Assembly (NCBI RefSeq): GCF_019195435.1 | Contig: NZ_CP078069.1 | Coordinates: 1,674,001-1,738,000 of the forward strand | From: Comamonas sp. NLF-1-9 | GTDB lineage: Bacteria > Pseudomonadota > Gammaproteobacteria > Burkholderiales > Burkholderiaceae_C | Direction: 5' to 3' | DNA length: 64,000 bases | In this document: positions 1-64,000 of the stretch, one piece after another | Layout: the number at the start of each line of letters is the position of its first letter | Position numbering within the stretch: position 1 is the first letter of the stretch | Translations under genes and position numbers: made by a program | Notes under the pieces: generated by a model | Database searches by the model: none | Seen by the model: the letters and a program-made list of their open reading frames with translations, nothing else | What the model was told of the DNA's origin: nothing

Positions 1-861
1 ATGCCCGACACCGTTTATGCCTGCCTCGACGGCCTGAACACCACCTCTGCGGTGGTGGAAGGCGCCTGCTGGGCCGCGCAGCGCCTGGCTGCGCCGCTCA
101 CGCTGCTGCACACGCTGGAACACCCCGAGCCGATGGCGGCCGTGGGCGACTACAGCGGCGTGCTGGGCATGGGCGCGCAGGACCTGCTGCTGCAGCGCCT
201 GTCCGACCTGGACGAGGAGCGCGCCAAGGTGGCGCAGGAAGCGGCGCAGCGCATGCTGGACGAAGCGCGCTCCAGCGTCTGCCGCGACACCGTGCCCGAG
301 GTGCAGACCCTGCTGCGCCAAGGCGACCTGACCGAGGTGCTGCTCACGCAGGAGCCCACGGCGCGCCTCTTCGTGCTGGGCAGCAACCGGCGCCCGCCCA
401 CGGTGCGCAAGCTGCGCTTGGACCACCGCGTGGAAACGGCGGTGCGCAATCTGCGCCAGCCGGTGATGGTGATGGACGCGGTGCCGTTTGCCGCGCCCGA
501 GCACTTCGTCGTGGCCTACGACGGCAGCGCCACGGCCGACCGCGCCGTGGAGCGTGTGGCCGGCAGCCCGCTGTTGCGCGGCATGCCGGCCGAGCTCGTG
601 ATGGTCGGCGAATGCCCCGCGCGCGCGCAAGAGCGCCTGCGTGCAGCGCAGACCCAGCTTGTCGATGCGGGTTTCACGGTCACCACGCGCACCCTGCCCG
701 GCCTGCCCGAGGAAGTGATTCCGCCGCTGATGGAGGGGCTTGGCCCCTCGCTGCTGGTGCTGGGCGCCTACGGCCATTCACGCATCCGCCAGCTCATCGT
801 GGGCAGCACGACGACGGCGCTGCTGCGCCTGTGCAGCGTGCCGGTGCTGGTGTTGCGGTAG
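1..861 (+). CDS. Universal stress protein, tandem UspA domains
   Basis: 286-residue cytoplasmic protein built from two consecutive Usp folds (about 1-155 and 165-286), so it may act as an intramolecular dimer. The second half ends with the Usp nucleotide-binding pattern G-x2-G-x9-G-S (GAYGHS...IVGST) followed by the typical hydrophobic PVLVLR end. The first half keeps a related LGSNRR segment but not the full glycine pattern, so only the C-terminal domain looks ATP-competent. The ATG is the first base of the window, so a longer N-terminus cannot be excluded, but MPDTVYACLDG is a natural Usp start. It converges on yejF with 10 bp between the stop codons. The precise stress role is unknown. Confidence 0.85.
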   Translation: MPDTVYACLDGLNTTSAVVEGACWAAQRLAAPLTLLHTLEHPEPMAAVGDYSGVLGMGAQDLLLQRLSDLDEERAKVAQEAAQRMLDEARSSVCRDTVPEVQTLLRQGDLTEVLLTQEPTARLFVLGSNRRPPTVRKLRLDHRVETAVRNLRQPVMVMDAVPFAAPEHFVVAYDGSATADRAVERVAGSPLLRGMPAELVMVGECPARAQERLRAAQTQLVDAGFTVTTRTLPGLPEEVIPPLMEGLGPSLLVLGAYGHSRIRQLIVGSTTTALLRLCSVPVLVLR

Positions 862-871
862 GGCCCGGCCT

Positions 872-2488
872 TCAGGGCAGCGCGGCGGCGGCAACCAACC
901 GCTGGGTATAGGGTTCGCGCGGGTGCTTGAGCACCTGATCCCAGGGGCCGGACTCCACCACTTCGCCGTCTTTCATCACGATGACCTCGTGCGCCATCGC
1001 GCGCACCACGGCGACGTCGTGGGTGATGAGCAGATAGGCCAAGCCTTTTTCCTTTTGCAGGCGCGCCAGCAGCGCCAGTACCTGCTGCTGGATGGTCACG
1101 TCGAGCGCGCTCGTGGGCTCGTCGAGCACCAGCAGTTGCGGCCCCACGATGAGCGCGCGCGCCACCGCCAGGCGCTGGCGCTGGCCGCCGGAAAACTCGT
1201 GCGGGTAGCGATCCAGCAGGCCGGGGAACTGCGCCTCGATCAAACCGACCTCGGCCAGCATGGCCAGCACGCGTGCGCGCCGCTCGGCCTCAGGCAGCCG
1301 CGGCGCATGCACTTTCAGCCCTTCGCCGACGATCTCCAGCACCGTCATGCGCGGCGAGAGCGAAGAAAACGGGTCCTGGAACACCACTTGCACGCGCTGG
1401 CGCAGCGCCTGGTTGTGCGCGCTGTTGTGTTGCGCAGGCTGGCGCCAATGCTGGTCGGCCAGAGTCAGTTCCCCCGTGCTTGGCAGCAGCCCCAGCAGCG
1501 CCTGCGCGAGCGTCGATTTGCCCGATCCCGATTCGCCCACCACACCCAGCGTGCGCCCGGCGGGGATGCGCAAATCCGCCCCCTTGACCGCGACGAACTC
1601 GCCCTTGGAAAACCAGCCGCGCAGGCCGGGCAGCGCCACCGGGTAGCCCACGCGCAGCCCTCGTGCGCGCGCGGCGAGAGGCACATCTTCAGCAAAATCG
1701 CCCTCGACCACGTCGCGGCGCGGCGTGCTGGCGATCAGGCGCCGGGTGTAGGCGTGCTCGGGCGCGTCGAAAATCCGCGCGGTCGGCCCCTGCTCGACCA
1801 GATGGCCTTGCTCCATCACCGCGACGCGGTCGGCAAAACGGCGCACCATGAGCAGGTCGTGCGTGATGAGCAGCACTGCCATGCCACTCTGGCGCTGCAG
1901 GTCGGCGAGCAGGTCGAGGATTTGGCCGCGCAGCGTCACGTCCAGCGCCGTGGTCGGCTCGTCGGCCAGCAAGAGCTTGGGCCGTGACGCCAGCGCCATC
2001 GCGATCATCGCGCGCTGGCGCTGGCCGCCCGAGAGCTGGTGCGGAAAGCTCGCGGCGCGCCGCTCGGGCTCGGGGATGCCGGTCGCTGCAAGCAATTCGA
2101 TAGCTGCTTGCGCAGACTGGGCGCGACTTAGCGCCTGTTTCAGCATCAAAACCTCGGCCACCTGCGCACCCACGGGCATCAAGGGGTTGAGCGCGGTCAT
2201 CGGCTCCTGGAAGATCATCGCGACCTCGCTGCCACGCACGCCACGCAGTTCTTGCTCTGATAGTTGGAGCAGATCGCGCCCGCCCAGCATGGCCTTACCG
2301 CTGATTTTTGCATCCATGGCCAGGCGCAGCAGCGCCAGCGCGCTGACCGTCTTGCCCGAGCCCGATTCGCCTACCAGCGCAAATTTTTCACCCGGATGAA
2401 TGTCGAAGTCGATGCCATGCACCACCTCCTTGGCAGCAAAGGCCACGCGCAGATCGCGCACGCTCAGCAGGGGCGTTGCGGCATTCAT
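872..2488 (-). CDS. yejF: Peptide ABC importer ATPase, two fused nucleotide-binding domains (YejF)
   Basis: 538-residue ATPase that powers the Yej importer, which takes up peptides and, in enterobacteria, microcin C. Two ABC domains lie in tandem. The first has Walker A GESGSGKT at residues 40-47 and signature LSGGQRQR; the second has GESGSGKS and signature FSGGQRQR. Each has a Walker B followed by DEPT. The ATG at 2488 was chosen because it overlaps the yejE stop as ATGA, which signals translational coupling; the open frame upstream is shadow. A copy of the dispersed repeat (2096-2154) lies inside the first domain and encodes the AQAAIELLAATG stretch. Confidence 0.93.
   Translation of the reverse strand: MNAATPLLSVRDLRVAFAAKEVVHGIDFDIHPGEKFALVGESGSGKTVSALALLRLAMDAKISGKAMLGGRDLLQLSEQELRGVRGSEVAMIFQEPMTALNPLMPVGAQVAEVLMLKQALSRAQSAQAAIELLAATGIPEPERRAASFPHQLSGGQRQRAMIAMALASRPKLLLADEPTTALDVTLRGQILDLLADLQRQSGMAVLLITHDLLMVRRFADRVAVMEQGHLVEQGPTARIFDAPEHAYTRRLIASTPRRDVVEGDFAEDVPLAARARGLRVGYPVALPGLRGWFSKGEFVAVKGADLRIPAGRTLGVVGESGSGKSTLAQALLGLLPSTGELTLADQHWRQPAQHNSAHNQALRQRVQVVFQDPFSSLSPRMTVLEIVGEGLKVHAPRLPEAERRARVLAMLAEVGLIEAQFPGLLDRYPHEFSGGQRQRLAVARALIVGPQLLVLDEPTSALDVTIQQQVLALLARLQKEKGLAYLLITHDVAVVRAMAHEVIVMKDGEVVESGPWDQVLKHPREPYTQRLVAAAALP
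2096..2154. repeat. Dispersed ATAGCTGC-type repeat inside yejF
   Basis: AT-richer patch in a GC-rich gene: GATAGCTGCTTGCGC, a spacer, then GCGCCTG...CATCAAAACC. It matches the repeat family found at 8390, 14494, 15252, 24921 and 56512. The longer spacer makes it one of the more diverged copies. It is read through in frame as part of YejF. Confidence 0.6.
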
Positions 2489-3525
2489 GCGTCGGCCTTG
2501 CGCGGGTCGAGCGCGTCGCGCAGCGCATCGCCCATGAAGGTGAGCAGCAGGAGCGTGACGACGAGCACGGCAAAGGTGAAGATGGAAATCCACCACGCAT
2601 CGATGTTGTTCTTGCCTTGGCTCAGCAGCTCACCCAGGCTGGGCGTTCCCGGGGGCACGCCCAGACCGAGGAAATCGAGCGAGGTCAACGCCAGAATCGC
2701 CGCGCTCATGCGAAACGGCAGGAAGGTGACCACCGGCACCATGGAATTGGGCAGGATGTGGCGCCACATGATCTGGCCGTTTTTCACGCCCAGCGCGCGC
2801 GCCGCCTTCACGTAGTCGAGCTGGCGGTTGCGCAGGAATTCGGCGCGCACGTAGTCCGAAAGGCCCATCCAGCCGAACAGGCTCAGCAGGATCAAGAGCA
2901 GCGCAATGCTGGGCGCAAAAATCGCGCTGAAGATGATCAGCAGATACAGCTCAGGCATCGAGCCCCAGATTTCGATGAAGCGCTGGAAGGTGAGGTCAAT
3001 CTTGCCGCCGAAGAACCCCTGGATCGCCCCGGCCAGAATGCCCAGCACCACGCCGACCACCGTCAGCGCCAGACCGAAGAGCACGCTCACGCGAAAGCCG
3101 TAGATGAGCTGCGCCAGCAGGTCGCGCCCGCGGTCGTCCGTGCCCAGCCAGTTCTGGCGCGAGGGGCCGGAGGGAAAGGGCGCATCGGCAAAATAGTTCA
3201 GCGTGCCCGCGCCGTAGGGGTTCAGGGTGTAGAGCGCCCAGTTGCCGTCGGCCGACAATTTTTGGCGCACGTAAGGGTCCAGGTAATCCGTGGGCGTGGC
3301 AAAGTCGCCGCCAAACGTGGTCTCTGGGTAGTCGTGCAGCATGGGCAGGTAGAACTGCCCGTCGTAGCGCACCAGCAGGGGGCGGTCGTTGCTGACCAGC
3401 TCGGCGCCCAGGCTCAGCAGGGTCAGCGCGCAAAACAGGATCAGGCTCCAGTAGCCCAGCCGATTGCGCTTGAAGCGTTGCCAGGCGCGGCGGGCGGGGG
3501 AGAGGCTGGCGGCAGCTTCAGCCAT
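2485..3525 (-). CDS. yejE: Peptide ABC importer permease (YejE)
   Basis: 346-residue inner-membrane permease. The N-terminal extension (RRAWQRFKRNRLGYWSLILF) leads into the first membrane span. A large periplasmic loop with the YejE-like FGGDFATPTDYLDPYV segment follows, then BPD_transp_1 helices containing the EAA-type loop (AARALGVKNGQIMWRHILPNSM). The start at 3525 (MAEAAASLSPARR) was chosen over upstream frames because it fits the family N-terminus. It overlaps the end of the PIN-toxin gene by 8 bp, so yejE now appears translationally coupled to a toxin gene rather than directly to yejB. Confidence 0.92.
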   Translation of the reverse strand: MAEAAASLSPARRAWQRFKRNRLGYWSLILFCALTLLSLGAELVSNDRPLLVRYDGQFYLPMLHDYPETTFGGDFATPTDYLDPYVRQKLSADGNWALYTLNPYGAGTLNYFADAPFPSGPSRQNWLGTDDRGRDLLAQLIYGFRVSVLFGLALTVVGVVLGILAGAIQGFFGGKIDLTFQRFIEIWGSMPELYLLIIFSAIFAPSIALLLILLSLFGWMGLSDYVRAEFLRNRQLDYVKAARALGVKNGQIMWRHILPNSMVPVVTFLPFRMSAAILALTSLDFLGLGVPPGTPSLGELLSQGKNNIDAWWISIFTFAVLVVTLLLLTFMGDALRDALDPRKADA

Positions 3526-3946
3526 CGCTGTTCTCGGCCAGCAGGTTCTGAAACGGTGCGTGGTTCTTGAAACGGTAGGCGCCGAAGTCGCGCTCGTCTG
3601 TCGTGAGAATGCGCCCATGCCCAAGATGCTCGGCCAGCAGCACCAGCGAGCCATCGGCCAGGTCCATGGGGAGGCTGGCGTAGCGCTGCATCAGGTACGC
3701 CAGCCGCTCGGTTTGCGCTGCGTCCCACTGCCAGACGGCAATGCCGCCTGCGGCCACATCGCGCAGCAGCGCGTGCGCAGCATCCACGCCTATCCAGCGC
3801 TGGATCAAATGCGTGGCCTCGGTCAACACCGGCCAGGTGGTGATCCAGCCCTCTTGCTGCGTCGCCAGACCTTGCACGGCGCGCGCGTGCCAGGCGTCAT
3901 CGGCGTCCGCCAGGGCGTAGAAAAAACCGGCGTCGGCAAGGATCAC
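3518..3946 (-). CDS. PIN-domain toxin (VapC-like ribonuclease)
   Basis: 142-residue PIN-domain protein, the expected size of a VapC-type endoribonuclease. The acidic metal-binding set is visible: D5 in MILADAGFF, E43 in VLTEATHL, D95/D98 in PMDLADGS and D117/D120 in TTDERDF. The start overlaps the antitoxin stop as ATGA, the standard arrangement of an antitoxin-first module. The stop overlaps yejE by 8 bp. The RNA target cannot be read from sequence. Confidence 0.88.
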   Translation of the reverse strand: MILADAGFFYALADADDAWHARAVQGLATQQEGWITTWPVLTEATHLIQRWIGVDAAHALLRDVAAGGIAVWQWDAAQTERLAYLMQRYASLPMDLADGSLVLLAEHLGHGRILTTDERDFGAYRFKNHAPFQNLLAENSDG

Positions 3947-4263
3947 GCGCCGCCCTTGTTCGATTCAGCATCGGCGGCGTAGGGCGGCGCAGACTCATGC
4001 ACCGCCGGCGCGCGGCCCTGGTGTTTGGCGCTCCAGCCTTCTGCCAGACGCGCCTTGTAGCTGCCCGCCACGTCGCTGCGGCCGCTGCGGCCTTTGCCGA
4101 TGAAGGCCGCGAAATGCGTGAGCCCGCCACGCTGCGCGCGCAACTGCTCGTAGTAGTGCTGCACGCTGGTGCGCAGCACCTCGCTCACCCCCAGGCCTGT
4201 GGCCTCGGCCAGGTAGTTGAGCTGCTGTTCGGCGTCGCCGTCAAAACGTGCGTTGACGCGCAT
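3943..4263 (-). CDS. Ribbon-helix-helix type antitoxin
   Basis: 106-residue partner of the downstream PIN toxin. Residues 1-45 (MRVNARFDGDAEQQL...LGVSEVLRTSVQHYYEQL) look like a ribbon-helix-helix DNA-binding and dimerisation unit. The C-terminal 60 residues are charged and low in complexity, as expected for a toxin-neutralising tail. AGGAG lies about 8 bases before the ATG. A 21-bp palindrome sits immediately upstream (4284-4304) and is the likely autoregulatory operator. Confidence 0.75.
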   Translation of the reverse strand: MRVNARFDGDAEQQLNYLAEATGLGVSEVLRTSVQHYYEQLRAQRGGLTHFAAFIGKGRSGRSDVAGSYKARLAEGWSAKHQGRAPAVHESAPPYAADAESNKGGA

Positions 4264-4283
4264 GATGGGACTCCTTCATGTGT

Positions 4284-4304
4284 TTGTCATGCATTGTATG
4301 ACAA
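4284..4304. promoter_or_regulatory. Palindromic operator of the PIN/RHH module
   Basis: Perfect inverted repeat TTGTCAT-N7-ATGACAA, 20 bp upstream of the antitoxin ATG. Read on the minus strand it contains CATACAAT, a plausible -10 element, so repressor binding would block transcription. Autoregulation is inferred from how such modules usually work. Confidence 0.65.
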
Positions 4305-4352
4305 CCCCGTTGGAAGATGGCGACATGTCGCAGCGCTCATCGGAAATGGCCT

Positions 4353-4748
4353 TCATGCCGAAAACGGATTGAGCAGCGCAATGCCGCAGCCGTCGAAATC
4401 ACGCACATTGCGCGTGACGAGGGTGAGCGCATGCACCTGGGCAGTGGCGGCGATCAGCATGTCGGCCTGGCTGCGCACCTGGCCACGCAAGCTCAGGTCA
4501 GCACGCATTTCTCCCGCCCGCCGTGCGATGGTTTCGGTGACATCGAGCACCAGGTTGTTGGCCACCAAGGCATCGAACAACGCCAGCGATGCCGCAGCGG
4601 GCCTGCGACGCATGCCGAAAAGGATTTCATCGATCGTCACCACGCTGATCGCCAGCCGCACACCGGACTGCGTCAGCCACTGCCGCACTCCCGCGTTCGG
4701 CCGGGGTCGCATCAGTTCACTGAGAATGTTGGTATCGGCCAGAAACAT
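4353..4748 (-). CDS. vapC: PIN-domain toxin (VapC/FitB-like)
   Basis: 131-residue PIN nuclease. It begins MFLADTNILSELMRP, the classic VapC/FitB N-terminus with D5, followed by E41 (TIDEILFG), D96 (SQADMLIAA) and N114/D117 (TRNVRDF), so the full acidic triad plus support is present. It follows its antitoxin by 6 bp. It is unrelated in detail to the second PIN toxin at 3518, so two separate module acquisitions, not a duplication, are more likely. Confidence 0.92.
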   Translation of the reverse strand: MFLADTNILSELMRPRPNAGVRQWLTQSGVRLAISVVTIDEILFGMRRRPAAASLALFDALVANNLVLDVTETIARRAGEMRADLSLRGQVRSQADMLIAATAQVHALTLVTRNVRDFDGCGIALLNPFSA

Positions 4749-4754
4749 GGTGCG

Positions 4755-5060
4755 TCACGCGATTTCATCATCCCAATAGTGCGGATCGTCCACCATGGGA
4801 TTGGGTCGCGTGGTTCGCGGCGGCAACTCCAGACCATTCTCGAACCCGTCGGCGATCAAGGCGGCACGAATTTCATCAAACAATTCCACCAGTGTCGGCT
4901 GCTTCTTTTCCTGCTGCCAGCGCTTGAACTCCTCGTATTCAGCGGCTGAAATCATCACCGCCACGGGTTTGTTGCGGTTGTAGATGGCCTGCGGCTCCTC
5001 GGCCGTCAGGCGCACGACTTCGGAGAACTGCTGTTTGGCGTTGGCGATGGTCCAGGTCAT
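4755..5060 (-). CDS. Phd/YefM-family antitoxin
   Basis: 101-residue antitoxin. MTWTIANAKQQFSEVVRLTAEEPQAIYNRNKPVAVMISAAEYEEF is the Phd/YefM fold signature: DNA-binding strand-helix, then the IYNRNKPVAVMIS strand. The ATG at 5060 was chosen over upstream starts because GGAGAAAATC sits directly before it. A 7-bp inverted repeat (5074-5103) lies upstream. Together with the PIN toxin it forms a complete module just after yejB. Confidence 0.85.
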   Translation of the reverse strand: MTWTIANAKQQFSEVVRLTAEEPQAIYNRNKPVAVMISAAEYEEFKRWQQEKKQPTLVELFDEIRAALIADGFENGLELPPRTTRPNPMVDDPHYWDDEIA

Positions 5061-5073
5061 GATTTTCTCCATC

Positions 5074-5103
5074 ATGGACAAGTTGGACTTCAATTGTGTC
5101 CAT
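5074..5103. promoter_or_regulatory. Inverted repeat upstream of the Phd-type antitoxin
   Basis: ATGGACA at 5074-5080 pairs with TGTCCAT at 5097-5103 across 16 bp. It lies between the yejB stop (5118) and the antitoxin start, where an autorepressor operator is expected. No clear -35 is visible. Confidence 0.5.
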
Positions 5104-5117
5104 CTTCCAAAACGGCG

Positions 5118-6155
5118 TCAATCAAACTTCACCCGCGGATCGACCCAGACATAGCACAGGTCGGAAATCAGCTTGGTGAACAGCCCGATCAGCGTGAACA
5201 GGTACAGCGTGCCCAGCACCACGGGGTAATCGCGCCGGATCACGCTCTCGTAACTGAGCAGGCCCAGACCGTCGAGCGAGAACAGCGTCTCGATCAATAG
5301 AGAGCCGGTGAAGAACGCTCCAATGAAGGCCGAGGGAAAGCCGGTGACGATGGGAATGAGCGCATTGCGAAACACGTGTTTGTAGAGCACCTGGCGCTCG
5401 GAGAGGCCCTTGGCGCGCGCCGTCAGCACGTACTGCTTGCGGATTTCTTCCAGGAAGGCGTTCTTGGTCAGCATCGCTGTGACCGCAAAGCTGCCCGCCA
5501 CCATCGCGATCACCGGCAGCGTGATGTGCCAGAGGTAGTCGACGATGCGCGCGCCCCAGCCCAGCTCTTGCCAGTTGCTCGAGGTGAGCCCGCGCAGCGG
5601 AAACCACTGCAACTGCCCGCCAAAGACGACGAGCAGCGCCAGCCCCAGCACGAAGCCCGGAATCGCGTAGCCGATGAGGATCAGGATGGTCGTCGCCAGG
5701 TCAAAGCGCGATCCCGCGCGCACTGCCTTGGCCACGCCCAGCGGCACGGCGACGAGGTAGCTGATGAAAAACGTCCACAGCCCCAGGCTGATCGAGACCG
5801 GCATCTTCTCCTTGATGAGCTGCCACACGTCCTTGTTCTGGAAAAAGCTGCGCCCCAGGTCAAAGCGCGCAAACTGGCCCAGCATCTTGAAAAAGCGCAC
5901 ATGCGCCGGTTCGTCAAAGCCGTAGAGCTTCTTGATCTGCGCCAGGCGCTGCGCATCCACTCCCTGCGCGCCGCGATACGCCATGCCCGCGCCCTCGCCC
6001 GCGCCGCCATGCCCGGCCATGCCCGCCTTGGCCTCGGCCAGGTACTGCTCCACCGGCCCGCCGGGCACGAACTGGATCACCACGAAGGTGAGCAGCAGCA
6101 CCCCGAGCAGCGTGGGCAGCATCAAGAGGATGCGCTTGAGGACGTAGGCGGTCAT
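5118..6155 (-). CDS. yejB: Peptide ABC importer permease (YejB)
   Basis: 345-residue inner-membrane permease. MTAYVLKRILLMLPTLLGVLLLTFVVIQFVPGGPVEQ is the DppB/YejB-type first span followed by the PGGP motif. The EAA loop (LTARAKGLSERQVLYKHVFRNAL) and the C-terminal membrane segments follow. The ATG at 6155 was chosen over the upstream TTG because the family starts here. In the usual yejABEF order yejE should follow directly; here two toxin-antitoxin modules intervene. Confidence 0.93.
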   Translation of the reverse strand: MTAYVLKRILLMLPTLLGVLLLTFVVIQFVPGGPVEQYLAEAKAGMAGHGGAGEGAGMAYRGAQGVDAQRLAQIKKLYGFDEPAHVRFFKMLGQFARFDLGRSFFQNKDVWQLIKEKMPVSISLGLWTFFISYLVAVPLGVAKAVRAGSRFDLATTILILIGYAIPGFVLGLALLVVFGGQLQWFPLRGLTSSNWQELGWGARIVDYLWHITLPVIAMVAGSFAVTAMLTKNAFLEEIRKQYVLTARAKGLSERQVLYKHVFRNALIPIVTGFPSAFIGAFFTGSLLIETLFSLDGLGLLSYESVIRRDYPVVLGTLYLFTLIGLFTKLISDLCYVWVDPRVKFD

Positions 6156-6265
6156 GGCAGGCAATTATGTCGCCCGCCCACCCCGGCGCGCGGCGCTTGC
6201 GGCAGGCGCCGCAATGACCATCCTTGACAATTCACGGGCAGCAAAACGCCGCGCACGGCGCTAGG

Positions 6266-7174
6266 ATGCTGGCCGCCATGTTCGACCCCGCCCCCTGCGC
6301 GACGCGGCGGCGCGCCATGCTGGCCCTGGGCGGCGCCTGCATCCTGCCCCTCGCTCACGCCAGCACCCCCGTATTCGTGATGCAAAACGAGCCCCACCTG
6401 CGCCACGCGCGGGCGCTGGTGTTCGCCGCCCTGGCCGCGGCCGGGCTGCAGGCCAAGTTCAGCGACGCCCCGCTGGGCAACGAACAGCGCAACGTGCACC
6501 AGATCAGCAGCGGCCTCACGCATCTGGACATGATGCCCGCCACCCCCAAAAGGCTGGAGCTGGTGCGCGAGGGCAAGCTGCGCATGATCCCCATACCGCT
6601 GGATCGCGGCCTGCTGGGCTGGCGCATTAACCTGCTGCTGCAGTCGCGCCGCGACATGCTCGCCCAGGTGCGCGCCGCAGGCGATCTGGCGCAGTTCACC
6701 ATCGGCCAGAACGTCGGCTGGATGGATACGGCGATCTACCGCGCCGCCGGCATTCCGGTCAAGGAGATCAAGAGCTGGAGCAACGGTGAATTCGCCGAGC
6801 AGATGGAGGCGGGCTTCCTCGACCTGTTCCCGCTCGGGCTGGAAGAAACGCTGAGCTACTTCCTGGCGCATTTCCGGCGGCATTACCCCCAGCTCACGAC
6901 CGATCCGCACATCCTCGTGCGCTACCCCTGGTTTCGCTTTGTCTGGCTGGCCCCGGGGGCATCCACGGCCGCGCTGCACGACGCCCTGCAACAAGGGTTT
7001 GACCGCATCGTCGCCAACGGCAGCTTCGTGCGCGTCTGGGAGAAACACCGCAAGATCCCCCCGCCATCGGTGCTGCGCGGACGCGCCCTGATCGACATTC
7101 CCAACCCCTTCTACGACAACACGCTGGTGCCGGCGCGCTACCGCCACTTGCTGGCCCAGCCCACCCGCTCATGA
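6266..7174 (+). CDS. Periplasmic solute-binding-like protein paired with a diguanylate cyclase
   Basis: About 302 residues, with an arginine-rich N-terminus and hydrophobic export signal (ATRRRAMLALGGACILPLAHA) that could be Tat or Sec type. The rest resembles a type 3 periplasmic binding protein (two-lobe fold; MPATPKRLELVREGKLRMIPIPL). No transporter is adjacent. Its stop overlaps the start of the GGDEF gene as ATGA, so the two are almost certainly co-translated, suggesting it serves as the periplasmic sensor for that cyclase. ATG 6278 is an alternative start. The ligand is unknown. Confidence 0.75.
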   Translation: MLAAMFDPAPCATRRRAMLALGGACILPLAHASTPVFVMQNEPHLRHARALVFAALAAAGLQAKFSDAPLGNEQRNVHQISSGLTHLDMMPATPKRLELVREGKLRMIPIPLDRGLLGWRINLLLQSRRDMLAQVRAAGDLAQFTIGQNVGWMDTAIYRAAGIPVKEIKSWSNGEFAEQMEAGFLDLFPLGLEETLSYFLAHFRRHYPQLTTDPHILVRYPWFRFVWLAPGASTAALHDALQQGFDRIVANGSFVRVWEKHRKIPPPSVLRGRALIDIPNPFYDNTLVPARYRHLLAQPTRS

Positions 7175-8343
7175 CGCCCAGCGCGCCCAGGCAGCCGCGC
7201 CGCCGCAGCCTGCATGCCCAGTTCGTGCGCAGCCTGCTGTGGCCGCTGGTGCTGGCTTTTGCGCTGGCGGCCGGCACCAGCCTGTGGCTGAGCTACCGCA
7301 GCAGCACGGCGCAGGCGGCAGAGCAGCGGATTCTCACCCTGCAAGCCTTCAGCCACTCCCTGACCCAGCCCCAATGGGACTGCGACAAGACCACGGCGCA
7401 AGGCATCATCGACACGCTCGCGCGCATGCCGCAAGTCGATGGCGTGCGCCTGTACGACGCCTGCAGCGACACCATGCTGCACGCCGGCCAAGCCATGGCG
7501 GGCCCGCCGCCCGCGGGGCCTGACCACCTGGAAAGCCCCGTGATCTATCACGACCCGCAAGGGCGCGACTACACCGTGGGGCAGTTGCAGATCAGCTACC
7601 ACCCCTTGTCTGCGCTCGATGCCGTCATGCAGAGCCTGGTGCCGCAGCTCGGGATCTTTTTGACCATGCTGGCCGTGGTGCTGGTGGGCGCCGCCCGGGT
7701 GTTCGAGCATGCCGTCGGCCAGCCGCTCGCGCGTTTTCGCGCCGCCATCCTGGCGTCGCGGCCGGTGCACACGCCGCACACACCCACCCCGCGCTGGCAC
7801 GATGAACTTGGCGACGTGACGCAGGCCTACGACAAGCTGGTGCACGAGCTCAAGCTCTTGGCGCGCCACGACCCGCTCACCGGGCTGGCCAACCGCCGGG
7901 CGCTGGAGGAACACCTGGAGCACGCGCTGCACCAGGGCGCGCCGGGCCTGCACGTGCTGCTGCTGGACCTCGACGGGTTCAAGCCCGTCAACGACCGCTA
8001 CGGCCACGCCGTCGGCGACGCGGTGCTGCAGGGCGTGGCGCAGCGCCTGCGCGCGGCGCTGCGCCAGTCTGACCTGGTGGCGCGGCTCGGCGGCGACGAG
8101 TTCGTCATCGTCGCGCCCGACCGGGGCGCGCCCGACGCACTGCAGCGTCTGCTGGACAAGGTGAATGAGGCAGTGCGTGCCCCGCTGGTGTGCGACGAGC
8201 ACGTGCTGCGCGTACACGCGAGCATGGGCACGGCGCAGTTTCCGCGCGATGGGGACACGGCCGCCGCGCTGCTGGCGCACGCCGACGCGGCGATGTATGC
8301 GGCCAAGCAAGCCGACACCCCATCGGGGCAAGGCTCGGCTTGA
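7171..8343 (+). CDS. Membrane-anchored diguanylate cyclase (GGDEF)
   Basis: 390-residue sensor enzyme making c-di-GMP from two GTP. A first span (about 21-41), a periplasmic sensory segment (about 42-157), a second span (158-175) and a linker lead into the GGDEF domain (about 230-385). The active-site motif GGDEF is intact at 307-311, and the product-inhibition site RQSD lies at 298-301, exactly five residues before it. It forms an operon with the upstream binding-like protein. c-di-GMP made here could in principle feed PelD, encoded in the same window, but nothing in the sequence ties them directly. Confidence 0.9.
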   Translation: MTPSAPRQPRRRSLHAQFVRSLLWPLVLAFALAAGTSLWLSYRSSTAQAAEQRILTLQAFSHSLTQPQWDCDKTTAQGIIDTLARMPQVDGVRLYDACSDTMLHAGQAMAGPPPAGPDHLESPVIYHDPQGRDYTVGQLQISYHPLSALDAVMQSLVPQLGIFLTMLAVVLVGAARVFEHAVGQPLARFRAAILASRPVHTPHTPTPRWHDELGDVTQAYDKLVHELKLLARHDPLTGLANRRALEEHLEHALHQGAPGLHVLLLDLDGFKPVNDRYGHAVGDAVLQGVAQRLRAALRQSDLVARLGGDEFVIVAPDRGAPDALQRLLDKVNEAVRAPLVCDEHVLRVHASMGTAQFPRDGDTAAALLAHADAAMYAAKQADTPSGQGSA

Positions 8344-8389
8344 TGCCCGGCTGCGGCGCGGACCGGTCGCACCGGTGCAGATTTGAATG

Positions 8390-8440
8390 AAAAACGGCTC
8401 CAGCCCTTGTGTGGTGCGCGCGAGCAGCTATGGTTTTTTA
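8390..8440. repeat. Dispersed ATAGCTGC-type repeat at the yejA 3' end
   Basis: On the minus strand it reads ATAGCTGCTCGCGC, a 10-nt spacer, then AGGGCTGGAGCC and a T-run. Together with 24921-24972 it is the best-preserved copy, with the same spacer length. It overlaps the last codons of yejA and the space between two convergent genes, so it could also act as a transcription-stopping hairpin. Confidence 0.7.
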
Positions 8441-10227
8441 TACCACCAGGTGTCCACCACCCACATCTCCCCGGGCGAATACGGCGGCGCCACCTCGGGC
8501 TTGGCCAGACGCCAGGCATCGTAGACCATGCGGTGCGAGCCGGCGAACCACTGGGGAATCAGATAGTGCTCGGCGGCAATGATGCGGTCCAGCGCGTGGC
8601 ACGCGGGCAGCATCTGCTCCAGGCTTTTGGCCGAGACCATGGCCTGGATCATCGCGTCCACCGCCGGGTTCTTCACGCCGGCGAAGTTGCCCGAATCCTC
8701 CTGATCGGCCGCCGCGCTGCCAAAGAGATCGGCAAACTCCTGCCCCGGGTTGTTCGTGCCCTGAAAGGCGATGGTGGTGATGTCGAAGTCGAACTTCTGC
8801 AGGCGCTGCTGGTACAGCGCAAAGTCCACCGAGCGGTAGTTCAACGTGATGCCCAGCTTGGCCAGGTTGCGCTGCCAGGAAAACATGGTGCGCATGCCGC
8901 CTTCACTGCTGTCCATGTATTCCAGCACGAAGGGCTGGCCCTGGGCGTTTTGCAGCACGCCGTCCTTCACCTCCCAGCCCGCCTCGCTCAACAGCTCTTG
9001 CGCCTGGCGCAGATGCTCGCGCAGCGCCATCGCGTCGGGCGTGGCGGGCGGCTCCACCATGGGGCCGAAGGCGGCCGCAGGCAACTGGTCGCGCCAGGGC
9101 GCCAGCAGCTTGAGCTCGGCGGCCGTCGGCGCGCCATGCGTCTCGCAGCGCGTGTTGCCGAACAAGCCCTGCACGCGCTGGTAGGCGCCGTAGAACAGGT
9201 GGCGGTTCATCCATTCGTAGTCGAAGGCCAGGCCGAGCGCCTCACGCACGCGCCGGTCTGCCAGCAGCGGGCGGCGGGTGTTGAGCACATAACTCTGAAA
9301 GCCTGCGGGCAGCTTGTTGGCAAACTCGGCCTTCACCAGCTCGCCGGTATCAAAGCGCTTGCCGTTCACGCGCCGCGCCCAGTCGCCGGCGCTGAAAAAG
9401 CGCATCAGGTCGAACTCGCCCGCCTTGAGCGCCTCCAGGCGCGCGGTGTTGTCCTTGTAGATCTTGACCTCGATACGCCCGAAATTGGCTGTGCCCTTTC
9501 TCACCGGCAGGTCGCGCGCCCAATAGTCGGGGTCGAGCACGTAGGTGATGTCCTTGCCGAAGTTCACCGGGCCGATCTTGTAGGGGCCGCTGCCGATCGG
9601 CGTGTCCATCACCACCTGGTCAAACGGTTTGCCCGCGCCCCAGTCGCGGCTGAAAACGGGCAGGCCGCCGACGGTCAGCGGCAGCTCGCGGTTGGGCGCC
9701 TTGAAGCGAAAGCGCACGGTGCGCGCGTCGATCACGTCGCAGCCGGCCACCTCGAACAGCATGGTCTTGTAGCCCGGCGAGACGTAGGGGCCGATCAGCG
9801 TGTCGTAGCTGTGCTTCACGTCCTCGGCGGTGACCGGCTTGCCGTCGTGAAAACGCGCCTCGGGCCGCAGGCGGAAGGTGGCCGAGAGCCCGTCCGGCGC
9901 CACGCTCACGTCTTCGGCCAGCAGGCCGTAGCCAGTCGCGGTCTCGTCGAGCGAGCCGGTCAGCAGCGTGTCGAACATCAGCGCCGAGAGATAGGCCGGC
10001 GCGCTGCCGCGGATGGTGAAGGGGTTGTACTTGTCGAAGGTGGAGGCGCGCGAATTGCTCACCAGGCGCAGCAGCCCGCCCTTGGGCGCGTCGGGGTTGA
10101 CGTAGGGAAAGTGGGTGAAATCGGCCGGCTCTTTCACATCGCCCCACATCGCGTAGGCGTAGTCGGCGCGCGCGGGCAGCGCCAGCAGGCACAGCGCCAG
10201 GGACAGAGCGGCGGGCAAAACACGCAT
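8428..10227 (-). CDS. yejA: Periplasmic peptide-binding protein (YejA)
   Basis: 599-residue SBP_bac_5 family protein, the ligand-capturing part of the Yej importer. Signal peptide [21 protein letters not shown] is followed by [30 protein letters not shown], typical of YejA. The start at 10227 places the signal peptide at the N-terminus; upstream codons are shadow. It is separated from yejB by the opposite-strand solute-binding/GGDEF pair, so the four yej genes are in three transcription blocks. It diverges from fabI with 44 bp between the start codons. Confidence 0.93.
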
Positions 10228-10271
10228 GCGACAATTCTGCATTACCCCGCACCGCACACAGGAGAAGAACA

Positions 10272-11072
10272 ATGGGTTTCCTCGCTGGCAAGAAGCTGCT
10301 GATCACCGGCGTGCTGTCCAACCGCTCCATCGCCTACGGCATCGCGCGCGCCTGCCACAGCCAAGGCGCGGAGCTCGCCTTCAGCTACGTGGGCGAGCGT
10401 TTCAAGGAGCGCATCACCGAGTTTGCGGCCGATTTCGATTCCAAACTCGTGTTCGACTGCGACGTGGGCGACGACGCGCAGATCGAAAAACTGTTCGCCG
10501 ACCTGCACGCCGCCTGGGGGCGCTTTGACGGCTTCGTGCACTCCATCGGCTTTGCCCCGCGCGAGGCCATTGCCGGCAATTTCTTCGACGGCCTGACGCG
10601 CGAGAACTACCGCATCGCGCACGACATCAGCGCCTACAGCTTTGCCGCGATGGCCAAGGCGGCGCTGCCGCATCTGAACGACCAGTCGGCGCTGCTCACG
10701 CTGACCTACCTGGGCGCGCTGCGCAGCATTCCCAACTACAACACCATGGGCTTGGCCAAGGCGAGCCTGGAAGCCAGCGTGCGCTATCTGGCAGAGGCCA
10801 TGGGCCGCACGCCCGATGGCCGCAGCATTCGCGTCAACGGCATTTCCGCCGGGCCCATCAAGACGCTGGCGGCCAGCGGCATCAAGGACTTTGGCAAGCT
10901 GCTCTCGCGCGTGGCCGACGCCGCGCCGCTGCGGCGCAACGTGACCATCGAGGACGTGGGCAATGTCGCCGCCTTCCTGCTGAGCAACCTGGCAGGCGGC
11001 ATGACCGCCGAGATCACTTACGTGGACGCGGGTTTCAGCCAGACGGCGGGTCTGTCGGCCGACCAGGTCTGA
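10272..11072 (+). CDS. fabI: Enoyl-[acyl-carrier-protein] reductase (NADH)
   Basis: 266-residue short-chain dehydrogenase that reduces enoyl-ACP in the last step of each fatty-acid elongation round. It begins [21 protein letters not shown], the FabI cofactor-binding start. Catalytic Y146, Y156 and K163 form the Y-x6-K pattern (NYNTMGLAK), and [13 protein letters not shown] is the substrate-flap region. This is the target of triclosan-type inhibitors. AGGAG lies 8 bp before the ATG. Confidence 0.97.
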
Positions 11073-11094
11073 CGCCCCGCACGCGGCGCGCCGC

Positions 11095-12081
11095 TCAGGC
11101 GCCGGCCGCGCCCGGGCTGCTGCCCAGCGCGCTGCGGATGGCGTTGGCCAGCTCGGTCGCCTCGAACTTGGCCACGTAGCCATTGGCGCCCACCTTGCGC
11201 ACCAGTTCTTCGTTGGTCGTGCCCGAGAGCGAGGAGTGGATCAGCACCGGCAGCCCCGCAAAGCGGGCGTCGAGCTTGATGTTGCGCGTGAGCGTGAAGC
11301 CATCCATCTCGGGCATTTCCAGATCGGTCAGCACCAGGCCGACCTTGTCGTGGATGGACTTGTTCTCGGCCTCGGCCACTTCGGCCAGGGCGTTGAGCCG
11401 CTCCCAGGCTTCGCGCCCGGACTTGACCAGCTCGTAGGTCGCGCCCAGGGCCTTGAGCTCCTGCTCCAGCAGCGCGCGGGCGACGAAGGAATCGTCGGCC
11501 GCCAGAACGATGGCCTCGCCCTGCATGCGCAGCTTGGCCCCCAGTTGCTTGCCTTCCACGGTGTGGCGCTCGGCTTCGGGCGTGACCATTTGCACGATGG
11601 CCTCCACGTCCAGCACTTGGGCCAGGCGCTGCTGGCCGCTGCCATCGTCGTCCAGCCGGGCAAAACTCGTCACCAGCGACTTGACGTTGCCGCTGGCCTC
11701 GGCGGGGATCACCTGCTTCCAGTCCAGGCGCGCGATGTCTTCCACCGACTCGACCGCGAAAGCCTGCGTGGTGCGCCCGTACTCCGTCACCAGCAGGATG
11801 TTCAGCCCGGTCTCGGGCGTGCAGCCGACGATGTGCGGCAGGTCGAACACCGGGATCACCTGGCCGCGCAGATTGACCACTCCGAGCGAGCATTTGTCCG
11901 CCCCCACCACCGGCGTGATCGCGGGCATGGCCATGATCTCGCGGATCTTGAAGACGTTGATGCCGAACAGTTCGGACTGGCCAAGGGCCTTGTCCTTGCC
12001 CAGGCGAAACATCAGCATCTCGAACTTGTTCGAACCGGCGAGGTTGGTGCGCTCATCCACCTCGGACTGGGACTTTGCCAT
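11095..12081 (-). CDS. cheV: Chemotaxis coupling protein with receiver domain (CheV)
   Basis: 328 residues. A CheW-like domain (about 17-165) couples chemoreceptors to CheA. A receiver domain (about 188-325) follows, with acidic pocket D196/D197 and phosphoacceptor D253 in LTDLEMPEMDG. The ATG at 12081 follows GGAGTCACC. It converges with fabI, so it is probably a one-gene transcript. A chemoreceptor lies at 56887 in this window, but no other che genes are present. Confidence 0.93.
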   Translation of the reverse strand: MAKSQSEVDERTNLAGSNKFEMLMFRLGKDKALGQSELFGINVFKIREIMAMPAITPVVGADKCSLGVVNLRGQVIPVFDLPHIVGCTPETGLNILLVTEYGRTTQAFAVESVEDIARLDWKQVIPAEASGNVKSLVTSFARLDDDGSGQQRLAQVLDVEAIVQMVTPEAERHTVEGKQLGAKLRMQGEAIVLAADDSFVARALLEQELKALGATYELVKSGREAWERLNALAEVAEAENKSIHDKVGLVLTDLEMPEMDGFTLTRNIKLDARFAGLPVLIHSSLSGTTNEELVRKVGANGYVAKFEATELANAIRSALGSSPGAAGA

Positions 12082-12172
12082 GGTGACTCCTGTGGTGCCA
12101 GGCAGTGGCACGCGATGCGGTCATTCTATTGGTTCAGCCCTTTATTTTGATACAAGTGGCGCCGCACCCGCC

Positions 12173-13453
12173 TCAAGCTCGGGCGGCGTTCAGCCAGCGC
12201 GCCGCGCCCAGGCCGGCCGCACGCCCCGTCGCCAGGCAGGCGGTCAGCAGGTAGCCGCCCGTGGGCGCCTCCCAGTCCAGCATCTCGCCCGCGCAGAACA
12301 CGCCGGGCAGGCTCTGCAGCATCAGCCGCTCGTCCAGGGCCTCAAAGCGCACGCCGCCCGCGCTGCTGATGGCCTCGGCCAGCGGCCGCGGCGCGGCCAG
12401 ATCGATCGGCAGCTGCTTGATCGCCGCGGCCAGGCGCGGCGCGTCGTGCATGCCGTCGCGGCCCAGTTGCTCGTGCAGCAACGCCAGCTTCACGCCCTGC
12501 AAGCCCAGCCGCCCGTGCAAATGGCTCGCCAGGCTGCGCGCGCCCCGCGGATGCTGCACGGCGGCCAGCACCTGGGCGGCCGTGCGGTCGGGCAGGAGGT
12601 CGAGAAAAAATCGGGCGCTGCCCTGGGCAGCAATCGCATCGCGCAGCAGCGAGGACGCGGCGTAAATCAGGCTGCCTTCCACGCCGGTTGCGGTGACGAC
12701 GAATTCCCCGCGGCGCTCGAAGTCGGCAAACCGCAGCGACACGTTCTTGAGCGGCTGGCCGGCAAAGCGCTCGGCAAAGTAGCTCGACCAGCCGGTCTGC
12801 CCCGCACTGGCGCGCACGTCGAAGCCGCAGTTGGCACTGAGCAGCGGCGCCAGCGGCACGCCACGCTCGGCCAGCAGCGCCACCCAGGCCGCGTCCGAGC
12901 CCATGCGCGGCCAGCTGCCGCCGCCCAGCGCCAGCACCACGGCGGCTGCGGCCACCCGCGCCTCGCCCTGCGCCGTGGCAAAGCGCAGCGCCCCATCCGC
13001 TGCCCAGCCCAGCCAGCGCTGGCGCAAATGCCATTGCACGCCCTGCCCGTTCAGGCGCCGCAGCCAGGCGCGCAGCAGGGGCGCCGCCTTCATGTCCCGG
13101 GGAAACACCCGCCCCGAGCTGCCGACGAAGGTCTGCGCGCCCAGCCCGTCGGCCCAGGCGCGTAGCTCGCGCGCGCCAAAGGCCGCCAAGTGCGGCGCCA
13201 GCGCCTGCGCGCGAGCGCCAAAGCGCGCGAGGAAGGGCGCATCGGCCTCGGAATGCGTGAGGTTCAAGCCGCCTCGGCCTGCGAGCAGGAATTTGCGACC
13301 GACCGAGGGCATGGCGTCGAACACATGCACGGTGAGGCCCGACGCGCTCGCCACCTCGGCGGCCATCAGGCCTGCCGGGCCGCCGCCCACCACTGCCAGA
13401 TCACAAACCAGATCCGGGTCAGTAAAGCGGCCTGCGCGCGCGTCGTCCGCCAT
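12173..13453 (-). CDS. NAD(P)/FAD-dependent oxidoreductase, BaiN/HI0933 (TIGR03862-like)
   Basis: 426-residue flavoprotein. The FAD dinucleotide-binding motif is DLAVVGGGPAGLMAAEVA near the N-terminus, followed by GRKFLLAGRGGLNLTH, which is highly characteristic of the HI0933/BaiN family. The C-terminus has the second FAD-contact region (GVFCAGEMLDWEAPTGGYLL). The ATG at 13453 is preferred because GAGG lies 5 bases upstream; 13471 is a possible earlier start but has a poorly spaced ribosome site. The physiological substrate is unknown. Confidence 0.85.
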   Translation of the reverse strand: MADDARAGRFTDPDLVCDLAVVGGGPAGLMAAEVASASGLTVHVFDAMPSVGRKFLLAGRGGLNLTHSEADAPFLARFGARAQALAPHLAAFGARELRAWADGLGAQTFVGSSGRVFPRDMKAAPLLRAWLRRLNGQGVQWHLRQRWLGWAADGALRFATAQGEARVAAAAVVLALGGGSWPRMGSDAAWVALLAERGVPLAPLLSANCGFDVRASAGQTGWSSYFAERFAGQPLKNVSLRFADFERRGEFVVTATGVEGSLIYAASSLLRDAIAAQGSARFFLDLLPDRTAAQVLAAVQHPRGARSLASHLHGRLGLQGVKLALLHEQLGRDGMHDAPRLAAAIKQLPIDLAAPRPLAEAISSAGGVRFEALDERLMLQSLPGVFCAGEMLDWEAPTGGYLLTACLATGRAAGLGAARWLNAARA

Positions 13454-13470
13454 CGCGTCCTCACCCTGCA

Positions 13471-13848
13471 TCACCTCAGACACCCGGCAAGCGCACGTCG
13501 CGCGGCTTGTGCGGATTGCACCAGGTTCCGCGCGTCCACGCGCAAGCCCAGCATGCGCCAGGCCAGGGCGCGCTCGCGCTGCGCGCCAAACCAGGCCTCG
13601 TGGTCTGAGGCGCAGGCCGCGCTTGCGGCGGCGGGTGCAGGCACTGGCATGGGCATGCCTCGATTGTCCTCTGCGCCGCACCCACCGCTGGCGACCCGTT
13701 GCCGCAGTCCTTCGAGCGTCTGCACCACGGCGTGCGGCGCGTCCCGGTGCAGGCAGTGTCCGGACGGCGCCAGCACCTGCACCTGCGTGCCCCACTCGCG
13801 CGCCAGCGATTGCTGCTTGCGCGCCCAGCGCCCCGGCCTGGGCGCAGA
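13471..13848 (-). pseudogene. Probable remnant of an alpha/beta hydrolase plus short unidentified tail
   Basis: In one open frame, 13684-13848 encodes RWARKQQSLAREWG...SGHCLHRDAPHAVVQTLEGL, which resembles the extreme C-terminus of alpha/beta-hydrolases including the catalytic-His segment (GHCLHRDAP). No nucleophile elbow or N-terminal core is encoded upstream. The same frame continues to 13471 through a Pro/Ala-rich linker and ALAWRMLGLRVDARNLVQSA, which I do not recognise. The frame ends 17 bp before the flavoprotein start. Either a decayed gene or a small rebuilt ORF; I favour a relic. Confidence 0.4.
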
Positions 13849-14017
13849 ACCGGGGACAAGCCCAGCATCTTCGCGATCGCAGTCATGGTGCGTTTCCTCA
13901 GTCAAGTGACGCCACACGGGACGGAACACGACGCGTCTCCACCCCGGCGTCACTGGCATGACAAAACGGCTGCAGCCAATGTGACATCCGGCTGCGGGCG
14001 GCCCGCGCCGCGCGCGA
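13849..14017. other. Spacer between the relic and the addA-like gene
   Basis: 169 bp following the relic. I see no promoter, RNA gene or conserved frame here. Confidence 0.4.
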
Positions 14018-17000
14018 TCAAGGCAATACGATTTCGCGGCCGTCGCCGCTCAGGAAGGCCACCCGGACCGCCGCGCCAGGGTACAAACGCTCGACGGCCG
14101 CCCGGTAGCCGGCCAGTTGCGCCTGCAGGGGCGCTTCGCGTTCAGGCCTGGCCGCGCTTTTGTAGTCCAGCACCCACCAGCCCTCGCAGCCATGGGTACC
14201 GGCGCGCCGGCGCACCAGGCGGTCGATGCGCAGGCGCTGGCCCGCGTGTACCAGTTCCACTTCGTTGAAGGCCTCGAGCACTTCTTCCGTCGACCAGGCC
14301 CAGGCGGCCGCGCCGCCGAGGATGCGCCGGGCCATGGCCTCGGCCTGCTGCATCTGCGCGGCGCACAGCGCAAAGCGTTGGCGCGCCAGCAGCACCCGCT
14401 CGGGCAGCCAACCGCCTTGCGCCTCGCCCGCGTGTTCCAGCAGCCAGTGCATGGCTTGGCCGATGCGCGAGGCGTCGCTGTCGGCGGATGCTTCTGATTG
14501 GATAGCTGGTAGCGCTTGTGCAGCGGGCGCTGCGAGCTGATTTTCCTCATGCAAACAGCCCTCGCCCCTGCCCTCTTCCAGAGCAAGAGGGGGCAAAGCC
14601 AGGAGCGTGAGGCTTGGAACCGAAGACGACGCGGGTGCCGTTTCCGGCGGCGCGGGCAGCGGCTGCGCCAGCGCCTCCATGCGCTGCCACCAGCTGCCGC
14701 AGGCGCTCTGGTGCGGCGCAAAGCCCGAGAGCACCAGGCGCGCGCGCGCGCGGGTCATCGCCACGTACAAGGCATTGAGCTCTTCGCGCGCCTGCGCAGC
14801 CGCCTCCTGGTCTGCGAGGCCCTGCTCGCTTGCCGGCGGACTGCTGCCCTTGGCGAGGAAGACCAGGCGCGTGGGCAGCGGTGCATCGCCGGGCCAGTCG
14901 ATCAGCACCTCGGGCTCGCCGCGGCTGGTGCGGGTGCTGGCGCTGTCGAGCAGCAGAACCTCGTCGGCTTCCAGGCCCTTGGCGCCGTGCACGGTGAGCA
15001 GGCGCACCGCCTCGGGCGCCGCCTGGGCTGGCAGGGCGATGCGTTCGCGGCGCAACACGCGCAGCCACTGGTAGGCGGTGAGAAAGCGCCCGCCCTGCAC
15101 CGACAGCGCGGCCGAGAGCAGCGCGCGCAACTGGCGCAGCACCTGCGCGCCTTCGGCCGCCGGCGCGGCCGCGTAAAAGCGCGCAAGCACGTCGCGGTGC
15201 TGGTAGATGGCCTGCAGCGCGTCGTGCGGGGGCAGGCTCAGCAACCAGCCGCGATATATAGCCAAATCGGCCGTTAGCGCTTGTCCATCAAGCGTTTCCA
15301 GCTCTACTTTTGAGAGCACGTCCAGCCAGCAGGGACGGGCTTCACCTGCGGCGCGCACCGCCAGCGCCAGGCGCGCGAGGTCTTCGTCGCTGCAGCCAAA
15401 GAGCGGCGACTTGAGCGCGCGCGCGAGCATCAGGTCGTGCCCGGGAGAGATCAGCGCGTCGACCAGCGCGAGCACGTCGCGCACCGCCGGCTGCTCGGCC
15501 AGCAGGTTTTTCTCGGGTTGCTCGCAGGCCACGCCCAGGCGGCGCAGTTCGGCCTGCAGCACACCGAGCGGCTCGCGCTTGCGCGCGAGCACCATGATCT
15601 CCTTGGGCGCCACGCCCGCGGCGATGCGCGCCGCAATCCAGCGCGCGGCCTGGCGGCATTCGAGCGTGCGCAGGGTTTCCTCTTCTTCCAGCCGCGCCGT
15701 GGTGAGGCTGTCGCGCCAGCTTTCCGGCTCGGCCGCGCCTTTGGCTGCCTTTGGCGAACGCGGAACGAGGGGCAGCGCCAGTGCGTCGCCAGCGCCGTCG
15801 CTTTCGGTGGTGTGGGCGCGGTAGTCGCTGAACTCACTCGCCTGCTGCGCGGCCTGCATCACGCCATTGACCAGCGCGAGCACGCCGCGCGCATTGCGCC
15901 GCGTGTGGTCGGTGGCAAGCCAGACGCCGCCCAGCGCCTGCACGACAAAGTCGCGCGCGGCGCTGAACACCTTGGGGTCGGCACGGCGAAAGCGGTAGAT
16001 GCTCTGCTTGGGGTCGCCGACGATGAAGACGCTGGGCGGGCTGTGCCCGCCGCCCGCGCCCGCATAGCCCGAAAGCCAGGCGTGCAGCGCCTGCCACTGC
16101 AGCGGGTTGGTGTCCTGGAATTCGTCGACCAGCAGGTGGCGCGTGCGCACGTCCAGGCGCTGCTGCACCCAGGCCGACAGCGCATGGTCGGCCAGCAGAC
16201 GCATGGCGGCGCTTTCCACATCGTTCATGTCCACCCAGCCGCGCTCGCGCTTGAGCCGGGCAAAGCACGCGATCAGCACGCGCGTGAGGCGGCACATGCG
16301 CTGCTGGTGCAGGCGTGCCTGGCGCTGCTGCTCCGCGGCCAGCACCGCAAGCACCTCCTCCTGCGCGGCGCGCACCTGCTGCAGGCCTGCGACCTTGTCG
16401 CTGAACTTGCGCGCCTCGCCCGTCCGCGTGAACAGCGCCGCGCGCGCCGCCTCGAAGTCGCCCGCCTGCAGCGCCGCCAGCAGCTGCTCGCCGCAAGCGA
16501 CGAAGGTTTTGGCGCTCGCACCCAGCAGCGCCCGGGCCGCGGCCCGCAGCAGCTCGCGGCCGCTCTCGCGCAGCAGCAGCCAGTCCGCAGGCCGCGCCAC
16601 GCCAGCCATGCGCGGGTAGACAACGTCAAAGTCGGGCACTGCGTCCTGCAGCCGCCCGGCAGCGTCGGCCAGGCCGAACTCGGTGCGCCGCGCGAGCGCC
16701 CCGGCCAGGGCGTCGTGCGCACGCGTGCGGCCCAGCGCCAGTACCAGCGCGCCGTAGTCGGCGCGCAGGGTTTCGTCGCCGGCCACCTCGCGCAGAAAAG
16801 GGCGCCAGACCTCGGCCACCGCCTGGGCGTCGTCTTCCAGCAGTTCATGGGCGACGGGCAGGCCAAGCTCATCGAGCACCGACAGCGGCGCCGTCTGCAG
16901 CAACGCGGCAAACCAGCCGTGGAAGGTGCGGATCTGCACCGGGCGGCCGTGGGCAAGCAGAGTCTGATACAAATTTTGTAGCTTCTCGCGCAGAACTGGC

Positions 17001-17371
17001 GCGCGTTGCGGCTCGATTCCCCTTGCAACCAGCTCATCGAGCAGGCGCGCCTGCCACTGCGCCTCGGTCTCGGCGGGCTTGCCGCCGTCGGGTGTCGCGG
17101 CCCTGGGCCGGGCAAAGTCCTGCAGCCACTGCGTGAGGCGCTCGCGCATCTCGCCTGCGGCCTTCCTGGTGAAGGTGATGGCCAGGATCTCGTGCGGCGC
17201 GCAGCCGTCCAGCAGCGCACGCAGCATGCGCGAGACCAGCATCCAGGTCTTGCCCGCGCCGGCGCAGGCCTCGACCACCACGCTGCGGCGCGGGTCGCAG
17301 GCGACGGCGTAAAAGCGCTCGCGCGTGCAGGGCGCGCCATCGAGCTGGTAGGCCGCGCGCTGCTCATTCAT
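14018..17371 (-). CDS. UvrD/Rep-family helicase-nuclease (AddA/RecB-like)
   Basis: 1117-residue DNA repair enzyme. Walker A is ACAGAGKT at residues 35-42, with ITFTRKAAGEMRERL as motif Ia. The DEFQDTNPLQW (motif II) and GDPKQSIYRFRRAD (motif III) blocks follow, then the C-terminal helicase motifs (VHGAKGLEADEVLL). A PD-(D/E)XK nuclease domain ends the protein, with VLDYKS at D1069/K1071. It acts on double-strand ends for recombination repair. Its start overlaps the AddB-like stop by 8 bp, so the pair forms one operon. Two dispersed repeats (14494, 15252) lie inside it, in weakly conserved regions. Confidence 0.88.
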   Translation of the reverse strand: MNEQRAAYQLDGAPCTRERFYAVACDPRRSVVVEACAGAGKTWMLVSRMLRALLDGCAPHEILAITFTRKAAGEMRERLTQWLQDFARPRAATPDGGKPAETEAQWQARLLDELVARGIEPQRAPVLREKLQNLYQTLLAHGRPVQIRTFHGWFAALLQTAPLSVLDELGLPVAHELLEDDAQAVAEVWRPFLREVAGDETLRADYGALVLALGRTRAHDALAGALARRTEFGLADAAGRLQDAVPDFDVVYPRMAGVARPADWLLLRESGRELLRAAARALLGASAKTFVACGEQLLAALQAGDFEAARAALFTRTGEARKFSDKVAGLQQVRAAQEEVLAVLAAEQQRQARLHQQRMCRLTRVLIACFARLKRERGWVDMNDVESAAMRLLADHALSAWVQQRLDVRTRHLLVDEFQDTNPLQWQALHAWLSGYAGAGGGHSPPSVFIVGDPKQSIYRFRRADPKVFSAARDFVVQALGGVWLATDHTRRNARGVLALVNGVMQAAQQASEFSDYRAHTTESDGAGDALALPLVPRSPKAAKGAAEPESWRDSLTTARLEEEETLRTLECRQAARWIAARIAAGVAPKEIMVLARKREPLGVLQAELRRLGVACEQPEKNLLAEQPAVRDVLALVDALISPGHDLMLARALKSPLFGCSDEDLARLALAVRAAGEARPCWLDVLSKVELETLDGQALTADLAIYRGWLLSLPPHDALQAIYQHRDVLARFYAAAPAAEGAQVLRQLRALLSAALSVQGGRFLTAYQWLRVLRRERIALPAQAAPEAVRLLTVHGAKGLEADEVLLLDSASTRTSRGEPEVLIDWPGDAPLPTRLVFLAKGSSPPASEQGLADQEAAAQAREELNALYVAMTRARARLVLSGFAPHQSACGSWWQRMEALAQPLPAPPETAPASSSVPSLTLLALPPLALEEGRGEGCLHEENQLAAPAAQALPAIQSEASADSDASRIGQAMHWLLEHAGEAQGGWLPERVLLARQRFALCAAQMQQAEAMARRILGGAAAWAWSTEEVLEAFNEVELVHAGQRLRIDRLVRRRAGTHGCEGWWVLDYKSAARPEREAPLQAQLAGYRAAVERLYPGAAVRVAFLSGDGREIVLP
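14494..14544. repeat. Dispersed repeat inside the addA-like gene (copy 1)
   Basis: GGATAGCTGGTAGCGCTTGT, then GCGCTGCGAGCTGATTTT. It retains the inverted AGCGC...GCGCT core and flanking AT-rich ends of the family, and is read in frame as the linker around LPAIQSEAS. Confidence 0.6.
15252..15315. repeat. Dispersed repeat inside the addA-like gene (copy 2)
   Basis: ATATATAGCC, then TAGCGCTTGT-CCAT-CAAGCG and AGCTCTACTTTTGA. The inverted CGCTTG/CAAGCG core is perfect over 6 bp. It is in frame and encodes a variable region of the helicase. Confidence 0.6.
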
Positions 17372-19892
17372 GCCAGAAATCCTTGCGGCACAGGCCGCGC
17401 ACTTCGCACCAGTCGCAGACGCTGCCTTCGCCCAGCGCGCTCAAGGGCGCGCCTTCGGCGATGCGCTGCATGTCGCGCGCCATGCCCACCTGCAGTGCGG
17501 CCGCCAGGCGCTGCAGTTCGGGCAGGTCGTGCAGGCTGGGCTGCTCGCGCTCGGCCAGGTTGAGGTAGGCGGCGCGCGGCGCCTCGGCGTCCGAGAGCAG
17601 CGCGTAAAACGGCAGCTGCGTCTCTTCGCTGCCGGCCTTGGTGCGCGCTCGGGTCTTGCCCAGCGCCTCGGTCTTGTAGTCGATCAGCAGCACGGTGCCG
17701 TCGGCCAGCGTATCGACGCGGTCGATGCGCCCGCGCAACTGCAGCGGGCCGCGCTGCACGCGGACGTCCACCTCGGCGGCGCTGAAACGTGCGCCGCCCG
17801 CCTCGTGCGCCTGCAGCCAGGCGAGATAGGCATCGCGCAGCGGCGGCCAGGCCACCTCGAAGGGCAGGAATTCGCCCCGATCGCCCTGCAGTCCGAGCAT
17901 GCGCGTGGCCTCGTGCGCGGCGGCTTCCATCAGCGCCAGGCGCTCGGTTGCGGGGTCGCGCTGCAGCGCTTCGTGGAAGTGGCGCAGCAGCGCATGCACC
18001 CAGATGCCCCAGTCGCGCTTGTCCACATCGACGTCGAGCTCGCCCTCGTCCTGCAAGCCGAGCTGGCGCAGCGCAAAGAAGCGGTAAGGGCAGCTGCGCA
18101 GTTGCTCGTAGCTGCTGGCCGAAAGCGGCTGCATCGGCAGCTTCCGGCCCACGGCGCGCGGGCGGGCAGTGGGCATGGGCGCCAGCGCCCGCGCGATGCG
18201 CGCATCGCTGCCCTCTTGCAGATGCAGACCGGGCGTGAGCCGCAGTGCTTGCACCAGGGGCGAAGCGAGCACCGGCTCGCCGCTTTCGTCGGCGCGGCGG
18301 TGCAGCACGTCCACCTGCGCGGCCGACAGCGCCAGCGCCCAGGCCAGGGCCTGCTCGCGCTGCAGGTCTTCGCGCGCGGGCAGGCCCAGCGCCTGGCGCT
18401 GCGCCGCGCTCCACGGGCCGGGCGGCTCGGGCGCGGCAGGCAGGTGGCGCTCGTCGGCACCCGCCAGCACCAGGGCCGGGAAGCTGCGCCCCAGCAGCTG
18501 CGCCAGCGGCAGCACGACGACGCGCGCCGCCCCGGCCGCGGCAGGCTGGAAGTTGACCTGCTCCAGCACCTCGCTGGTCCAGCGCGTGAAGCCGGCGCAG
18601 GACATGGGCGCCCGTGCGCCGGCCCAGGCCTGCCAGCGCTCCAGCGCTGCGTCGTCCAGGCCCAGCGCCTCGATCACGCCGGCGCCGGCCGCGTCGGCCT
18701 GCAGCCAAGGCCAAAGGCCGCAACGCACCAGCGCGGCGCGCAGATCGCTCAGCCACTGCATCAGCGGGCGGCGTGCCAGCAGTTCGGCGCGCAGCGCCTG
18801 CATCTGTTGCACCAAGGGGTCGCCCGGCAGCAGCGCGGCAGCGGCCTGCCAATTGCGCACCGCGTGCTTGCGCAATCGCTGCTCCAGGCGCCGGTGGTCG
18901 AGCGGCGCCCAAGCGGGCGCGAGTTTGATCCAGTCGAGTACCTCGTCGCTGGACGCGCGCGGCGCGCCGGCGCGCAAGAGCGCCAGCACGCAGGCGCCCG
19001 CGTGGGTGGTCGAAAGCTTCCAGCCGGTCTCGTCGCGCAGCCCCGTGGCGGCGTGCACGCCGGCGCTGCCGAGCAGCGCATTGACACGGCGCACCAGCAG
19101 GCGATCGATGGCAACCAGCGCCACCGGGGCGCGGCCCTCGTGCAGGTGGCGCAGCACGCAGGCAGCGGCGCGCTCGGCCTCGTCCTCCGCGTCCAGTGCC
19201 AGGTGCACGGCCACCGTGTCCGCGGCGGCCGGCGCCCCGAGCGCCAGCGTCAGCGCCTTGTCGCCCCAGTGCGCGCTCAGGGCCTGGAGCAAGGGCTCGC
19301 TGCGCAGGCCGGGCACGACGACCAGCAGATCGGTCTGGCGCGCGAGAGCCGGCTCAAACAGCACGTCGGTGGCAAAGCTTGAAGTCGCCAGCCAGGCGGC
19401 CGCAATGCGCGCGAGCGCGCCCTCCAGGCGCAGCGGCCCATCGTGCACTGCGGGCAGCAGCGCGCTGGTGCGCGCCAGCCAGTCGGCGCGCTGGGCGGGG
19501 GGCTGCGCGGCGGCCAAGGGGGCGAGCTGCCGGGCGAGCTCCAGCAAGCGGCCTGCGAGCGCCGGCGCCTGCGCGCCCAGGCCGGCGTGCGCCAGCAGTT
19601 CGCGCGCGGTCAGGAGGTCGCGCGCATGGTCGAAGCACAGGTCGCGCGCGCCGGCAATGAAGGCGCCGGCCTCGGCCGCCCAGCTGCGCGTGGTCTGAAA
19701 ACGCGGCATGTAGCCCGCAAAGCGCTCGGCCCAGGCGGCGCTGGCCACCGGCAGCAGATGGGTATAGGGCAGCAGCACCACGGTGCGCGCCAGGTGCGCG
19801 CCGCGACCAAGGGCCTGCGCGTGCACCTCGTCCAGCCAGCGCGGCCAGGGGCCTGCAGGCGGCGCCGGCCGGCCGGCGCGCGCAGCAACCAT
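17364..19892 (-). CDS. PD-(D/E)XK nuclease, AddB-like partner
   Basis: About 842 residues. It is an inactivated-helicase-like protein with a C-terminal nuclease: LLIDYKT (D about 738) and the following QLPFYALL helix are the RecB-family nuclease motifs. An upstream Cys (SCPYRFF) plus the terminal [10 protein letters not shown] fit the iron-sulphur cluster found in AddB. This argues for an AddAB-type rather than RecBCD complex. The start is uncertain: ATG 19892 was chosen, with TTG 19928 also in frame. It diverges from trxA. Confidence 0.85.
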
Positions 19893-19994
19893 GGCGTCAT
19901 CAGGTGTGGCTGTTTCTGTCACAATCAAACGAATTTACCCCGAGTGCAGTATCCGGCGCCAGCCCTTGGCTGCCAACCGCCATACAGGAAAACC

Positions 19995-20327
19995 ATGGCC
20001 AGCGAATTGATCAAACACGTCTCGGACGCCAGCTTCGAAGCCGACGTTCTCAAGTCCTCTTCCCCGGTGCTGGTGGACTACTGGGCCGAGTGGTGCGGCC
20101 CCTGCAAGATGATCGCTCCGGTGCTCGACGAAGTCGCCGGCATCTACGAGGGAAAGCTCACCATCGCCAAGATGAACGTGGACGATAACCGCGAAGTGCC
20201 CGCCAAGTTCAGTATCCGCGGAATTCCCACGCTGATGATCTTCAAGGACGGCCAGCTCGCCGCCACCAAGGTGGGCGCGATGAGCAAGGCACAGCTGACC
20301 GCCTTCATCGACCAGACCCTGGCCTGA
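19995..20327 (+). CDS. trxA: Thioredoxin 1
   Basis: 110-residue cytosolic thiol reductant. The WCGPC active site has C34 and C37, cis-Pro lies in [10 protein letters not shown], and [16 protein letters not shown] is canonical. AGGAAAACC precedes the ATG. A strong hairpin terminator follows at 20362, so it is probably transcribed alone, separately from rho. Confidence 0.97.
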
Positions 20328-20361
20328 GCGTCCTGGCGCGCCGGGCGCATGCCCCGGCGCC

Positions 20362-20390
20362 AGCCGGCCCGCGGGGGCGCCGGCTTTTCC
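20362..20390 (+). terminator. Intrinsic terminator after trxA
   Basis: Stem AGCCGGC (20362-20368) pairs with GCCGGCT (20379-20385) across a 10-nt G-rich loop and runs into a short T stretch (TTTTCC). A CATAAT box follows at 20394-20399, a possible -10 for rho. Confidence 0.75.
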
Positions 20391-20552
20391 TGTCATAATC
20401 TCTCCCGATCACCACCGCGCAACACCCGATGCGCAGCTGGTTTGCAATCACCGGCCTGCCCCCGCATTCCGAACCCCTCGCGGATGCTTCCTGCGGCGCA
20501 CGGCCAACCCCTCCTTGACCAGACATTGCCACTCCCTGACCGGAGTCCTTTC

Positions 20553-21815
20553 ATGCACCTTAACGAATTGAAGGCCTTGCACGTCTCCGAAGTGCTCAAG
20601 CAGGCCGAAGAGCTTGGCGTCGAAAACGGCGGCCGCATGCGCAAGCAGGAGCTGATGTTCGCCATCATCAAGAAGCGCGCCAAGGCCGGCGAGCAGGTGT
20701 TTGCCGACGGCGTGCTGGAGATCCTGCCCGACGGCTTCGGCTTCCTGCGCAGCCCCGACACCAGCTACACCGCCAGCACCGACGACATCTACATCAGCCC
20801 CAGCCAGGTGCGCCGCTTCAATCTGCACACCGGCGACATGATCGAGGGCGAGGTGCGCATTCCCAAGGACGGCGAGCGCTACTTTGCGCTGACCAAGCTG
20901 GACAAGGTCAACGGCAATCCGCCCGAGCAGAACAAGCACAAGGTGATGTTCGAGAACCTGACGCCGCTGTTCCCCAAGGAGCAGATGAAGCTCGAGCGCG
21001 ACATCAAGGGCGAAGAAAACATCACCGGGCGCATCATCGACATCATCGCCCCGATCGGACGCGGGCAGCGCGCGCTGATCGTCGCGCCGCCCAAGAGCGG
21101 CAAGACGGTGATGATGCAGCACATCGCCCATGCCATCACCTCCAACTACCCGGACGTGATCCTCATGGTGCTGCTGGTAGACGAGCGCCCCGAGGAAGTG
21201 ACCGAGATGCAGCGCTCTGTGCGCGGCGAGATCATCGCCTCCACCTTCGACGAGCCGGCCACGCGCCACGTGCACGTGGCCGAGATGGTGATCGAGCGCG
21301 CCAAGCGCCTGGTTGAGCTCGGCCAGGACGTGGTCATCCTGCTGGACTCCATCACCCGCCTGGCGCGCGCCTACAACAACGTCGTGCCGTCTTCCGGCAA
21401 GGTGCTGACCGGCGGCGTGGATGCCAATGCGCTGCAGCGCCCCAAGCGCTTCTTTGGCGCGGCGCGCAACATCGAGGAAGGCGGCTCGCTCACCATCATC
21501 GCCACCGCGCTGGTCGATACCGGCAGCCGCATGGACGAGGTGATCTTCGAGGAGTTCAAGGGCACGGGCAACAGCGAGCTGCACCTGAACCGGCGCCTCT
21601 ATGAAAAGCGCGTGTTCCCCGCCATCGAGCTCAACAAGAGCGGCACGCGCCGCGAAGAGTTGCTGCTGGCGCCCGAGGTGCTGCAAAAGACGCGCATCCT
21701 GCGCCAGTTCATGTACAACATGGACGAGATCGAATCCATGGAGCTCATGATCAAGAAGATGCGCGAGACCAAGAGCAACGTGGACTTCTTCGAAGCCATG
21801 CGCCGCGGCGGTTGA
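20553..21815 (+). CDS. rho: Transcription termination factor Rho
   Basis: 420-residue RNA-dependent helicase that ends untranslated transcripts. It starts [16 protein letters not shown] cold-shock-like RNA-binding domain follows ([20 protein letters not shown]...). Walker A is APPKSGKT at residues 178-185; then come the [14 protein letters not shown] block, the Walker [14 protein letters not shown] and the C-terminal [18 protein letters not shown] lies 8 bases before the ATG. The upstream open frame is only shadow. Confidence 0.98.
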
Positions 21816-21831
21816 TTCAGGGCGCTTTCTA

Positions 21832-21837
21832 TATAAT
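21832..21837 (+). promoter_or_regulatory. Candidate -10 element for rpmE
   Basis: TATAAT sits 71 bp before the L31 start, just after the rho stop. The nearest -35-like hexamer (TTGATT, 21812) is only 14 bp away, so spacing is suboptimal. Confidence 0.45.
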
Positions 21838-21908
21838 GCGCGGTTTCTCGGAAAGTACGCCAGACGCGCTGGCGCGGCTCCCGGCATTTACCCCCATAGG
21901 ATTTCATC

Positions 21909-22163
21909 ATGCGTGAAGGCATACACCCCGACTACCGCGAAGTGCTGTTCGTGGACCTCTCCAACGGCTTCAAGTTCGTCACGCGTTCGTGCGTCACGAC
22001 CAAGGAAACCGACACCTTCGAGGGCAAGGAGTACCCGCTGTACAAGCTCGACACCTCCAGCGAGTCGCACCCCTTCTACACCGGCACGCAGAAGTCGGTG
22101 GACAGCATGGGCGGGCGCGTCGAGAAATTCCGCAACCGCTTTGGACGCACCAGCGCCCGCTGA
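21909..22163 (+). CDS. rpmE2: 50S ribosomal protein L31, type B
   Basis: 84-residue large-subunit protein. [27 protein letters not shown] and HPFYTGTQK...[12 protein letters not shown] are typical of L31. It lacks the CxxC zinc ligands, the cysteine-free type B form associated with low zinc. No zinc-responsive operator was recognised upstream. A clear terminator follows. Confidence 0.95.
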
Positions 22164-22214
22164 GCGCAGCACCCGCACACCGCGTTCTGTGGGCATGCTG
22201 CCCCGGCGCACCCA

Positions 22215-22244
22215 GGCAGCCCGGCACGCCGCGCTGCCTTTTTT
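22215..22244 (+). terminator. Intrinsic terminator after rpmE
   Basis: GGCAGC (22215-22220) pairs with GCTGCC (22233-22238), followed immediately by six Ts. It ends 18 bp before the next start codon. Confidence 0.75.
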
Positions 22245-22262
22245 GTTCATGCTTTGCGCCTG

Positions 22263-23981
22263 ATGCACACGAGCCCCGCCATCGTCGCCCAAGCGGCAGT
22301 GCGCCCGCTGCCGCGCAAGGTGCTGTGGCTGCTGTGCGCGGTCTATGTGCTGGCCGGCTTTTTCGGGCGCGACCCCTGGCGCGGCGACGACATGCAGGCC
22401 TTTGCCTTCATGCGCGAGATCGCGCTCGGGCAGACGGGCTGGCTGCAGCCCACGCTGGTCGGCCTGGGCCCGGACACGCCCGGCCTGCTGCCGCTGTGGC
22501 TGGGCGCGGGCGCGATCTGGCTGGGCCAGGGCTGGCTGTCCATGGAGGCCACGTCGCGCCTGCCCTTCGTGGCGCTGCTGGTGCTGGTGCTGGCCAGCAC
22601 CTGGCGCGCCGCCTGGCGCCTGGCGCAGAGCCGCGAGGCCCAGCCCGTGGCCTTTGCCTTTGGCGGCGAGGCGCGCGCGGTCGATTACGCCCGCGCCATG
22701 GCGGACGCGGCGCTGCTGGCGTTGATCGCGACGCTGGGCCTTGCGCAGTTTTCCCACGAAGCCACAAGTTACCTGAGCCAGCTCGCGGGCACGGCGCTGC
22801 TGCTCAGCGGCAGTGCAGCCTGGCTGCGCCGACCGGATGGGCGCGCGCTCGCGGCCACGCTCGGCGGCGTCGCACTGCTGGCGCTCAGCGGCGCGCCAAG
22901 CATGGCGCTGCTGCTGGCGGCAGGCGCGGCGGGCGTGGCCACCGGCGCGCGCACCGCCGATGGCGCGGCGCTCTCGCTCTCGCGCACTCTCGCCGCCTTC
23001 TCGGCCCAGGCGGCTGCCATTGCGCTGCTGGCCTTCTGGACCCAGGCTTGGCAATGGCGCCTGGCGCTGCCGGCCAGTGCGCAAAGCTGGGCCACGCTGG
23101 CGCGCCTGCTGGTCTGGTTCGCCTGGCCGACCTGGCTGCTGGCACTGTGGACGCTGTGGCGTTGGCGCCATCCGCTGCGCCACGGCGCGGGCCACATCCT
23201 GCTGCCGCTGTGGTTTGCGCTGGTTCCTGTCGTTGCGGCCTTCACCACCGAACCGGCCGATCGCGCGCTGCTGCAAGGCCTGCCGGCGCTGGCCATCCTG
23301 GCGGCGTTTGCGCTGCCCACGCTCAAGCGCGGCGTTGCGGCGGCCATCGACTGGTTCACGCTGCTGTTCTTCAGCGTCTGCGCCATCGCCATCTGGGTCG
23401 TCTGGCTGGCGGTGCAGACCGGCTTTCCGGCGCAGCCGGCTGCCAACGTGGCGCGGCTTGCCCCGGGTTTTCACAGCCGCTTTGAACCACTGGCCTTTGT
23501 CCTGGCCCTGGCCGCCACGCTGGCCTGGTGCGCGTTGGTGCGCTGGCGCACCGCACGCCACCGGCCGGCGATCTGGAAGAGCCTGGCGCTGCCCGCAGGC
23601 GGCGCCGCGCTCGGCTGGGTGCTGTTGATGACGCTGTGGCTGCCGCTGCTGGACTACGGGCGCAGCTATGCGCCCCAGGTGCGCCTGCTGCGCGAGGCGG
23701 TGGACAAGGTCGAGCCAGGGAGCCGCCTGCGCGCCGGGGACTGCGTCGCGGGCTACGGGCTGGATCAGCCGCTGGTGGCTGCGCTGCGCTACTACGGCCA
23801 GTTGCCCATGGCCACGCCCGAGCAGGCTCCGACCTGCCGCTGGGCCATCGTCGATCCGGACGGAGACTGGGCCGCAGGCCAGGTGTTTGCGGACGCCGAG
23901 TGGCAGCAAGCGGCCATCGTCACGCGCCCGACGGACAGGCGCGACCAGCTCGTGCTCATGCTGCGCCGCCCGGCGCGCTGA
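22263..23981 (+). CDS. Polytopic membrane protein, GT39/ArnT-like
   Basis: 572-residue protein with about 10-12 membrane spans. Early in the sequence it has FFGRDPWRGDDMQAFAFMREIA, an acidic pair in the first periplasmic loop as in lipid-linked-sugar glycosyltransferases of the GT-C/ArnT type. A soluble C-terminal domain (about 480-572) follows. The ATG at 22263 was chosen over TTG 22254. The MATE gene follows after 4 bp, implying an operon. It likely glycosylates something at the periplasmic face, but the substrate is not predictable. Confidence 0.65.
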   Translation: MHTSPAIVAQAAVRPLPRKVLWLLCAVYVLAGFFGRDPWRGDDMQAFAFMREIALGQTGWLQPTLVGLGPDTPGLLPLWLGAGAIWLGQGWLSMEATSRLPFVALLVLVLASTWRAAWRLAQSREAQPVAFAFGGEARAVDYARAMADAALLALIATLGLAQFSHEATSYLSQLAGTALLLSGSAAWLRRPDGRALAATLGGVALLALSGAPSMALLLAAGAAGVATGARTADGAALSLSRTLAAFSAQAAAIALLAFWTQAWQWRLALPASAQSWATLARLLVWFAWPTWLLALWTLWRWRHPLRHGAGHILLPLWFALVPVVAAFTTEPADRALLQGLPALAILAAFALPTLKRGVAAAIDWFTLLFFSVCAIAIWVVWLAVQTGFPAQPAANVARLAPGFHSRFEPLAFVLALAATLAWCALVRWRTARHRPAIWKSLALPAGGAALGWVLLMTLWLPLLDYGRSYAPQVRLLREAVDKVEPGSRLRAGDCVAGYGLDQPLVAALRYYGQLPMATPEQAPTCRWAIVDPDGDWAAGQVFADAEWQQAAIVTRPTDRRDQLVLMLRRPAR

Positions 23982-23985
23982 AGGC

Positions 23986-25359
23986 ATGACGGCGCGCTCG
24001 GGCATTGCCCACCACGCCCTCACCGTGCTGGTGGGGCAGCTGGCAGTGATGGCCTTCGGGGTGACGGACACCATCGTGACCGGCCGCTATTCGCAGGATT
24101 CGCTGGCCGCGCTGTCCATAGGTTCGGCGGTTTTCGTGAGCGTCTATGTGGCGGTGATGGGGCTCTTTCAGGCGCTCTTGCCGATCTGGGCCGAGCTGCA
24201 CGGCGCGCGCCGCCCGCGGGCCATCGGCGCCAGCGTGCGCCAGACGCTGTACCTGTGGTTGGCGGCGAGCGCATTCGGCATGGCCATCTTGCTGCATCCG
24301 GGCGCCATCCTGCGCGCGACCGAGGTGCCGGGCGCCCTGCAGGCCGAGGTGCGCAGCTACCTGGCGATCCTCGCCTTCGCGCTGCCGCCGGCGCTGCTGT
24401 TTCGCATCTACAGCACGCTCAGCCAGGCGGTTGACCGGCCGCAGTTCGTCACCTGGCTGCAGCTCGCTTCGCTGCTGCCCAAGCTGCCGCTGTCGCTGTG
24501 GTTCACCTTCGGCGGCGCAGGCATTGCGCCCCAGGGCGCGCCGGGCTGCGCCTGGGCCACGCTGGTGGTGAACTACCTGCTGCTCGGCGTGGCGCTGGCA
24601 ATGCTGGCACGCCATCCGTCGTTTCGGCGCCTGGCGCTGTGGCGCCGACCGCAGCCGCCCGACTGGGCAGAGCTGCGGCAGTTCTTGCGCCTGGGGCTGC
24701 CCGCGGCGCTGTCGATCACGGTGGAGGTCACGTCCTTCACCCTGATGGCGCTGTTCATCGCGCGCCAGGGAGCGCTTGCCGCTGCCGCGCACCAGATTGC
24801 CGCCAACCTTGCGGCGGTGCTCTACATGGTGCCGCTGTCGCTGGCGATCGCGGTCAGCGCCCATGTGAGCTTTTGCCGCGGCGCTGGCGAGGAAGGCCAG
24901 GCTGCAAAGCTGGCTTTGCAAGGTTTTATGGCTTCAGCCCTTATGGGGTGTGCGCTTGCAGCTATTCTTTTTGCATCTCGCGCACCTTTGACGGCGCTCT
25001 ACACCACCAGCGCCGACGTCGCCGCGCTGGCCGCTGCCCTGCTGGCCTGGGTAGCCCTCTACCACGTGGCCGACTCGATGCAGACGCTGTGCATCTTCGT
25101 GCTGCGCAGCTACCGCATCACGCTGGCGCCGCTGCTGATCTACGGCGTGCTGCTCTGGGGCCTGGGCCTGGGCGGCGGCTACGCCATCGCCTACCGCGGC
25201 TGGCAAGGCCATGGGCCGTGGCCTTCTCCGCTGCCGTTCTGGGGCGCAAGCACCGCTGCACTGACCCTCACCGCTCTGGTGCTGCTGTGGCTGCTCACCC
25301 GCGCGCTGCGCTGGCATACCCGGCCCGCTGCCACGGCGCGCGAGGCTGCGGGCGCCTGA
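23986..25359 (+). CDS. MATE-family exporter
   Basis: 457-residue, 12-span multidrug/toxic compound extrusion protein. Two homologous halves start near MTARSGIAHHALTVLVGQLAVMAFGVTDTIVTGRY and LRLGLPAALSITVEVTSFTLMALFIARQG. Na+ or H+ coupling cannot be told apart. GAAGG precedes the ATG, 4 bp after the upstream stop. A well-preserved dispersed repeat at 24921 encodes part of a membrane helix (ALQGFMASALMGCALAAILFA). Confidence 0.88.
   Translation: MTARSGIAHHALTVLVGQLAVMAFGVTDTIVTGRYSQDSLAALSIGSAVFVSVYVAVMGLFQALLPIWAELHGARRPRAIGASVRQTLYLWLAASAFGMAILLHPGAILRATEVPGALQAEVRSYLAILAFALPPALLFRIYSTLSQAVDRPQFVTWLQLASLLPKLPLSLWFTFGGAGIAPQGAPGCAWATLVVNYLLLGVALAMLARHPSFRRLALWRRPQPPDWAELRQFLRLGLPAALSITVEVTSFTLMALFIARQGALAAAAHQIAANLAAVLYMVPLSLAIAVSAHVSFCRGAGEEGQAAKLALQGFMASALMGCALAAILFASRAPLTALYTTSADVAALAAALLAWVALYHVADSMQTLCIFVLRSYRITLAPLLIYGVLLWGLGLGGGYAIAYRGWQGHGPWPSPLPFWGASTAALTLTALVLLWLLTRALRWHTRPAATAREAAGA
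24921..24972. repeat. Dispersed repeat inside the MATE gene
   Basis: On the minus strand: ATAGCTGCAAGCGC, a 10-nt spacer, AGGGCTGAAGCC, then ATAAAA. It is nearly identical in layout to 8390-8440, yet translated here as a membrane helix. Confidence 0.7.
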
Positions 25360-25380
25360 GCCCGGCCGGCGCGGGCGCAG

Positions 25381-26541
25381 TCAGCGACAAGCGGGCAAGG
25401 CCGCGCCGCGATTCAGCGCCGCGACCGAGGCCACGAACTGATCCCAATAGCTGGGTAGCGCGGCCCAGGGGTCGCCATCGTGCGTGGGCACGTCGTAGTG
25501 CAGATCGGTCACGTACACCACCCCCGTATTGACATCCGCAGCAAGGGCACGCTGCAGGCTCGTTTGCATCGCCTGGCAGCCGACGGCGTCGTGTACCAGC
25601 ATGGCCTGGGCGGCATTGCTGCGTCGGTACAGCCAGGCATCCGACGGCTGCAGCGCGAAATCCCGGTACTGGATTTCAGGCCCTTCAAAGGTCACCAGCG
25701 TATCGGTGAGCAACGCGTAGGCTTGGCCCGGCCGCGTGCCTGGGTTGCCCACCACGCGCAGCTCTGCCGACCGGCTCTTCACGTAGGCCTGCACCTGGGC
25801 ATAGTAATCTGCACGCTTGTCGGAGGTGGCCATTTCGTCGATGAAAATGCCTTCGATGAGCTCGCTCCCATAAAGCTCGAGATAGCGGTCGACGTTCTGG
25901 CGCACCGACGACAAGGATCGAGCGCCGTAATCGGTCATGACATAGCCCAGCACATGTCCGCCGGCCGCGCGGAAGGCGGTTGCCGCCTGAAGCAGTGGCG
26001 CGTCGACCCGATTGAAGATGCCATCGCTCGGATTGAGGATGGCGGTGATGCGCAGATCAGGGTATTCGCGGGCGCTGCGCGCCAAGGCTTCCCACCCCGA
26101 AGACTTGGGCCCCGCGCCGAAGTAGGCCGGTACGAGGATCTCCAACGGCCGGGGCGGCGGCCGCAGTTGCAAGAACTGCTTTGCGCTGGCGCTCTGCCCC
26201 TGCAGGTCGGCACTCGCCTGCACCGTCACCTGGCCCGCCGGCGCCCCCGTGAGCACCGCGCTGACCAAGCCGCCCTGCGTGCCCGCCCTCTGTGTCTGTA
26301 TCGACCCGGCGTCGGTCGACCAGCGCACCGTCAAGCCATCTGGCGCGGGCGCACCATCGGCCAGCACGCGCACCTGCAGCGCGATCGCCTCGCCTGCGGT
26401 GTAAACGTGCTGCGGCGCCGGCGGCGCCACGAAGGCGAGCTCCAGCCGCGTCTGAGGCTGGGGCGACGAACCGCCGCCGCCGCAAGCTGCGAGCAACGCA
26501 CACAGGGCCAGGGCAAACCATCTTGATACCGAAAGAAGCAC
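25381..26541 (-). CDS. Spherulin-4/GH135-like lipoprotein, last gene of the pel operon
   Basis: 386-residue lipoprotein, not part of canonical pelABCDEFG. The GTG start at 26541 is supported by AAGGA 6 bases upstream. The lipobox ends LLAAC20 with a GGGG tether, then an Ig-like segment (31-128), then a spherulation-4 domain (132-386). That domain shows LVPAYF, AILNPSDG, GYVMTDYGAR, GIFIDE (D235/E236), GNPG and TFEGP (E286), the block order I know from the GH135 family. GH135 founder Sph3 of Aspergillus fumigatus hydrolyses galactosaminogalactan, a polymer chemically close to Pel. Role inferred: surface- or periplasm-anchored Pel hydrolase. The gene sits 41 bp after pelG on the same strand. 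Confidence 0.8.
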   Translation of the reverse strand: MLLSVSRWFALALCALLAACGGGGSSPQPQTRLELAFVAPPAPQHVYTAGEAIALQVRVLADGAPAPDGLTVRWSTDAGSIQTQRAGTQGGLVSAVLTGAPAGQVTVQASADLQGQSASAKQFLQLRPPPRPLEILVPAYFGAGPKSSGWEALARSAREYPDLRITAILNPSDGIFNRVDAPLLQAATAFRAAGGHVLGYVMTDYGARSLSSVRQNVDRYLELYGSELIEGIFIDEMATSDKRADYYAQVQAYVKSRSAELRVVGNPGTRPGQAYALLTDTLVTFEGPEIQYRDFALQPSDAWLYRRSNAAQAMLVHDAVGCQAMQTSLQRALAADVNTGVVYVTDLHYDVPTHDGDPWAALPSYWDQFVASVAALNRGAALPACR

Positions 26542-26582
26542 GTCAAATCCTTGTTCGTGTGAGGCGCAGCGCACCCGCCAGG

Positions 26583-27956
26583 CTATTGCAGCATGAAAGT
26601 GCGGTATTCGAGCCGGTTGAGGTTGCGCGACAGCAGCAGCAGCGCCGCGCTCAGCGTCAGCAGGGCCGCCAGAGCAAAACCATAGCCGTAGAACGCCGCG
26701 CCCAGTGCCAGTGAGGCCCCCGTCAGCAAGACGTTGAGCAGCACGAACAGCAGGCACAGCCAGAGGATCAGCCGGCGCTGATCGAGGTAGAAGAACACGT
26801 TGAGTACCGCCATCAGCGCAACCTGCAGCCCCGCGCCTATCACCTGGACATGCAACAGCGGCAAGTACAGCCGTGAAATGCCCAGCGCGTCCAGCAGATA
26901 GGGGCCGACGATGAAGGTGAGCAGCACGGTGAGCGTCTGTACCTTGGCAATCTGGCTCAGGCCCTGCTGTATCGAATAGACCATCTCGTCGCGCATGTTC
27001 TCGATGTAGCCGAGCGAGCCGCCTTCGCGCACCGCACTGTAGAAGCGATCGTAGTACTCGACGAAGTCGGTCTCTATGCGCACCAGGAAGACCGCCATGC
27101 CCGGAATGATGGACAAATAGGACAGGAACACCGGCAGGTCGTAGATGAGCGAAGCCCGCAGCCCGCCGATGATCTGCTCGGATGTGGGCGGGAAGAACCA
27201 GAACATGAACTTGTCGGCCCAGATCCCGAGGTTGTAGAGCAGGCCTATCGCCACCAGCGAAGGGTAGAGCTTGCCCTTGGCGAGAAAGTCGAAAGCGAGC
27301 AGATGGCGCGCCGGGCTGAACTCCTTGAGCGCGAGCAGCCACATTCCGGCCAGCAGCACGTAGTGCCCGAGCACGAAGCCGCCCAGCAGTCCTTCGAGCC
27401 CGAACGGGCGCAGCAGCAGCGAAGCGCCCACCACGATCCCATAGCCCAGGGCGAACAGCGACACGATGGCCTTGTAGCGCTTCATGCCCGAGAGCACGAT
27501 GGTGAAGACCCAGACCGCCGACAGCAGGGCAAAACCGGCCAGCATGAGCAGGCGATACAGCAGACTCTCGCCGGACAGCACGAGAAAGAGAAAAAGGGTG
27601 CCCAGCACCGCCGCCGCCACCAGTACCAGCACGATCAGGCCGTGCAGATTGGGCAGGATGAGGTGCTTGTGCTTCTCGAACAGCCGATCGGAGACGAAGC
27701 GTGTGAAAGTCAGCTGCACCAGGCCGGTGAAGATCAGACTGGTCGCGACGAGATAGGTCACCGAGGTCTGAAACTGGGTCACCAGCGAGGGCGGCACCAC
27801 CACGCTGACGCTGAAGATGCCGATCAGAAGGATTCCGACGATAGACAGCACCCAGGGGCCCGAGCCGACAACGCCCGCATAGGCATACGCCTGCACCAGG
27901 CTCAGCAACGTGTCCTTGCGCAGAATCTTGCGCAGCTCGAAACCTATGCCCGCCAT
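26583..27956 (-). CDS. pelG: Pel inner-membrane exporter PelG
   Basis: 457-residue polytopic protein (about 12 spans) of the MOP/Wzx-like group that moves nascent Pel across the inner membrane. MAGIGFELRKILRKDTLLSLVQAYAYAGVVGSGPW is the PelG N-terminal signature. The start shares one base with the pelF stop (TGATG), implying coupled translation. It works with PelD, PelE and PelF in the synthase complex. Confidence 0.95.
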   Translation of the reverse strand: MAGIGFELRKILRKDTLLSLVQAYAYAGVVGSGPWVLSIVGILLIGIFSVSVVVPPSLVTQFQTSVTYLVATSLIFTGLVQLTFTRFVSDRLFEKHKHLILPNLHGLIVLVLVAAAVLGTLFLFLVLSGESLLYRLLMLAGFALLSAVWVFTIVLSGMKRYKAIVSLFALGYGIVVGASLLLRPFGLEGLLGGFVLGHYVLLAGMWLLALKEFSPARHLLAFDFLAKGKLYPSLVAIGLLYNLGIWADKFMFWFFPPTSEQIIGGLRASLIYDLPVFLSYLSIIPGMAVFLVRIETDFVEYYDRFYSAVREGGSLGYIENMRDEMVYSIQQGLSQIAKVQTLTVLLTFIVGPYLLDALGISRLYLPLLHVQVIGAGLQVALMAVLNVFFYLDQRRLILWLCLLFVLLNVLLTGASLALGAAFYGYGFALAALLTLSAALLLLSRNLNRLEYRTFMLQ

Positions 27957-29494
27957 CAGGCGACTCCCTCATGGCGGCCCAGCGCCTGTTCATACACTCG
28001 CGCATAGCGCTCGAACATCAGGGTGTCGGTGTAATGGCGCTGCACCCTGGCCACCGCTGCCTGGCTGGCCGCTTCCCAGGCGCGCGGATCCGACAGCAGC
28101 GCCAGCGCCGCATCGGCGAGCGATTGCGGAGCAGCTATCGGCACCACGGCTCCAGCGGAGCCGAGCGCTCGATCCTCCTCGCCCACACCTTCGACCAGCT
28201 CGCGGCAGGCACCCACATCGGTCACCACCGCCGGAACGCCGGCGGCAAAGCCTTCAAGTACCGACAGAGGCAAGGCCTCGCTGATCGAGGACAGCACCAC
28301 CAGGCCCACCTTGGGCAGCAAGTCCTCAACCTTGCGAAAGCCGAGAAAGAGCACGTTCTCTTCCAAACCCAGACTGCTCACCAGGTTGCGGCATTCGCGC
28401 GCATACGCCGGATCCTCGTCTTCCGGTCCGGCAATCCAGCCCTGGGCGTCCGGAAACTGGTTGACCACGCGAAACATCGCACGAACGAAGGTCTTGATGT
28501 CCTTGATCGGCACCACCCGTCCAATCAGGCACAGCACCGGAGCCATCCCGGGCGCACGTTGGCCGCGCAGCGGCGCAAAGCGCTCCAGGCGGATGCCATT
28601 GGGGATGTTCATGGTGCGCCCGGGCGGCGCGCCATCGCTGATCTGGCGCTGGCGGTTGGCTTCGTACAGCGCAACGATGGGATCGGCCGCGGCATAGCAG
28701 AAGCGACCCAGCCACTCGAAGAATTCGATCCACAGGCGACGGAAGTAGGACAACTCGGTCGGGTCGCGCTGAAACACGTTGCGGTTGTCGCGTATCCACT
28801 CACTCTTGAACAGATCGATCTTGCGCTCCTTGGTGTAGATGCCGTGCTCCGAGAGGATGAAAGGCAGACCGCGTGTCTGCTGCAACAGCGCGCCCAGAAA
28901 CCCCGCATACCCGGTAGAGGCGCTGTGCACTACGCGCACGTCAACCAACTGGTGCGCCACGCGCGCCAGCAGCCACAGGGGCTGCAGCATGATGCGCAGC
29001 GTCCAGAAAAAATCGACGAACGACGGATCGGTGCAGTGACGCCGGTAGAGCTCGCAGATCAATTCCCAGGAGCGCTCGCTGTAGAGGAAGTCTTCGCGCG
29101 TGAGTTCTCCGCCCGGCAGCATGTGGCGCATGACCTCGCGCAGCGCGCGGACCACCTCGGCCGGCTCGCGGCGTTCGGCCAAGGCCTGCACGAGGCGCCG
29201 CGCCAACTCGTCTCCCGCACGACTGCCCCTGCGCGCGGCGGGTTGCTCTGTGAGTACCCCCGCGTCGATATCGTAGAGAAAATGCTCCTCGAAGTGCACC
29301 ACGTTGGCCGGCAGCTCATAGCGCCGCTCACCGTAGTCCGAGCGGCGCCCGCCCAGGAACACCAAGGCAAAACGGTATTGCGGATAAGCACGGATCATCT
29401 GGTTGATCCAGCTGGAGACGCCGCCGCCAACATACGGAAACGTGCCTTCAAGTACCAGCGCGATGTCTGCGCCTGACGTATGCGTGTTCGTCAT
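27956..29494 (-). CDS. pelF: Pel glycosyltransferase PelF
   Basis: 512-residue cytosolic GT4 enzyme that polymerises the Pel chain from a UDP-sugar. It begins with the TLEGTFPYVGGGVSSW-like donor/acceptor loop (VLEGTFPYVGGGVSSWINQMI). The IPNGIRLERF and GRVVPIKDIKTF segments mark the C-terminal Rossmann domain. The catalytic E-x7-E is in ISEALPLSVLEGF. The start overlaps the pelE stop as ATGA. The family's donor is now thought to be UDP-GalNAc, which gives a role to the epimerase at 39310. Confidence 0.95.
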   Translation of the reverse strand: MTNTHTSGADIALVLEGTFPYVGGGVSSWINQMIRAYPQYRFALVFLGGRRSDYGERRYELPANVVHFEEHFLYDIDAGVLTEQPAARRGSRAGDELARRLVQALAERREPAEVVRALREVMRHMLPGGELTREDFLYSERSWELICELYRRHCTDPSFVDFFWTLRIMLQPLWLLARVAHQLVDVRVVHSASTGYAGFLGALLQQTRGLPFILSEHGIYTKERKIDLFKSEWIRDNRNVFQRDPTELSYFRRLWIEFFEWLGRFCYAAADPIVALYEANRQRQISDGAPPGRTMNIPNGIRLERFAPLRGQRAPGMAPVLCLIGRVVPIKDIKTFVRAMFRVVNQFPDAQGWIAGPEDEDPAYARECRNLVSSLGLEENVLFLGFRKVEDLLPKVGLVVLSSISEALPLSVLEGFAAGVPAVVTDVGACRELVEGVGEEDRALGSAGAVVPIAAPQSLADAALALLSDPRAWEAASQAAVARVQRHYTDTLMFERYARVYEQALGRHEGVA

Positions 29495-30501
29495 GACGCC
29501 CGCGTCCACAAATCGATGATGGGGCGCAGCCGCGCAAGCACGGCCCAGCGCCCAAGTTCGCCGAGCAGCGCACGCACTTGCGCGTGCTGTTCCAGCTCGA
29601 AGTGCAGCTGCGCCTGATAAGGCAGCACGCGCGCTGCGGGCAGGCCCAGCTCAATGGCGCGTGCATACTCGCGCGCCGCCCCTTCGACGTCCTTTTGCCC
29701 ATGCAGCAGCCGGCCACGGCGCAGGTGCATCGCACCGTCATCGGTTTCCACTTCCAGCACGCGGTCGCAGTACTTGAGCGACTGTTGCATCGCATAGTCA
29801 CGCAGGTCGCCCTGCGCAAGTTCCTGATATACGAGCTCCCAATAAAGGTCCGAGAGCCGCCGCACGCATTCAAGCACCCTGGGGTCGTGCGCGTCGTACA
29901 AATGCATGGCGCGCAGCGCGTCGGACTCCTGAGCAATCGAGTGGTTGATGCGTTTTTCCAGGTTGTCGAGCATGCCGTAGGCGAGCAGGCGCAAGTCCTC
30001 GCTGCTGTCCTCCAGCACCGTGCGCAGCAACGGCGAGGCGGTGCGCTCGGGCACGTAGCGCAGCGCCGACATCGCCCCCATGCGCGATTGCACCGGTATT
30101 CCGGAATTGCTCAGGAAGGAACGCATGCCGGTGTGACGAAAGACCCTGGGGACGCGCTGATGCTGATCGAACTCCGGCAGCAACAGGGTTTCGAAGTCGT
30201 CGCGCACCTTCTTGGCGCGGTAAACCCGCAGCACCACGAAGGCCACGAGGACTCCGGCAAAGCCGGCGACCGGTATCGTGTAGCTGCACGCGGCAATCAG
30301 CAGCACGGCGGCCCAGCGTGGATGGGCAATGCGCCGCGGCAGGAAGGGAAAAAGCAGCAGCGCGAGCAGCACGCTGGCTGCCAGGTGCATCACCAGATAG
30401 CTGGCCAGCGCCGCATCGGAATGCTCACGCCACAGGACGGCTACGCTCCATGCACCGCCTTCCAGCAGCAGCGCCGACAGACCGAGCTTCAGATTAAGCA
30501 T
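29491..30501 (-). CDS. pelE: Pel synthase accessory membrane protein PelE
   Basis: 336 residues. Two N-terminal membrane spans (about 5-80: SALLLEGGAWSVAVLW; AAVLLIAACSYTIPVAGFAGVLVAFVVL) anchor a large cytosolic helical-repeat/TPR-like region (about 150-325). This fits PelE, which bridges PelD and PelF. The ATG overlaps the pelD stop by 8 bp (ATGCTTAA). Confidence 0.9.
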   Translation of the reverse strand: MLNLKLGLSALLLEGGAWSVAVLWREHSDAALASYLVMHLAASVLLALLLFPFLPRRIAHPRWAAVLLIAACSYTIPVAGFAGVLVAFVVLRVYRAKKVRDDFETLLLPEFDQHQRVPRVFRHTGMRSFLSNSGIPVQSRMGAMSALRYVPERTASPLLRTVLEDSSEDLRLLAYGMLDNLEKRINHSIAQESDALRAMHLYDAHDPRVLECVRRLSDLYWELVYQELAQGDLRDYAMQQSLKYCDRVLEVETDDGAMHLRRGRLLHGQKDVEGAAREYARAIELGLPAARVLPYQAQLHFELEQHAQVRALLGELGRWAVLARLRPIIDLWTRAS

Positions 30502-31885
30502 GGAGCACTGCCTCGATGCGCGCAATCAGGACGAGTGTCTCGTCGCCGTCCACTGTCAGGATGTGGGGAAAGACCCCGAGATCTGCCAGCGAATGGCTGC
30601 CCTTTTGCGCGGCCCATGTCTCCAGACGCGCCAGATATCCCTGGGTTGCCGCCTTGCCCGCCAGCGGCATCAGCACCGCCAGCGCCTGGCGGCCTTCGCG
30701 CTCGAGCAGCCACATCTCGTCGAGCTCGCGCTTGAGGTGCTCGATCTGTGCAGCAAGGCCGCGCTGCACAGCGCGTTCGGCGAACTCCAGCACCACCACC
30801 GCACTGGCCACTCCCGTGGTCTGGCGCACGTTCATCATGCGCCTGAGTTCGAAGGCAAAAGCCGGCGGGCAATCCGGCACGGCCTCGACGATGGATCGCG
30901 CCAGACCCTGAACAGAGAGGCCGTCGGTGTAGTAACCCAGCAGCAGTTGAATGGTCTGCAGATTCTCGGGCTGCAGCGCGAAGAATGGCATCTTGCGCAC
31001 GAGCAGCAGGCCGTAAGTCTCCCTGGCGAGGTCGAGCAGAGGCGCTGCCACCAGGTATTGCGTGTCCTGCTGGTCCAGCGACCTCTGGCCGACGTGGCAC
31101 AGGCGCTGCATCACCAGCGCCTGACGAACCAGCGGGTCGTCGGCCGCGAGGCTGGCCAGGCCGCCCGTGCTGGCCCATGCCGCTTCATCGACCACGTCGC
31201 CACGCACCGGATGGATGCTGGCGACTTCCAGCTGGCAGTACTGCACCAGCAGGTTCAGCAGCCGGGCTGCCGGCGGCGGCTGGTCCGCCGATACGCTGCC
31301 GATGTCGTGCAGGACGGCGAGCGCGTCGCGCATGGACATCGGACGGCTGATCAGCTCCTGCTCCAGCCTGTCGTGCGAGAGGCGCAACAGGTAATGCTCA
31401 TGAACCAGTTGTTGCAGGCGCTGTTCCAGGTAGCGCTCCAGCGTTTCGGCGCGGCGGGTGCGGGCACGCCACAAGCTGGAAAACTCGGCCACGAGCATGA
31501 CCAGGGCCAGGCCGGCAAAGAAGTGCACCTGCGGAAATTCGTCGAAACGGCCGAAGTTGGACCACAGCCAGCCGAACAGCAGGATGCTCGAACCGCCCAA
31601 ACCGGCGACAAAGCCGTGACGCAGAGCCACGATGACGGGAGCAAACCAGGGCCAGGGGAAATTCCCGTGCAACTGCAGCGGGTCGTCGGGCGACCAGAGG
31701 TAGCCGAGCACGAAGGCCAGCAGCGGGAGGAACAGCGTTTCCCCCAGAACCACCGCCGGCCTGGCCTTGGTCACCACCAGATTGCCCAGCAGATTGGGCG
31801 GCAAGAAGGAGCGCGCCTCACCCGCGTCGCCCGGCGACCCCGAGCCCTGTGCCGGCTGCTCTCGCGCGAACAAATCGTCCGACAT
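30494..31885 (-). CDS. pelD: c-di-GMP receptor of the Pel synthase, PelD
   Basis: 463-residue inner-membrane receptor that activates Pel production when it binds c-di-GMP. Four predicted spans (about 45-145) lead into a coiled segment, a GAF-like domain (about 190-330) and a degenerate GGDEF domain. The I-site R-x-x-D survives as RELD at residues 386-389, while no GGDEF active site is present, so it binds but does not make the messenger. ATG 31885 lies 10 bp after the pelC stop and is preferred over the overlapping TTG 31912. Confidence 0.93.
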   Translation of the reverse strand: MSDDLFAREQPAQGSGSPGDAGEARSFLPPNLLGNLVVTKARPAVVLGETLFLPLLAFVLGYLWSPDDPLQLHGNFPWPWFAPVIVALRHGFVAGLGGSSILLFGWLWSNFGRFDEFPQVHFFAGLALVMLVAEFSSLWRARTRRAETLERYLEQRLQQLVHEHYLLRLSHDRLEQELISRPMSMRDALAVLHDIGSVSADQPPPAARLLNLLVQYCQLEVASIHPVRGDVVDEAAWASTGGLASLAADDPLVRQALVMQRLCHVGQRSLDQQDTQYLVAAPLLDLARETYGLLLVRKMPFFALQPENLQTIQLLLGYYTDGLSVQGLARSIVEAVPDCPPAFAFELRRMMNVRQTTGVASAVVVLEFAERAVQRGLAAQIEHLKRELDEMWLLEREGRQALAVLMPLAGKAATQGYLARLETWAAQKGSHSLADLGVFPHILTVDGDETLVLIARIEAVLHA

Positions 31886-31895
31886 CGATGCGGGC

Positions 31896-32450
31896 TCAGC
31901 GCGTCTGGGCAAGACCGGCCGTCAGCAGGCCGCGCACCAGCTTGTGTGCCACCGCAGACAGCGCTTCGCGGCTCCAGCCACTCTGACCGCCGGTGCCGCT
32001 CCACAACACGTCGCCGCTGTTCACGTCGATGAACTGCAAGGTCACGCCGACGGCCGGCTCGCCATCGACGCCCACCTTGTAGCGCCACTCTTCGACGGAG
32101 CCCGCGAGCGCATAGCGCAGCTTGTTCTTGCGCGCCCAGGCCAGGGCCTCTTGCGCGCGAGCCGCATCCCCCGCGTCAAACAATGCCTCTTGCACGCCAG
32201 GCGCTGGTGCGCTGCGCACCGTGCCCACGCCCTGCGCATGCAGCACGGCCTGCGCTATGGCTTCGGCGCGCTGCCCGGCCAGCGGCGTTTCGGTGTGGTT
32301 GACGAAGGGCAGCACCACCCAGCTCGCCTGGCGCTCCAGTGCCGGCGCCTGTCCCAGATCGATGGAGCTGCAAGCCGCCAGCCAAGAGGCGGCACCGATC
32401 GCCATCCCGACGAAAAGACGCCGTGCGAGCTTCGCTTTGATATCCAGCAT
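31896..32450 (-). CDS. pelC: Pel outer-membrane lipoprotein PelC
   Basis: 184 residues with signal peptide and lipobox ending WLAAC27. The mature domain (SWVVLPFVNHTETPLAGQRAEAIAQAVL...YALAGSVEEWRYKVG) matches PelC, which forms a ring of subunits on the periplasmic side of the PelB pore. It is located 24 bp after pelB. Confidence 0.92.
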   Translation of the reverse strand: MLDIKAKLARRLFVGMAIGAASWLAACSSIDLGQAPALERQASWVVLPFVNHTETPLAGQRAEAIAQAVLHAQGVGTVRSAPAPGVQEALFDAGDAARAQEALAWARKNKLRYALAGSVEEWRYKVGVDGEPAVGVTLQFIDVNSGDVLWSGTGGQSGWSREALSAVAHKLVRGLLTAGLAQTR

Positions 32451-32474
32451 ATGTATCCCTCTGCGTTGAATGAC

Positions 32475-35400
32475 TCAGAAAAAAAGCCGATAACTGAGCT
32501 GCACGCCGCGGGTCAGACCCGAGGACTGCAGCCCAGAACGGGACCACTCCCAGCTCAGCACCAGGCGGTCAGCGCCCACCACGCTTCCCGTCAGCCCGAG
32601 GCGCACGCCGTATCCCGCCCCCAGCGTGCTGTGCCAGGTTCGGCTGAGCGAAGCGTAAGGGCGCAGCGCTCGCGAATACTCCTGCTCGAAGCGCGTGTTG
32701 GTCGACAGTTGAAGACCATAGAAGCGGAAGCTCTCGGGCACGAAATAAGTGCGCTCCATCACAGCCCCGGCAGGCAGCACATGGCGCTGAAAAAGACGCC
32801 CCTGCCCTCCCAGGCTTGCGGGATCCACCTGGCGGAACCGATGGAAGGACCAGAACCCGCCGATCTCCAGCGAGGGCGTGTCCTGACGCAAGCTGTGGAT
32901 GTATTCGAGCATCGCGTGACGTCCGCTGCCCAGTCCGGCCCCGGTCTGCAGGCGATAGCGATCGGCCGACAAGCTCAGGTTCAGCTGGTCCTGGCGCGTC
33001 GCGCGATAGCTCAGACCCGCGCCCACGCGGTCGGTCATGCCAGCAAGGCGCAGGCCCGTCGTCGCGTCGGCGGGCTGGTGCCAACCGATCTCGCCATACC
33101 ACGACAAGCGCCTGTCCATCCTTTGCTCGTGGCGCAGCAGCAGCGGAGTCGTGCGCGCGTAGGCCACGCGGCTGGCGATCTGCAAGCGGCTTTCGCTGTC
33201 GCGCCGGCGCCAACGCAGCGTAGCTGCCAGCGCCTCTTCGTTTGGCAGGGCACGAAAGGCAGCGGCGTCGTTCATGCTGCGGCGCAGCTGCACCGCATTC
33301 AAATCCAGCGAGAGCTCGGGGCTGATGGCAAGGTGCAACTGCCCTTGCCTGGTGTGCTGCGCCATTGCGTCCAGAGTCTCTTCGCGCAGGCTCAGATCGG
33401 CGCGGTCCGAGAAAGCCAGCAGATTCTCTTCAAGCTGCTCTTGCAGTGGCTCGTCATCGCGCTGCTGCCCTTGTGCTTCAAACGCGGCGCTCTGGGCCAG
33501 TCGCACGTCACCCACCTGGGCGGCCGCGTTGACGCGGTCGTAACGCGGCAGACGTTCGTCAAAACGCTCGAGCAAGGCACCACTCGCCTGGCGATCGTCT
33601 TCAGCCAGAGCCACGGTGATGTCGGCCCACAGGGGGCGATTGGCGCGCAGGCTGCGGCTGCGCGCGTACTGGTGCCAGAGATAGGCACGCTCAGCGCTGA
33701 ACTCAGCGCGGTCCTGCAGCCATGCCAGGGCCGTTTCCGCGGCCGCATTGGACAGTTTGCCCGAAGCCCCCTCGTCAAGACGCAGGAGTTCGCGCAACAC
33801 CTCAAGCGCCGGATCGCCCGGGCGTTGGTCCATGAGCAGCCGCGCGCGTGCCACGCGCCGGGTCGCATCCAGGCCTTGCTCGGCCAACCACTGCTGCACC
33901 GCCTGCCCGCGCGCGCGCGGCTCGGCGCCGCTCGCCTGGCGCAAGCGCTGCCATTGCCGGGCCAGCAGACCCCGGCGCAGCCGCCAGGCGCGATCGGCCT
34001 GCTGGTTCTGCTCCAGAGCATCGGCATAGTTCATCAACCAGAGGAAATCCTCCCTGTGCTCTGCCAAGTGCGGCGTGAGGTAGCGCTCCAGCGCCACCTG
34101 CGGCAGCGACAAAGCCTGATAGGCGGCGGCCAAGGCCTCATGCAACTCCCCGCTGCGGCTCCATTGCGCCTCGCGTTCGGCCAACAGCTGGCGTATCGAT
34201 ACCGCATCGTTGCTGTCTATCAACAGCCACAGCATGGCCTGTTGCATGTCGGGGGAGTCGGGCAGGAGCTGCAGGCCGGCTTGCAGGTAGCGCCGCGCCA
34301 GATCGAGGCGCCCCTCATTCTGATGGTAGATACCCAGCAACCGCAGGAATTCCGGCTGGCGCTGCATCGCACGCAGGGAATGGCGCGAGGCCTGATCGGA
34401 CGGGTCGAGCTGCGCCAGAGCCTGGGCGAAGGCGTCCCACTGGTTGCGCGCGACATAAATGGTCAACGCATCGATCAGGTACGACGGCTCGTCGTACCTG
34501 CGCCATGTCAGCACCGAAACTCTCGCCGCCTCCAGCGGCTGGCGACGCTGCAACAGGTGAATCAAGGCATCGTGGTCGGACAGCTCTGCATCCTCGCGCT
34601 CGAGCAAGCGAAAGTAGGCTGCGGCGGCCGGCTCGTCCAAGCCTTGTTCCTGCGCAAGCTGGGCCGTCAGGCGCAGGAAATCGGTTTGCTCGTCCGGTGA
34701 GACCTGCTGCCCTTGCGCCGCCAGAATCCAGCGCAGGCCGAGTGCGCGCTGACCGTGTTGCAGCGCCAAAAGCGCCGCATGCATTGCGCGCTCTGCCGTG
34801 ACCTGGTTTGAATCACCAAGCAAACGCTCCCAGGTCTGCAGCGCCAGATCAGGCTGACCAGCCCGCTCCGCCAGTTGGGCCAGCATTTCGACGCTTTCAG
34901 GGCTGTCGGCGTGCGCACGCAGATAGTCAATCGCCGGCTGCGGTTCGCCCAGGCGTTCCTGGGCTTGAACCAGAGCCCGCATCAGCGCAAGGTCGCTGGG
35001 ACGCCGGCGCAGTTCGTGGCGCAGCGCCAGGACCAGCGCCCCGTCGTCGAACAAGCCTGGCGCCAGGCGCAAGACCGCCTGCCAGGCCTGCGCTTGCCCG
35101 GTAGTTTGTGCAATCACCAGCCATTGCTGCAATGCTGTCTGTGAACGTGAAGTCCATTCGGACACCTGGGCCAGACGCTCACGCCACAACATGTTCGACG
35201 GCTGCCGGCGCACCGCCGCATTGGCGAGCGACCATGCATCATCGAGATTGCCGTTCTCGACGAACACCTGATATCCCAGGTCGTAAGCCTGCTCGTTGAA
35301 AGGCAGGTGCGGCTGCGCCGTCACGGCCGGACGTTGGACCTCCACCGGATCTGCTTCTTCATCGAAAGCGACCCTGAGCAACAGCGGCTTGTGCGAGCCC

Positions 35401-36374
35401 AGCCAGACCGCACCATCGTCGAACACTGTTTGTGCGCGCGACTTGGCCCGCACCGAGGCGCCAGTCGCGGATGCCACGTCTTCGTTCCATTGCCGTAGCC
35501 ATGAAATTTTCAGCAGCAGCCGTGTGTAACGCTGGGCCGTCTCTCCTTGCCCGGCCGCGCGGGCCAGCTCAACGAGCTGCATCAGCGCTTGCGGGTCGTC
35601 GGCCAGCTCTCCCAGTTCGCGTTCTGCAAGCGCCAAGGCGGCCATCGCTTGATTGCCCGAACGCAGCGCTGCGATCGCCGCGTTGTAATAGCGTTTGGCT
35701 TGCACCGGATCGAGCGTAGCGTGCCGGGCCTGAATATAGAGCTGGGCGCACGCGGCGTAATCCGATTCGGCCAAAGCCTGTCGCGCGGCCTGCGCATAGA
35801 CCTGGGCGGCGTCCGCAGTCTGCGCTGGCTGTTGCCTGGCCAACTCCGCCGCAAGACTCGATTCCTGCACCTGACGCGCCAGGGCGGCCAAGCGGGCCTG
35901 CTGGGGTGGTGTCAATGGTTGTCTGGCCAGAACGCTGGCCTGGTCAAGCAGCGCTTGCTGCACTACCGCGCGCTGGTCGGAGTCATCGTCGGTCAGTGCG
36001 CGCTGGTATTGCAGTTGCACCGCGTCCAGTTTCACCCATTGAGCGGCATTGCGCAGGTGCTCGTCGCGGGAATCCAGCAAAGGCTGCAGGGTCTGGTCCG
36101 CCGCCATCACGTCGCCAAACACAAGCTGTCTTTTCGCCAGCAGCAGGCGCAGCTGCGCGTTGTCCCGGTCACTGCGCAGCAGGTTGTGCAAATAGGCAAT
36201 CGACAGCTCGATGTCGCCGGACGTGGCCAGACGCCGCTCCAGATCCTGGCGCGGATACAAGAGCCACAGCGAACCACCCACCATGGCGGCCAGCAGCAGC
36301 ACCAGCCAGGCTGGGGCAAGCACCGGGCGCTCAGCGTGTGGCGCAGTTGATCTCGAGACGTAGGGTTTGGGCAT
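32475..36374 (-). CDS. pelB: Pel outer-membrane porin with TPR scaffold, PelB
   Basis: 1299 residues, slightly longer than the Pseudomonas protein. An N-terminal membrane anchor (about 20-37, LAPAWLVLLLAAMVGGSLWLLY) is followed by a long periplasmic alpha-helical TPR array and a C-terminal beta-barrel of roughly 300 residues ending in ...YRLFF, with terminal Phe as required for outer-membrane insertion. The TPR part brings PelA to the pore and the barrel exports Pel. ATG 36374 lies inside pelA, giving a 44-bp overlap. Confidence 0.93.
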   Translation of the reverse strand: MPKPYVSRSTAPHAERPVLAPAWLVLLLAAMVGGSLWLLYPRQDLERRLATSGDIELSIAYLHNLLRSDRDNAQLRLLLAKRQLVFGDVMAADQTLQPLLDSRDEHLRNAAQWVKLDAVQLQYQRALTDDDSDQRAVVQQALLDQASVLARQPLTPPQQARLAALARQVQESSLAAELARQQPAQTADAAQVYAQAARQALAESDYAACAQLYIQARHATLDPVQAKRYYNAAIAALRSGNQAMAALALAERELGELADDPQALMQLVELARAAGQGETAQRYTRLLLKISWLRQWNEDVASATGASVRAKSRAQTVFDDGAVWLGSHKPLLLRVAFDEEADPVEVQRPAVTAQPHLPFNEQAYDLGYQVFVENGNLDDAWSLANAAVRRQPSNMLWRERLAQVSEWTSRSQTALQQWLVIAQTTGQAQAWQAVLRLAPGLFDDGALVLALRHELRRRPSDLALMRALVQAQERLGEPQPAIDYLRAHADSPESVEMLAQLAERAGQPDLALQTWERLLGDSNQVTAERAMHAALLALQHGQRALGLRWILAAQGQQVSPDEQTDFLRLTAQLAQEQGLDEPAAAAYFRLLEREDAELSDHDALIHLLQRRQPLEAARVSVLTWRRYDEPSYLIDALTIYVARNQWDAFAQALAQLDPSDQASRHSLRAMQRQPEFLRLLGIYHQNEGRLDLARRYLQAGLQLLPDSPDMQQAMLWLLIDSNDAVSIRQLLAEREAQWSRSGELHEALAAAYQALSLPQVALERYLTPHLAEHREDFLWLMNYADALEQNQQADRAWRLRRGLLARQWQRLRQASGAEPRARGQAVQQWLAEQGLDATRRVARARLLMDQRPGDPALEVLRELLRLDEGASGKLSNAAAETALAWLQDRAEFSAERAYLWHQYARSRSLRANRPLWADITVALAEDDRQASGALLERFDERLPRYDRVNAAAQVGDVRLAQSAAFEAQGQQRDDEPLQEQLEENLLAFSDRADLSLREETLDAMAQHTRQGQLHLAISPELSLDLNAVQLRRSMNDAAAFRALPNEEALAATLRWRRRDSESRLQIASRVAYARTTPLLLRHEQRMDRRLSWYGEIGWHQPADATTGLRLAGMTDRVGAGLSYRATRQDQLNLSLSADRYRLQTGAGLGSGRHAMLEYIHSLRQDTPSLEIGGFWSFHRFRQVDPASLGGQGRLFQRHVLPAGAVMERTYFVPESFRFYGLQLSTNTRFEQEYSRALRPYASLSRTWHSTLGAGYGVRLGLTGSVVGADRLVLSWEWSRSGLQSSGLTRGVQLSYRLFF

Positions 36375-39216
36375 GCTTGAATCTGAACACTTGCACTGCG
36401 TCCGTGGACGTCTGGGCGGCAGGCAGCGGCTTGAGCTCCCGCCCGTCGCCGCGGATGCTGCAGCCTTGAGCTTGTGCCATGGAGAATTCCAGCGGCACAT
36501 AAGCCGTCAGCGTCATCGACAGACTGCGCGCTGCAGCGTCGCTGTGCAAGTCACTGACGCGGCCGTTGGACTGCTGCAAATAGGGCAACTGCGTCGCGGC
36601 GTCGGCGGACGCATCAGCGCGGGTTGCAAGAAGCGCGTTGTCGCTGCCGAGCGTCACGTAGACCCCGTCCGGCCCCCGGTTCCAGCCGGCCACCGCGAGG
36701 CTGCGGGACAGGTCCGGAACACCCAGGCTCTGCGGCAGACGCACGGTGCGCAGGTGACCGTCACCACGCAAACGCCAGCCATCACCGTCGCGCGCAATCT
36801 CGTAGCTGTAGAAATCCTGTACCTTGCGCACGAAGTCCGTGGCATGTAGCGGGTGCAGCGGCCGTGCCAGCGCCCAGTCGTACACCTTGTGCAAGGCCTT
36901 GAGCGACGCCGGCTTGGAGGCCGAGTAGGTGTGGTAGTAAATGCCGACCGGCTTGATCCGGCGCGGCGCGTCGGTCATCTCGAAGCTCTCTATTGCACGC
37001 TCGAACCCGTAAAAAGGCCCATGCCACAGGTTGGTGTAAATGTTCTCGTTGGTGATTGGCGCGTAAACCTGCAGATAGCCGTTCTTGCGTATGCCCAGCG
37101 GCCCTATCGCGGTGAGCGAGGGGTTCATGCGGCTGATCGAAGTGTCACCGCCGTTGATGTTGAGCAAGCCAGCCTTGTAGGCAATCTCGAGCGCCTTGGC
37201 AGATGGCGTGGTGTCCCCCGTCCATTGGAACAGGCTCACTCGCTTGCCCTCTGGCGCCAAACGGCGGTTGATGTAGTCGCTGGACCCCACGATCTCCCGC
37301 TCCAGGTCGATCTTGTACCCCGGTATGTCCAGACCATAAGCCGCGTCGGTCTTGTCCGCCTTGGGCGCCACCTCCATGTCCCAAATGAACGGATGCGAGT
37401 AAGCGTGGCTGCCAATTTCCATGTATGGCAGCTTGAACATCGCCCGGGCGATGTCCTCAAGACGAGCGCTGAGCGCGGGATACAGCCCATCGGGGGCGAC
37501 TTCCGCCTCGATGATCGACATCGTCTGCGGGATGCGGTATTTCTCGAACACGCTGCGCAGCAACACCTGCGCGGCGGGTGGACTGCCGGCGAACTCCCCA
37601 AGGGAGGCAAAACCATCGCCGTCGACATGCACCAGGAGCATGCGGCGCCCGCTTTCCGTGGTCGTGTCGGGCACCGGCATCGGCGGCAAGCGCAGCGCCC
37701 GACGCAGGAAGGCAAACGGATCGACGATCCAGCGATAAGTCTCCGTGCCGGGAATGGCGCTGAGCACGTTCGGATCGAGCACAAAACCGCCCCAGGAGGT
37801 GATGGCAGCGGCGAGCATGCGGGCTTGGCCAACTCCGGAGTATTCCAGCAACGGTTGCACCTGCGGCGCGCCCGTTTCAGCAAGCTGGCTCAGGCCCGTT
37901 TGCAGGCTTGCGAGCGGAACAGGCGCTTCCAGCCCCATCATCGGATCGACGCTCGCCTGCATCAGCTTGGGTATCTGGTCAGCTGCAAAGGAAGGGTAGC
38001 TTGCGAGCCCGAGCTGACGGCGCAACGCCGGCCCCAGGTCCATTCCGTAGTTGCCCAAAATGGCGATTGGCAGTCCCGTACGCAGCACGGACTGCAACCA
38101 CAAGCGGTAATCGGCTTGCCGATCCGCCGGGATGAACCCGGAAAACCACGTCACCACCCCGGCAAAACGATCGCGATGCACCTGCGCAGGCAGGGGCTCA
38201 CGGACATCGGCATATTCGGTGACATAACCCATGTAGTTCAGCGGCATCTGAAGGTAGAGATGCGGGTTTGAATAAGACAGGGCCGCCACTTCATCGCCGT
38301 CGTAGAGCACCAGAATGCGCCGGGGCACCGGCTCGACCGCACCAACCCCTACCGTGGACAGTTCGGCATCGGCCACCCAGGGAATGAAGCCATCGGCCTT
38401 GATTTTCTGCGCCGTCAACCGTGCCAGTTCGCGGTCGTCCACCGGTACATAGTCGATGACGAGCACCGGCAGGGCGTCGCGCTCGCGCACTGTGCGCAAT
38501 TGGGCAAGCAGCCACTCGCGGTCCGCAGGTGGCACGGTCTCATAGCTTTTGCTCTGCGCGTTCCAGCGTTGGTAAAGCGACTCGGCCGCCACCATGTCGA
38601 CCTTGTCGCGCACCCGGGGCAGAACCTCGAAGCCGCGGTTGAGTATCAGGCGTATGCCGGGGAAACGGCGCGCCAGCATATCGATGACGCGCACCAGTCC
38701 TTCTTGCTGCGCCGCTTCATCGAAACCCTTGGCCAGGCGGTAGGAGTCGAGCGTGTCCAGAAAAAAACGGCGATACCCCTTGTCCCAGAGTGGCGCCACC
38801 ACCTGTGAAGCGAAGAACTCCGGCCAGCCCGGTGCGCTCAGGTCGATCACCTCGGACTGCCAGCCTTCGTTGCTTGCAAGCTTCCACTGAGGGGGAATCT
38901 GCGCGTAGTAGCTTCTGCCCTCCTGCACTTCACCCACTGAAACGTAGGCATACACCTGTTGCCCCGACGACGGCTGGATCAGTCCGGCGTGGTCCGGCTC
39001 GACGACCAGTACGTCGAAGACGCGAAACTCGCTCAAGGGCACACCGCTGCCGTAGTAAAGCGCTACCGACGGTGTGGCGCCCGCGTCCACGGCGAGGCAT
39101 AGGCCGGCCAACGCCAGGAACAGCGTTCGCGCAGTCGAGACCGCCGCTGCGAAGCAGGAAAACAGGAGGTGGAGGAACAATCGCACGGGCTGTACTTTAC
39201 TAAAATCAATCGACAT
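36331..39216 (-). CDS. pelA: Periplasmic Pel hydrolase/deacetylase PelA
   Basis: 961-residue bifunctional enzyme. A signal sequence (about 10-47) precedes the GH166-type alpha-1,4-N-acetylgalactosaminidase domain (about 50-300, with AAESLYQRW placing the likely acid at E212). A Rossmann-like segment follows, then a CE4 deacetylase: HVDGDGF with D532/D534 and SHAYSHP with H604/H608. All predicted metal and catalytic residues are intact and their spacing matches Pseudomonas PelA. The C-terminus is a jelly-roll domain. Deacetylation makes Pel cationic. The start is uncertain: ATGs at 39216, 39231 and 39240 are all in frame and none has a strong ribosome site. Confidence 0.95.
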   Translation of the reverse strand: MSIDFSKVQPVRLFLHLLFSCFAAAVSTARTLFLALAGLCLAVDAGATPSVALYYGSGVPLSEFRVFDVLVVEPDHAGLIQPSSGQQVYAYVSVGEVQEGRSYYAQIPPQWKLASNEGWQSEVIDLSAPGWPEFFASQVVAPLWDKGYRRFFLDTLDSYRLAKGFDEAAQQEGLVRVIDMLARRFPGIRLILNRGFEVLPRVRDKVDMVAAESLYQRWNAQSKSYETVPPADREWLLAQLRTVRERDALPVLVIDYVPVDDRELARLTAQKIKADGFIPWVADAELSTVGVGAVEPVPRRILVLYDGDEVAALSYSNPHLYLQMPLNYMGYVTEYADVREPLPAQVHRDRFAGVVTWFSGFIPADRQADYRLWLQSVLRTGLPIAILGNYGMDLGPALRRQLGLASYPSFAADQIPKLMQASVDPMMGLEAPVPLASLQTGLSQLAETGAPQVQPLLEYSGVGQARMLAAAITSWGGFVLDPNVLSAIPGTETYRWIVDPFAFLRRALRLPPMPVPDTTTESGRRMLLVHVDGDGFASLGEFAGSPPAAQVLLRSVFEKYRIPQTMSIIEAEVAPDGLYPALSARLEDIARAMFKLPYMEIGSHAYSHPFIWDMEVAPKADKTDAAYGLDIPGYKIDLEREIVGSSDYINRRLAPEGKRVSLFQWTGDTTPSAKALEIAYKAGLLNINGGDTSISRMNPSLTAIGPLGIRKNGYLQVYAPITNENIYTNLWHGPFYGFERAIESFEMTDAPRRIKPVGIYYHTYSASKPASLKALHKVYDWALARPLHPLHATDFVRKVQDFYSYEIARDGDGWRLRGDGHLRTVRLPQSLGVPDLSRSLAVAGWNRGPDGVYVTLGSDNALLATRADASADAATQLPYLQQSNGRVSDLHSDAAARSLSMTLTAYVPLEFSMAQAQGCSIRGDGRELKPLPAAQTSTDAVQVFRFKHAQTLRLEINCATR

Positions 39217-39309
39217 GAAGCCAATGATCATCGTCAACATTTGCAAACAAAGAGAGGCAAAGAGGGCCGCAGGTGCTAGAAACGCGGTTGGTTGCAGGGA
39301 GGTTTTTTC
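39217..39309. promoter_or_regulatory. Divergent control region between pelA and the epimerase gene
   Basis: 93 bp must hold both promoters. On the plus strand a GGGAGG ribosome site lies at 39297-39302. AT-rich stretches flank TTTGCAAACAAAG at about 39240-39252. On the minus strand TTGACG near 39236 could be a -35, but its -10 would fall inside the chosen pelA start, which suggests a later start or another promoter. I found no FleQ-like palindrome. Confidence 0.4.
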
Positions 39310-40359
39310 TTGATTCTCTTGACAGGCGGGGCCGGCTATATCGGCTCACACATGTACCTTGCCTTGTCCCAGGCCGGACAAGCCAGCGTCCTGCTGGACA
39401 ATTTCAGCAACAGCCATCCGCAGGTGCTGGAGCGGCTCGCAAGCATCACCGGAAAAGCCCCTTTGTGCATCCGCGGTGACGTGCGCGACAGTGCCTTGCT
39501 GAAAGAGATTTTTGCGCGGCATCGAATCAGCGCCGTGGTGCATTTCGCCGCGCTCAAGGCAGTGGCGCAATCGGTCGAGAAGCCGTTGGATTATTACGAC
39601 AACAACGTCGGCGGCACGATGTCCCTGATGCGCGCCATGGCCGCGGCGGATGTGCGCACACTGGTGTTTTCGTCGTCGGCTACCGTGTATGGCGACCCCG
39701 ACAGCGTCCCCGTTCGCGAAGACGCGCCGCTGCGCGCAACCAACCCCTACGGTTGGACCAAGCTCATGATGGAGCAAATCCTTGCAGACGTGGATCGCGC
39801 CGAGCCTGGACGCTGGCGCATCGCCCGGCTGCGCTACTTCAACCCTGTCGGTGCGCACGAAAGCGGCCTGATCGGCGAGGACCCGCGGGGCATACCGAAC
39901 AACCTCATGCCCTACGTGGCCCAGGTGGCCGCAGGGCAGAGGGAACGCCTGAACGTATATGGCAACGACTATCCCACGCCCGATGGCACGGGAGTGCGCG
40001 ACTACATTCATGTGTGCGACCTCGCCGAGGGCCACATCGCGGCGCTTGACTACCTGCGCTCCCATCCAGGCATGCTGACTGTCAACCTGGGAACCGGCAA
40101 GCCGGCTTCGGTGCTGGACATGGTGGCCAGTTTCGAGCGCGCGAGCGGCAGACCCGTGCCCTACACCGTTGCCGCACGCCGCCCCGGCGACGTCGCGCAG
40201 TGCTGGGCCGACGCTTCACTTGCGCAAACCCTGCTCGGTTGGCGTGCGCGGCGCGACACCGACGCCATGTGCCGCGACACCTGGCGCTGGCAGAACCACG
40301 CGAACCCATCGAATCCAGGCCGGACGTCGGACACCGACGACGCCTCGGCGAATGCCTGA
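39310..40359 (+). CDS. GalE-type UDP-sugar 4-epimerase, Pel-linked
   Basis: 349-residue extended SDR. TTG 39310 was chosen because GGGAGG lies 7 bases upstream and it begins exactly MILLTGGAGYIGSH, the NAD-binding motif. Catalytic S123 and Y147-x3-K151 (NPYGWTK) are intact. At the position of E. coli GalE Y299, which limits substrate size, this protein has C298 (GDVAQCWADAS), as in human GALE, which also accepts UDP-GalNAc/GlcNAc. This supports a role like PelX, making UDP-GalNAc for PelF. The stop overlaps an in-frame ATG of the next gene. Confidence 0.88.
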   Translation: MILLTGGAGYIGSHMYLALSQAGQASVLLDNFSNSHPQVLERLASITGKAPLCIRGDVRDSALLKEIFARHRISAVVHFAALKAVAQSVEKPLDYYDNNVGGTMSLMRAMAAADVRTLVFSSSATVYGDPDSVPVREDAPLRATNPYGWTKLMMEQILADVDRAEPGRWRIARLRYFNPVGAHESGLIGEDPRGIPNNLMPYVAQVAAGQRERLNVYGNDYPTPDGTGVRDYIHVCDLAEGHIAALDYLRSHPGMLTVNLGTGKPASVLDMVASFERASGRPVPYTVAARRPGDVAQCWADASLAQTLLGWRARRDTDAMCRDTWRWQNHANPSNPGRTSDTDDASANA

Positions 40360-40381
40360 CTCATCGTGCGAAAGCTGCCTC

Positions 40382-42211
40382 ATGAAACGCCTTGCCCTTT
40401 CATCCCCGCGATACCGCCCGCTGGCGCTCTTGTCCTGCGTATTGCTGGCAGCCTGCGGCGGCGGCATGGTTGACGGCGTTGCCGAGCCCTACCCTGACGC
40501 CCCTGGGCTACCCCAGCCTGCGCCCGTCTTGCCCTTTGTGCCCAGCGCCGACGATCTGCCTGCCCCCACAACGGCTAGCTATCCATACGCCGGCACTTCG
40601 CTGCTGCAGATGGCACTTCGCTATCAGCCAACACCGGTCAGCGGCGCGGGCTATTACTTCTCCGCCGATGGCACGTGCTCCAGGCAGGACACGCCGCCGG
40701 TTGCCACTTATCCCAACGGTCTGGTGACCCTCGATACAGTGAACTTGGACGTCAGCAAGACCGACCAATGTGAGCCCGAGATCATGGTCCGCGCACGGAT
40801 CGGCGATGGCCCCTCGGCGTGGGAATCAGACGCCAGGATGCGCTTGCGCGGCAGCAGCACGCGCGAGGCCAGGCTCAAGTCCTACCGGGTCAAGCTGGCG
40901 GGCAGCGCCAAGTGGATGAACGAAACCACATTCCAGTTGAACAAGCACCCATTTGACCTGAGCCGGGTGCGCAACAAGCTGGCTTTCGACCTGATGCAAA
41001 CCGTGCCGCATCTGCCCAGTCTCGGGACCCAGTTCGTGCACATGTCCTATGACGACGGCCAGGGCACCCCTGTCAACATGGGTCTGTACACCCACGTCGA
41101 AAAGATGGGCAGCAAGGACTATCTGCAGCGCCGTGGCTGGGTGGCAGGCTCCAACGTCTACAAGGCCGAGGACTTCAGCTTCGAGATGCCCGAAGGAGGG
41201 GAATTTGCCTTGAAACCCGACGGCAACGCGGGCCCGGATTTCGAAAAGGTGCTCTCCATCGAATCGGATTCGGGCGACCATCGCGCCATCGTCCATCTGA
41301 CGCGCGCGCTCGGCGACGAGACCCAGGACTTCAACACGGTTTTCCGCACCCACTTCAATACCAACAACTATCTGAGCTGGCTGGCATCGGTCATTCTCCT
41401 TGGCAATTCGGATACGCAGAACCAGAACTACGGGCTCTATCAGCCGCTGGGAAGCGAGAAGTTCTACTTCACACCTTGGGATTACGACGGCGCGCTGGGC
41501 TATGCAGACCAGCCTGGCGTGGAAAAGTACCCCGACTGGAACCGCGGCATCAGCAATTGGTGGATCAATCTCTTGCACCGCCGCTTCATGGAGCAACCGG
41601 GCAATCTGGCTTTGCTCAAGGCGGCTGTCGATGAGATCCACGACAAGTACCTGACGCGGGCCCACATCAAGACCCTGCTCGACGGCTACCGCCCATTGGT
41701 CGAGCCCTTGCTTGCCACGCAGCCCGACCTCAGTGAACTCTCCGTCTCCACGACCGATACGTCAGCACCCATGGACCAGTGGAGCCGGGAATACGCCAGG
41801 CTCGTCGAAGTGATTGACGACAACTACCGCGATTTCGTGGACAGCCTGCAGCGACCCATGCCCTTCTGGCTGACGGAGCGGGCGGACGACAGCGGCGCCT
41901 TGAACATTGAATGGGGATGGCCTCAGCCTTTCCACCCCCAGGGCCAAGCGATACGCTACAGCGCGCTGGTCGCCCGGGTCGAGACGGGCCAGACGCCGTT
42001 TTCGCCTTCGAGCATCGTGCGTGAACAACACGGTATCGACGGGACGCACTGGAACGCCGGGGCGCTGGCGCCGGGCAAGTATCTGATCAAGGTGCTCGCC
42101 AGCGACCCGCAAGGCCACACCACCTATGGCTTTGACACCATCACTCTGGAAGGCGCGCAGTTGTTTGGCGTGCATTGCGTGAACATGCCCGGCGCCACGC
42201 CGTGCAATTGA
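40382..42211 (+). CDS. CotH-family lipoprotein next to the pel locus
   Basis: 609 residues. Signal peptide and lipobox (LALLSCVLLAAC25) precede a CotH-like domain (about 150-500): MRLRGSSTREARLKSYRVKL, FQLNKHPFDLSRVRNKLAFDL, NMGLYTHVEKM, then YFTPWDYDGALG, which contains the acidic W-D-x-D motif expected near the metal site. The C-terminal 100 residues form a beta-rich domain. CotH of Bacillus spores is a protein kinase; other members have unknown substrates. Co-transcription with the epimerase (start 22 bp after its stop) suggests a surface role connected with Pel. An ATG at 40352 is also possible. Confidence 0.78.
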   Translation: MKRLALSSPRYRPLALLSCVLLAACGGGMVDGVAEPYPDAPGLPQPAPVLPFVPSADDLPAPTTASYPYAGTSLLQMALRYQPTPVSGAGYYFSADGTCSRQDTPPVATYPNGLVTLDTVNLDVSKTDQCEPEIMVRARIGDGPSAWESDARMRLRGSSTREARLKSYRVKLAGSAKWMNETTFQLNKHPFDLSRVRNKLAFDLMQTVPHLPSLGTQFVHMSYDDGQGTPVNMGLYTHVEKMGSKDYLQRRGWVAGSNVYKAEDFSFEMPEGGEFALKPDGNAGPDFEKVLSIESDSGDHRAIVHLTRALGDETQDFNTVFRTHFNTNNYLSWLASVILLGNSDTQNQNYGLYQPLGSEKFYFTPWDYDGALGYADQPGVEKYPDWNRGISNWWINLLHRRFMEQPGNLALLKAAVDEIHDKYLTRAHIKTLLDGYRPLVEPLLATQPDLSELSVSTTDTSAPMDQWSREYARLVEVIDDNYRDFVDSLQRPMPFWLTERADDSGALNIEWGWPQPFHPQGQAIRYSALVARVETGQTPFSPSSIVREQHGIDGTHWNAGALAPGKYLIKVLASDPQGHTTYGFDTITLEGAQLFGVHCVNMPGATPCN

Positions 42212-42262
42212 GGGCAGCTACCCGTTTCCGCTACCCGAACAGACTACAATCGCGGGCTTCGC

Positions 42263-42353
<91 letters not shown>

Positions 42354-42436
42354 GAATTTCCAGCCCGTGGCCGCTGATCCGGGCCCGGCCCTCGGCGGGT
42401 CCGCATCGCACCCCATCGCTCCTGTTTCACGGCACA

Positions 42437-43174
42437 GTGACTGCACCCTCCCCCGGCTGGCGGCTGCGCGACATTGGCCTGCGCCGCGGCCAGCGCACGA
42501 TCTTCCAGAATCTGAACCTCGACCTGGACGAAGCGCGCATCGCGCTGATCGGGCACAACGGAGCGGGCAAGTCCAGCCTGCTGCGCCTGCTCGTGGGACT
42601 GGACACGCCGCAGCAAGGCAGCCTGAGCTGGGCCGGACAAACTGCCCACGCCGCGCGCCGCACCCATACGCTCGGCGGCGGGCGGCTTGCAAGCCTGATG
42701 TTTCAGAACCCGGACGACCAGATCATCTTTCCGACGGTCGCGGAGGAACTGCAATTGTCCTGGAGCAGCGCCCACGGCGGCGATCGCAAGGCAGCTCGTC
42801 GCGGGGCGCTGCAATTTCTCGAGCAACGCGGCCTGCTGCACTGGGCCGACAGAGCCATGGGCACCTTGAGCCAGGGCGAGCGCCAATCGGTGTGCTGGCT
42901 GGCCATGCTGCTCGCCAAACCGCGGGTGCTGCTGCTCGACGAGCCCTACGCCAGCCTGGACCTGCCGGGCCAGTTGCGCCTGGAGGCCGACGTGGGCCGC
43001 TGCGCGCAGCAGGTGATCGTCTCGACCCATGTGCTGCATCCGGTGCGCGACTTTGGGCGCGTGATCTGGCTGGAAGACGGCCGGGTGCGGGCCGACGGTC
43101 CTGGCCTGGAAATTTGCGCCGCGTATGAGGCACAGGCACGGCGCCAATTTGCCGACACCGCCGGCGCCGCGTGA
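42437..43174 (+). CDS. ECF-type ABC transporter ATPase (BioM/CbiO-like)
   Basis: 245-residue ATPase. Walker A GHNGAGKS is at 39-46, FQNPDDQIIFPTVAEEL is the CbiO/ECF-type Q-loop region, the signature is LSQGERQ and Walker B is VLLLDEPYASLD. GTG start. The stop overlaps the permease start (GTGA). The pair is the energising module for vitamin or metal uptake; BioMN is the closest remembered match, but no substrate-binding S component (BioY) is in the window, so the substrate is uncertain. Confidence 0.85.
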   Translation: MTAPSPGWRLRDIGLRRGQRTIFQNLNLDLDEARIALIGHNGAGKSSLLRLLVGLDTPQQGSLSWAGQTAHAARRTHTLGGGRLASLMFQNPDDQIIFPTVAEELQLSWSSAHGGDRKAARRGALQFLEQRGLLHWADRAMGTLSQGERQSVCWLAMLLAKPRVLLLDEPYASLDLPGQLRLEADVGRCAQQVIVSTHVLHPVRDFGRVIWLEDGRVRADGPGLEICAAYEAQARRQFADTAGAA

Positions 43175-43773
43175 GCATGGGCAGTCTCTACAGCGAATGC
43201 ATCACCTGGCTGCACCATTGGCGCGCAGGAACCAAGTTGCTGGCGCTGTCCCTGGCTGGGATGTTGCTGTTTGCCACCAGCCAGCCCGCTGCGCTGGCCG
43301 CCGCTTCGCTGTTCTGCACGGCGCTCTATGCAAGCCTGGGACAGGCCACGCTGGGCTCGCGGCGGCTGCTGGCGTCGGTCCTCGCCGCGGCAGCGCTGGT
43401 CGCGGCGTTCCACGCCTGGATGGGCAGCTGGCAAGTGGGGCTGGCGAGCGCCTTGCGCCTGGCCAGCGTCTGCATGCTCGGCATCGCCTTCACGGCCACC
43501 ACGCGCAGCAGCGACATCGTCGAAGTGCTGCAGCGCCTGCTGGCGCCACTGCGCCCGCTGGGCGTGCGGCCGCAGCAGCTGTCGCTGCAACTGGCCTTGA
43601 TGCTGCGTTTTACCGAGCATTTCTTCATCCAGTGGAAAAAGCTTGCCGAAGCACACCGCGTGCGCACCGGCCGCGCCGGCGGTTTGCGGCTGATTGCGCC
43701 CCTCACCGTGCAGATGCTCAAGACCATGCGCAGCGCCGGCGACGCACTCTACGTGCGCCTGGGGCGGGACTGA
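43171..43773 (+). CDS. ECF transporter T-component (BioN-like permease)
   Basis: 200-residue integral protein with about 5 spans. It carries the coupling-helix region near the end (FFIQWKKLAEAHRVRTGRAG), where ECF T-components have an A-R-x type motif that contacts the ATPases. It begins at GTG 43171 within the ATPase stop codon. Smaller than CbiQ, similar in size to BioN. Confidence 0.8.
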   Translation: MSMGSLYSECITWLHHWRAGTKLLALSLAGMLLFATSQPAALAAASLFCTALYASLGQATLGSRRLLASVLAAAALVAAFHAWMGSWQVGLASALRLASVCMLGIAFTATTRSSDIVEVLQRLLAPLRPLGVRPQQLSLQLALMLRFTEHFFIQWKKLAEAHRVRTGRAGGLRLIAPLTVQMLKTMRSAGDALYVRLGRD

Positions 43774-43810
43774 GGCTGCGCGACGCGCGAGGGGCTTGTT
43801 CAGCGTCGCC

Positions 43811-44359
43811 CTATGCGCCTTCCTTCAGATGGCTGGCAAAGGCCTTGCGAAACTTCCCCACCTTGGGCGCCACCACAAAACTGCAGTACGCCTGGTTGGG
43901 GTTGTTGCGGTAGTACTCCTGGTGGTAGCTTTCCGCCGGCCAGAAGGCGGCTAGCGGCACGATCTCGGTCACGATGGGCGCGTTGTACGCGCCCTCGGCC
44001 TCCAGCTTGCGCACCATCGCGCGCGCGATCTGGCCGTGCTCGGGCTCGCTGTAATAGATGCCGCTGCGATACTGCGTACCCACGTCGTTGCCCTGGCGGT
44101 CAAGCTGCGTTGGGTCGTGCGTGGCAAAGAAGATCTCGAGCACGCTGTGCAGGCTGATCTGCGAGGGATCAAAGCGCAACTGCACCACCTCGACGCAGCC
44201 GGTGCTGCCGGAGCAGACCTCTTCGTAGCTCGGCGCGCGCCCCACTTTGCCATTGGCATAGCCGCTTTGCAGCCCGGTGATGCCGCGCACCCGCTCGAAA
44301 ACCGCCTCGGTACACCAAAAGCAGCCGCCGCCCAGCGTGATGACTTGTTCGCTCGCCAC
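43811..44359 (-). CDS. msrA: Peptide methionine-S-sulfoxide reductase MsrA
   Basis: 182-residue repair enzyme that reduces methionine-S-sulfoxide. The catalytic motif GGCFWC has C13. YHQEYYRNNPNQAYCSFV near the C-terminus is typical and supplies a likely recycling Cys. The GTG at 44359 was chosen because AAGGAG lies 6 bases upstream, so the protein begins MASEQVITLGGGCFWC; the upstream open frame is shadow. Confidence 0.95.
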   Translation of the reverse strand: MASEQVITLGGGCFWCTEAVFERVRGITGLQSGYANGKVGRAPSYEEVCSGSTGCVEVVQLRFDPSQISLHSVLEIFFATHDPTQLDRQGNDVGTQYRSGIYYSEPEHGQIARAMVRKLEAEGAYNAPIVTEIVPLAAFWPAESYHQEYYRNNPNQAYCSFVVAPKVGKFRKAFASHLKEGA

Positions 44360-44475
44360 AATGCACTCCTTGAAAACCGGCTGTAGCGTGGCGGATTCCC
44401 GCGGCGCAGCGCCAACCGTACTGCCTAAAATAGCAGGTTTGCCACCGTGCCGTGGTCTGCCTTCGGAGTAACTGC

Positions 44476-45183
44476 ATGAATCTGCCCTTGAACACGCTCG
44501 CCGACCCCAGCGATCGCCTCGAGCAGGCGCGCTACAACATGATCGAGCAACAGGTGCGCCCCTGGGACGTCTCCGACGCACAAGTGCTGGAAGTGATGCA
44601 ACGCCTGCACCGGGAGGATTTCGTGCCCGCGCCCTACCGCGACATGGCGTTCACCGACATGGAGATCCCGCTGCACGACGACCCGGTCGAAGCCATCCGG
44701 CTCGGTCAGATCATGCTGGCGCCGCGTGTCGAGGCGCGCATGCTGCAAGACCTCAAGCTCAAGGCCAGCGACCGCGTGCTCGAGATCGGCGCCGGTTCGG
44801 GCTTCATGGCCGCGATGCTGGCCAGCCTGACGGCAGAGGTCACCTCGCTCGAAATCGAAGAACGGCTGGTGCGCATGGCCAGCACCAACCTGGCCCAGGC
44901 TGGCATCACCAACGCGCGCGTGCTGCATGCCAACGGCGCCGAGGCGATCGCCGGCGGCCCCTACGACGTGGTCGTGCTCAGCGGTTCGGTCGCCCATGTG
45001 CCGCAGCCCTTGCTCGACCTGCTTGCGCCGGGCGGCCGGCTCGGTGCCATCGTCGGCTTCAAACCGATGATGCGCGCAACCTTCATGGAACGCAGCGGCA
45101 AGGGGTTTGGCACCACCGAGCCCTGGGACGTGGTCACCGCGCGGCTGCGCCACTTCCCGCAGCCGTCTCAGTTCAAGTTCTGA
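44476..45183 (+). CDS. Protein-L-isoaspartate O-methyltransferase-like protein
   Basis: 235-residue SAM-dependent methyltransferase of the PCMT family. The SAM motif is VLEIGAGSGFMAAMLA, with FVPAPYRDMAFTDMEIPL and RMLQDLKL before it. The family-typical substrate-Ser region is altered (DDPVEAIRLGQIMLAPR instead of a TISQP-type motif), so classic isoaspartyl repair activity is doubtful; many betaproteobacterial members share this change. It is followed by a rhodanese gene after 17 bp. Confidence 0.85.
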   Translation: MNLPLNTLADPSDRLEQARYNMIEQQVRPWDVSDAQVLEVMQRLHREDFVPAPYRDMAFTDMEIPLHDDPVEAIRLGQIMLAPRVEARMLQDLKLKASDRVLEIGAGSGFMAAMLASLTAEVTSLEIEERLVRMASTNLAQAGITNARVLHANGAEAIAGGPYDVVVLSGSVAHVPQPLLDLLAPGGRLGAIVGFKPMMRATFMERSGKGFGTTEPWDVVTARLRHFPQPSQFKF

Positions 45184-45200
45184 GCGCACGCCTGCCTGCC

Positions 45201-45539
45201 ATGGTCCCGCAGGTGCGCCCTCGCGATCTCGAGGCCTGGCTGGCCGCCCGCCACGACCGCAAGCCCGTGCTGCTCGACGTGCGAGAACCCTGGGAGCTGC
45301 AACGCGCGCACGTCGCCCCGCGCGGCCTGGAATGCATCAGCATCCCCATGGCAGCGCTGCCCGCGCGCCTGGCAGAACTGGACAAAACCCGCCCGCTGGC
45401 CTGCCTGTGCCATCTCGGCGGGCGCAGCATGCAGGTAGCGCTTTATCTTCAGCAGCAGGGCTTCGAGGATGTCGCCAACGTGGCGGGCGGCATCCATGCA
45501 TGGTCGCTCGAGCTTGACCCGGACATTCCCTGCTACTGA
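45201..45539 (+). CDS. Single-domain rhodanese-like sulfurtransferase
   Basis: 112 residues. It starts VRPRDLEAWLA and has the rhodanese LLDVREPWELQRAHV strand-loop and the active-site loop CLCHLGGRSMQ with the catalytic Cys. The gene is intact: its stop lies within the 57-bp integrase remnant read on the other strand, so the insertion left the coding sequence whole but replaced everything downstream. Confidence 0.92.
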   Translation: MVPQVRPRDLEAWLAARHDRKPVLLDVREPWELQRAHVAPRGLECISIPMAALPARLAELDKTRPLACLCHLGGRSMQVALYLQQQGFEDVANVAGGIHAWSLELDPDIPCY

Positions 45540-45589
45540 GCTGCTGGCGCGCAAACTGTCTTGCGGCAGCCCAGGTCAGACAAGGGCAT
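45533..45589 (-). pseudogene. 5' remnant of a second tyrosine integrase
   Basis: Too short for ordinary gene finding. On the minus strand ATG 45589 starts MPLSDLGCRKTVCAPAAQ and stops. The intact integrase at 53028-54251 starts MPLSDITCRKAVCPPE, so 11 of the first 14 residues agree before similarity ends. The DNA upstream of this ATG (45590-45730) also matches the intact integrase's upstream region. A related element once sat here and nearly all of it has been lost. Confidence 0.8.
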
Positions 45590-45602
45590 GGGGCTGATTT
45601 GC

Positions 45603-45702
45603 GGGTATCTTTGCAACGAAGCTGTTACTGGCAAAAAGATACCCCAAAAAGTACCCCATTTGACCCCTGCCTTCATGTGCACGGCACTGCACGTCAGTGC
45701 AT
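45603..45702. promoter_or_regulatory. Second copy of the integrase upstream region
   Basis: GGGTATCTTT (45603) and AAAGATACCCC (about 45636) form the same inverted repeat seen before the intact integrase (54265-54306), followed by CTTCATGTGCACGGCACTGCACG. It probably represents the integrase promoter and arm-type binding sites of the lost element. Confidence 0.65.
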
Positions 45703-45736
45703 TAAAAAACCCCGTAAGTCTTTGATCTTGCGGGGT
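45703..45736. terminator. Bidirectional terminator, left copy
   Basis: ACCCCGTAAG (45709-45718) pairs with CTTGCGGGGT (45727-45736; one G-U pair) across 8 nt, with A-run on the left and T-run on the right. It is a copy of the tRNA-Ser(GCT) terminator at 54365. Confidence 0.75.
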
Positions 45737-45778
45737 CTTTTTGCACGGTAGTGCACGGTATTTCAGCTATCCCTGGCG
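45731..45778. repeat. Left attachment repeat (attL)
   Basis: 48 bp identical to 54393-54440, ending CTATCCCTGGCG. After it the left copy reads ACGAAGGGAT, matching the tRNA 3' part with three bases missing. It marks the left boundary of the integrated element. Confidence 0.85.
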
Positions 45779-46200
45779 ACGAAGGGATGCACAAGATGCC
45801 TTGAAACCCGCATAAATGCTGGATTTCTTGTTTTTTGATTCCAGGCATACCCGGAAATATACCCTCGGGCTCCCTGCATTCATGTGCACGACCGCAACCA
45901 AAAAGGTGGCCACCGCCTCATCCCGTTGACCGTCGGAATGCCCGCTGGTGGCCTTGCCTCGCTCGGGTAGCGCGCGGCGCGGGTTTGCTAGGCTGGCGTG
46001 TCTTTCCTGACTGCGCCAGCCCGTGTTTTTTGCAGCTCCCGCCGCGCAAACACTTGCTTGCTCCTAGCAGCCGTAAGGCGTCCCTTGGAGCGCGGCCAGC
46101 GAGCAAGACAAGAACTCTTCGGCCTGGGTGCACCGCCATGGTTCTATGCCCTCCCGGCTGGCTATGGCGCTGCTATCTCGCCAGCCGGGAATCTTTGAAA
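45779..46200. other. Non-coding left end of the element
   Basis: 422 bp without a supported gene. At 45847-45890 is a third, partial copy of the integrase arm sequence (ATACCCGGAAA, then CCCTGCATTCATGTGCACG), likely the second arm of the attachment site. A 10-bp perfect hairpin (46153-46162 with 46180-46189, CCCGGCTGGC/GCCAGCCGGG) lies just after the capsid stop. It lacks a T-run but may stop the late transcript. Confidence 0.6.
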
Positions 46201-47325
46201 TCAGCTCACGGTGGCGTCTTTGATGGCGCAGAAAGCATCCATGCGCCTGGGCGCGATGCCCACCTCCGCGCGGGCAATGACGCGCACCGCCCCATCCGTG
46301 GCCAGGGTCACGGCGTCGACCATCAAATCGACCGCCGCAGGCCCCCAAAAGCCGACGTAGAACTCGCTCAGGTCGCCAAACAGCAGCGCCGCGCAGTTGG
46401 TCGTAGAGCCCTTGGTCAGGTCCTCCGGCATCGCGCTCGAGATGGCCACGGGGTAGCCCAGAATATCGGCGCCCTCGAACAGCATGTAGGCGTCGTTCTT
46501 GGCGGTGGTGCGCAGCTTCTTCGCAAGCTTGGGGCTCACCAGCCAGCGCGGCGTTAGCAGGCCGCCAGCGGCGCCAGCTGCCACGGAAAATTCAACGTCT
46601 ACCAGGTCTTTGAATGTGATCGCGCCGCCGTTGGCGCCAAGGCTGTGCACCTTCAGGCCGGAGTGTCCCAATATCCCCTTGGGCTCCTTGACCCCGTCTC
46701 CCTTGAGAGCCGCCGAGTCGATCGCGGCGCCAAGGCGGTTTGCAATCTCCCGGCGCAGCAGTCCGTCCAAGTCTATCTCGGTATCTGCCAGCAAGCGGCG
46801 CGAGACGATCAGCTCCATGGTGATGGTTTTGGGGACAAGCGTTGCCAGCTCAAAAGCGGGCGTCGTGGTGGCCGCCGCCGAGTCCCCTTCCCCAACCCAC
46901 TCCGCGCCCCCGGTGACGCCGTTCAAGTAGGGCAGAGAAAGGCTTCCACGTTTCAGGCCGGAAATCACGGTGGCCCCGCCTCCGACTACTTCGGAGGTCG
47001 GCAGCAGGCTTACCTCGGCGTCGCCCGAAACCGTGTTTTCGACAAGCGCTGCTGTGTTGCTCGTCGAGAGATCGCGCGTCAGCGCCAGCAGGGGCACCCA
47101 CGTGCCCAGCGGGCTATCGCCACTGCGCCGGCGAAGTGCCGCGTTGACGTCGGCATAGGCTGCGACAACGCCCTGATCTACCGGGCGCGGCGGGTATTCC
47201 ATGCGGCTGCAAATCAGGTCAGCAAGGCTCAGTCTGCCGCGATTGCTGCGAACGAAAATTCCCTGTGCGCCGGCTTCCGCCTTGACCTCGCGCGTCAATT
47301 TTCCAAGGGTTGCGAAGTTGACCAT
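46201..47325 (-). CDS. HK97-type phage major capsid protein
   Basis: 374 residues. The core has the HK97-fold order: PTSEVVGGGATVISGLKRGSLSLPYLNG, then TLVPKTITMELIVSRRLL, LRREIANRLGAAIDSAALKGDG...PKGIL, then WLVSPKLAKKL and FGDLSEFYVGFWG, ending in the P-domain-like VRVIARAEVGI. A scaffold/delta region of up to about 90 residues lies N-terminal. No protease or portal gene accompanies it, unlike a normal head operon. ATG 47325 fits best, though its ribosome site is weak. It may remodel or substitute a helper's capsid (inference). Confidence 0.85.
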   Translation of the reverse strand: MVNFATLGKLTREVKAEAGAQGIFVRSNRGRLSLADLICSRMEYPPRPVDQGVVAAYADVNAALRRRSGDSPLGTWVPLLALTRDLSTSNTAALVENTVSGDAEVSLLPTSEVVGGGATVISGLKRGSLSLPYLNGVTGGAEWVGEGDSAAATTTPAFELATLVPKTITMELIVSRRLLADTEIDLDGLLRREIANRLGAAIDSAALKGDGVKEPKGILGHSGLKVHSLGANGGAITFKDLVDVEFSVAAGAAGGLLTPRWLVSPKLAKKLRTTAKNDAYMLFEGADILGYPVAISSAMPEDLTKGSTTNCAALLFGDLSEFYVGFWGPAAVDLMVDAVTLATDGAVRVIARAEVGIAPRRMDAFCAIKDATVS

Positions 47326-47386
47326 TGTTCTGTGCACTTGCTGACGATGGCTCAATCTTCGCGCGCGCGTCGCGAAGCGGATGCAG

Positions 47387-47830
47387 CTACTTGCTTCCGG
47401 CGAGCAACTGCCCGTAGCGCCGCCGGGTCTTTGGCAACCGGCCCGCCCCGGCTCGCGCCGCGTGCCACAGCATTTTCTGCAGCGCATCGGCATGCGCGGG
47501 CGGCTCCGACAAATCCCACCAGCACGGCCATTGCCGCGCCATGAAGCGCTGCACGGCTTGATGCAGGCGCCGCGCCCGCACCGCGCGATCAGCGAAGTTT
47601 GCGCCTACCAACTCACTGGCTTGCAGCAAGTACCAGTCCCGCACCTGGCGCTGCGCATGCTCTGGATTGGCGGGCAGGCCAAGGCATTGCGAGAGGCTGG
47701 GAAAGCGCTTTCGGCCGGTGCCAGCGCCGCACGTCGCGGAAGCATTTGACCAGGCCGTGAAGGCGCGCTGCAGGTGTGCCAGGGCCTCGGGGCTGGGGTC
47801 GCCAGCAAGCACGTCAATCAGCCACTGCAT
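47387..47830 (-). CDS. Hypothetical protein between capsid and terminase genes
   Basis: 147 residues, not recognised. It is tryptophan-rich (WYLLQASELVG; ARQWPCWWDL), basic at the C-terminus (RLPKTRRRYGQLL) and mainly helical. GGAGG lies 5 bases before the ATG, and the gene overlaps the end of the terminase gene by 17 bp, so it is a real co-translated gene. The position suggests a packaging or head-assembly role. Confidence 0.65.
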   Translation of the reverse strand: MQWLIDVLAGDPSPEALAHLQRAFTAWSNASATCGAGTGRKRFPSLSQCLGLPANPEHAQRQVRDWYLLQASELVGANFADRAVRARRLHQAVQRFMARQWPCWWDLSEPPAHADALQKMLWHAARAGAGRLPKTRRRYGQLLAGSK

Positions 47831-48290
47831 GATCGCCTCCGATCACAACCGGCGCCCTGGCCAGGTCGTACAGCGCCGCGTGTATCTCGTCATCGAGCGC
47901 CCGGCGCACCGCGTCTGCGTCGCTCTCTGCGGCCAGCTCCTGCGCCAGGCGTGCAGGCAGTTGCATCAGTCGGTCGCGTGTGGATGCCAGCAGCGACGCA
48001 AGGCCGGCGCGCACGACCTGCAGGCGGATCAGCTCGCCCTGATCCTCGGCAAGCCTCAGCTCCTCGCGGCTGGCCTGGGCAGCCAGCAAACGGGCGCGCT
48101 CGCTGGTGACCTCCGGCGTATCGGCACGACCTGCAGCCACGGCGCGCAAGTGCGCGGTGTAGCTGCTGACTTGATCGGCAACCGTGGTGCCGGCGATGAC
48201 GCCCTCGGAGATCAACTGGCTTACGCGGCCCTGGGTGACGCCGATCAGCTGGCCTAGCTCGGCTTGTGTGATGCTCACTGCAAAATCCAT
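47814..48290 (-). CDS. Small terminase subunit, Nu1-like
   Basis: 158 residues. The N-terminal winged helix (VSITQAELGQLIGVTQGRVSQLISEGVI) resembles phage lambda Nu1-type packaging recognition proteins. It is followed by a long charged helix (SERARLLAAQASREELRLAEDQGEL) and a C-terminal helix for oligomerisation or large-subunit contact. GGAG is 7 bases before the ATG. With no large subunit in the element, this protein would have to redirect a helper's packaging motor, a known satellite strategy. Confidence 0.8.
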   Translation of the reverse strand: MDFAVSITQAELGQLIGVTQGRVSQLISEGVIAGTTVADQVSSYTAHLRAVAAGRADTPEVTSERARLLAAQASREELRLAEDQGELIRLQVVRAGLASLLASTRDRLMQLPARLAQELAAESDADAVRRALDDEIHAALYDLARAPVVIGGDHAVAD

Positions 48291-48308
48291 AGCATTACTC
48301 CAACAAAT

Positions 48309-48791
48309 TTACTCACCCACTAGCGCGCAGCCGGGGTCGCGATTACCCGCAAGGCCACCCCCCCGGAAGGACCCGTCAGCCTGCGCGCGCTCGATCAGCG
48401 CGGCGCGCTCGGGCTCTGGCAGCTTGGCCAGCGCATCAAGCTCTACGCCCTTGTCAAGGCTGGTGCCGGCGATGCGGCGCAGGTCATCGCCAAGGGCATC
48501 GGCGCGGGCAAGGTGACGGTTGATGTCGCGCTTCGACTCGCCAGACACCGCCGCCGTGTCGGCAGCGAACGATTGCGTTTGCTGTGGCGACTTCTTCCGG
48601 CCCAGTGCGTCTGCTGGTTGATGGGTGGGACAAGTTGTCCCACCCATCTCTTCACCCGGATGCAACGCCTCCCAAATCTGCCTGCGCCGCTTGATGGCCT
48701 GCGCGCGCTGCCTTGCCGACCGTGCGGTCACGCGAGCGCGCAAGCGGAACCACCGGGAAAAACTGGAAAAACTGGAATAACACGGTTTCAT
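48309..48791 (-). CDS. ParB-like protein fragment, C-terminal half only
   Basis: 160 residues from ATG 48791. From about residue 18 (RARVTARSARQRAQAIKRRRQIWEALHPG) through SKRDINRHLARADALGDDLRRIAGTSLDKGVELDALAKLPEPERAALIERA it matches the C-terminal part of ParB/Spo0J-like proteins of mobile elements. The ParB nuclease/CTPase N-domain is missing. The first 16 residues (MKPCYSSFSSFSRWF) are translated out of the iteron block, so repeat growth may have truncated an older gene and created a new start. Its functionality is uncertain. Confidence 0.55.
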   Translation of the reverse strand: MKPCYSSFSSFSRWFRLRARVTARSARQRAQAIKRRRQIWEALHPGEEMGGTTCPTHQPADALGRKKSPQQTQSFAADTAAVSGESKRDINRHLARADALGDDLRRIAGTSLDKGVELDALAKLPEPERAALIERAQADGSFRGGGLAGNRDPGCALVGE

Positions 48792-48968
48792 GCGGGTTTG
48801 CGGGCACCCCCCCTTTGTGACGAACCGGGAAAAACCCATGCTCCGGCCGTCGTCCTGCTCGGTTTTTCCCGGTTTTTCCGGTTCGTCACAAACCCCCACC
48901 CCCTCGCAAAGCCGCGCCAGCTGGTGTTTTTCCAGTTTTTCCAGTTTTTCCAGTTTTTCCCGGTGGTT
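48748..48968. repeat. Iteron block with nested inverted repeats, candidate replication origin
   Basis: A perfect 29-bp inverted repeat joins 48748-48776 and 48940-48968. Inside it a perfect 15-bp inverted repeat joins 48814-48828 (TTTGTGACGAACCGG) and 48878-48892. Both arms are built from a 9-10 bp unit, TTTTTCCAG or TTTTTCCCG, with about six forward and four reverse copies. An AT-rich tract follows at 48985-49030. This sits directly after the replication ATPase gene, where P4-like and PICI-like satellites place their origin. Origin activity is inferred. Confidence 0.75.
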
Positions 48969-48984
48969 TGGCTTGTACGCTTGC

Positions 48985-49030
48985 AAGTTATTGAAAAGAA
49001 AGAACATTTCAAAATTACCTTATTGCAATC
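48985..49030. other. AT-rich tract beside the iterons
   Basis: Strikingly AT-rich (TTATTGAAAAGAAAG, then CATTTCAAAATTACC) in a high-GC element, between the iteron block and the DUF3987 stop. Compatible with a DNA-unwinding element. Confidence 0.5.
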
Positions 49031-49037
49031 TCTGGAA

Positions 49038-50591
49038 CTACTGGTGGAACAGGCGCGGGTTGATCAGCCAGACGGAGCTGGCGCGAGCACCTGGGTTCTT
49101 CTTTGTGGTGTGCCGGATGCAGCGGTTGGCCTGCAAGCGGCGCAGGGCCTCCTGCAGGCGCTCCAGCTTGGTGAACCGCCCGTGCAGTTCGCGGTGCGCG
49201 GCGGACTGCAGGAACTCGCCGCACGACTGGCGCAGCACCCACTGCAACAGATAGTCCGCGTCGCGGTCTGCCTGATCGGCTGCCAATAGCCGGAAGGCCA
49301 GCCGGGCATGGGGCACCAGCGCCAGGCACAGCCGCACCGCTTGCTGCATGGTGGTCTCGGAAACCTCCTGGGCATCGATGCCGCTGGTGACGAACTCGAA
49401 CAGTGCAGCCACACGCGCAGCCAGGCCGGCCAGCTTTGCGCCCCAATCGCTGATGGCGGCCAGCTCGGCGCCGGGCGCAAGTTCATCCTCGACCCACTGC
49501 GCAAACTGGAACCAGACCTCCAGCGCGCCAGGCGACAGGATGACGATGCCGGGCTTGGTGTGCGGGCCTTCGGTCGCCACGTCGGGCAGCAGGCCGGCCA
49601 GCCCGGCCTCGTAGGCCTGGCGCACGTCATCCGGCACGGCGCTGTACTTGCGCACGTTGCGCCCGCCCACGAACTGCCCCGGCAGCGCGAAGGCAAAACG
49701 CGCCATCAGGCCCGATGCACGAAAGCGCGTCGAACCGGCCGCTTCGTTGAGTAGATCGGGCTGCAGCAGCAAGCCCAGCGCGACGGCCGCACGATCCACA
49801 TAGGCAGCGCGCCCTGCGCGTGTGACGCGCACCGCGCCGCCGGAAAAGCCCTCGAGCAACACGTCCAACGACGGGCCGCCAGAACCGCCATAGGACGCGG
49901 TCAGGGTGCTGAACAGCCCGCCCTCGGCCGCGAGCACGGCAGCGCGCCCGCCCTGTTCGACCAGGACTTGCTGCAACGCCTCCACGGTCACGTCGCCGCT
50001 GAACGCCAGCGGCGCGAACAGCCGCTCCGGCATTTGTTCCTCTTCATGGGCGATCTCGCGGCGCAGCCGCTCGCGCTCTTCGCCGTCGTCGGTTTTGGCG
50101 ATCTTGGCTTGCAAGCCTTTGATGCGGGATTCGCAGGCCATGATGCGGGAATTCACGTCTGCGATCGGCCGGCGCATGCGCTCGCGCGCCTGGCGCTCCC
50201 AGTACTCCAACGGCTCCAGCAGCGAACGTAGAACGGCACTCTTGCGAGCGCCGCTCGGCGCAGCCGTCAAGCTCCAAAACGACAAGCTTTCGATGTAGCC
50301 GCCGTGCACGCGCACCATGCGCCGGCGCTGCACCGCCGTGGCCACCACCGACAGAGCCGTCAGGGCGGACATCGTCACGGGCGTTTGCGTTGCCGCGGCA
50401 AGCGCAGCCACGAACTGCCCCAGCCAGCCGGGCAGCAGATCGGCAGTCAGTTCGGGCGCTGAGGTCGCCCCCATCGTCGGCTGCGGCCAGGCATCAAGTT
50501 CTTGCTGCGCGATCGATTGCGCTATCTGACTGCGCACGGCCTCCAAGCCTTCGGCCTGCGCCAAGTCGTTGAAATCGCTCGCGTCACCCAT
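49038..50591 (-). CDS. DUF3987 (YfjI-like) replication ATPase
   Basis: 517 residues. Walker A is APSGARKS at 111-118 (LTAAPSGARKSAVLRSLLEPLEYWE), typical of DUF3987. A long charged coiled coil follows (about 140-185), then an ATPase core (AEGGLFSTLTASYGG; PDLLNEAAGSTRFRASGLMARFAFALP) and a winged-helix-like C-terminus. It starts MGDASDFNDLAQAEGLEAVR, a motif normally found at the end of a Toprim domain in one fused protein. ATG 50591 overlaps the Toprim stop by 8 bp. Probable helicase/loader for element replication. Confidence 0.85.
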   Translation of the reverse strand: MGDASDFNDLAQAEGLEAVRSQIAQSIAQQELDAWPQPTMGATSAPELTADLLPGWLGQFVAALAAATQTPVTMSALTALSVVATAVQRRRMVRVHGGYIESLSFWSLTAAPSGARKSAVLRSLLEPLEYWERQARERMRRPIADVNSRIMACESRIKGLQAKIAKTDDGEERERLRREIAHEEEQMPERLFAPLAFSGDVTVEALQQVLVEQGGRAAVLAAEGGLFSTLTASYGGSGGPSLDVLLEGFSGGAVRVTRAGRAAYVDRAAVALGLLLQPDLLNEAAGSTRFRASGLMARFAFALPGQFVGGRNVRKYSAVPDDVRQAYEAGLAGLLPDVATEGPHTKPGIVILSPGALEVWFQFAQWVEDELAPGAELAAISDWGAKLAGLAARVAALFEFVTSGIDAQEVSETTMQQAVRLCLALVPHARLAFRLLAADQADRDADYLLQWVLRQSCGEFLQSAAHRELHGRFTKLERLQEALRRLQANRCIRHTTKKNPGARASSVWLINPRLFHQ

Positions 50592-51462
50592 GGCGCACCC
50601 CGCCAAAATTCGGGTACACCACACGCCCGCCCACGGCGCGAGCGGCTGCGGTTGCGCGCGTGAGGCCGGGATTGCCGGGCGTGGCGGCATCGTCATCGGC
50701 GCAGACCACCGCGCGCACGCTCGGGAATTTTTCCCGCAGCGCGCAGGCCACGGGCTCCAAGTTGTTGGCATTGAAGGCCACGGCCACCGGCCAGCCGGTG
50801 GCCTCGTGCAAAGTCGCGCCGGTGGCAAAACCCTCGGCGATCAGCAACGTGTCCACTGGCGCGCCGCCGATCGGGAAATAGCAACCGCGCGTGCGCCCGC
50901 CGGCAAGAAAGCGTTTTTCGCCATCCGGCGAAATGAGTTGCAGGCTCCACAATTTGCCGGCCGTATCGCGCAGCGGCAGTACCAGGTCACCGCGCAGCAT
51001 GCGTGCCCCATGGGGTTTGATCCCTTTTTTCAGCAGGTACGGGTGCGCGGCCAGGGCGAGCGCCGAGCGCCCCAGCAGCACGCGCGCGCGCTCGGCGGCG
51101 TCTGCCTGATCGCGCTCAGATGCGCGCTCACGTGCGGCCTGGGCGGCGCGCAGACGCTCGCGCATGGCGGCGTACTCGGCGGGGCTGCATGGCGTGGCGC
51201 GCCTGGGTGACCATGTGTGCGTGCTGCCAAATTTCCAAGACCCGAAGACGGCGGCCAGCGGGGCGTCGTGGAGAACCAGCCAGCCGTTGCGACTGCCGGG
51301 CTTGTCGCCCACCACGCGAAAGCGCCGCAGGCGGCCATCGGGCACCAGGTCGAGTGCCGCAAACGGCTCGACGCCACGCACGCGCATGGCGGCGCGCAGC
51401 TCCTGCAAGGCGGCGTCGAAGTTGACCGGCTGCGCGCCGGCGGGCATAATTTGATTGGTCAA
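50584..51462 (-). CDS. Toprim-domain primase-like protein
   Basis: 292 residues. An N-terminal module (about 50-100, RFRVVGDKPGSRNGWLVLH) and a charged helix precede the Toprim domain: GKLWSLQLISPDGEKRFLAGGRTRGCYFPIG, catalytic E210 in LLIAEGFATG and D256/D258 in CADDDA. TTG 51462 was chosen because GGGAG lies 7 bases before it; ATG 51447 has no ribosome site. It acts with the DUF3987 protein; the pair is often a single polypeptide in other elements. Confidence 0.83.
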   Translation of the reverse strand: MTNQIMPAGAQPVNFDAALQELRAAMRVRGVEPFAALDLVPDGRLRRFRVVGDKPGSRNGWLVLHDAPLAAVFGSWKFGSTHTWSPRRATPCSPAEYAAMRERLRAAQAARERASERDQADAAERARVLLGRSALALAAHPYLLKKGIKPHGARMLRGDLVLPLRDTAGKLWSLQLISPDGEKRFLAGGRTRGCYFPIGGAPVDTLLIAEGFATGATLHEATGWPVAVAFNANNLEPVACALREKFPSVRAVVCADDDAATPGNPGLTRATAAARAVGGRVVYPNFGGVRHG

Positions 51463-51516
51463 TTTTCAACTCCCGGCCGCTGGCGCACTGCGAATGCCCA
51501 GCGGCTTTTTGGTTGG

Positions 51517-51720
51517 CTACTCGGCGGCTGCGAGTTGCCGCGCGATCCAACGATCGATGGCCTCGCTGTCCCAGCGCGTGCACCGCGCGGACAAGCGAAC
51601 AGGCTGCGGGAACTCGCCGCGTTGAACCGCGTACCAGACCCAGCGGTCAGATCGCTCAATCCGCTGTGCGACGCTGCGAACGCTTTCCAGCCGGCGCGGC
51701 GCCTGATTGGTCGATTCCAT
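51517..51720 (-). CDS. AlpA-family regulator
   Basis: 67-residue winged-helix regulator. RLESVRSVAQRIERSDRWVWYAVQRGEFPQPVRLSARCTRWDSEAIDRWI is the AlpA/excisionase-like pattern. ATG 51720 follows GGAGG. AlpA proteins activate excision and replication of P4-like and PICI elements, so this is the probable master switch. A 140-bp spacer with a GTTGC...GCAAC hairpin precedes it. Confidence 0.9.
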   Translation of the reverse strand: MESTNQAPRRLESVRSVAQRIERSDRWVWYAVQRGEFPQPVRLSARCTRWDSEAIDRWIARQLAAAE

Positions 51721-51860
51721 GTGCTTTTCCTCCAAGGGTTGCGTTGCGTGCATCGGCGTGCAACGGCGCCAAGGATTGCGCGCAGGAGTCCAGTCGGTAA
51801 GGCAAAGCGCTGGACAAGCGTTGCGCGCTGCCGTCAATCAGGCTTGACGCCCGGCGCGAA

Positions 51861-52106
51861 CTACGGCAGCTCCCCGCCCGCTTCCAACGCCTCGGCGCAG
51901 CGCACCAGCAGCGCTGCCACGGCGCGCGCCAGGTCGGGCGCAAGACGAACCATGCAGCTGCCGTCATTTGTGCCCACGCTCAGGTCAACGGCGCGCCAGG
52001 TGCGGCTGGCGGCTACGTTCACATAGCGGCCGCTGGCATCGTCAACATGCTCGAAATCCAGCAGCCGATCTGGGCTCAGCCATTCGGCGTGAGTGAACTT
52101 GACCAT
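51861..52106 (-). CDS. Hypothetical small protein
   Basis: 81 residues (MVKFTHAEWLSPDRLLDFEHVDDASGRYVNV...), not recognised. The ATG was chosen because GGGGAGG lies 7 bases upstream; the gene starts 2 bp after the previous stop. Alpha/beta mixture with a C-terminal helix. Early-gene position. Confidence 0.7.
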   Translation of the reverse strand: MVKFTHAEWLSPDRLLDFEHVDDASGRYVNVAASRTWRAVDLSVGTNDGSCMVRLAPDLARAVAALLVRCAEALEAGGELP

Positions 52107-52108
52107 GA

Positions 52109-52450
52109 TCAATCCTCCCCGCCGCCGGCTTCAAGCTTGCCCTCGAGATCGGCCCTGTCGAGCACGTCGATAGCCTCGAGCGCCAGGGCGTGCACGGCGT
52201 CCGCAAGACCGCTCAGCATGCGCGCTGAAATCCGCAGTCGGTTGTCATCGCCGCAGGCCAGCAAGACCGCTGAAATCGCCTCTATGCCGCGTAGACGCTG
52301 CGCCAGGCGGCGCGCATCGAACGCCCCCAGCCTGACCCCGGCGCTGAAATCGCCGAAGGCCTGCGCCATGTAAATTTCGTGTAGATCGAGCGGTTCAAAG
52401 CCGGCTGCCTCCGGCTCATTGGCGGGCGCTTGGGTTTGGCGCTTGGTCAT
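52109..52450 (-). CDS. Hypothetical helical protein
   Basis: 113 residues, not recognised. It is almost entirely helical after a short disordered start (LHEIYMAQAFGDFSAGVRLGAFDARRLAQRLRGIEAISAVLLACGDDNRLRISARMLSGLADAVH). The start overlaps the upstream stop as ATGA. Part of the tight early operon of the element. Confidence 0.7.
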   Translation of the reverse strand: MTKRQTQAPANEPEAAGFEPLDLHEIYMAQAFGDFSAGVRLGAFDARRLAQRLRGIEAISAVLLACGDDNRLRISARMLSGLADAVHALALEAIDVLDRADLEGKLEAGGGED

Positions 52451-52680
52451 GCTGCACCTCCTTCTGCACCGGCGCGATCGAGACGGCGCAGCGCAGCCAG
52501 CGCCAGGCCGGTTTTGCGCCGGGCGCCTGCCAGATTGCCGCCGGGCTGGCGCAGGTAGTGCAAGGCCACGCTCAGCGCGTTGTGCGCGTCGCCAAAGGCT
52601 TGCAGGGTGTCGGTAGAGGCGCCCGTATCGGGCAGGGAAGGCGCGCCGCTGCGGCTGCGCATGGGGATTACCACGGACAT
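52447..52680 (-). CDS. Hypothetical small helical protein
   Basis: 77 residues (MSVVIPMRSRSGAPSLPDTG...LQAFGDAHNALSVALHYLRQ...TGLALAALRRLDRAG), not recognised. First gene of the early operon, downstream of the 347-bp control region. It resembles the next gene in being helical and alanine-rich, with no visible catalytic motif. Confidence 0.65.
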   Translation of the reverse strand: MSVVIPMRSRSGAPSLPDTGASTDTLQAFGDAHNALSVALHYLRQPGGNLAGARRKTGLALAALRRLDRAGAEGGAA

Positions 52681-53027
52681 GGTTTCATGCTCCTTATCGA
52701 GACCTTGAACCCACCTGCCGCGTTTTCAAGCGCAGCAGGTGGACGGGATGTTGAAAACACGGCGATAAGACCATGCGCCGGGCGTTGCCGATCCGGCCAT
52801 CCCGCCCGAAACCGTGGCCACGGGCGCCGCCCGCAAGCCGTAATCCAGACGTGACGAAACCTCGCTGTCGGGGAGGTTGCGCCGCTTATCGAAGGGGTGT
52901 TTTCAAGCACCAGCCCATCAAAGGGCCGGGGTCAATTATGCACGCCAGCGCGCCGGCGTCAACGCGGCAAGCGCTTGCGGGCGCAGTGCAAAGGTGCAAG
53001 CTTGCACGATTGCCGGTGCGCCCGCCA
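52681..53027. promoter_or_regulatory. Control/leader region with repeated CTTATCG...GTTTTCAA motifs
   Basis: 347 bp without a convincing gene. CTTATCG-N5-GTGTTTTCAA occurs at 52885-52906; its inverse (TTGAAAACAC at 52751-52760 and CGATAAG at 52763-52769) lies 115 bp away; a looser copy (CTTATCG...GTTTTCAA) is at 52692-52730. The two best copies could pair into a long hairpin or serve as operators for the early operon. The ORF across it (52668-52910) has the typical look of the translated P4-type leader and may be fortuitous. Confidence 0.6.
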
Positions 53028-54251
53028 TCAGCCCGTGCGCGAGTGCAGCTCGATGACCTGGGCGCCTCGGCGCGCCTGATCAAGGTAGTCTGCCCACCAG
53101 GACATCATCTTGCGCCGCTCGGCCAGGTGTTGGCTGTGGTCGTAGGCGGCTGCGATCTTGTCGCGCTTTTGGTGCGCAAGCTGCGACTCGATCACGCGAT
53201 CGGCAAAACCATGCTCATGCAAGATGGTGGAAGCCAGCCCACGGAAGCCGTGCCCGGTCATCGTGCCCTTGTAGCCCAGCCGCGCCAGGGCCGCAAGGAT
53301 GGTGTTGTTGCTCATGGGCTTTTCGTGGTCACGCTCGCCAGGAAACAACAGCGAGCGGCCATTGCTCAGCGTCTGCAGCGCCTGCAGCAGCTCTATCGTT
53401 TGCGGCGCCAGCGGTACCAGGTGCGGGGTCTTCATCTTCATTCGCTCGCCCGGGATGCGCCACAGGCCTGCCGCAAGATCGAACTCTTCCCAGCGCGCGC
53501 CGATCAGCTCGCTGGTGCGAACAAAGGTCAGGTTCATCAACCTCATGGCAAAGCGGGTGTAGGGGCCGCCTTGGTAGGCCTCGATCTTGCGCAGCAGATC
53601 GGGCAGCTCGGCAGCATCGATGCGCGCGAAGTTGACCGGCTTCTTTGGCCGAAGGATGTCACCAGGGCGGAAATCCGTCGCAGGGCTGCGCTCGATCAGA
53701 TCCTCGGTGACGGCAAAGCGCAGCACCGCACTGGCGATCTGCAGCGTGCGATACGCCAGGTCAGAGACGCCGCGCGCCTCCACGCCTTGCGCCATGGTCT
53801 TGAGGTGCTTTGCCGTGATCGAGCGCACCGGCATCTTGCCCAGCCTGGGGAAGATGTCTTTCTCCATGCGCCCCATCGTGTAGGCGGCGTGGCGCTCGTT
53901 CTTGCCCTGGCGCCAGCGCTGCCACCACAGCCGGGCCACGTGCTCAAAGGTGTTTGCGCTGTCGGCCGCCTGTTGCTCGCGCGCGGCGCGCCGCTGCGCG
54001 GACGGGTCTTTGCCCATTGCCAGCTGCTCGCGCGCCTGCAGGTGCAAGGCCCGGGCGTTGGCCAGGCTCACCACGGGGTAGGAGCCAAGACTGATCATTT
54101 TTTCCTTGCCCGCGAAGTAGTAGCGGAAGCGCCATAGCTTCGCGCCGGATGGCGTGACGTCAAGGCACAGTCCGCCTTGATCGGCCAGGCGGTGCAGGGC
54201 TTTTTCCGGCGGGCAAACCGCCTTGCGACAGGTGATGTCAGACAGGGGCAT
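53028..54251 (-). CDS. Tyrosine integrase, P4 family
   Basis: 407 residues. A DUF4102-type N-terminal arm-binding domain (GGLCLDVTPSGAKLWRFRYYFAGKEKMISLGSYP), a core-binding domain, then the catalytic domain with R (VRTSELIGARW), H-x2-R (HGFRGLAST), H (LAHQKRD) and the nucleophile Tyr (AAYDHSQH). The start MPLSDITCRK at 54251 was chosen over upstream codons, which are shadow. It sits next to its target tRNA-Ser(GCT), as is usual for this family. Confidence 0.96.
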   Translation of the reverse strand: MPLSDITCRKAVCPPEKALHRLADQGGLCLDVTPSGAKLWRFRYYFAGKEKMISLGSYPVVSLANARALHLQAREQLAMGKDPSAQRRAAREQQAADSANTFEHVARLWWQRWRQGKNERHAAYTMGRMEKDIFPRLGKMPVRSITAKHLKTMAQGVEARGVSDLAYRTLQIASAVLRFAVTEDLIERSPATDFRPGDILRPKKPVNFARIDAAELPDLLRKIEAYQGGPYTRFAMRLMNLTFVRTSELIGARWEEFDLAAGLWRIPGERMKMKTPHLVPLAPQTIELLQALQTLSNGRSLLFPGERDHEKPMSNNTILAALARLGYKGTMTGHGFRGLASTILHEHGFADRVIESQLAHQKRDKIAAAYDHSQHLAERRKMMSWWADYLDQARRGAQVIELHSRTG

Positions 54252-54264
54252 GACGCTATTTTGC

Positions 54265-54306
54265 GGGTATCTTTGTAACAAAATCGTTACAGGGAAAAAG
54301 ATACCC
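54265..54306. promoter_or_regulatory. Nested inverted repeats upstream of the integrase
   Basis: GGGTATCTTT (54265-54274) pairs with AAAGATACCC (54297-54306). Inside it TGTAAC (54274-54279) pairs with GTTACA (54286-54291). It lies 14 bp before the integrase ATG. Likely operator and/or arm-type recombinase sites; the same pattern occurs at 45603. Confidence 0.65.
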
Positions 54307-54364
54307 GGAAAACTACCCGTTTTTGACCCTGCATTCATGTGCACGGTACTGCACGGCAGTGCAT

Positions 54365-54398
54365 TAAAAAACCCCGTAAGTTGTTGATCTTACGGGGT
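54365..54398 (-). terminator. Terminator downstream of tRNA-Ser(GCT)
   Basis: Perfect 10-bp stem ACCCCGTAAG (54371-54380) with CTTACGGGGT (54389-54398), an 8-nt loop, then six Ts on the minus strand. A T-run on the other side makes it potentially bidirectional. Confidence 0.85.
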
Positions 54399-54440
54399 CT
54401 TTTTGCACGGTAGTGCACGGTATTTCAGCTATCCCTGGCG
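54393..54440. repeat. Right attachment repeat (attR)
   Basis: 48 bp identical to 45731-45778. It covers one arm of the tRNA terminator and reaches into the encoded CCA and the last acceptor base of tRNA-Ser(GCT), so integration keeps the tRNA whole. Confidence 0.85.
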
Positions 54441-54528
54441 GAGACGAAGGGATTCGAACCCTTGATGAGGCTCAACACCCCATACTCCCTTAGCAGGGGA
54501 GCACCTTCGGCCACTCGGTCACGTCTCC
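54436..54528 (-). tRNA. tRNA-Ser (GCT)
   Basis: 93 nt on the minus strand. Acceptor GGAGACG (from 54528) pairs with CGTCTCC; the anticodon loop is CTGCTAA with anticodon GCT. It has a long class II variable arm, T-loop GGTTCGAATCC and encoded GCCA at 54436-54439. Integration target of the element. Confidence 0.96.
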
Positions 54529-54585
54529 AGAAACCGCGCATTATGCCTGAATTTGCCTGCCAATCTACGCAGGCTCAGGCGCAAA

Positions 54586-55845
54586 TCACTGATCGAGACC
54601 AAAGGCGCGGTGCAGCGCGCGCACCGCCAGTTCGACGTATTTCTCGTCGATGACCACCGAGGTCTTGATCTCGCTGGTGGAGATCATCTTGATGTTGATG
54701 CCCTCTTCGCTCAGCGTGCGAAACATGGTGCTGGCCACGCCGACCTGGCTGCGCATGCCTATGCCGACGATGCTGACCTTGGCGATCTTGGCGTCGGTGA
54801 CAAGCTGGTCGGTGCCGAGCTCGGGCAGCACCTTGTCGCGCAGCAGCAGCGAGGCGCGCTCCAGGTCGGCGCGCGGCACCGTGAAGCTGAAGTCGGTCTT
54901 GCCGTCCTTGCTCACGTTCTGGATGATCACGTCCACGTCCACCCTGGCGTCGGCCACGGCGCCCAGAATGCGGTAGGCAACCCCGGGGTGGTCGGGCACG
55001 CCCAGGATGGAGATCTTGGCCTCATCGCGCGAGAAGGCGATGCCCGAAACGATGGCTTTTTCCATTTGTTCATCTTCCTCAAGTGTGATCAGGGTGCCCG
55101 ACCTGGCTTCTTCGTCGATGTCGATGTCCCAGGGCGTGAAGCTCGAGAGCACGCGCAGCGGCACCTTGTACTTGCCGGCAAACTCCACCGAGCGGATCTG
55201 CAGCACCTTGCTGCCCAGGCTGGCCATTTCCAGCATTTCCTCGAAGCTCAGGGTATTGAGCCGCCGCGCCTCGGGCACGACGCGCGGATCGGTGGTGTAG
55301 ACGCCGTCCACGTCGGTGTAGATCAGGCATTCGTGCGCCCCGATCGCCGCCGCGATGGCCACCGCCGAGGTGTCCGAGCCGCCGCGCCCCAGCGTGGTGA
55401 TGTTGTTGCCGGCGTCTATGCCCTGAAAGCCGGTGACGATGACCACCTTGCCCGCGTCGAGCTCGGCCCGGACGTGCTGGTCGTCTATCGATTCGATGCG
55501 CGCCTTGGTGTAGCTGCTGTCGGTGCGCACCGGCACCTGCCAACCGGTGAAGCTCACCGCCTGCAGACCCTCGGCCTGCAGCGCGATGGCCAGCAGTGCG
55601 GACGACGCCTGCTCGCCGGTGGCGGCCAGCTGGTCGAGCTCGCGGTGGTAGGCGTCGCCGGCCTTGCCGGGCCAGATTTCCTTGGCCAGACCCAGCAGGC
55701 GGTTGGTCTCGCCGCTCATGGCGCTGGGCACCACTACCACCTGGTGGCCGGCGCGCACCCATTTGGCAACGCGGCGCGCGACATTGCGTATGCGCTCGGT
55801 AGACCCCATCGAGGTACCACCGTACTTATGAACGTACAAGGCCAT
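54586..55845 (-). CDS. lysC: Aspartate kinase
   Basis: 419 residues; phosphorylates aspartate at the entry to lysine, threonine and methionine synthesis. It begins [19 protein letters not shown] (KYGGTSM). ATP-site blocks [17 protein letters not shown] and [13 protein letters not shown] are intact. Two ACT domains occupy about 265-419 ([41 protein letters not shown]...), giving feedback control. ATG 55845 was chosen from the family start. It is followed by the tRNA-Ser gene. Confidence 0.97.
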
Positions 55846-55900
55846 GAAAATGTCCGTCAAAAGGCGCGGCGCGCGAAGGGCGGCGGCGCTCAGGCAGCGA

Positions 55901-56860
55901 TCACAAAAGCGCGGAATTGTACCAATCGAGCACCGCGTTGTTGCGCTGCACAAAGCCGCTGCCGACCTTGAGATGGATGCGGTGTCCACGCGTCGTGCAA
56001 GCCTTGATCTGCGCCAGCAAGGCCTGCAGTTGCGCGCTGCTGGGCGTGGTGCCGTGGTGCTCGCGCAGCCAGTGGCGCAGCACATTGGCCTGGCGCGCCG
56101 CACTCAAGGTCTGCAAGCGGGAGATGGCAGGCGGCACGCCAGCACTGAGCAAATCCGCCTGCGCCAGCTCGCGCAGCAGCTCGGCGGCTTCGGCAGCATG
56201 CCGGCTGCTGCGCGCAAAGGTGTCGCGAAACTGCGGAAACACCTCATCAAGCACCGGCAGAAGGTGCAGGCGGATGCGGTTGCGCGTATAGCGCTCTTGC
56301 TGGTTGCTCGGGTCTTGCACCCAGGCCACGCCCTGCCCGGCCAGCCATTGGCGCACTGCGGAGCCGGCCACCTGCAGGAGCGGGCGATGCCAGAGCAGGC
56401 CGTCGCGCTGCCAGTGCGCAGGCATGGCGGCAAGGCCGGCCACGCCCGCGCCGCGCGAGAGAGCGAGCAGCAAGGTTTCGACCTGATCGTCCGCATGGTG
56501 CGCAAGTGCAATGTTTTTGATAGCTGCTTGTGCGCTCGCAGATTGGGCTAGAACCAAAAAAGCCTGATATCTTGCACGCCGCGCCGCATCTTCGGGACTC
56601 TGGCCCGGAGCGTGGCGCGCATCGACGCGCGCAATCTGCAGCGGCACCTGCAGCCGCGCGCACAAGGCCTCGCAGTGGCGCACGAAGTCGTCCGCCGCCT
56701 GCTGCAAGCCGTGATGGACATGAAAGGCGTGGACCTGCCCCGGCCAGCGGCGCGCGCAGGCCAGGAGCAAAGCGGTGGAATCGGCGCCGCCGCTCAGGCC
56801 GACGGCCAGCGGCAGATCGGGCGCGAAGGCAGCGATCGCGGCTTCAAAAGACAGGGGCAC
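55901..56860 (-). CDS. tilS: tRNA(Ile)-lysidine synthase
   Basis: 319 residues; modifies C34 of the CAT-anticodon isoleucine tRNA to lysidine, so it reads AUA. The PP-loop is SGGADS at 23-28. LAHHADDQVETLLLALSRGAG and DPSNQQERYTRNRIRLHLLP are canonical. GTG start at 56860; no in-frame ATG is nearby. The C-terminal domain is short for the family. A dispersed repeat (56512) sits between the ATPase blocks, giving QSASAQAAIKNIALAH. Confidence 0.93.
   Translation of the reverse strand: MPLSFEAAIAAFAPDLPLAVGLSGGADSTALLLACARRWPGQVHAFHVHHGLQQAADDFVRHCEALCARLQVPLQIARVDARHAPGQSPEDAARRARYQAFLVLAQSASAQAAIKNIALAHHADDQVETLLLALSRGAGVAGLAAMPAHWQRDGLLWHRPLLQVAGSAVRQWLAGQGVAWVQDPSNQQERYTRNRIRLHLLPVLDEVFPQFRDTFARSSRHAAEAAELLRELAQADLLSAGVPPAISRLQTLSAARQANVLRHWLREHHGTTPSSAQLQALLAQIKACTTRGHRIHLKVGSGFVQRNNAVLDWYNSALL
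56512..56570. repeat. Dispersed ATAGCTGC-type repeat inside tilS
   Basis: TTTTTGATAGCTGCTTGTGC, a spacer, then GGGCTAGAACCAAAAAA. It is in frame within tilS, between the PP-loop and the HHADDQ motif, where it adds a short Ala/Ser-rich loop. Confidence 0.65.
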
Positions 56861-56886
56861 GGCGCATGCGGCGGCGCGCGACCGCG

Positions 56887-58734
56887 TCAGCCGCGCGGCG
56901 GAGCCAGGCGCTTGAGAGCGCCCTCGTCGCCACGCAGCTTGAAGGTCCCCACGACGTCGGACAGGCGCGCGGATTGATCCTTGAGGCTGGCCGCCGCCGC
57001 CGCGCTTTCCTCGACCAGCGCGGCGTTTTGCTGCGTCATCTCGTCCAGGTGCGAGACCGCCTGCCCGACCTCGCCGATGCTGCCACTTTGCTCGGTGGTG
57101 GCGGCCGTGATCTCGGCCATGATGTCGGTCACGCGCTGCACCGATTGCACGATCTCGGTCATGGTGGTGCCGGCGTCCTGCACCAGTTTGGCGCCGCTTT
57201 CCACCTGCTGCACCGAGGCGCCGATCAGCGCCTTGATCTCGCGCGCCGCGTCGGCCGAGCGCCCGGCCAGCGCCCGCACCTCGCTGGCGACCACCGCGAA
57301 ACCCCGGCCCTGTTCGCCCGCGCGCGCCGCCTCCACCGCCGCATTCAGCGCCAGGATGTTGGTCTGGAACGCAATGCCGTCGATCACGCCGATGATGTCG
57401 TTGATCTTGCGCGAGGCGGCGTTGATCTGCTGCATCGTCGAGACGACGTTGCCCACCACCTCGCCGCCGTGGCGCGCCACGCTGGAAGCCTGGGCCACGA
57501 GCTGGTTCGCCTGGCCCGCCGCCTCGGCGGTGTGGCGCACGGTCTCGGTCAGTTGCTGCATCGAGGCCGAGGTCTCTTGCAGGCTCGCCGCAGTCAGTTC
57601 GGTGCGGCTGGACAGGTCGTGATTGCCGCTGGCGATCTCCTCGGACGCGGTGCGCACCGACTGGCTCGCATCGCGAATCTGCGCCAGCACGCCCGCGAGC
57701 TTGCCCGCGAAGTTGTTGAAGCTGGCGGAAATCTGCGCCAGCTCATCCACCCCTTGCGCATCGATGCGGCGCGACAGGTCGCCATCGCCCTCGCCGATCT
57801 CATGCATCGCGTCGCGCACCTGCGTCAGGCGCTTGAGGCGCCACGACAGCACCAGCCACAACAGCACGATGGCCGCGATCAGCACGATCAGCGCCACCAG
57901 CAGCGACACCTGCACCAGCGTGTGGATGCCCGCCAGCGCCTCGCCCTGATCGGCCGCGATCACCAACTGCCAATCCGTGCCCGCTACCGGCACCACGGTG
58001 AGCAGCATGTCCCGCCCCTGCAAGGCCACGGCTTGCAATTGCGGGCTCTGCGCCATTTCCTTGAGCCCCGCAACGCTGAGTCGAGGCGAAAGATCACTGG
58101 CGGGCTTGAGGGTCAGCTTGACGTCGGGGTGACCGATGATCGCGCCGTTGCCCCCCACGAGAAAGGCGTAGCTTGCCGGTGTGGGCTTGATCGCGCCGAC
58201 GGCCTGAACGACGGCCGTGATCGAGGTATCACCCGCGCTCACCCCGACCACCTTGCCCGCCACGCGCATCGCCTGCGCGACCGTGACGACCAAGCCCTGC
58301 CCACCGGCATCCTCGTAGGGCGGCGTCAGGATCGTGGACGGCGCCGCCACGGCCGCTTGGTACCAGGGACGCGAAGTCGGGTCATAGTCCGGCGGCAGGC
58401 TCTGCGCACTGGAAAACGCCGTGCGTTTGTCCGGGTAGCCGAAATACGCCGTGATGAACCCGCCTGCATCGCGCAGACGCGCCAGGATCGGCTCTGGCTG
58501 CGGGTTGTCTATCGCCGTTCCCGCCACGACCACGACCGCAGTCTTGGACTTGATCCAGTCACGGATCGCGTCGGCGTTGGTCTTGGCCAGCATGCGCGAT
58601 TGCGCCGCCAGGGCATCGAGCGCCTGGGCGCGCGAAGTCGCGTAGTTGGCCGCCGTGAGCACCGCCAGCGCCGCCACGAGGCACAGGGCAGAGAGCAGGA
58701 GCACCTGCCCCTTGAGTGTCTTGAGCAACTGCAT
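56887..58734 (-). CDS. Methyl-accepting chemotaxis protein with dCache-like sensor
   Basis: 615 residues. TM1 (about 8-30) and TM2 (about 275-297) flank a periplasmic sensor with the PDC/Cache signature [27 protein letters not shown] domain ([26 protein letters not shown]) and a long methyl-accepting coiled coil follow, with the conserved hairpin tip [33 protein letters not shown]. The Cache motif suggests small organic acids or amino acids as ligand. No C-terminal pentapeptide for CheR. It does not belong to the neighbouring tilS/accA function. Confidence 0.92.
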
Positions 58735-58792
58735 GTTCGTCTTTGCCTTGAAGTGTGGAGACGCCGGGAAATGGTACGGCGCCCGGACGGGG

Positions 58793-59770
58793 TCAGTGAC
58801 TGTCCGCCTTGAGATCGGAATAACGCCCGTAGCTGCGCAGGCGCTCGTAGCGGCGCTCCAGCAGCTCCTTGGTCTTGAGGTCGGCGAGCTGGCGCCAGGC
58901 GTCGGCGAGCGCGCGCTTGAGCAAGGCCGCCATCTGCTTGGGGTCGCGGTGGGCACCGCCCACGGGTTCGTTGACGATCTTGTCGATCACGCCCAGCGCC
59001 TTCAGGCGGTGCGCCGTCACGCCCATGGCCTCGGCCGCGTCCTGCGCGCGCTCGCTGGTTTTCCAGAGGATGGAGGCGCAGCCCTCGGGGCTGATCACCG
59101 AGTACACCGAATACTGCAGCATGATGAGCTGGTCGGCCACGGAAATCGCCAGCGCTCCGCCCGAGCCGCCCTCGCCGATGATGGTGGTGATGATCGGCAC
59201 CTCCAGGCGCGCCATCTCGTAGATGTTGTGCCCTATCGCCTCGGACTGGCCGCGCTCCTCGGCGTCTATGCCCGGAAAGGCGCCGGGCGTGTCCACGAAG
59301 GTGAACACCGGCAGTTTGAACTTCTCGGCCGTCTTCATCAGGCGCAGCGCCTTGCGGTAACCCTCGGGGCGCGTCATGCCGAAGTTGCGCGCCGCGCGCT
59401 CCTTGGTACCGCGGCCCTTCTGGTGGCCGATCACCATGCAGGCATTGCCGTTGAAGCGCGCCAGGCCCCCGATGATGCTCTGGTCGTCCGCAAAGTGGCG
59501 GTCGCCGTGCAGTTCGGTGAAGTCGGTGAAGATCTCGGCGACGTAGTCCAGCGTGTAGGGGCGGTCCGGATGCCGCGCGATCTTGGTGATCTGCCAGGGC
59601 GTCAGGTTGCTGTAGATGTCCTTGGTGAGCTGCTGGCTCTTCTTCGTGAGCTGGCCTATCTCTTCGGAAATGTCTACCGCGCTTTCGCTGTCCACATAGC
59701 GCAGTTCTTCGATTTTGGATTCCAGCTCCGCGATGGGTTGCTCGAAGTCCAGAAAGGTTTTTTTAGCCAA
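58793..59770 (-). CDS. accA: Acetyl-CoA carboxylase carboxyltransferase subunit alpha
   Basis: 325 residues. With AccD it forms the carboxyltransferase that makes malonyl-CoA for fatty acids. [25 protein letters not shown] and the [11 protein letters not shown] oxyanion-hole region are canonical. TTG 59770 was chosen because AGGAG lies 8 bases upstream and the protein begins exactly at the family N-terminus. Confidence 0.97.
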
Positions 59771-59923
59771 CTTGGTCTCTCCTGGGGCAGCGCGTGTGCG
59801 CCGCGCCCGCCACTTGCCGGATTGCTCGACGGGAAGCGGTTCCAAAGAACCGTCAAATATACCAACTCGCCGCCGGGCCGCGCATGCCGGCAGGCAGCCT
59901 GCGCCGGGCGCGGGCGGCGCGCC

Positions 59924-61300
59924 TCACAGCGCTTCCCAGCTGGTGCCCTCGGGCCCGTCCTTGAGCACGATGCCCGATTCGAGCAGCTCGGCGCGGATGC
60001 GGTCCGCCGTGGCCCAGTCCCTGGCGGCCTTGGCGGCCGAGCGTGCGGCAATCTGCGCCGATATCGCCGCCTCGTCAAGCCGCCCGCCCGCCTGCAGGAA
60101 GCTCTGCGGGTCGGCTTGCAGCAGCCCGAGGCAGGCGCCCAGGGCCTTGAGCAGACCGGCGAGCGCGCTCGAGCGGCTGCGGTTGACCTCGCCCGCAAGC
60201 TCGAACAGCACCGCCACGGCCTCGGGCGTGCCAAAGTCTTCGTCCATCGCCGCCTTGAAGCGCGCGGCGTGCGGCTCGCTCCAGTCGAGCTCGATGGGCT
60301 CGGGCGCCACAGCATCCAGCGCGGTATACAGGCGCTTCAAGGCCGCGCGCGCATCGTCCAGATGGGCATCGCTGTAGTTCAGCGGGCTGCGGTAGTGGCT
60401 GCGCACGATGAAGAAGCGCACGGTCTCGGCGTCGTAGACCTTGAGCACGTCGCGGATGGTGAAGAAATTGCCCAGGCTCTTGGACATCTTCTCGTTGTCC
60501 ACGTTGATGAAGCCGTTGTGCATCCAGACCCGCGCAAACGGCTTGCCGCTGGCGCCTTCGCTCTGGGCGATCTCGTTTTCGTGGTGCGGAAAGGCCAGGT
60601 CGGCGCCGCCGCCGTGGATGTCGAAGCTCTCGCCCAGCAGTGCGCAGCCCATGGCCGAGCACTCGATGTGCCAGCCGGGGCGCCCCGGGCCCCAGGGGCT
60701 GGCCCACTTCACCTCTTCGGGCTCGGTCGGCTTGGCGCTCTTCCAGAGCACGAAGTCGAGCGGATCGCGCTTGCCGTCCTGCACCGCCACGCGCTCGCCG
60801 GCGTTGAGTTCATCGAGCGTCTTGCCCGACAGCTTGCCGTAGCCGGGAAAGTTGCGCACCGCAAAGTTCACGTCGCCGCCCACGCCCGCCTGGTAGGCCA
60901 GGCCCTTGTCCTGCAGCCGGCCTATCAGCGAGAGCATCTGCGGCACGTAGTCGGTGGCACGCGGCTCGTGCGTCGGGCGCTCTATGCCGAGGGCGTCGGC
61001 GTCCTCGTGCAGCGCGGCGATCATGCGGTCGGTCAGGCTGCGTATGCTTTCGCCTCTTTCGACGGCGCGCTGGATGATCTTGTCGTCGATGTCGGTGATG
61101 TTGCGCACGTAGGTGACGCGCCAGCCGCTGGCGCGCAGCCAGCGCTGCACCAAGTCGAAGGCGATCATGGAGCGCGCATGCCCCAGGTGGCACAGGTCGT
61201 AGACCGTCATGCCGCAGACATACATGCGCACATGGCCGGGCTGCATCGGGGCAAAAGGCTGCACCGCGCGCGCCAGCGTGCTGTAGATACGCAAACTCAT
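59924..61300 (-). CDS. cysS: Cysteinyl-tRNA synthetase
   Basis: 458-residue class I synthetase. Zinc ligand C29 (YVCGMTVYD), the HIGH equivalent HLGH at 38-41, [26 protein letters not shown] and KMSKSLGNF (KMSKS loop) are all present. ATG 61300 was chosen from the family start MSLRIYSTL; the long upstream frame is shadow. It diverges from the TPR gene. Confidence 0.97.
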
Positions 61301-61371
61301 GGGTGGTTGCGGGGTCGGCCGGCGGGCGGCTGGCGCTGCGCCAGCCCCGCCGGGGCGCCAGACCCCTCGGA

Positions 61372-61399
61372 TAGAATCCGCCGCAGTATAAATCGGCGG
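61372..61399 (+). promoter_or_regulatory. Candidate promoter and hairpin upstream of the TPR gene
   Basis: TAGAAT at 61372-61377 is a plausible -10. It is followed by CCGCCG (61378-61383) and CGGCGG (61394-61399) around AT-rich CAGTATAAAT, a short inverted repeat 27 bp before the ATG. Confidence 0.35.
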
Positions 61400-61426
61400 C
61401 CTCCCTGCGCAGCCGCCAACACCCCC

Positions 61427-62485
61427 ATGCTGCCTCTTCGCCATCCCCTCGCCCGGCTGCTGCAATTGTCGGCAGCGCTGCTGCTGTGCACGGCGGCGGT
61501 CCACGCCAGCGACTATGCCGACATCGCCGCACTGCTCAAGGACGGCAAGGCCTCGCAGGCGCTGGTGCAAGTGGAGCAGCGCCTGGCCGCCACGCCCAAA
61601 GACCCGCAGCTGCGGTTTCTGCGCGGCGTGGCGCAAAGCGAGAGCCGCCAGACCAAGGCGGCGATCGAGACCTTCACCGAGCTCACGCGCGACTACCCCG
61701 AACTGCCCGAGCCCTACAACAACCTGGCCGTGCTGTATGCGCAGGAGAACCAGCTCGACAAGGCGCGCGCCGCGCTGGAGATGGCGATACGCACCAACCC
61801 GAGCTACGCCACGGCGCACGAAAACCTGGGCGACATCTACGCCAAGCTGGCCGGCCAGGCCTACAACAAGGCGCTGCAGCTCGAGGGCGCCAGCGGCGAG
61901 AGTCTCAAGCCCAAGCTGGCGCTGATCCGCGACCTGTTCCCCGCGCGCTCCACACCGAGCGCAGACACCGCGCCCGCACCCGAGCCCGGGGCGCCAGCCA
62001 AGGCCGCCGCAGCCCAGCCGCCGGCCGCAGCCAGCGCAAGCAGCACGCAGGCGCCTGCTTCTGCAACGGCACAGGCACAGGCACAGGCAAGCGCTGCCGC
62101 TCCCGCATCCGGGGCCGACACCGGCGCGGCGGCTGCAGCCAGCCAGGCCGAACAGTCCGTCGCCCAGGCGGTGCAGGCCTGGGCCCGGGCGTGGTCGGAC
62201 AAAGACATGCAGGCTTATCTGAGCGCCTATGCCGATGATTTTTCTCCGGCCGGCCGCCAGTCGCGCGCCGCCTGGGAAAAGGACAGGCACGCGCGCATCG
62301 TCGGCAAATCGCAGATCAGCGTGAAACTGCACGACCTCAAGATCAAGGTGCGGGGCGACGAGGCCAGCGCCAGCTTTCGCCAGGAATACCAGGGCGACGC
62401 GCTGCACGTGAACTCTTCCAAGACGCTGACGCTGGCCAGGCGTGACGGGAACTGGAAGATCACCCGCGAATCGGTAGGCAGGTAG
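61427..62485 (+). CDS. Exported TPR protein with C-terminal SnoaL/NTF2-like domain
   Basis: 352 residues. Signal peptide [20 protein letters not shown] array about 27-155 ([43 protein letters not shown]); a low-complexity Ala/Pro/Gln linker (about 165-240); then an NTF2-like domain ([28 protein letters not shown]... to WKITRESVG). The same C-terminal fold ends the following transpeptidase, and the two are co-oriented and 50 bp apart, so they probably cooperate in cell-wall work. Confidence 0.85.
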
Positions 62486-62535
62486 CGCCGGGTGCCCTCC
62501 AGGGCCCCGCGCCAGCCTTGCACCCTGCGCCTTCC

Positions 62536-63819
62536 ATGATCGATCTCGCACGCCAGCCCGGCCGTCTCGCCCTCGTGGTGCTGGCCGCGGCAGCGCTGCT
62601 GGCAAGCCCGGCGGCGGCCCTCGCGCAAGCCGGCAGCACGTCCGCCCGCAGCCACAAGAAGCCTGCCAGAGCCAAGGCGCCCGCGCCCGCCCACGGGGCA
62701 GATGCCGAGGCGCGTCTGCTCCAGGTGTACGCCTTGACCCGCGCCGGCCACGCGGCCAAGGCGCTGGAGCAGGCGCAAGCGCTGGTGCGCGACTACCCGA
62801 ACTTTCACCTCGCGCAGCTCACGCTGGGCGACCTGCTCAGCGCCCGCATGCGGCCGCTGCGCCAGCTCGGCGACGTGTCTGCGCCAGCGGCCGATGCCGC
62901 GCTGCAAGAGCTGCGCACCGAATCGCGCCAGCGCGTGGCGGCCCACGCCCGCCTGGCGCAGCGCACGCCGGGCAGTGTGCCGTCGCAGTTCCTGCAACTG
63001 GCGCCGCGCTATCGCCACGCGATTGCGGTCGATGCGTCGCTCTCGCGCCTGTACCTGTTCGAGAACACCCCGGCAGGGCTGCAGCTCGTGGCCGACTACT
63101 ACGCCTCGGTCGGCAAGCTGGGCATCGAGAAGTCGAGCGAGGGCGACCAGCGCACGCCGCTGGGCGTGTACTTCATCACCGCGCGGCTCGACCCCGCGAC
63201 GCTGCAAGACATTTACGGCATAGGAGCGCTGCCGCTGAACTACCCCAATGCGCTGGACCAGGCGCGCGGCAAGACGGGCAGCGGCATCTGGCTGCACGGC
63301 ACGCCCTCGAACCAGTTTGCGCGTGCGCCGCTCGCGACCGACGGCTGCGTGGCCTTGTCCAACCCGGATCTGGCCCGACTGCTGCAGAGCGTGGAGCCGC
63401 GCACCACGCCCGTGGTGATCGCCAGCGCGCTGCAATGGCAGGCCCCGGCGGCGCAGCAAAGCGAGCGCGAGCGCCGCGAGTTCCAGGCCGTGCTGGACGA
63501 CTGGAGCCGGGCCAAGACCCGGGGCAACCTGCAGCAGTTGATAAGCTACTACGCGCCGGATTTCAGGGCGCGCAAGAACCGCGTGGAGCTCGGCCTGAGC
63601 GACTGGGCGCTCGAGCTGCAGAACGAAACCGCGGCGCTGGCCGGGCGCGCGCTGCAGCTCAAGGAGCTGAGCCTGTTGCGCTGGGTGGATACGCACGAGA
63701 CCATGGTGGTCACTTTCGGTGAAGTGGCCCAGGGTGAGCGCACGGGCCCGGTGCGCCGCCAGTACTGGACGCGCCAGGGCACGCAATGGCGCATTTTTTA
63801 CGAAGGAATCATAGGATGA
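62536..63819 (+). CDS. L,D-transpeptidase (YkuD) with C-terminal NTF2-like domain
   Basis: 427 residues. Signal peptide (about 10-31), a basic linker, a short TPR-like segment, then the YkuD catalytic domain (about 158-300): WLHGTP, followed by TDGCVALSN with the catalytic Cys in the usual H-x(n)-S/T-x-G-C arrangement. A C-terminal domain ([25 protein letters not shown]) resembles that of the preceding protein. Likely crosslinks peptidoglycan or anchors proteins to it. The stop overlaps the cyclophilin start (ATGA). Confidence 0.92.
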
Positions 63820-64000
63820 CCTCTCGCCGCACCGCCTGCATGGCCTTGCTCGTGGCCGCAGCGCCGCTGGCCGCGCTGCCCGCGCACGCCGCAGACGACA
63901 GCCAGCCCAGGGTAAGACTCACGACCAGCCTGGGCGACATCGTGGTGCAACTGGACCGCGCCAAGGCACCCCGGACCGTGGACAACTTCCTGCAGTACGT
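63816..64000 (+). CDS. Secreted cyclophilin-type peptidyl-prolyl isomerase, 5' part
   Basis: The first 61 codons only; the gene runs off the window. Signal peptide [25 protein letters not shown], then PRVRLTTSLGDIVVQLDRAKAPRTVDNFLQYV, the conserved cyclophilin beginning. Translationally coupled to the L,D-transpeptidase. Expected role: periplasmic prolyl isomerisation during protein folding. Confidence 0.92.
   Translation, partial: MTSRRTACMALLVAAAPLAALPAHAADDSQPRVRLTTSLGDIVVQLDRAKAPRTVDNFLQY

Follow-up and report, generated by a model that had tools for sequence, protein, structure and literature searches.

A probable compact phage satellite with a lone capsid gene and a small terminase gene in Comamonas sp. 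NLF-1-9

Borders and insertion site

The window analysed here comprises 64,000 nucleotides (G000:C1:1674001-1738000) of the 3.03 Mb single-contig genome of Comamonas sp. NLF-1-9. It contains an element bounded by exact direct repeats of 48 bp with a spacing of 8,662 bp. One repeat (45731..45778) marks the far end, the other (54393..54440) the tRNA side, where 11 bp more match (54443-54453). The interval between them is exactly the one delimited in the initial annotation (45779-54392). The integration target is a tRNA-Ser(gct) gene (54436..54528, minus strand; ARAGORN), which has been left intact; three congeners carry the same tRNA gene with an empty flank. Copies of repeats from the integrase end (54301-54345, repeat families D4 and D6) are found at 45847..45890 and are candidate integrase arm-binding sites. 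Of a second integrase, a truncated 5' end remains to the left of the element (45546-45778, an 85%-similar region). This piece is read as the leftover of a neighbouring element, outside the satellite.

The insertion site was surveyed in nine genomes of the genus, own included. The tRNA-side query matched all nine, the other flank eight. Three of the eight congeners have empty sites with flanks 71-278 bp apart (G720, G778, G1152), and the empty site of G778 bears an integrase scar resembling that of the window. G270 carries a 27.7-kb island and G095 a 6.8-kb element with a gene that is presumably Zot-like. The remaining three could not be judged (G196, G1151, G1153), their flanks being located on separate contigs or one flank missing. 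No tailed prophage was seen at the tRNA-Ser(gct) site among these few congeners, three of them not judgeable.

Gene content

All main genes are located on the minus strand, in the order integrase, small ORFs, AlpA-like gene, Toprim, DUF3987, origin-like block, TerS, u147 and capsid gene. The integrase, AlpA, replication pair, TerS and capsid genes proposed previously were all recovered with Pfam and PHROG matches, and the origin-like block by folding. The tyrosine integrase is encoded by a 438-aa ORF (53028..54344; PF00589 3.1e-22, PF13356 9e-24). It is followed by a small conserved ORF of 77 aa (52447..52680) with no family match, and by ORF calls of 113 aa (52109..52450) and 83 aa (51861..52112). 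The AlpA-like regulator or excisionase (51517..51837) scores 20.6 bits with PF05930, at a cut-off of 21, and matches the excisionase family phrog_66 (2.4e-7). Replication functions are split into a Toprim primase part (50584..51462; PF13362 3.2e-9, phrog_2249 4.8e-70) and a DUF3987 helicase part (49038..50828; DUF3987 8.7e-86). The DUF3987 homology starts near an ATG at about 50591, overlapping the Toprim stop. Overlapping ORFs for the two parts also occur in the related loci L071, L073 and L079.

The origin-like block (48732..48984) lies just 3' of the replication gene. Its two 50-nt arms are 88% complementary, and each contains 9-nt iterons. Its folding is much stronger than that of shuffled sequences (z -10.4, 0 of 200 shuffles as good). 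Inverted repeats were found at the corresponding place in all ten other loci examined, a count taken with no chance control. Structure and position thus mark the block as origin-like.

The terminase small subunit (158 aa, 47814..48290) had been called Nu1-like. This assignment is upheld by phrog_57 (4.2e-26), while the match to Pfam Nu1 is weak (0.044). Between TerS and the capsid gene lies the conserved u147 (47387..47830), encoding a helical protein of 147 aa (AlphaFold pLDDT 84). The last gene (46201..47325) encodes an HK97-fold major capsid protein of 374 aa with a short helical N-terminal domain and without a protease domain (PF05065 1.1e-38, TIGR01554 2.6e-40). Genes for TerL, portal, protease, tail or lysis proteins were not detected in the element, as had been noted before. 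Only the integrase, DUF3987 and capsid ORFs exceed 300 aa on the coding strand within the element, which leaves no room for a TerL or a portal gene. Scanning the main ORFs against Pfam and PHROG gave no sid or psu match. Three features had been overlooked in the initial annotation: u147, the small ORFs between the integrase and AlpA genes, and the integrase remnant outside the element.

The protein u147 gave no family match above cut-off in Pfam, PHROG and other profile scans, no match at E 0.01 in 50,697 phage records, and no significant fold match with its AlphaFold model. Its profile found matches in 5 of 399 genomes of the order, 11 of 399 of the family and 6 of 369 of the class, these being overlapping samples. 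The combined searches yielded 20 different genomes, own included. One of these is doubtful (G433), two carry isolated chromosomal genes (G438, G774), and in one TerL and capsid pieces lie next to u147 (G980, locus L074). In 13 of the remaining 16 genomes a capsid gene is adjacent. The other three comprise L079, where the contig ends at u147, L076, with a lambda-J-like tail fibre, and L069, with a 429-aa protein of phrog_8572 (unknown function) that shows a weak tape-measure match (4.5e-4). A stop codon occurs inside the u147 match in G245 and G213. Probably, u147 is an accessory of assembly or packaging and acts at the packaging or capsid stage.

Related elements

Scanning a single genome per species for the capsid yielded eight loci, one of them doubtful (L038, 26%); IMG/VR contributed three. 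Six loci keep the order TerS-u147-capsid, namely those of Ramlibacter (L031), Tepidicella (L032) and Tepidimonas (L033, L034) as well as L035 and L040. The TerS of L031 is weak (phrog_57 0.0036). In L036, u147 is followed by the capsid gene and TerS was not recognised, while L037 is without u147. Close to TerS, the loci L031-L037 and L040 have a small ORF (about 70 aa) that is absent from the window element.

Ten elements, including that of the window, lie between perfectly matching repeats of 18-58 bp and span 8.7-14.0 kb: the window element (8,662 bp), L031 (9,433 bp), L032 (8,735 bp), L049 (9,081 bp), L048/L052 (14,044 bp), L070 (9,492 bp), L075 (13,094 bp), L076 (10,280 bp), L077 (9,706 bp) and L078 (9,487 bp). 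Bounding repeats lie at called tRNA genes in eight of them; none was called for L049 and L078. Two loci with shorter repeats were not counted as bounded (L037, 15 bp; L073, 14 bp), and L069 and L071 showed no bounding repeat. All ten bounded elements carry u147, nine a capsid gene (not L076) and seven a recognisable TerS (not L070, L075, L078). In seven elements, all coding-strand ORFs above 300 aa could be assigned. One unassigned ORF each is left in L048 (334 aa, DUF1376-like in the first 122 residues), in L049 (342 aa, matching TPR proteins) and in L077 (520 aa, in replication position, matching phage proteins without named function). PF03354, PF03237 and PF05136, where they occur in carrier genomes, were never found on the element-bearing contig. 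Outside the ten, on the 5.5-kb contig L074, u147 has as neighbours TerL and capsid pieces located on the opposite strand, an arrangement that counts against the satellite reading.

Purifying selection acts on capsid and u147 genes in the pair L035/L036. The dN/dS was 0.11 for the capsid gene (130.5 synonymous, 62.5 nonsynonymous changes) and 0.20 for u147. Too few changes separate L032 and L033, with dN/dS values of 0.77 (3 changes) for the capsid gene, 1.07 (4) for the ORF after it, 0.21 (8) for u147 and 0.10 (14) for TerS. The Tepidicella element L032 and L034 of Tepidimonas aquatica share 98.9% DNA identity along 3,221 bp that reach up to the tRNA-Asn repeat common to both, and their capsids are identical in 378 codons. 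This near-identity fits a recent transfer between genera.

The capsid protein and its relatives

Translation of the capsid gene most likely starts at the ATG at 47325; the search query was one codon longer. In the AlphaFold model (pLDDT 81), helices at residues 7-68 and 79-83 are followed by a disordered stretch (85-103) and the HK97 fold. The N-terminal domain is predicted to be a short delta-like domain. The best structural matches in the PDB were RcGTA, R4C and the cf-PICI EcCI2. The capsid profile matched R4C (2.2e-22) and RcGTA (6.5e-14); Ccm was not among its nine PDB matches.

The capsid query found 67 proteins, own included, among the 7,995 candidates sharing most words with it. P0001-P0048 measure 351-439 aa, mostly 370-388 aa, and those other than the query itself are 37-54% identical to the window capsid. 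From P0051 on (n=17), eight proteins have a protease domain. A tree of 45 rows comprised 26 satellite-type capsids, 15 phage or fusion capsids and four ungrouped rows. A single branch with 100/100 support separates the 26 from the 15; the majority of the 26 come from metagenomes and were grouped by sequence and length and not by seen context. Among the 50,697 phage records, 182 matched the capsid, all with less than 60% identity. Each of seven records examined has a single long ORF for the capsid, 1.9-2.5 kb in size, and in two of the seven this ORF is named protease or peptidase. The short, protease-less satellite form thus differs from these seven.

Late genes vary among the relatives. L073 shares the backbone of the window element, with an integrase 61%, a small ORF 64% (over 69 aa), AlpA 49%, Toprim 58% and DUF3987 42% identical. 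Its capsid gene encodes a protease-capsid fusion that matches only the L048 type within the comparison set. As judged from these sequences, L073 is the clearest capsid swap, combining a shared backbone with a different capsid family. Capsids like phrog_617 occur in the window's 375-aa clade and, separately, in L049, whose capsid the tree places with those of phages. Capsids of phrog_4523/133 are present in L048, L070, L071, L073 and L077 and, by blastp, in L072 and L078; in L070, L073 and L077 a ClpP-type protease part is joined to the capsid. L075 has a phrog_29 capsid, a tape measure and a 523-aa protease that partly matches a phage portal profile (phrog_21 3.5e-22). A tape-measure protein is also present in L078. 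L051 and L041, both unbounded IMG/VR loci, combine the window-type capsid (partial in L041) with such a protein. L076 has the lambda-J-like tail fibre and no capsid gene.

Comparison with known satellites

EcCICFT073, the prototype of the Gram-negative PICIs, measures about 10.7 kb between int and the final small gene in front of phoQ. It is described with int, an AlpA-type regulator, a primase, one-way transcription and, like the window element, a lone capsid gene (PMC6092414). The same account gives Gram-negative PICIs an iteron origin immediately 3' of the primase gene and, in some, terS. The window element likewise has the order int - alpA - pri/rep, a single transcription direction (minus) and, by structure and position only, an iteron block immediately 3' of the replication gene. 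It adds TerS, u147 and a different capsid, while a decoration protein and packaging through cos are reported for EcCICFT073 (PMC6092414). The EcCICFT073 capsid had no blastp match to any capsid of the reference set. Deletion of its gene left both transfer and interference unaffected in the experiments cited (PMC6092414); a lone capsid gene may thus be without consequence. By layout, the window element is assigned to a Gram-negative PICI-like type.

The best functional analogue of the window capsid gene appears to be ccm of SaPIbov5. Ccm, a protein of 355 aa that is mature from residue 88, is a capsid homologue redirecting helper assembly (PMC8569155). It resembles the window protein in its short N-terminal delta domain, and the description of SaPIbov5 identifies no protease in the satellite. 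The window element likewise combines, in prediction, a capsid homologue with a delta domain and no protease of its own. SaPIbov5 differs in being staphylococcal and of cos type (PMC8569155), and Ccm in lacking a sequence match in the PDB profile search.

A satellite-encoded capsid and TerS are shared with the cf-PICIs, which are described as carrying protease, portal, connectors, TerL and HNH (PMC10690885, PMC11389934). None of these is present in the window element, nor is any coding-strand ORF above 300 aa left unassigned there. PICMIs are similar in int, AlpA and a DUF3987 (or DUF5906) primase. According to their description they are located next to fis in Vibrionaceae, typically have no capsid-remodelling genes and are packaged as concatemers (PMC10803314); the window element is located at a tRNA-Ser gene and has a capsid gene. 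AH14b of Pseudomonas sp. ANT_H14 shares AlpA, a short Toprim primase (293 aa) and a separate helicase-like gene, and the reported absence of a terminase is listed among the likenesses. It differs by its size of 16.8 kb and, as described, by having no structural genes and using helper capsids of unchanged size (PMC4936722).

Search for a helper phage

The own genome has no match to five TerL and portal families (PF05876, PF04860, PF03354, PF03237, PF05136), so the helper is probably external. PF03354 was found in 1 of 12 carrier genomes; own genome included, PF03237 occurred in 5 of 13 and PF05136 in 4 of 13. Three of four prophage stretches in the carriers G106 and G234 encode a TerS with 36-37% identity to the L032 protein. 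The same three have a PF05136 portal, and their protease and capsid genes resemble those of L075. On these sequence likenesses the prophages are helper candidates, no more. Their capsids match the phrog_29 type of L075 and not that of the satellite, barring one 30-residue match at E 0.001. A helper prophage with matching cos or pac sites, as envisaged in the initial annotation, was sought and no such match was found; at the nucleotide level, the Tepidicella satellite matched two candidate prophage stretches only weakly. Matches of 30 and 125 bp in Tepidimonas thermarum were read as insertion-sequence ends.

Interpretation

That the element is a satellite, as originally proposed, is well supported. 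Its relatives are elements of 8.7-14 kb with exact repeats, and not full prophages of which the window copy would be a deletion product. The view that it is too orderly for random decay has stood accordingly. The element is likely an intact, integrated satellite of the Gram-negative PICI type whose capsid protein works in a Ccm-like manner with helper parts. By analogy with known systems, TerS would redirect packaging and the capsid protein would build or alter particles. A helper phage would induce AlpA, and the integrase and AlpA would excise the element. Toprim and DUF3987 would replicate it from the iteron origin. The Nu1-like TerS may pair with the helper TerL and select satellite DNA. 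The satellite capsid protein, together with the helper portal and protease and possibly the helper capsid protein, would form a shell fitting 8.7 kb, as Ccm of SaPIbov5 does. Helper tails and lysis would finish the particle. The weakest step is that of u147, a probable accessory at the same stage as the capsid protein and TerS.

It is conceivable, at a lower probability, that the capsid protein builds the whole shell and fully replaces the helper capsid as in cf-PICIs, with portal, protease, TerL and tails borrowed. A full-length HK97 protein in its own clade and the EcCI2 capsid among the structural matches favour this. The element has none of the portal, protease and connector genes described for cf-PICIs (PMC10690885), and given the L075-type capsids of the G106 and G234 prophages, a foreign shell would have to accept the portal of such phages. 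An unlikely explanation makes the capsid protein and TerS weapons that poison helper assembly and packaging for the sake of the host, the DNA travelling as concatemers in helper-sized capsids, as in PICMIs. The set of int, AlpA and DUF3987 primase, the reported concatemeric packaging of PICMI DNA (PMC10803314) and the dispensability of the EcCICFT073 capsid gene for transfer (PMC6092414) are in line with it. A mere poison would need neither a full-length capsid under purifying selection, as seen in the pair L035/L036, nor the other full capsid family of the sibling L073. Decay of a prophage that lost its TerL, portal, protease and tail genes is very improbable. The truncated integrase just outside the element and the neighbourhood of u147, TerL and capsid pieces in L074 would agree with it. 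Against it stand the ten bounded elements, alike in kind yet differing in integrase and site, purifying selection, spread between genera, and the results with phage records, where u147 is unmatched at E 0.01 and the capsid matches are all under 60% identical.

Beyond the Ccm-like satellite preferred here, a broader proposal is tentative and rather doubtful: a widespread satellite class that swaps single parts of the helper virion instead of remodelling it, with an early module, u147 as the adaptor through which foreign parts would join helper particles, and interchangeable late cargo. Exchange of one gene would then let a satellite lineage change particle size, tail length or receptor. The cargo observed includes capsids of at least three families, one of which is split into two clades, as well as protease-capsid fusions, proteins of the tape-measure type and a lambda-J-like tail fibre. 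As far as found, novelty lies in the capsid clade, in u147, in the exchange of capsids between siblings and in those relatives that have a tape-measure or tail-fibre gene. If the satellite reading is right, satellites in Burkholderiales and in further orders of that class would recurrently rely on lone capsid genes, which would then be no mere oddity known from a few islands of staphylococci and E. coli. Natural capsid swaps on the same backbone would provide ready pairs for studying capsid compatibility with the helper portal and protease. u147 could serve as a searchable marker for elements missed by methods based on known satellite gene sets.

Cargo and accessory genes

The satellite L076, a bounded element of 10.3 kb, encodes an integrase, a helicase-like protein, u147 (the 147-aa protein encoded between TerS and capsid genes in the window element), TerS and a lambda-J-like tail fibre (L076:5302-7824). 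No capsid gene was seen within its bounds. The satellite may carry its own receptor-binding protein. In the satellite-like IMG/VR contig L051, a tape-measure protein of 1820 aa (L051:1975-7437) is located between u147 and the capsid, which would imply a control of tail length by the satellite.

Homologues of u147 form a conserved family of chromosomal proteins of about 163 aa (L047:9183-9779; L068:9459-9992). Their genes adjoin LuxR/GGDEF or LysR genes, and no phage genes were seen in the neighbourhoods of the two loci. Near TerS, L031-L037, L040, L051 and L079 carry a small ORF (about 70 aa; e.g. L037:9392-9616) that contains the motif 'VPxR.PE..RLPGE'. It is absent from the window element.

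The ORFs of the replication pair, Toprim and DUF3987, overlap at 50584-50828 of the window, and phrog_2249 spans this region as one fused protein. The overlap was found again in L071, L073 and L079, whereas L036 has an ORF of 676 aa.

Occupancy of the tRNA-Ser site

Beside the window element, positions 45546-45778 contain a piece of another integrase, its truncated 5′ end, together with the att-side DNA. This stretch shows 85% similarity to the integrase end of the element itself and is read as a leftover of a tandem or earlier element. Two congeners have other DNA at this tRNA-Ser site: in G270 (L107, L108) it is an island of 27.7 kb whose integrase is distant, and in G095 (L109) a 6.8-kb element, one gene of which we take to be Zot-like. 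Congener G778 (L111) retains a similar integrase scar at an otherwise empty site.
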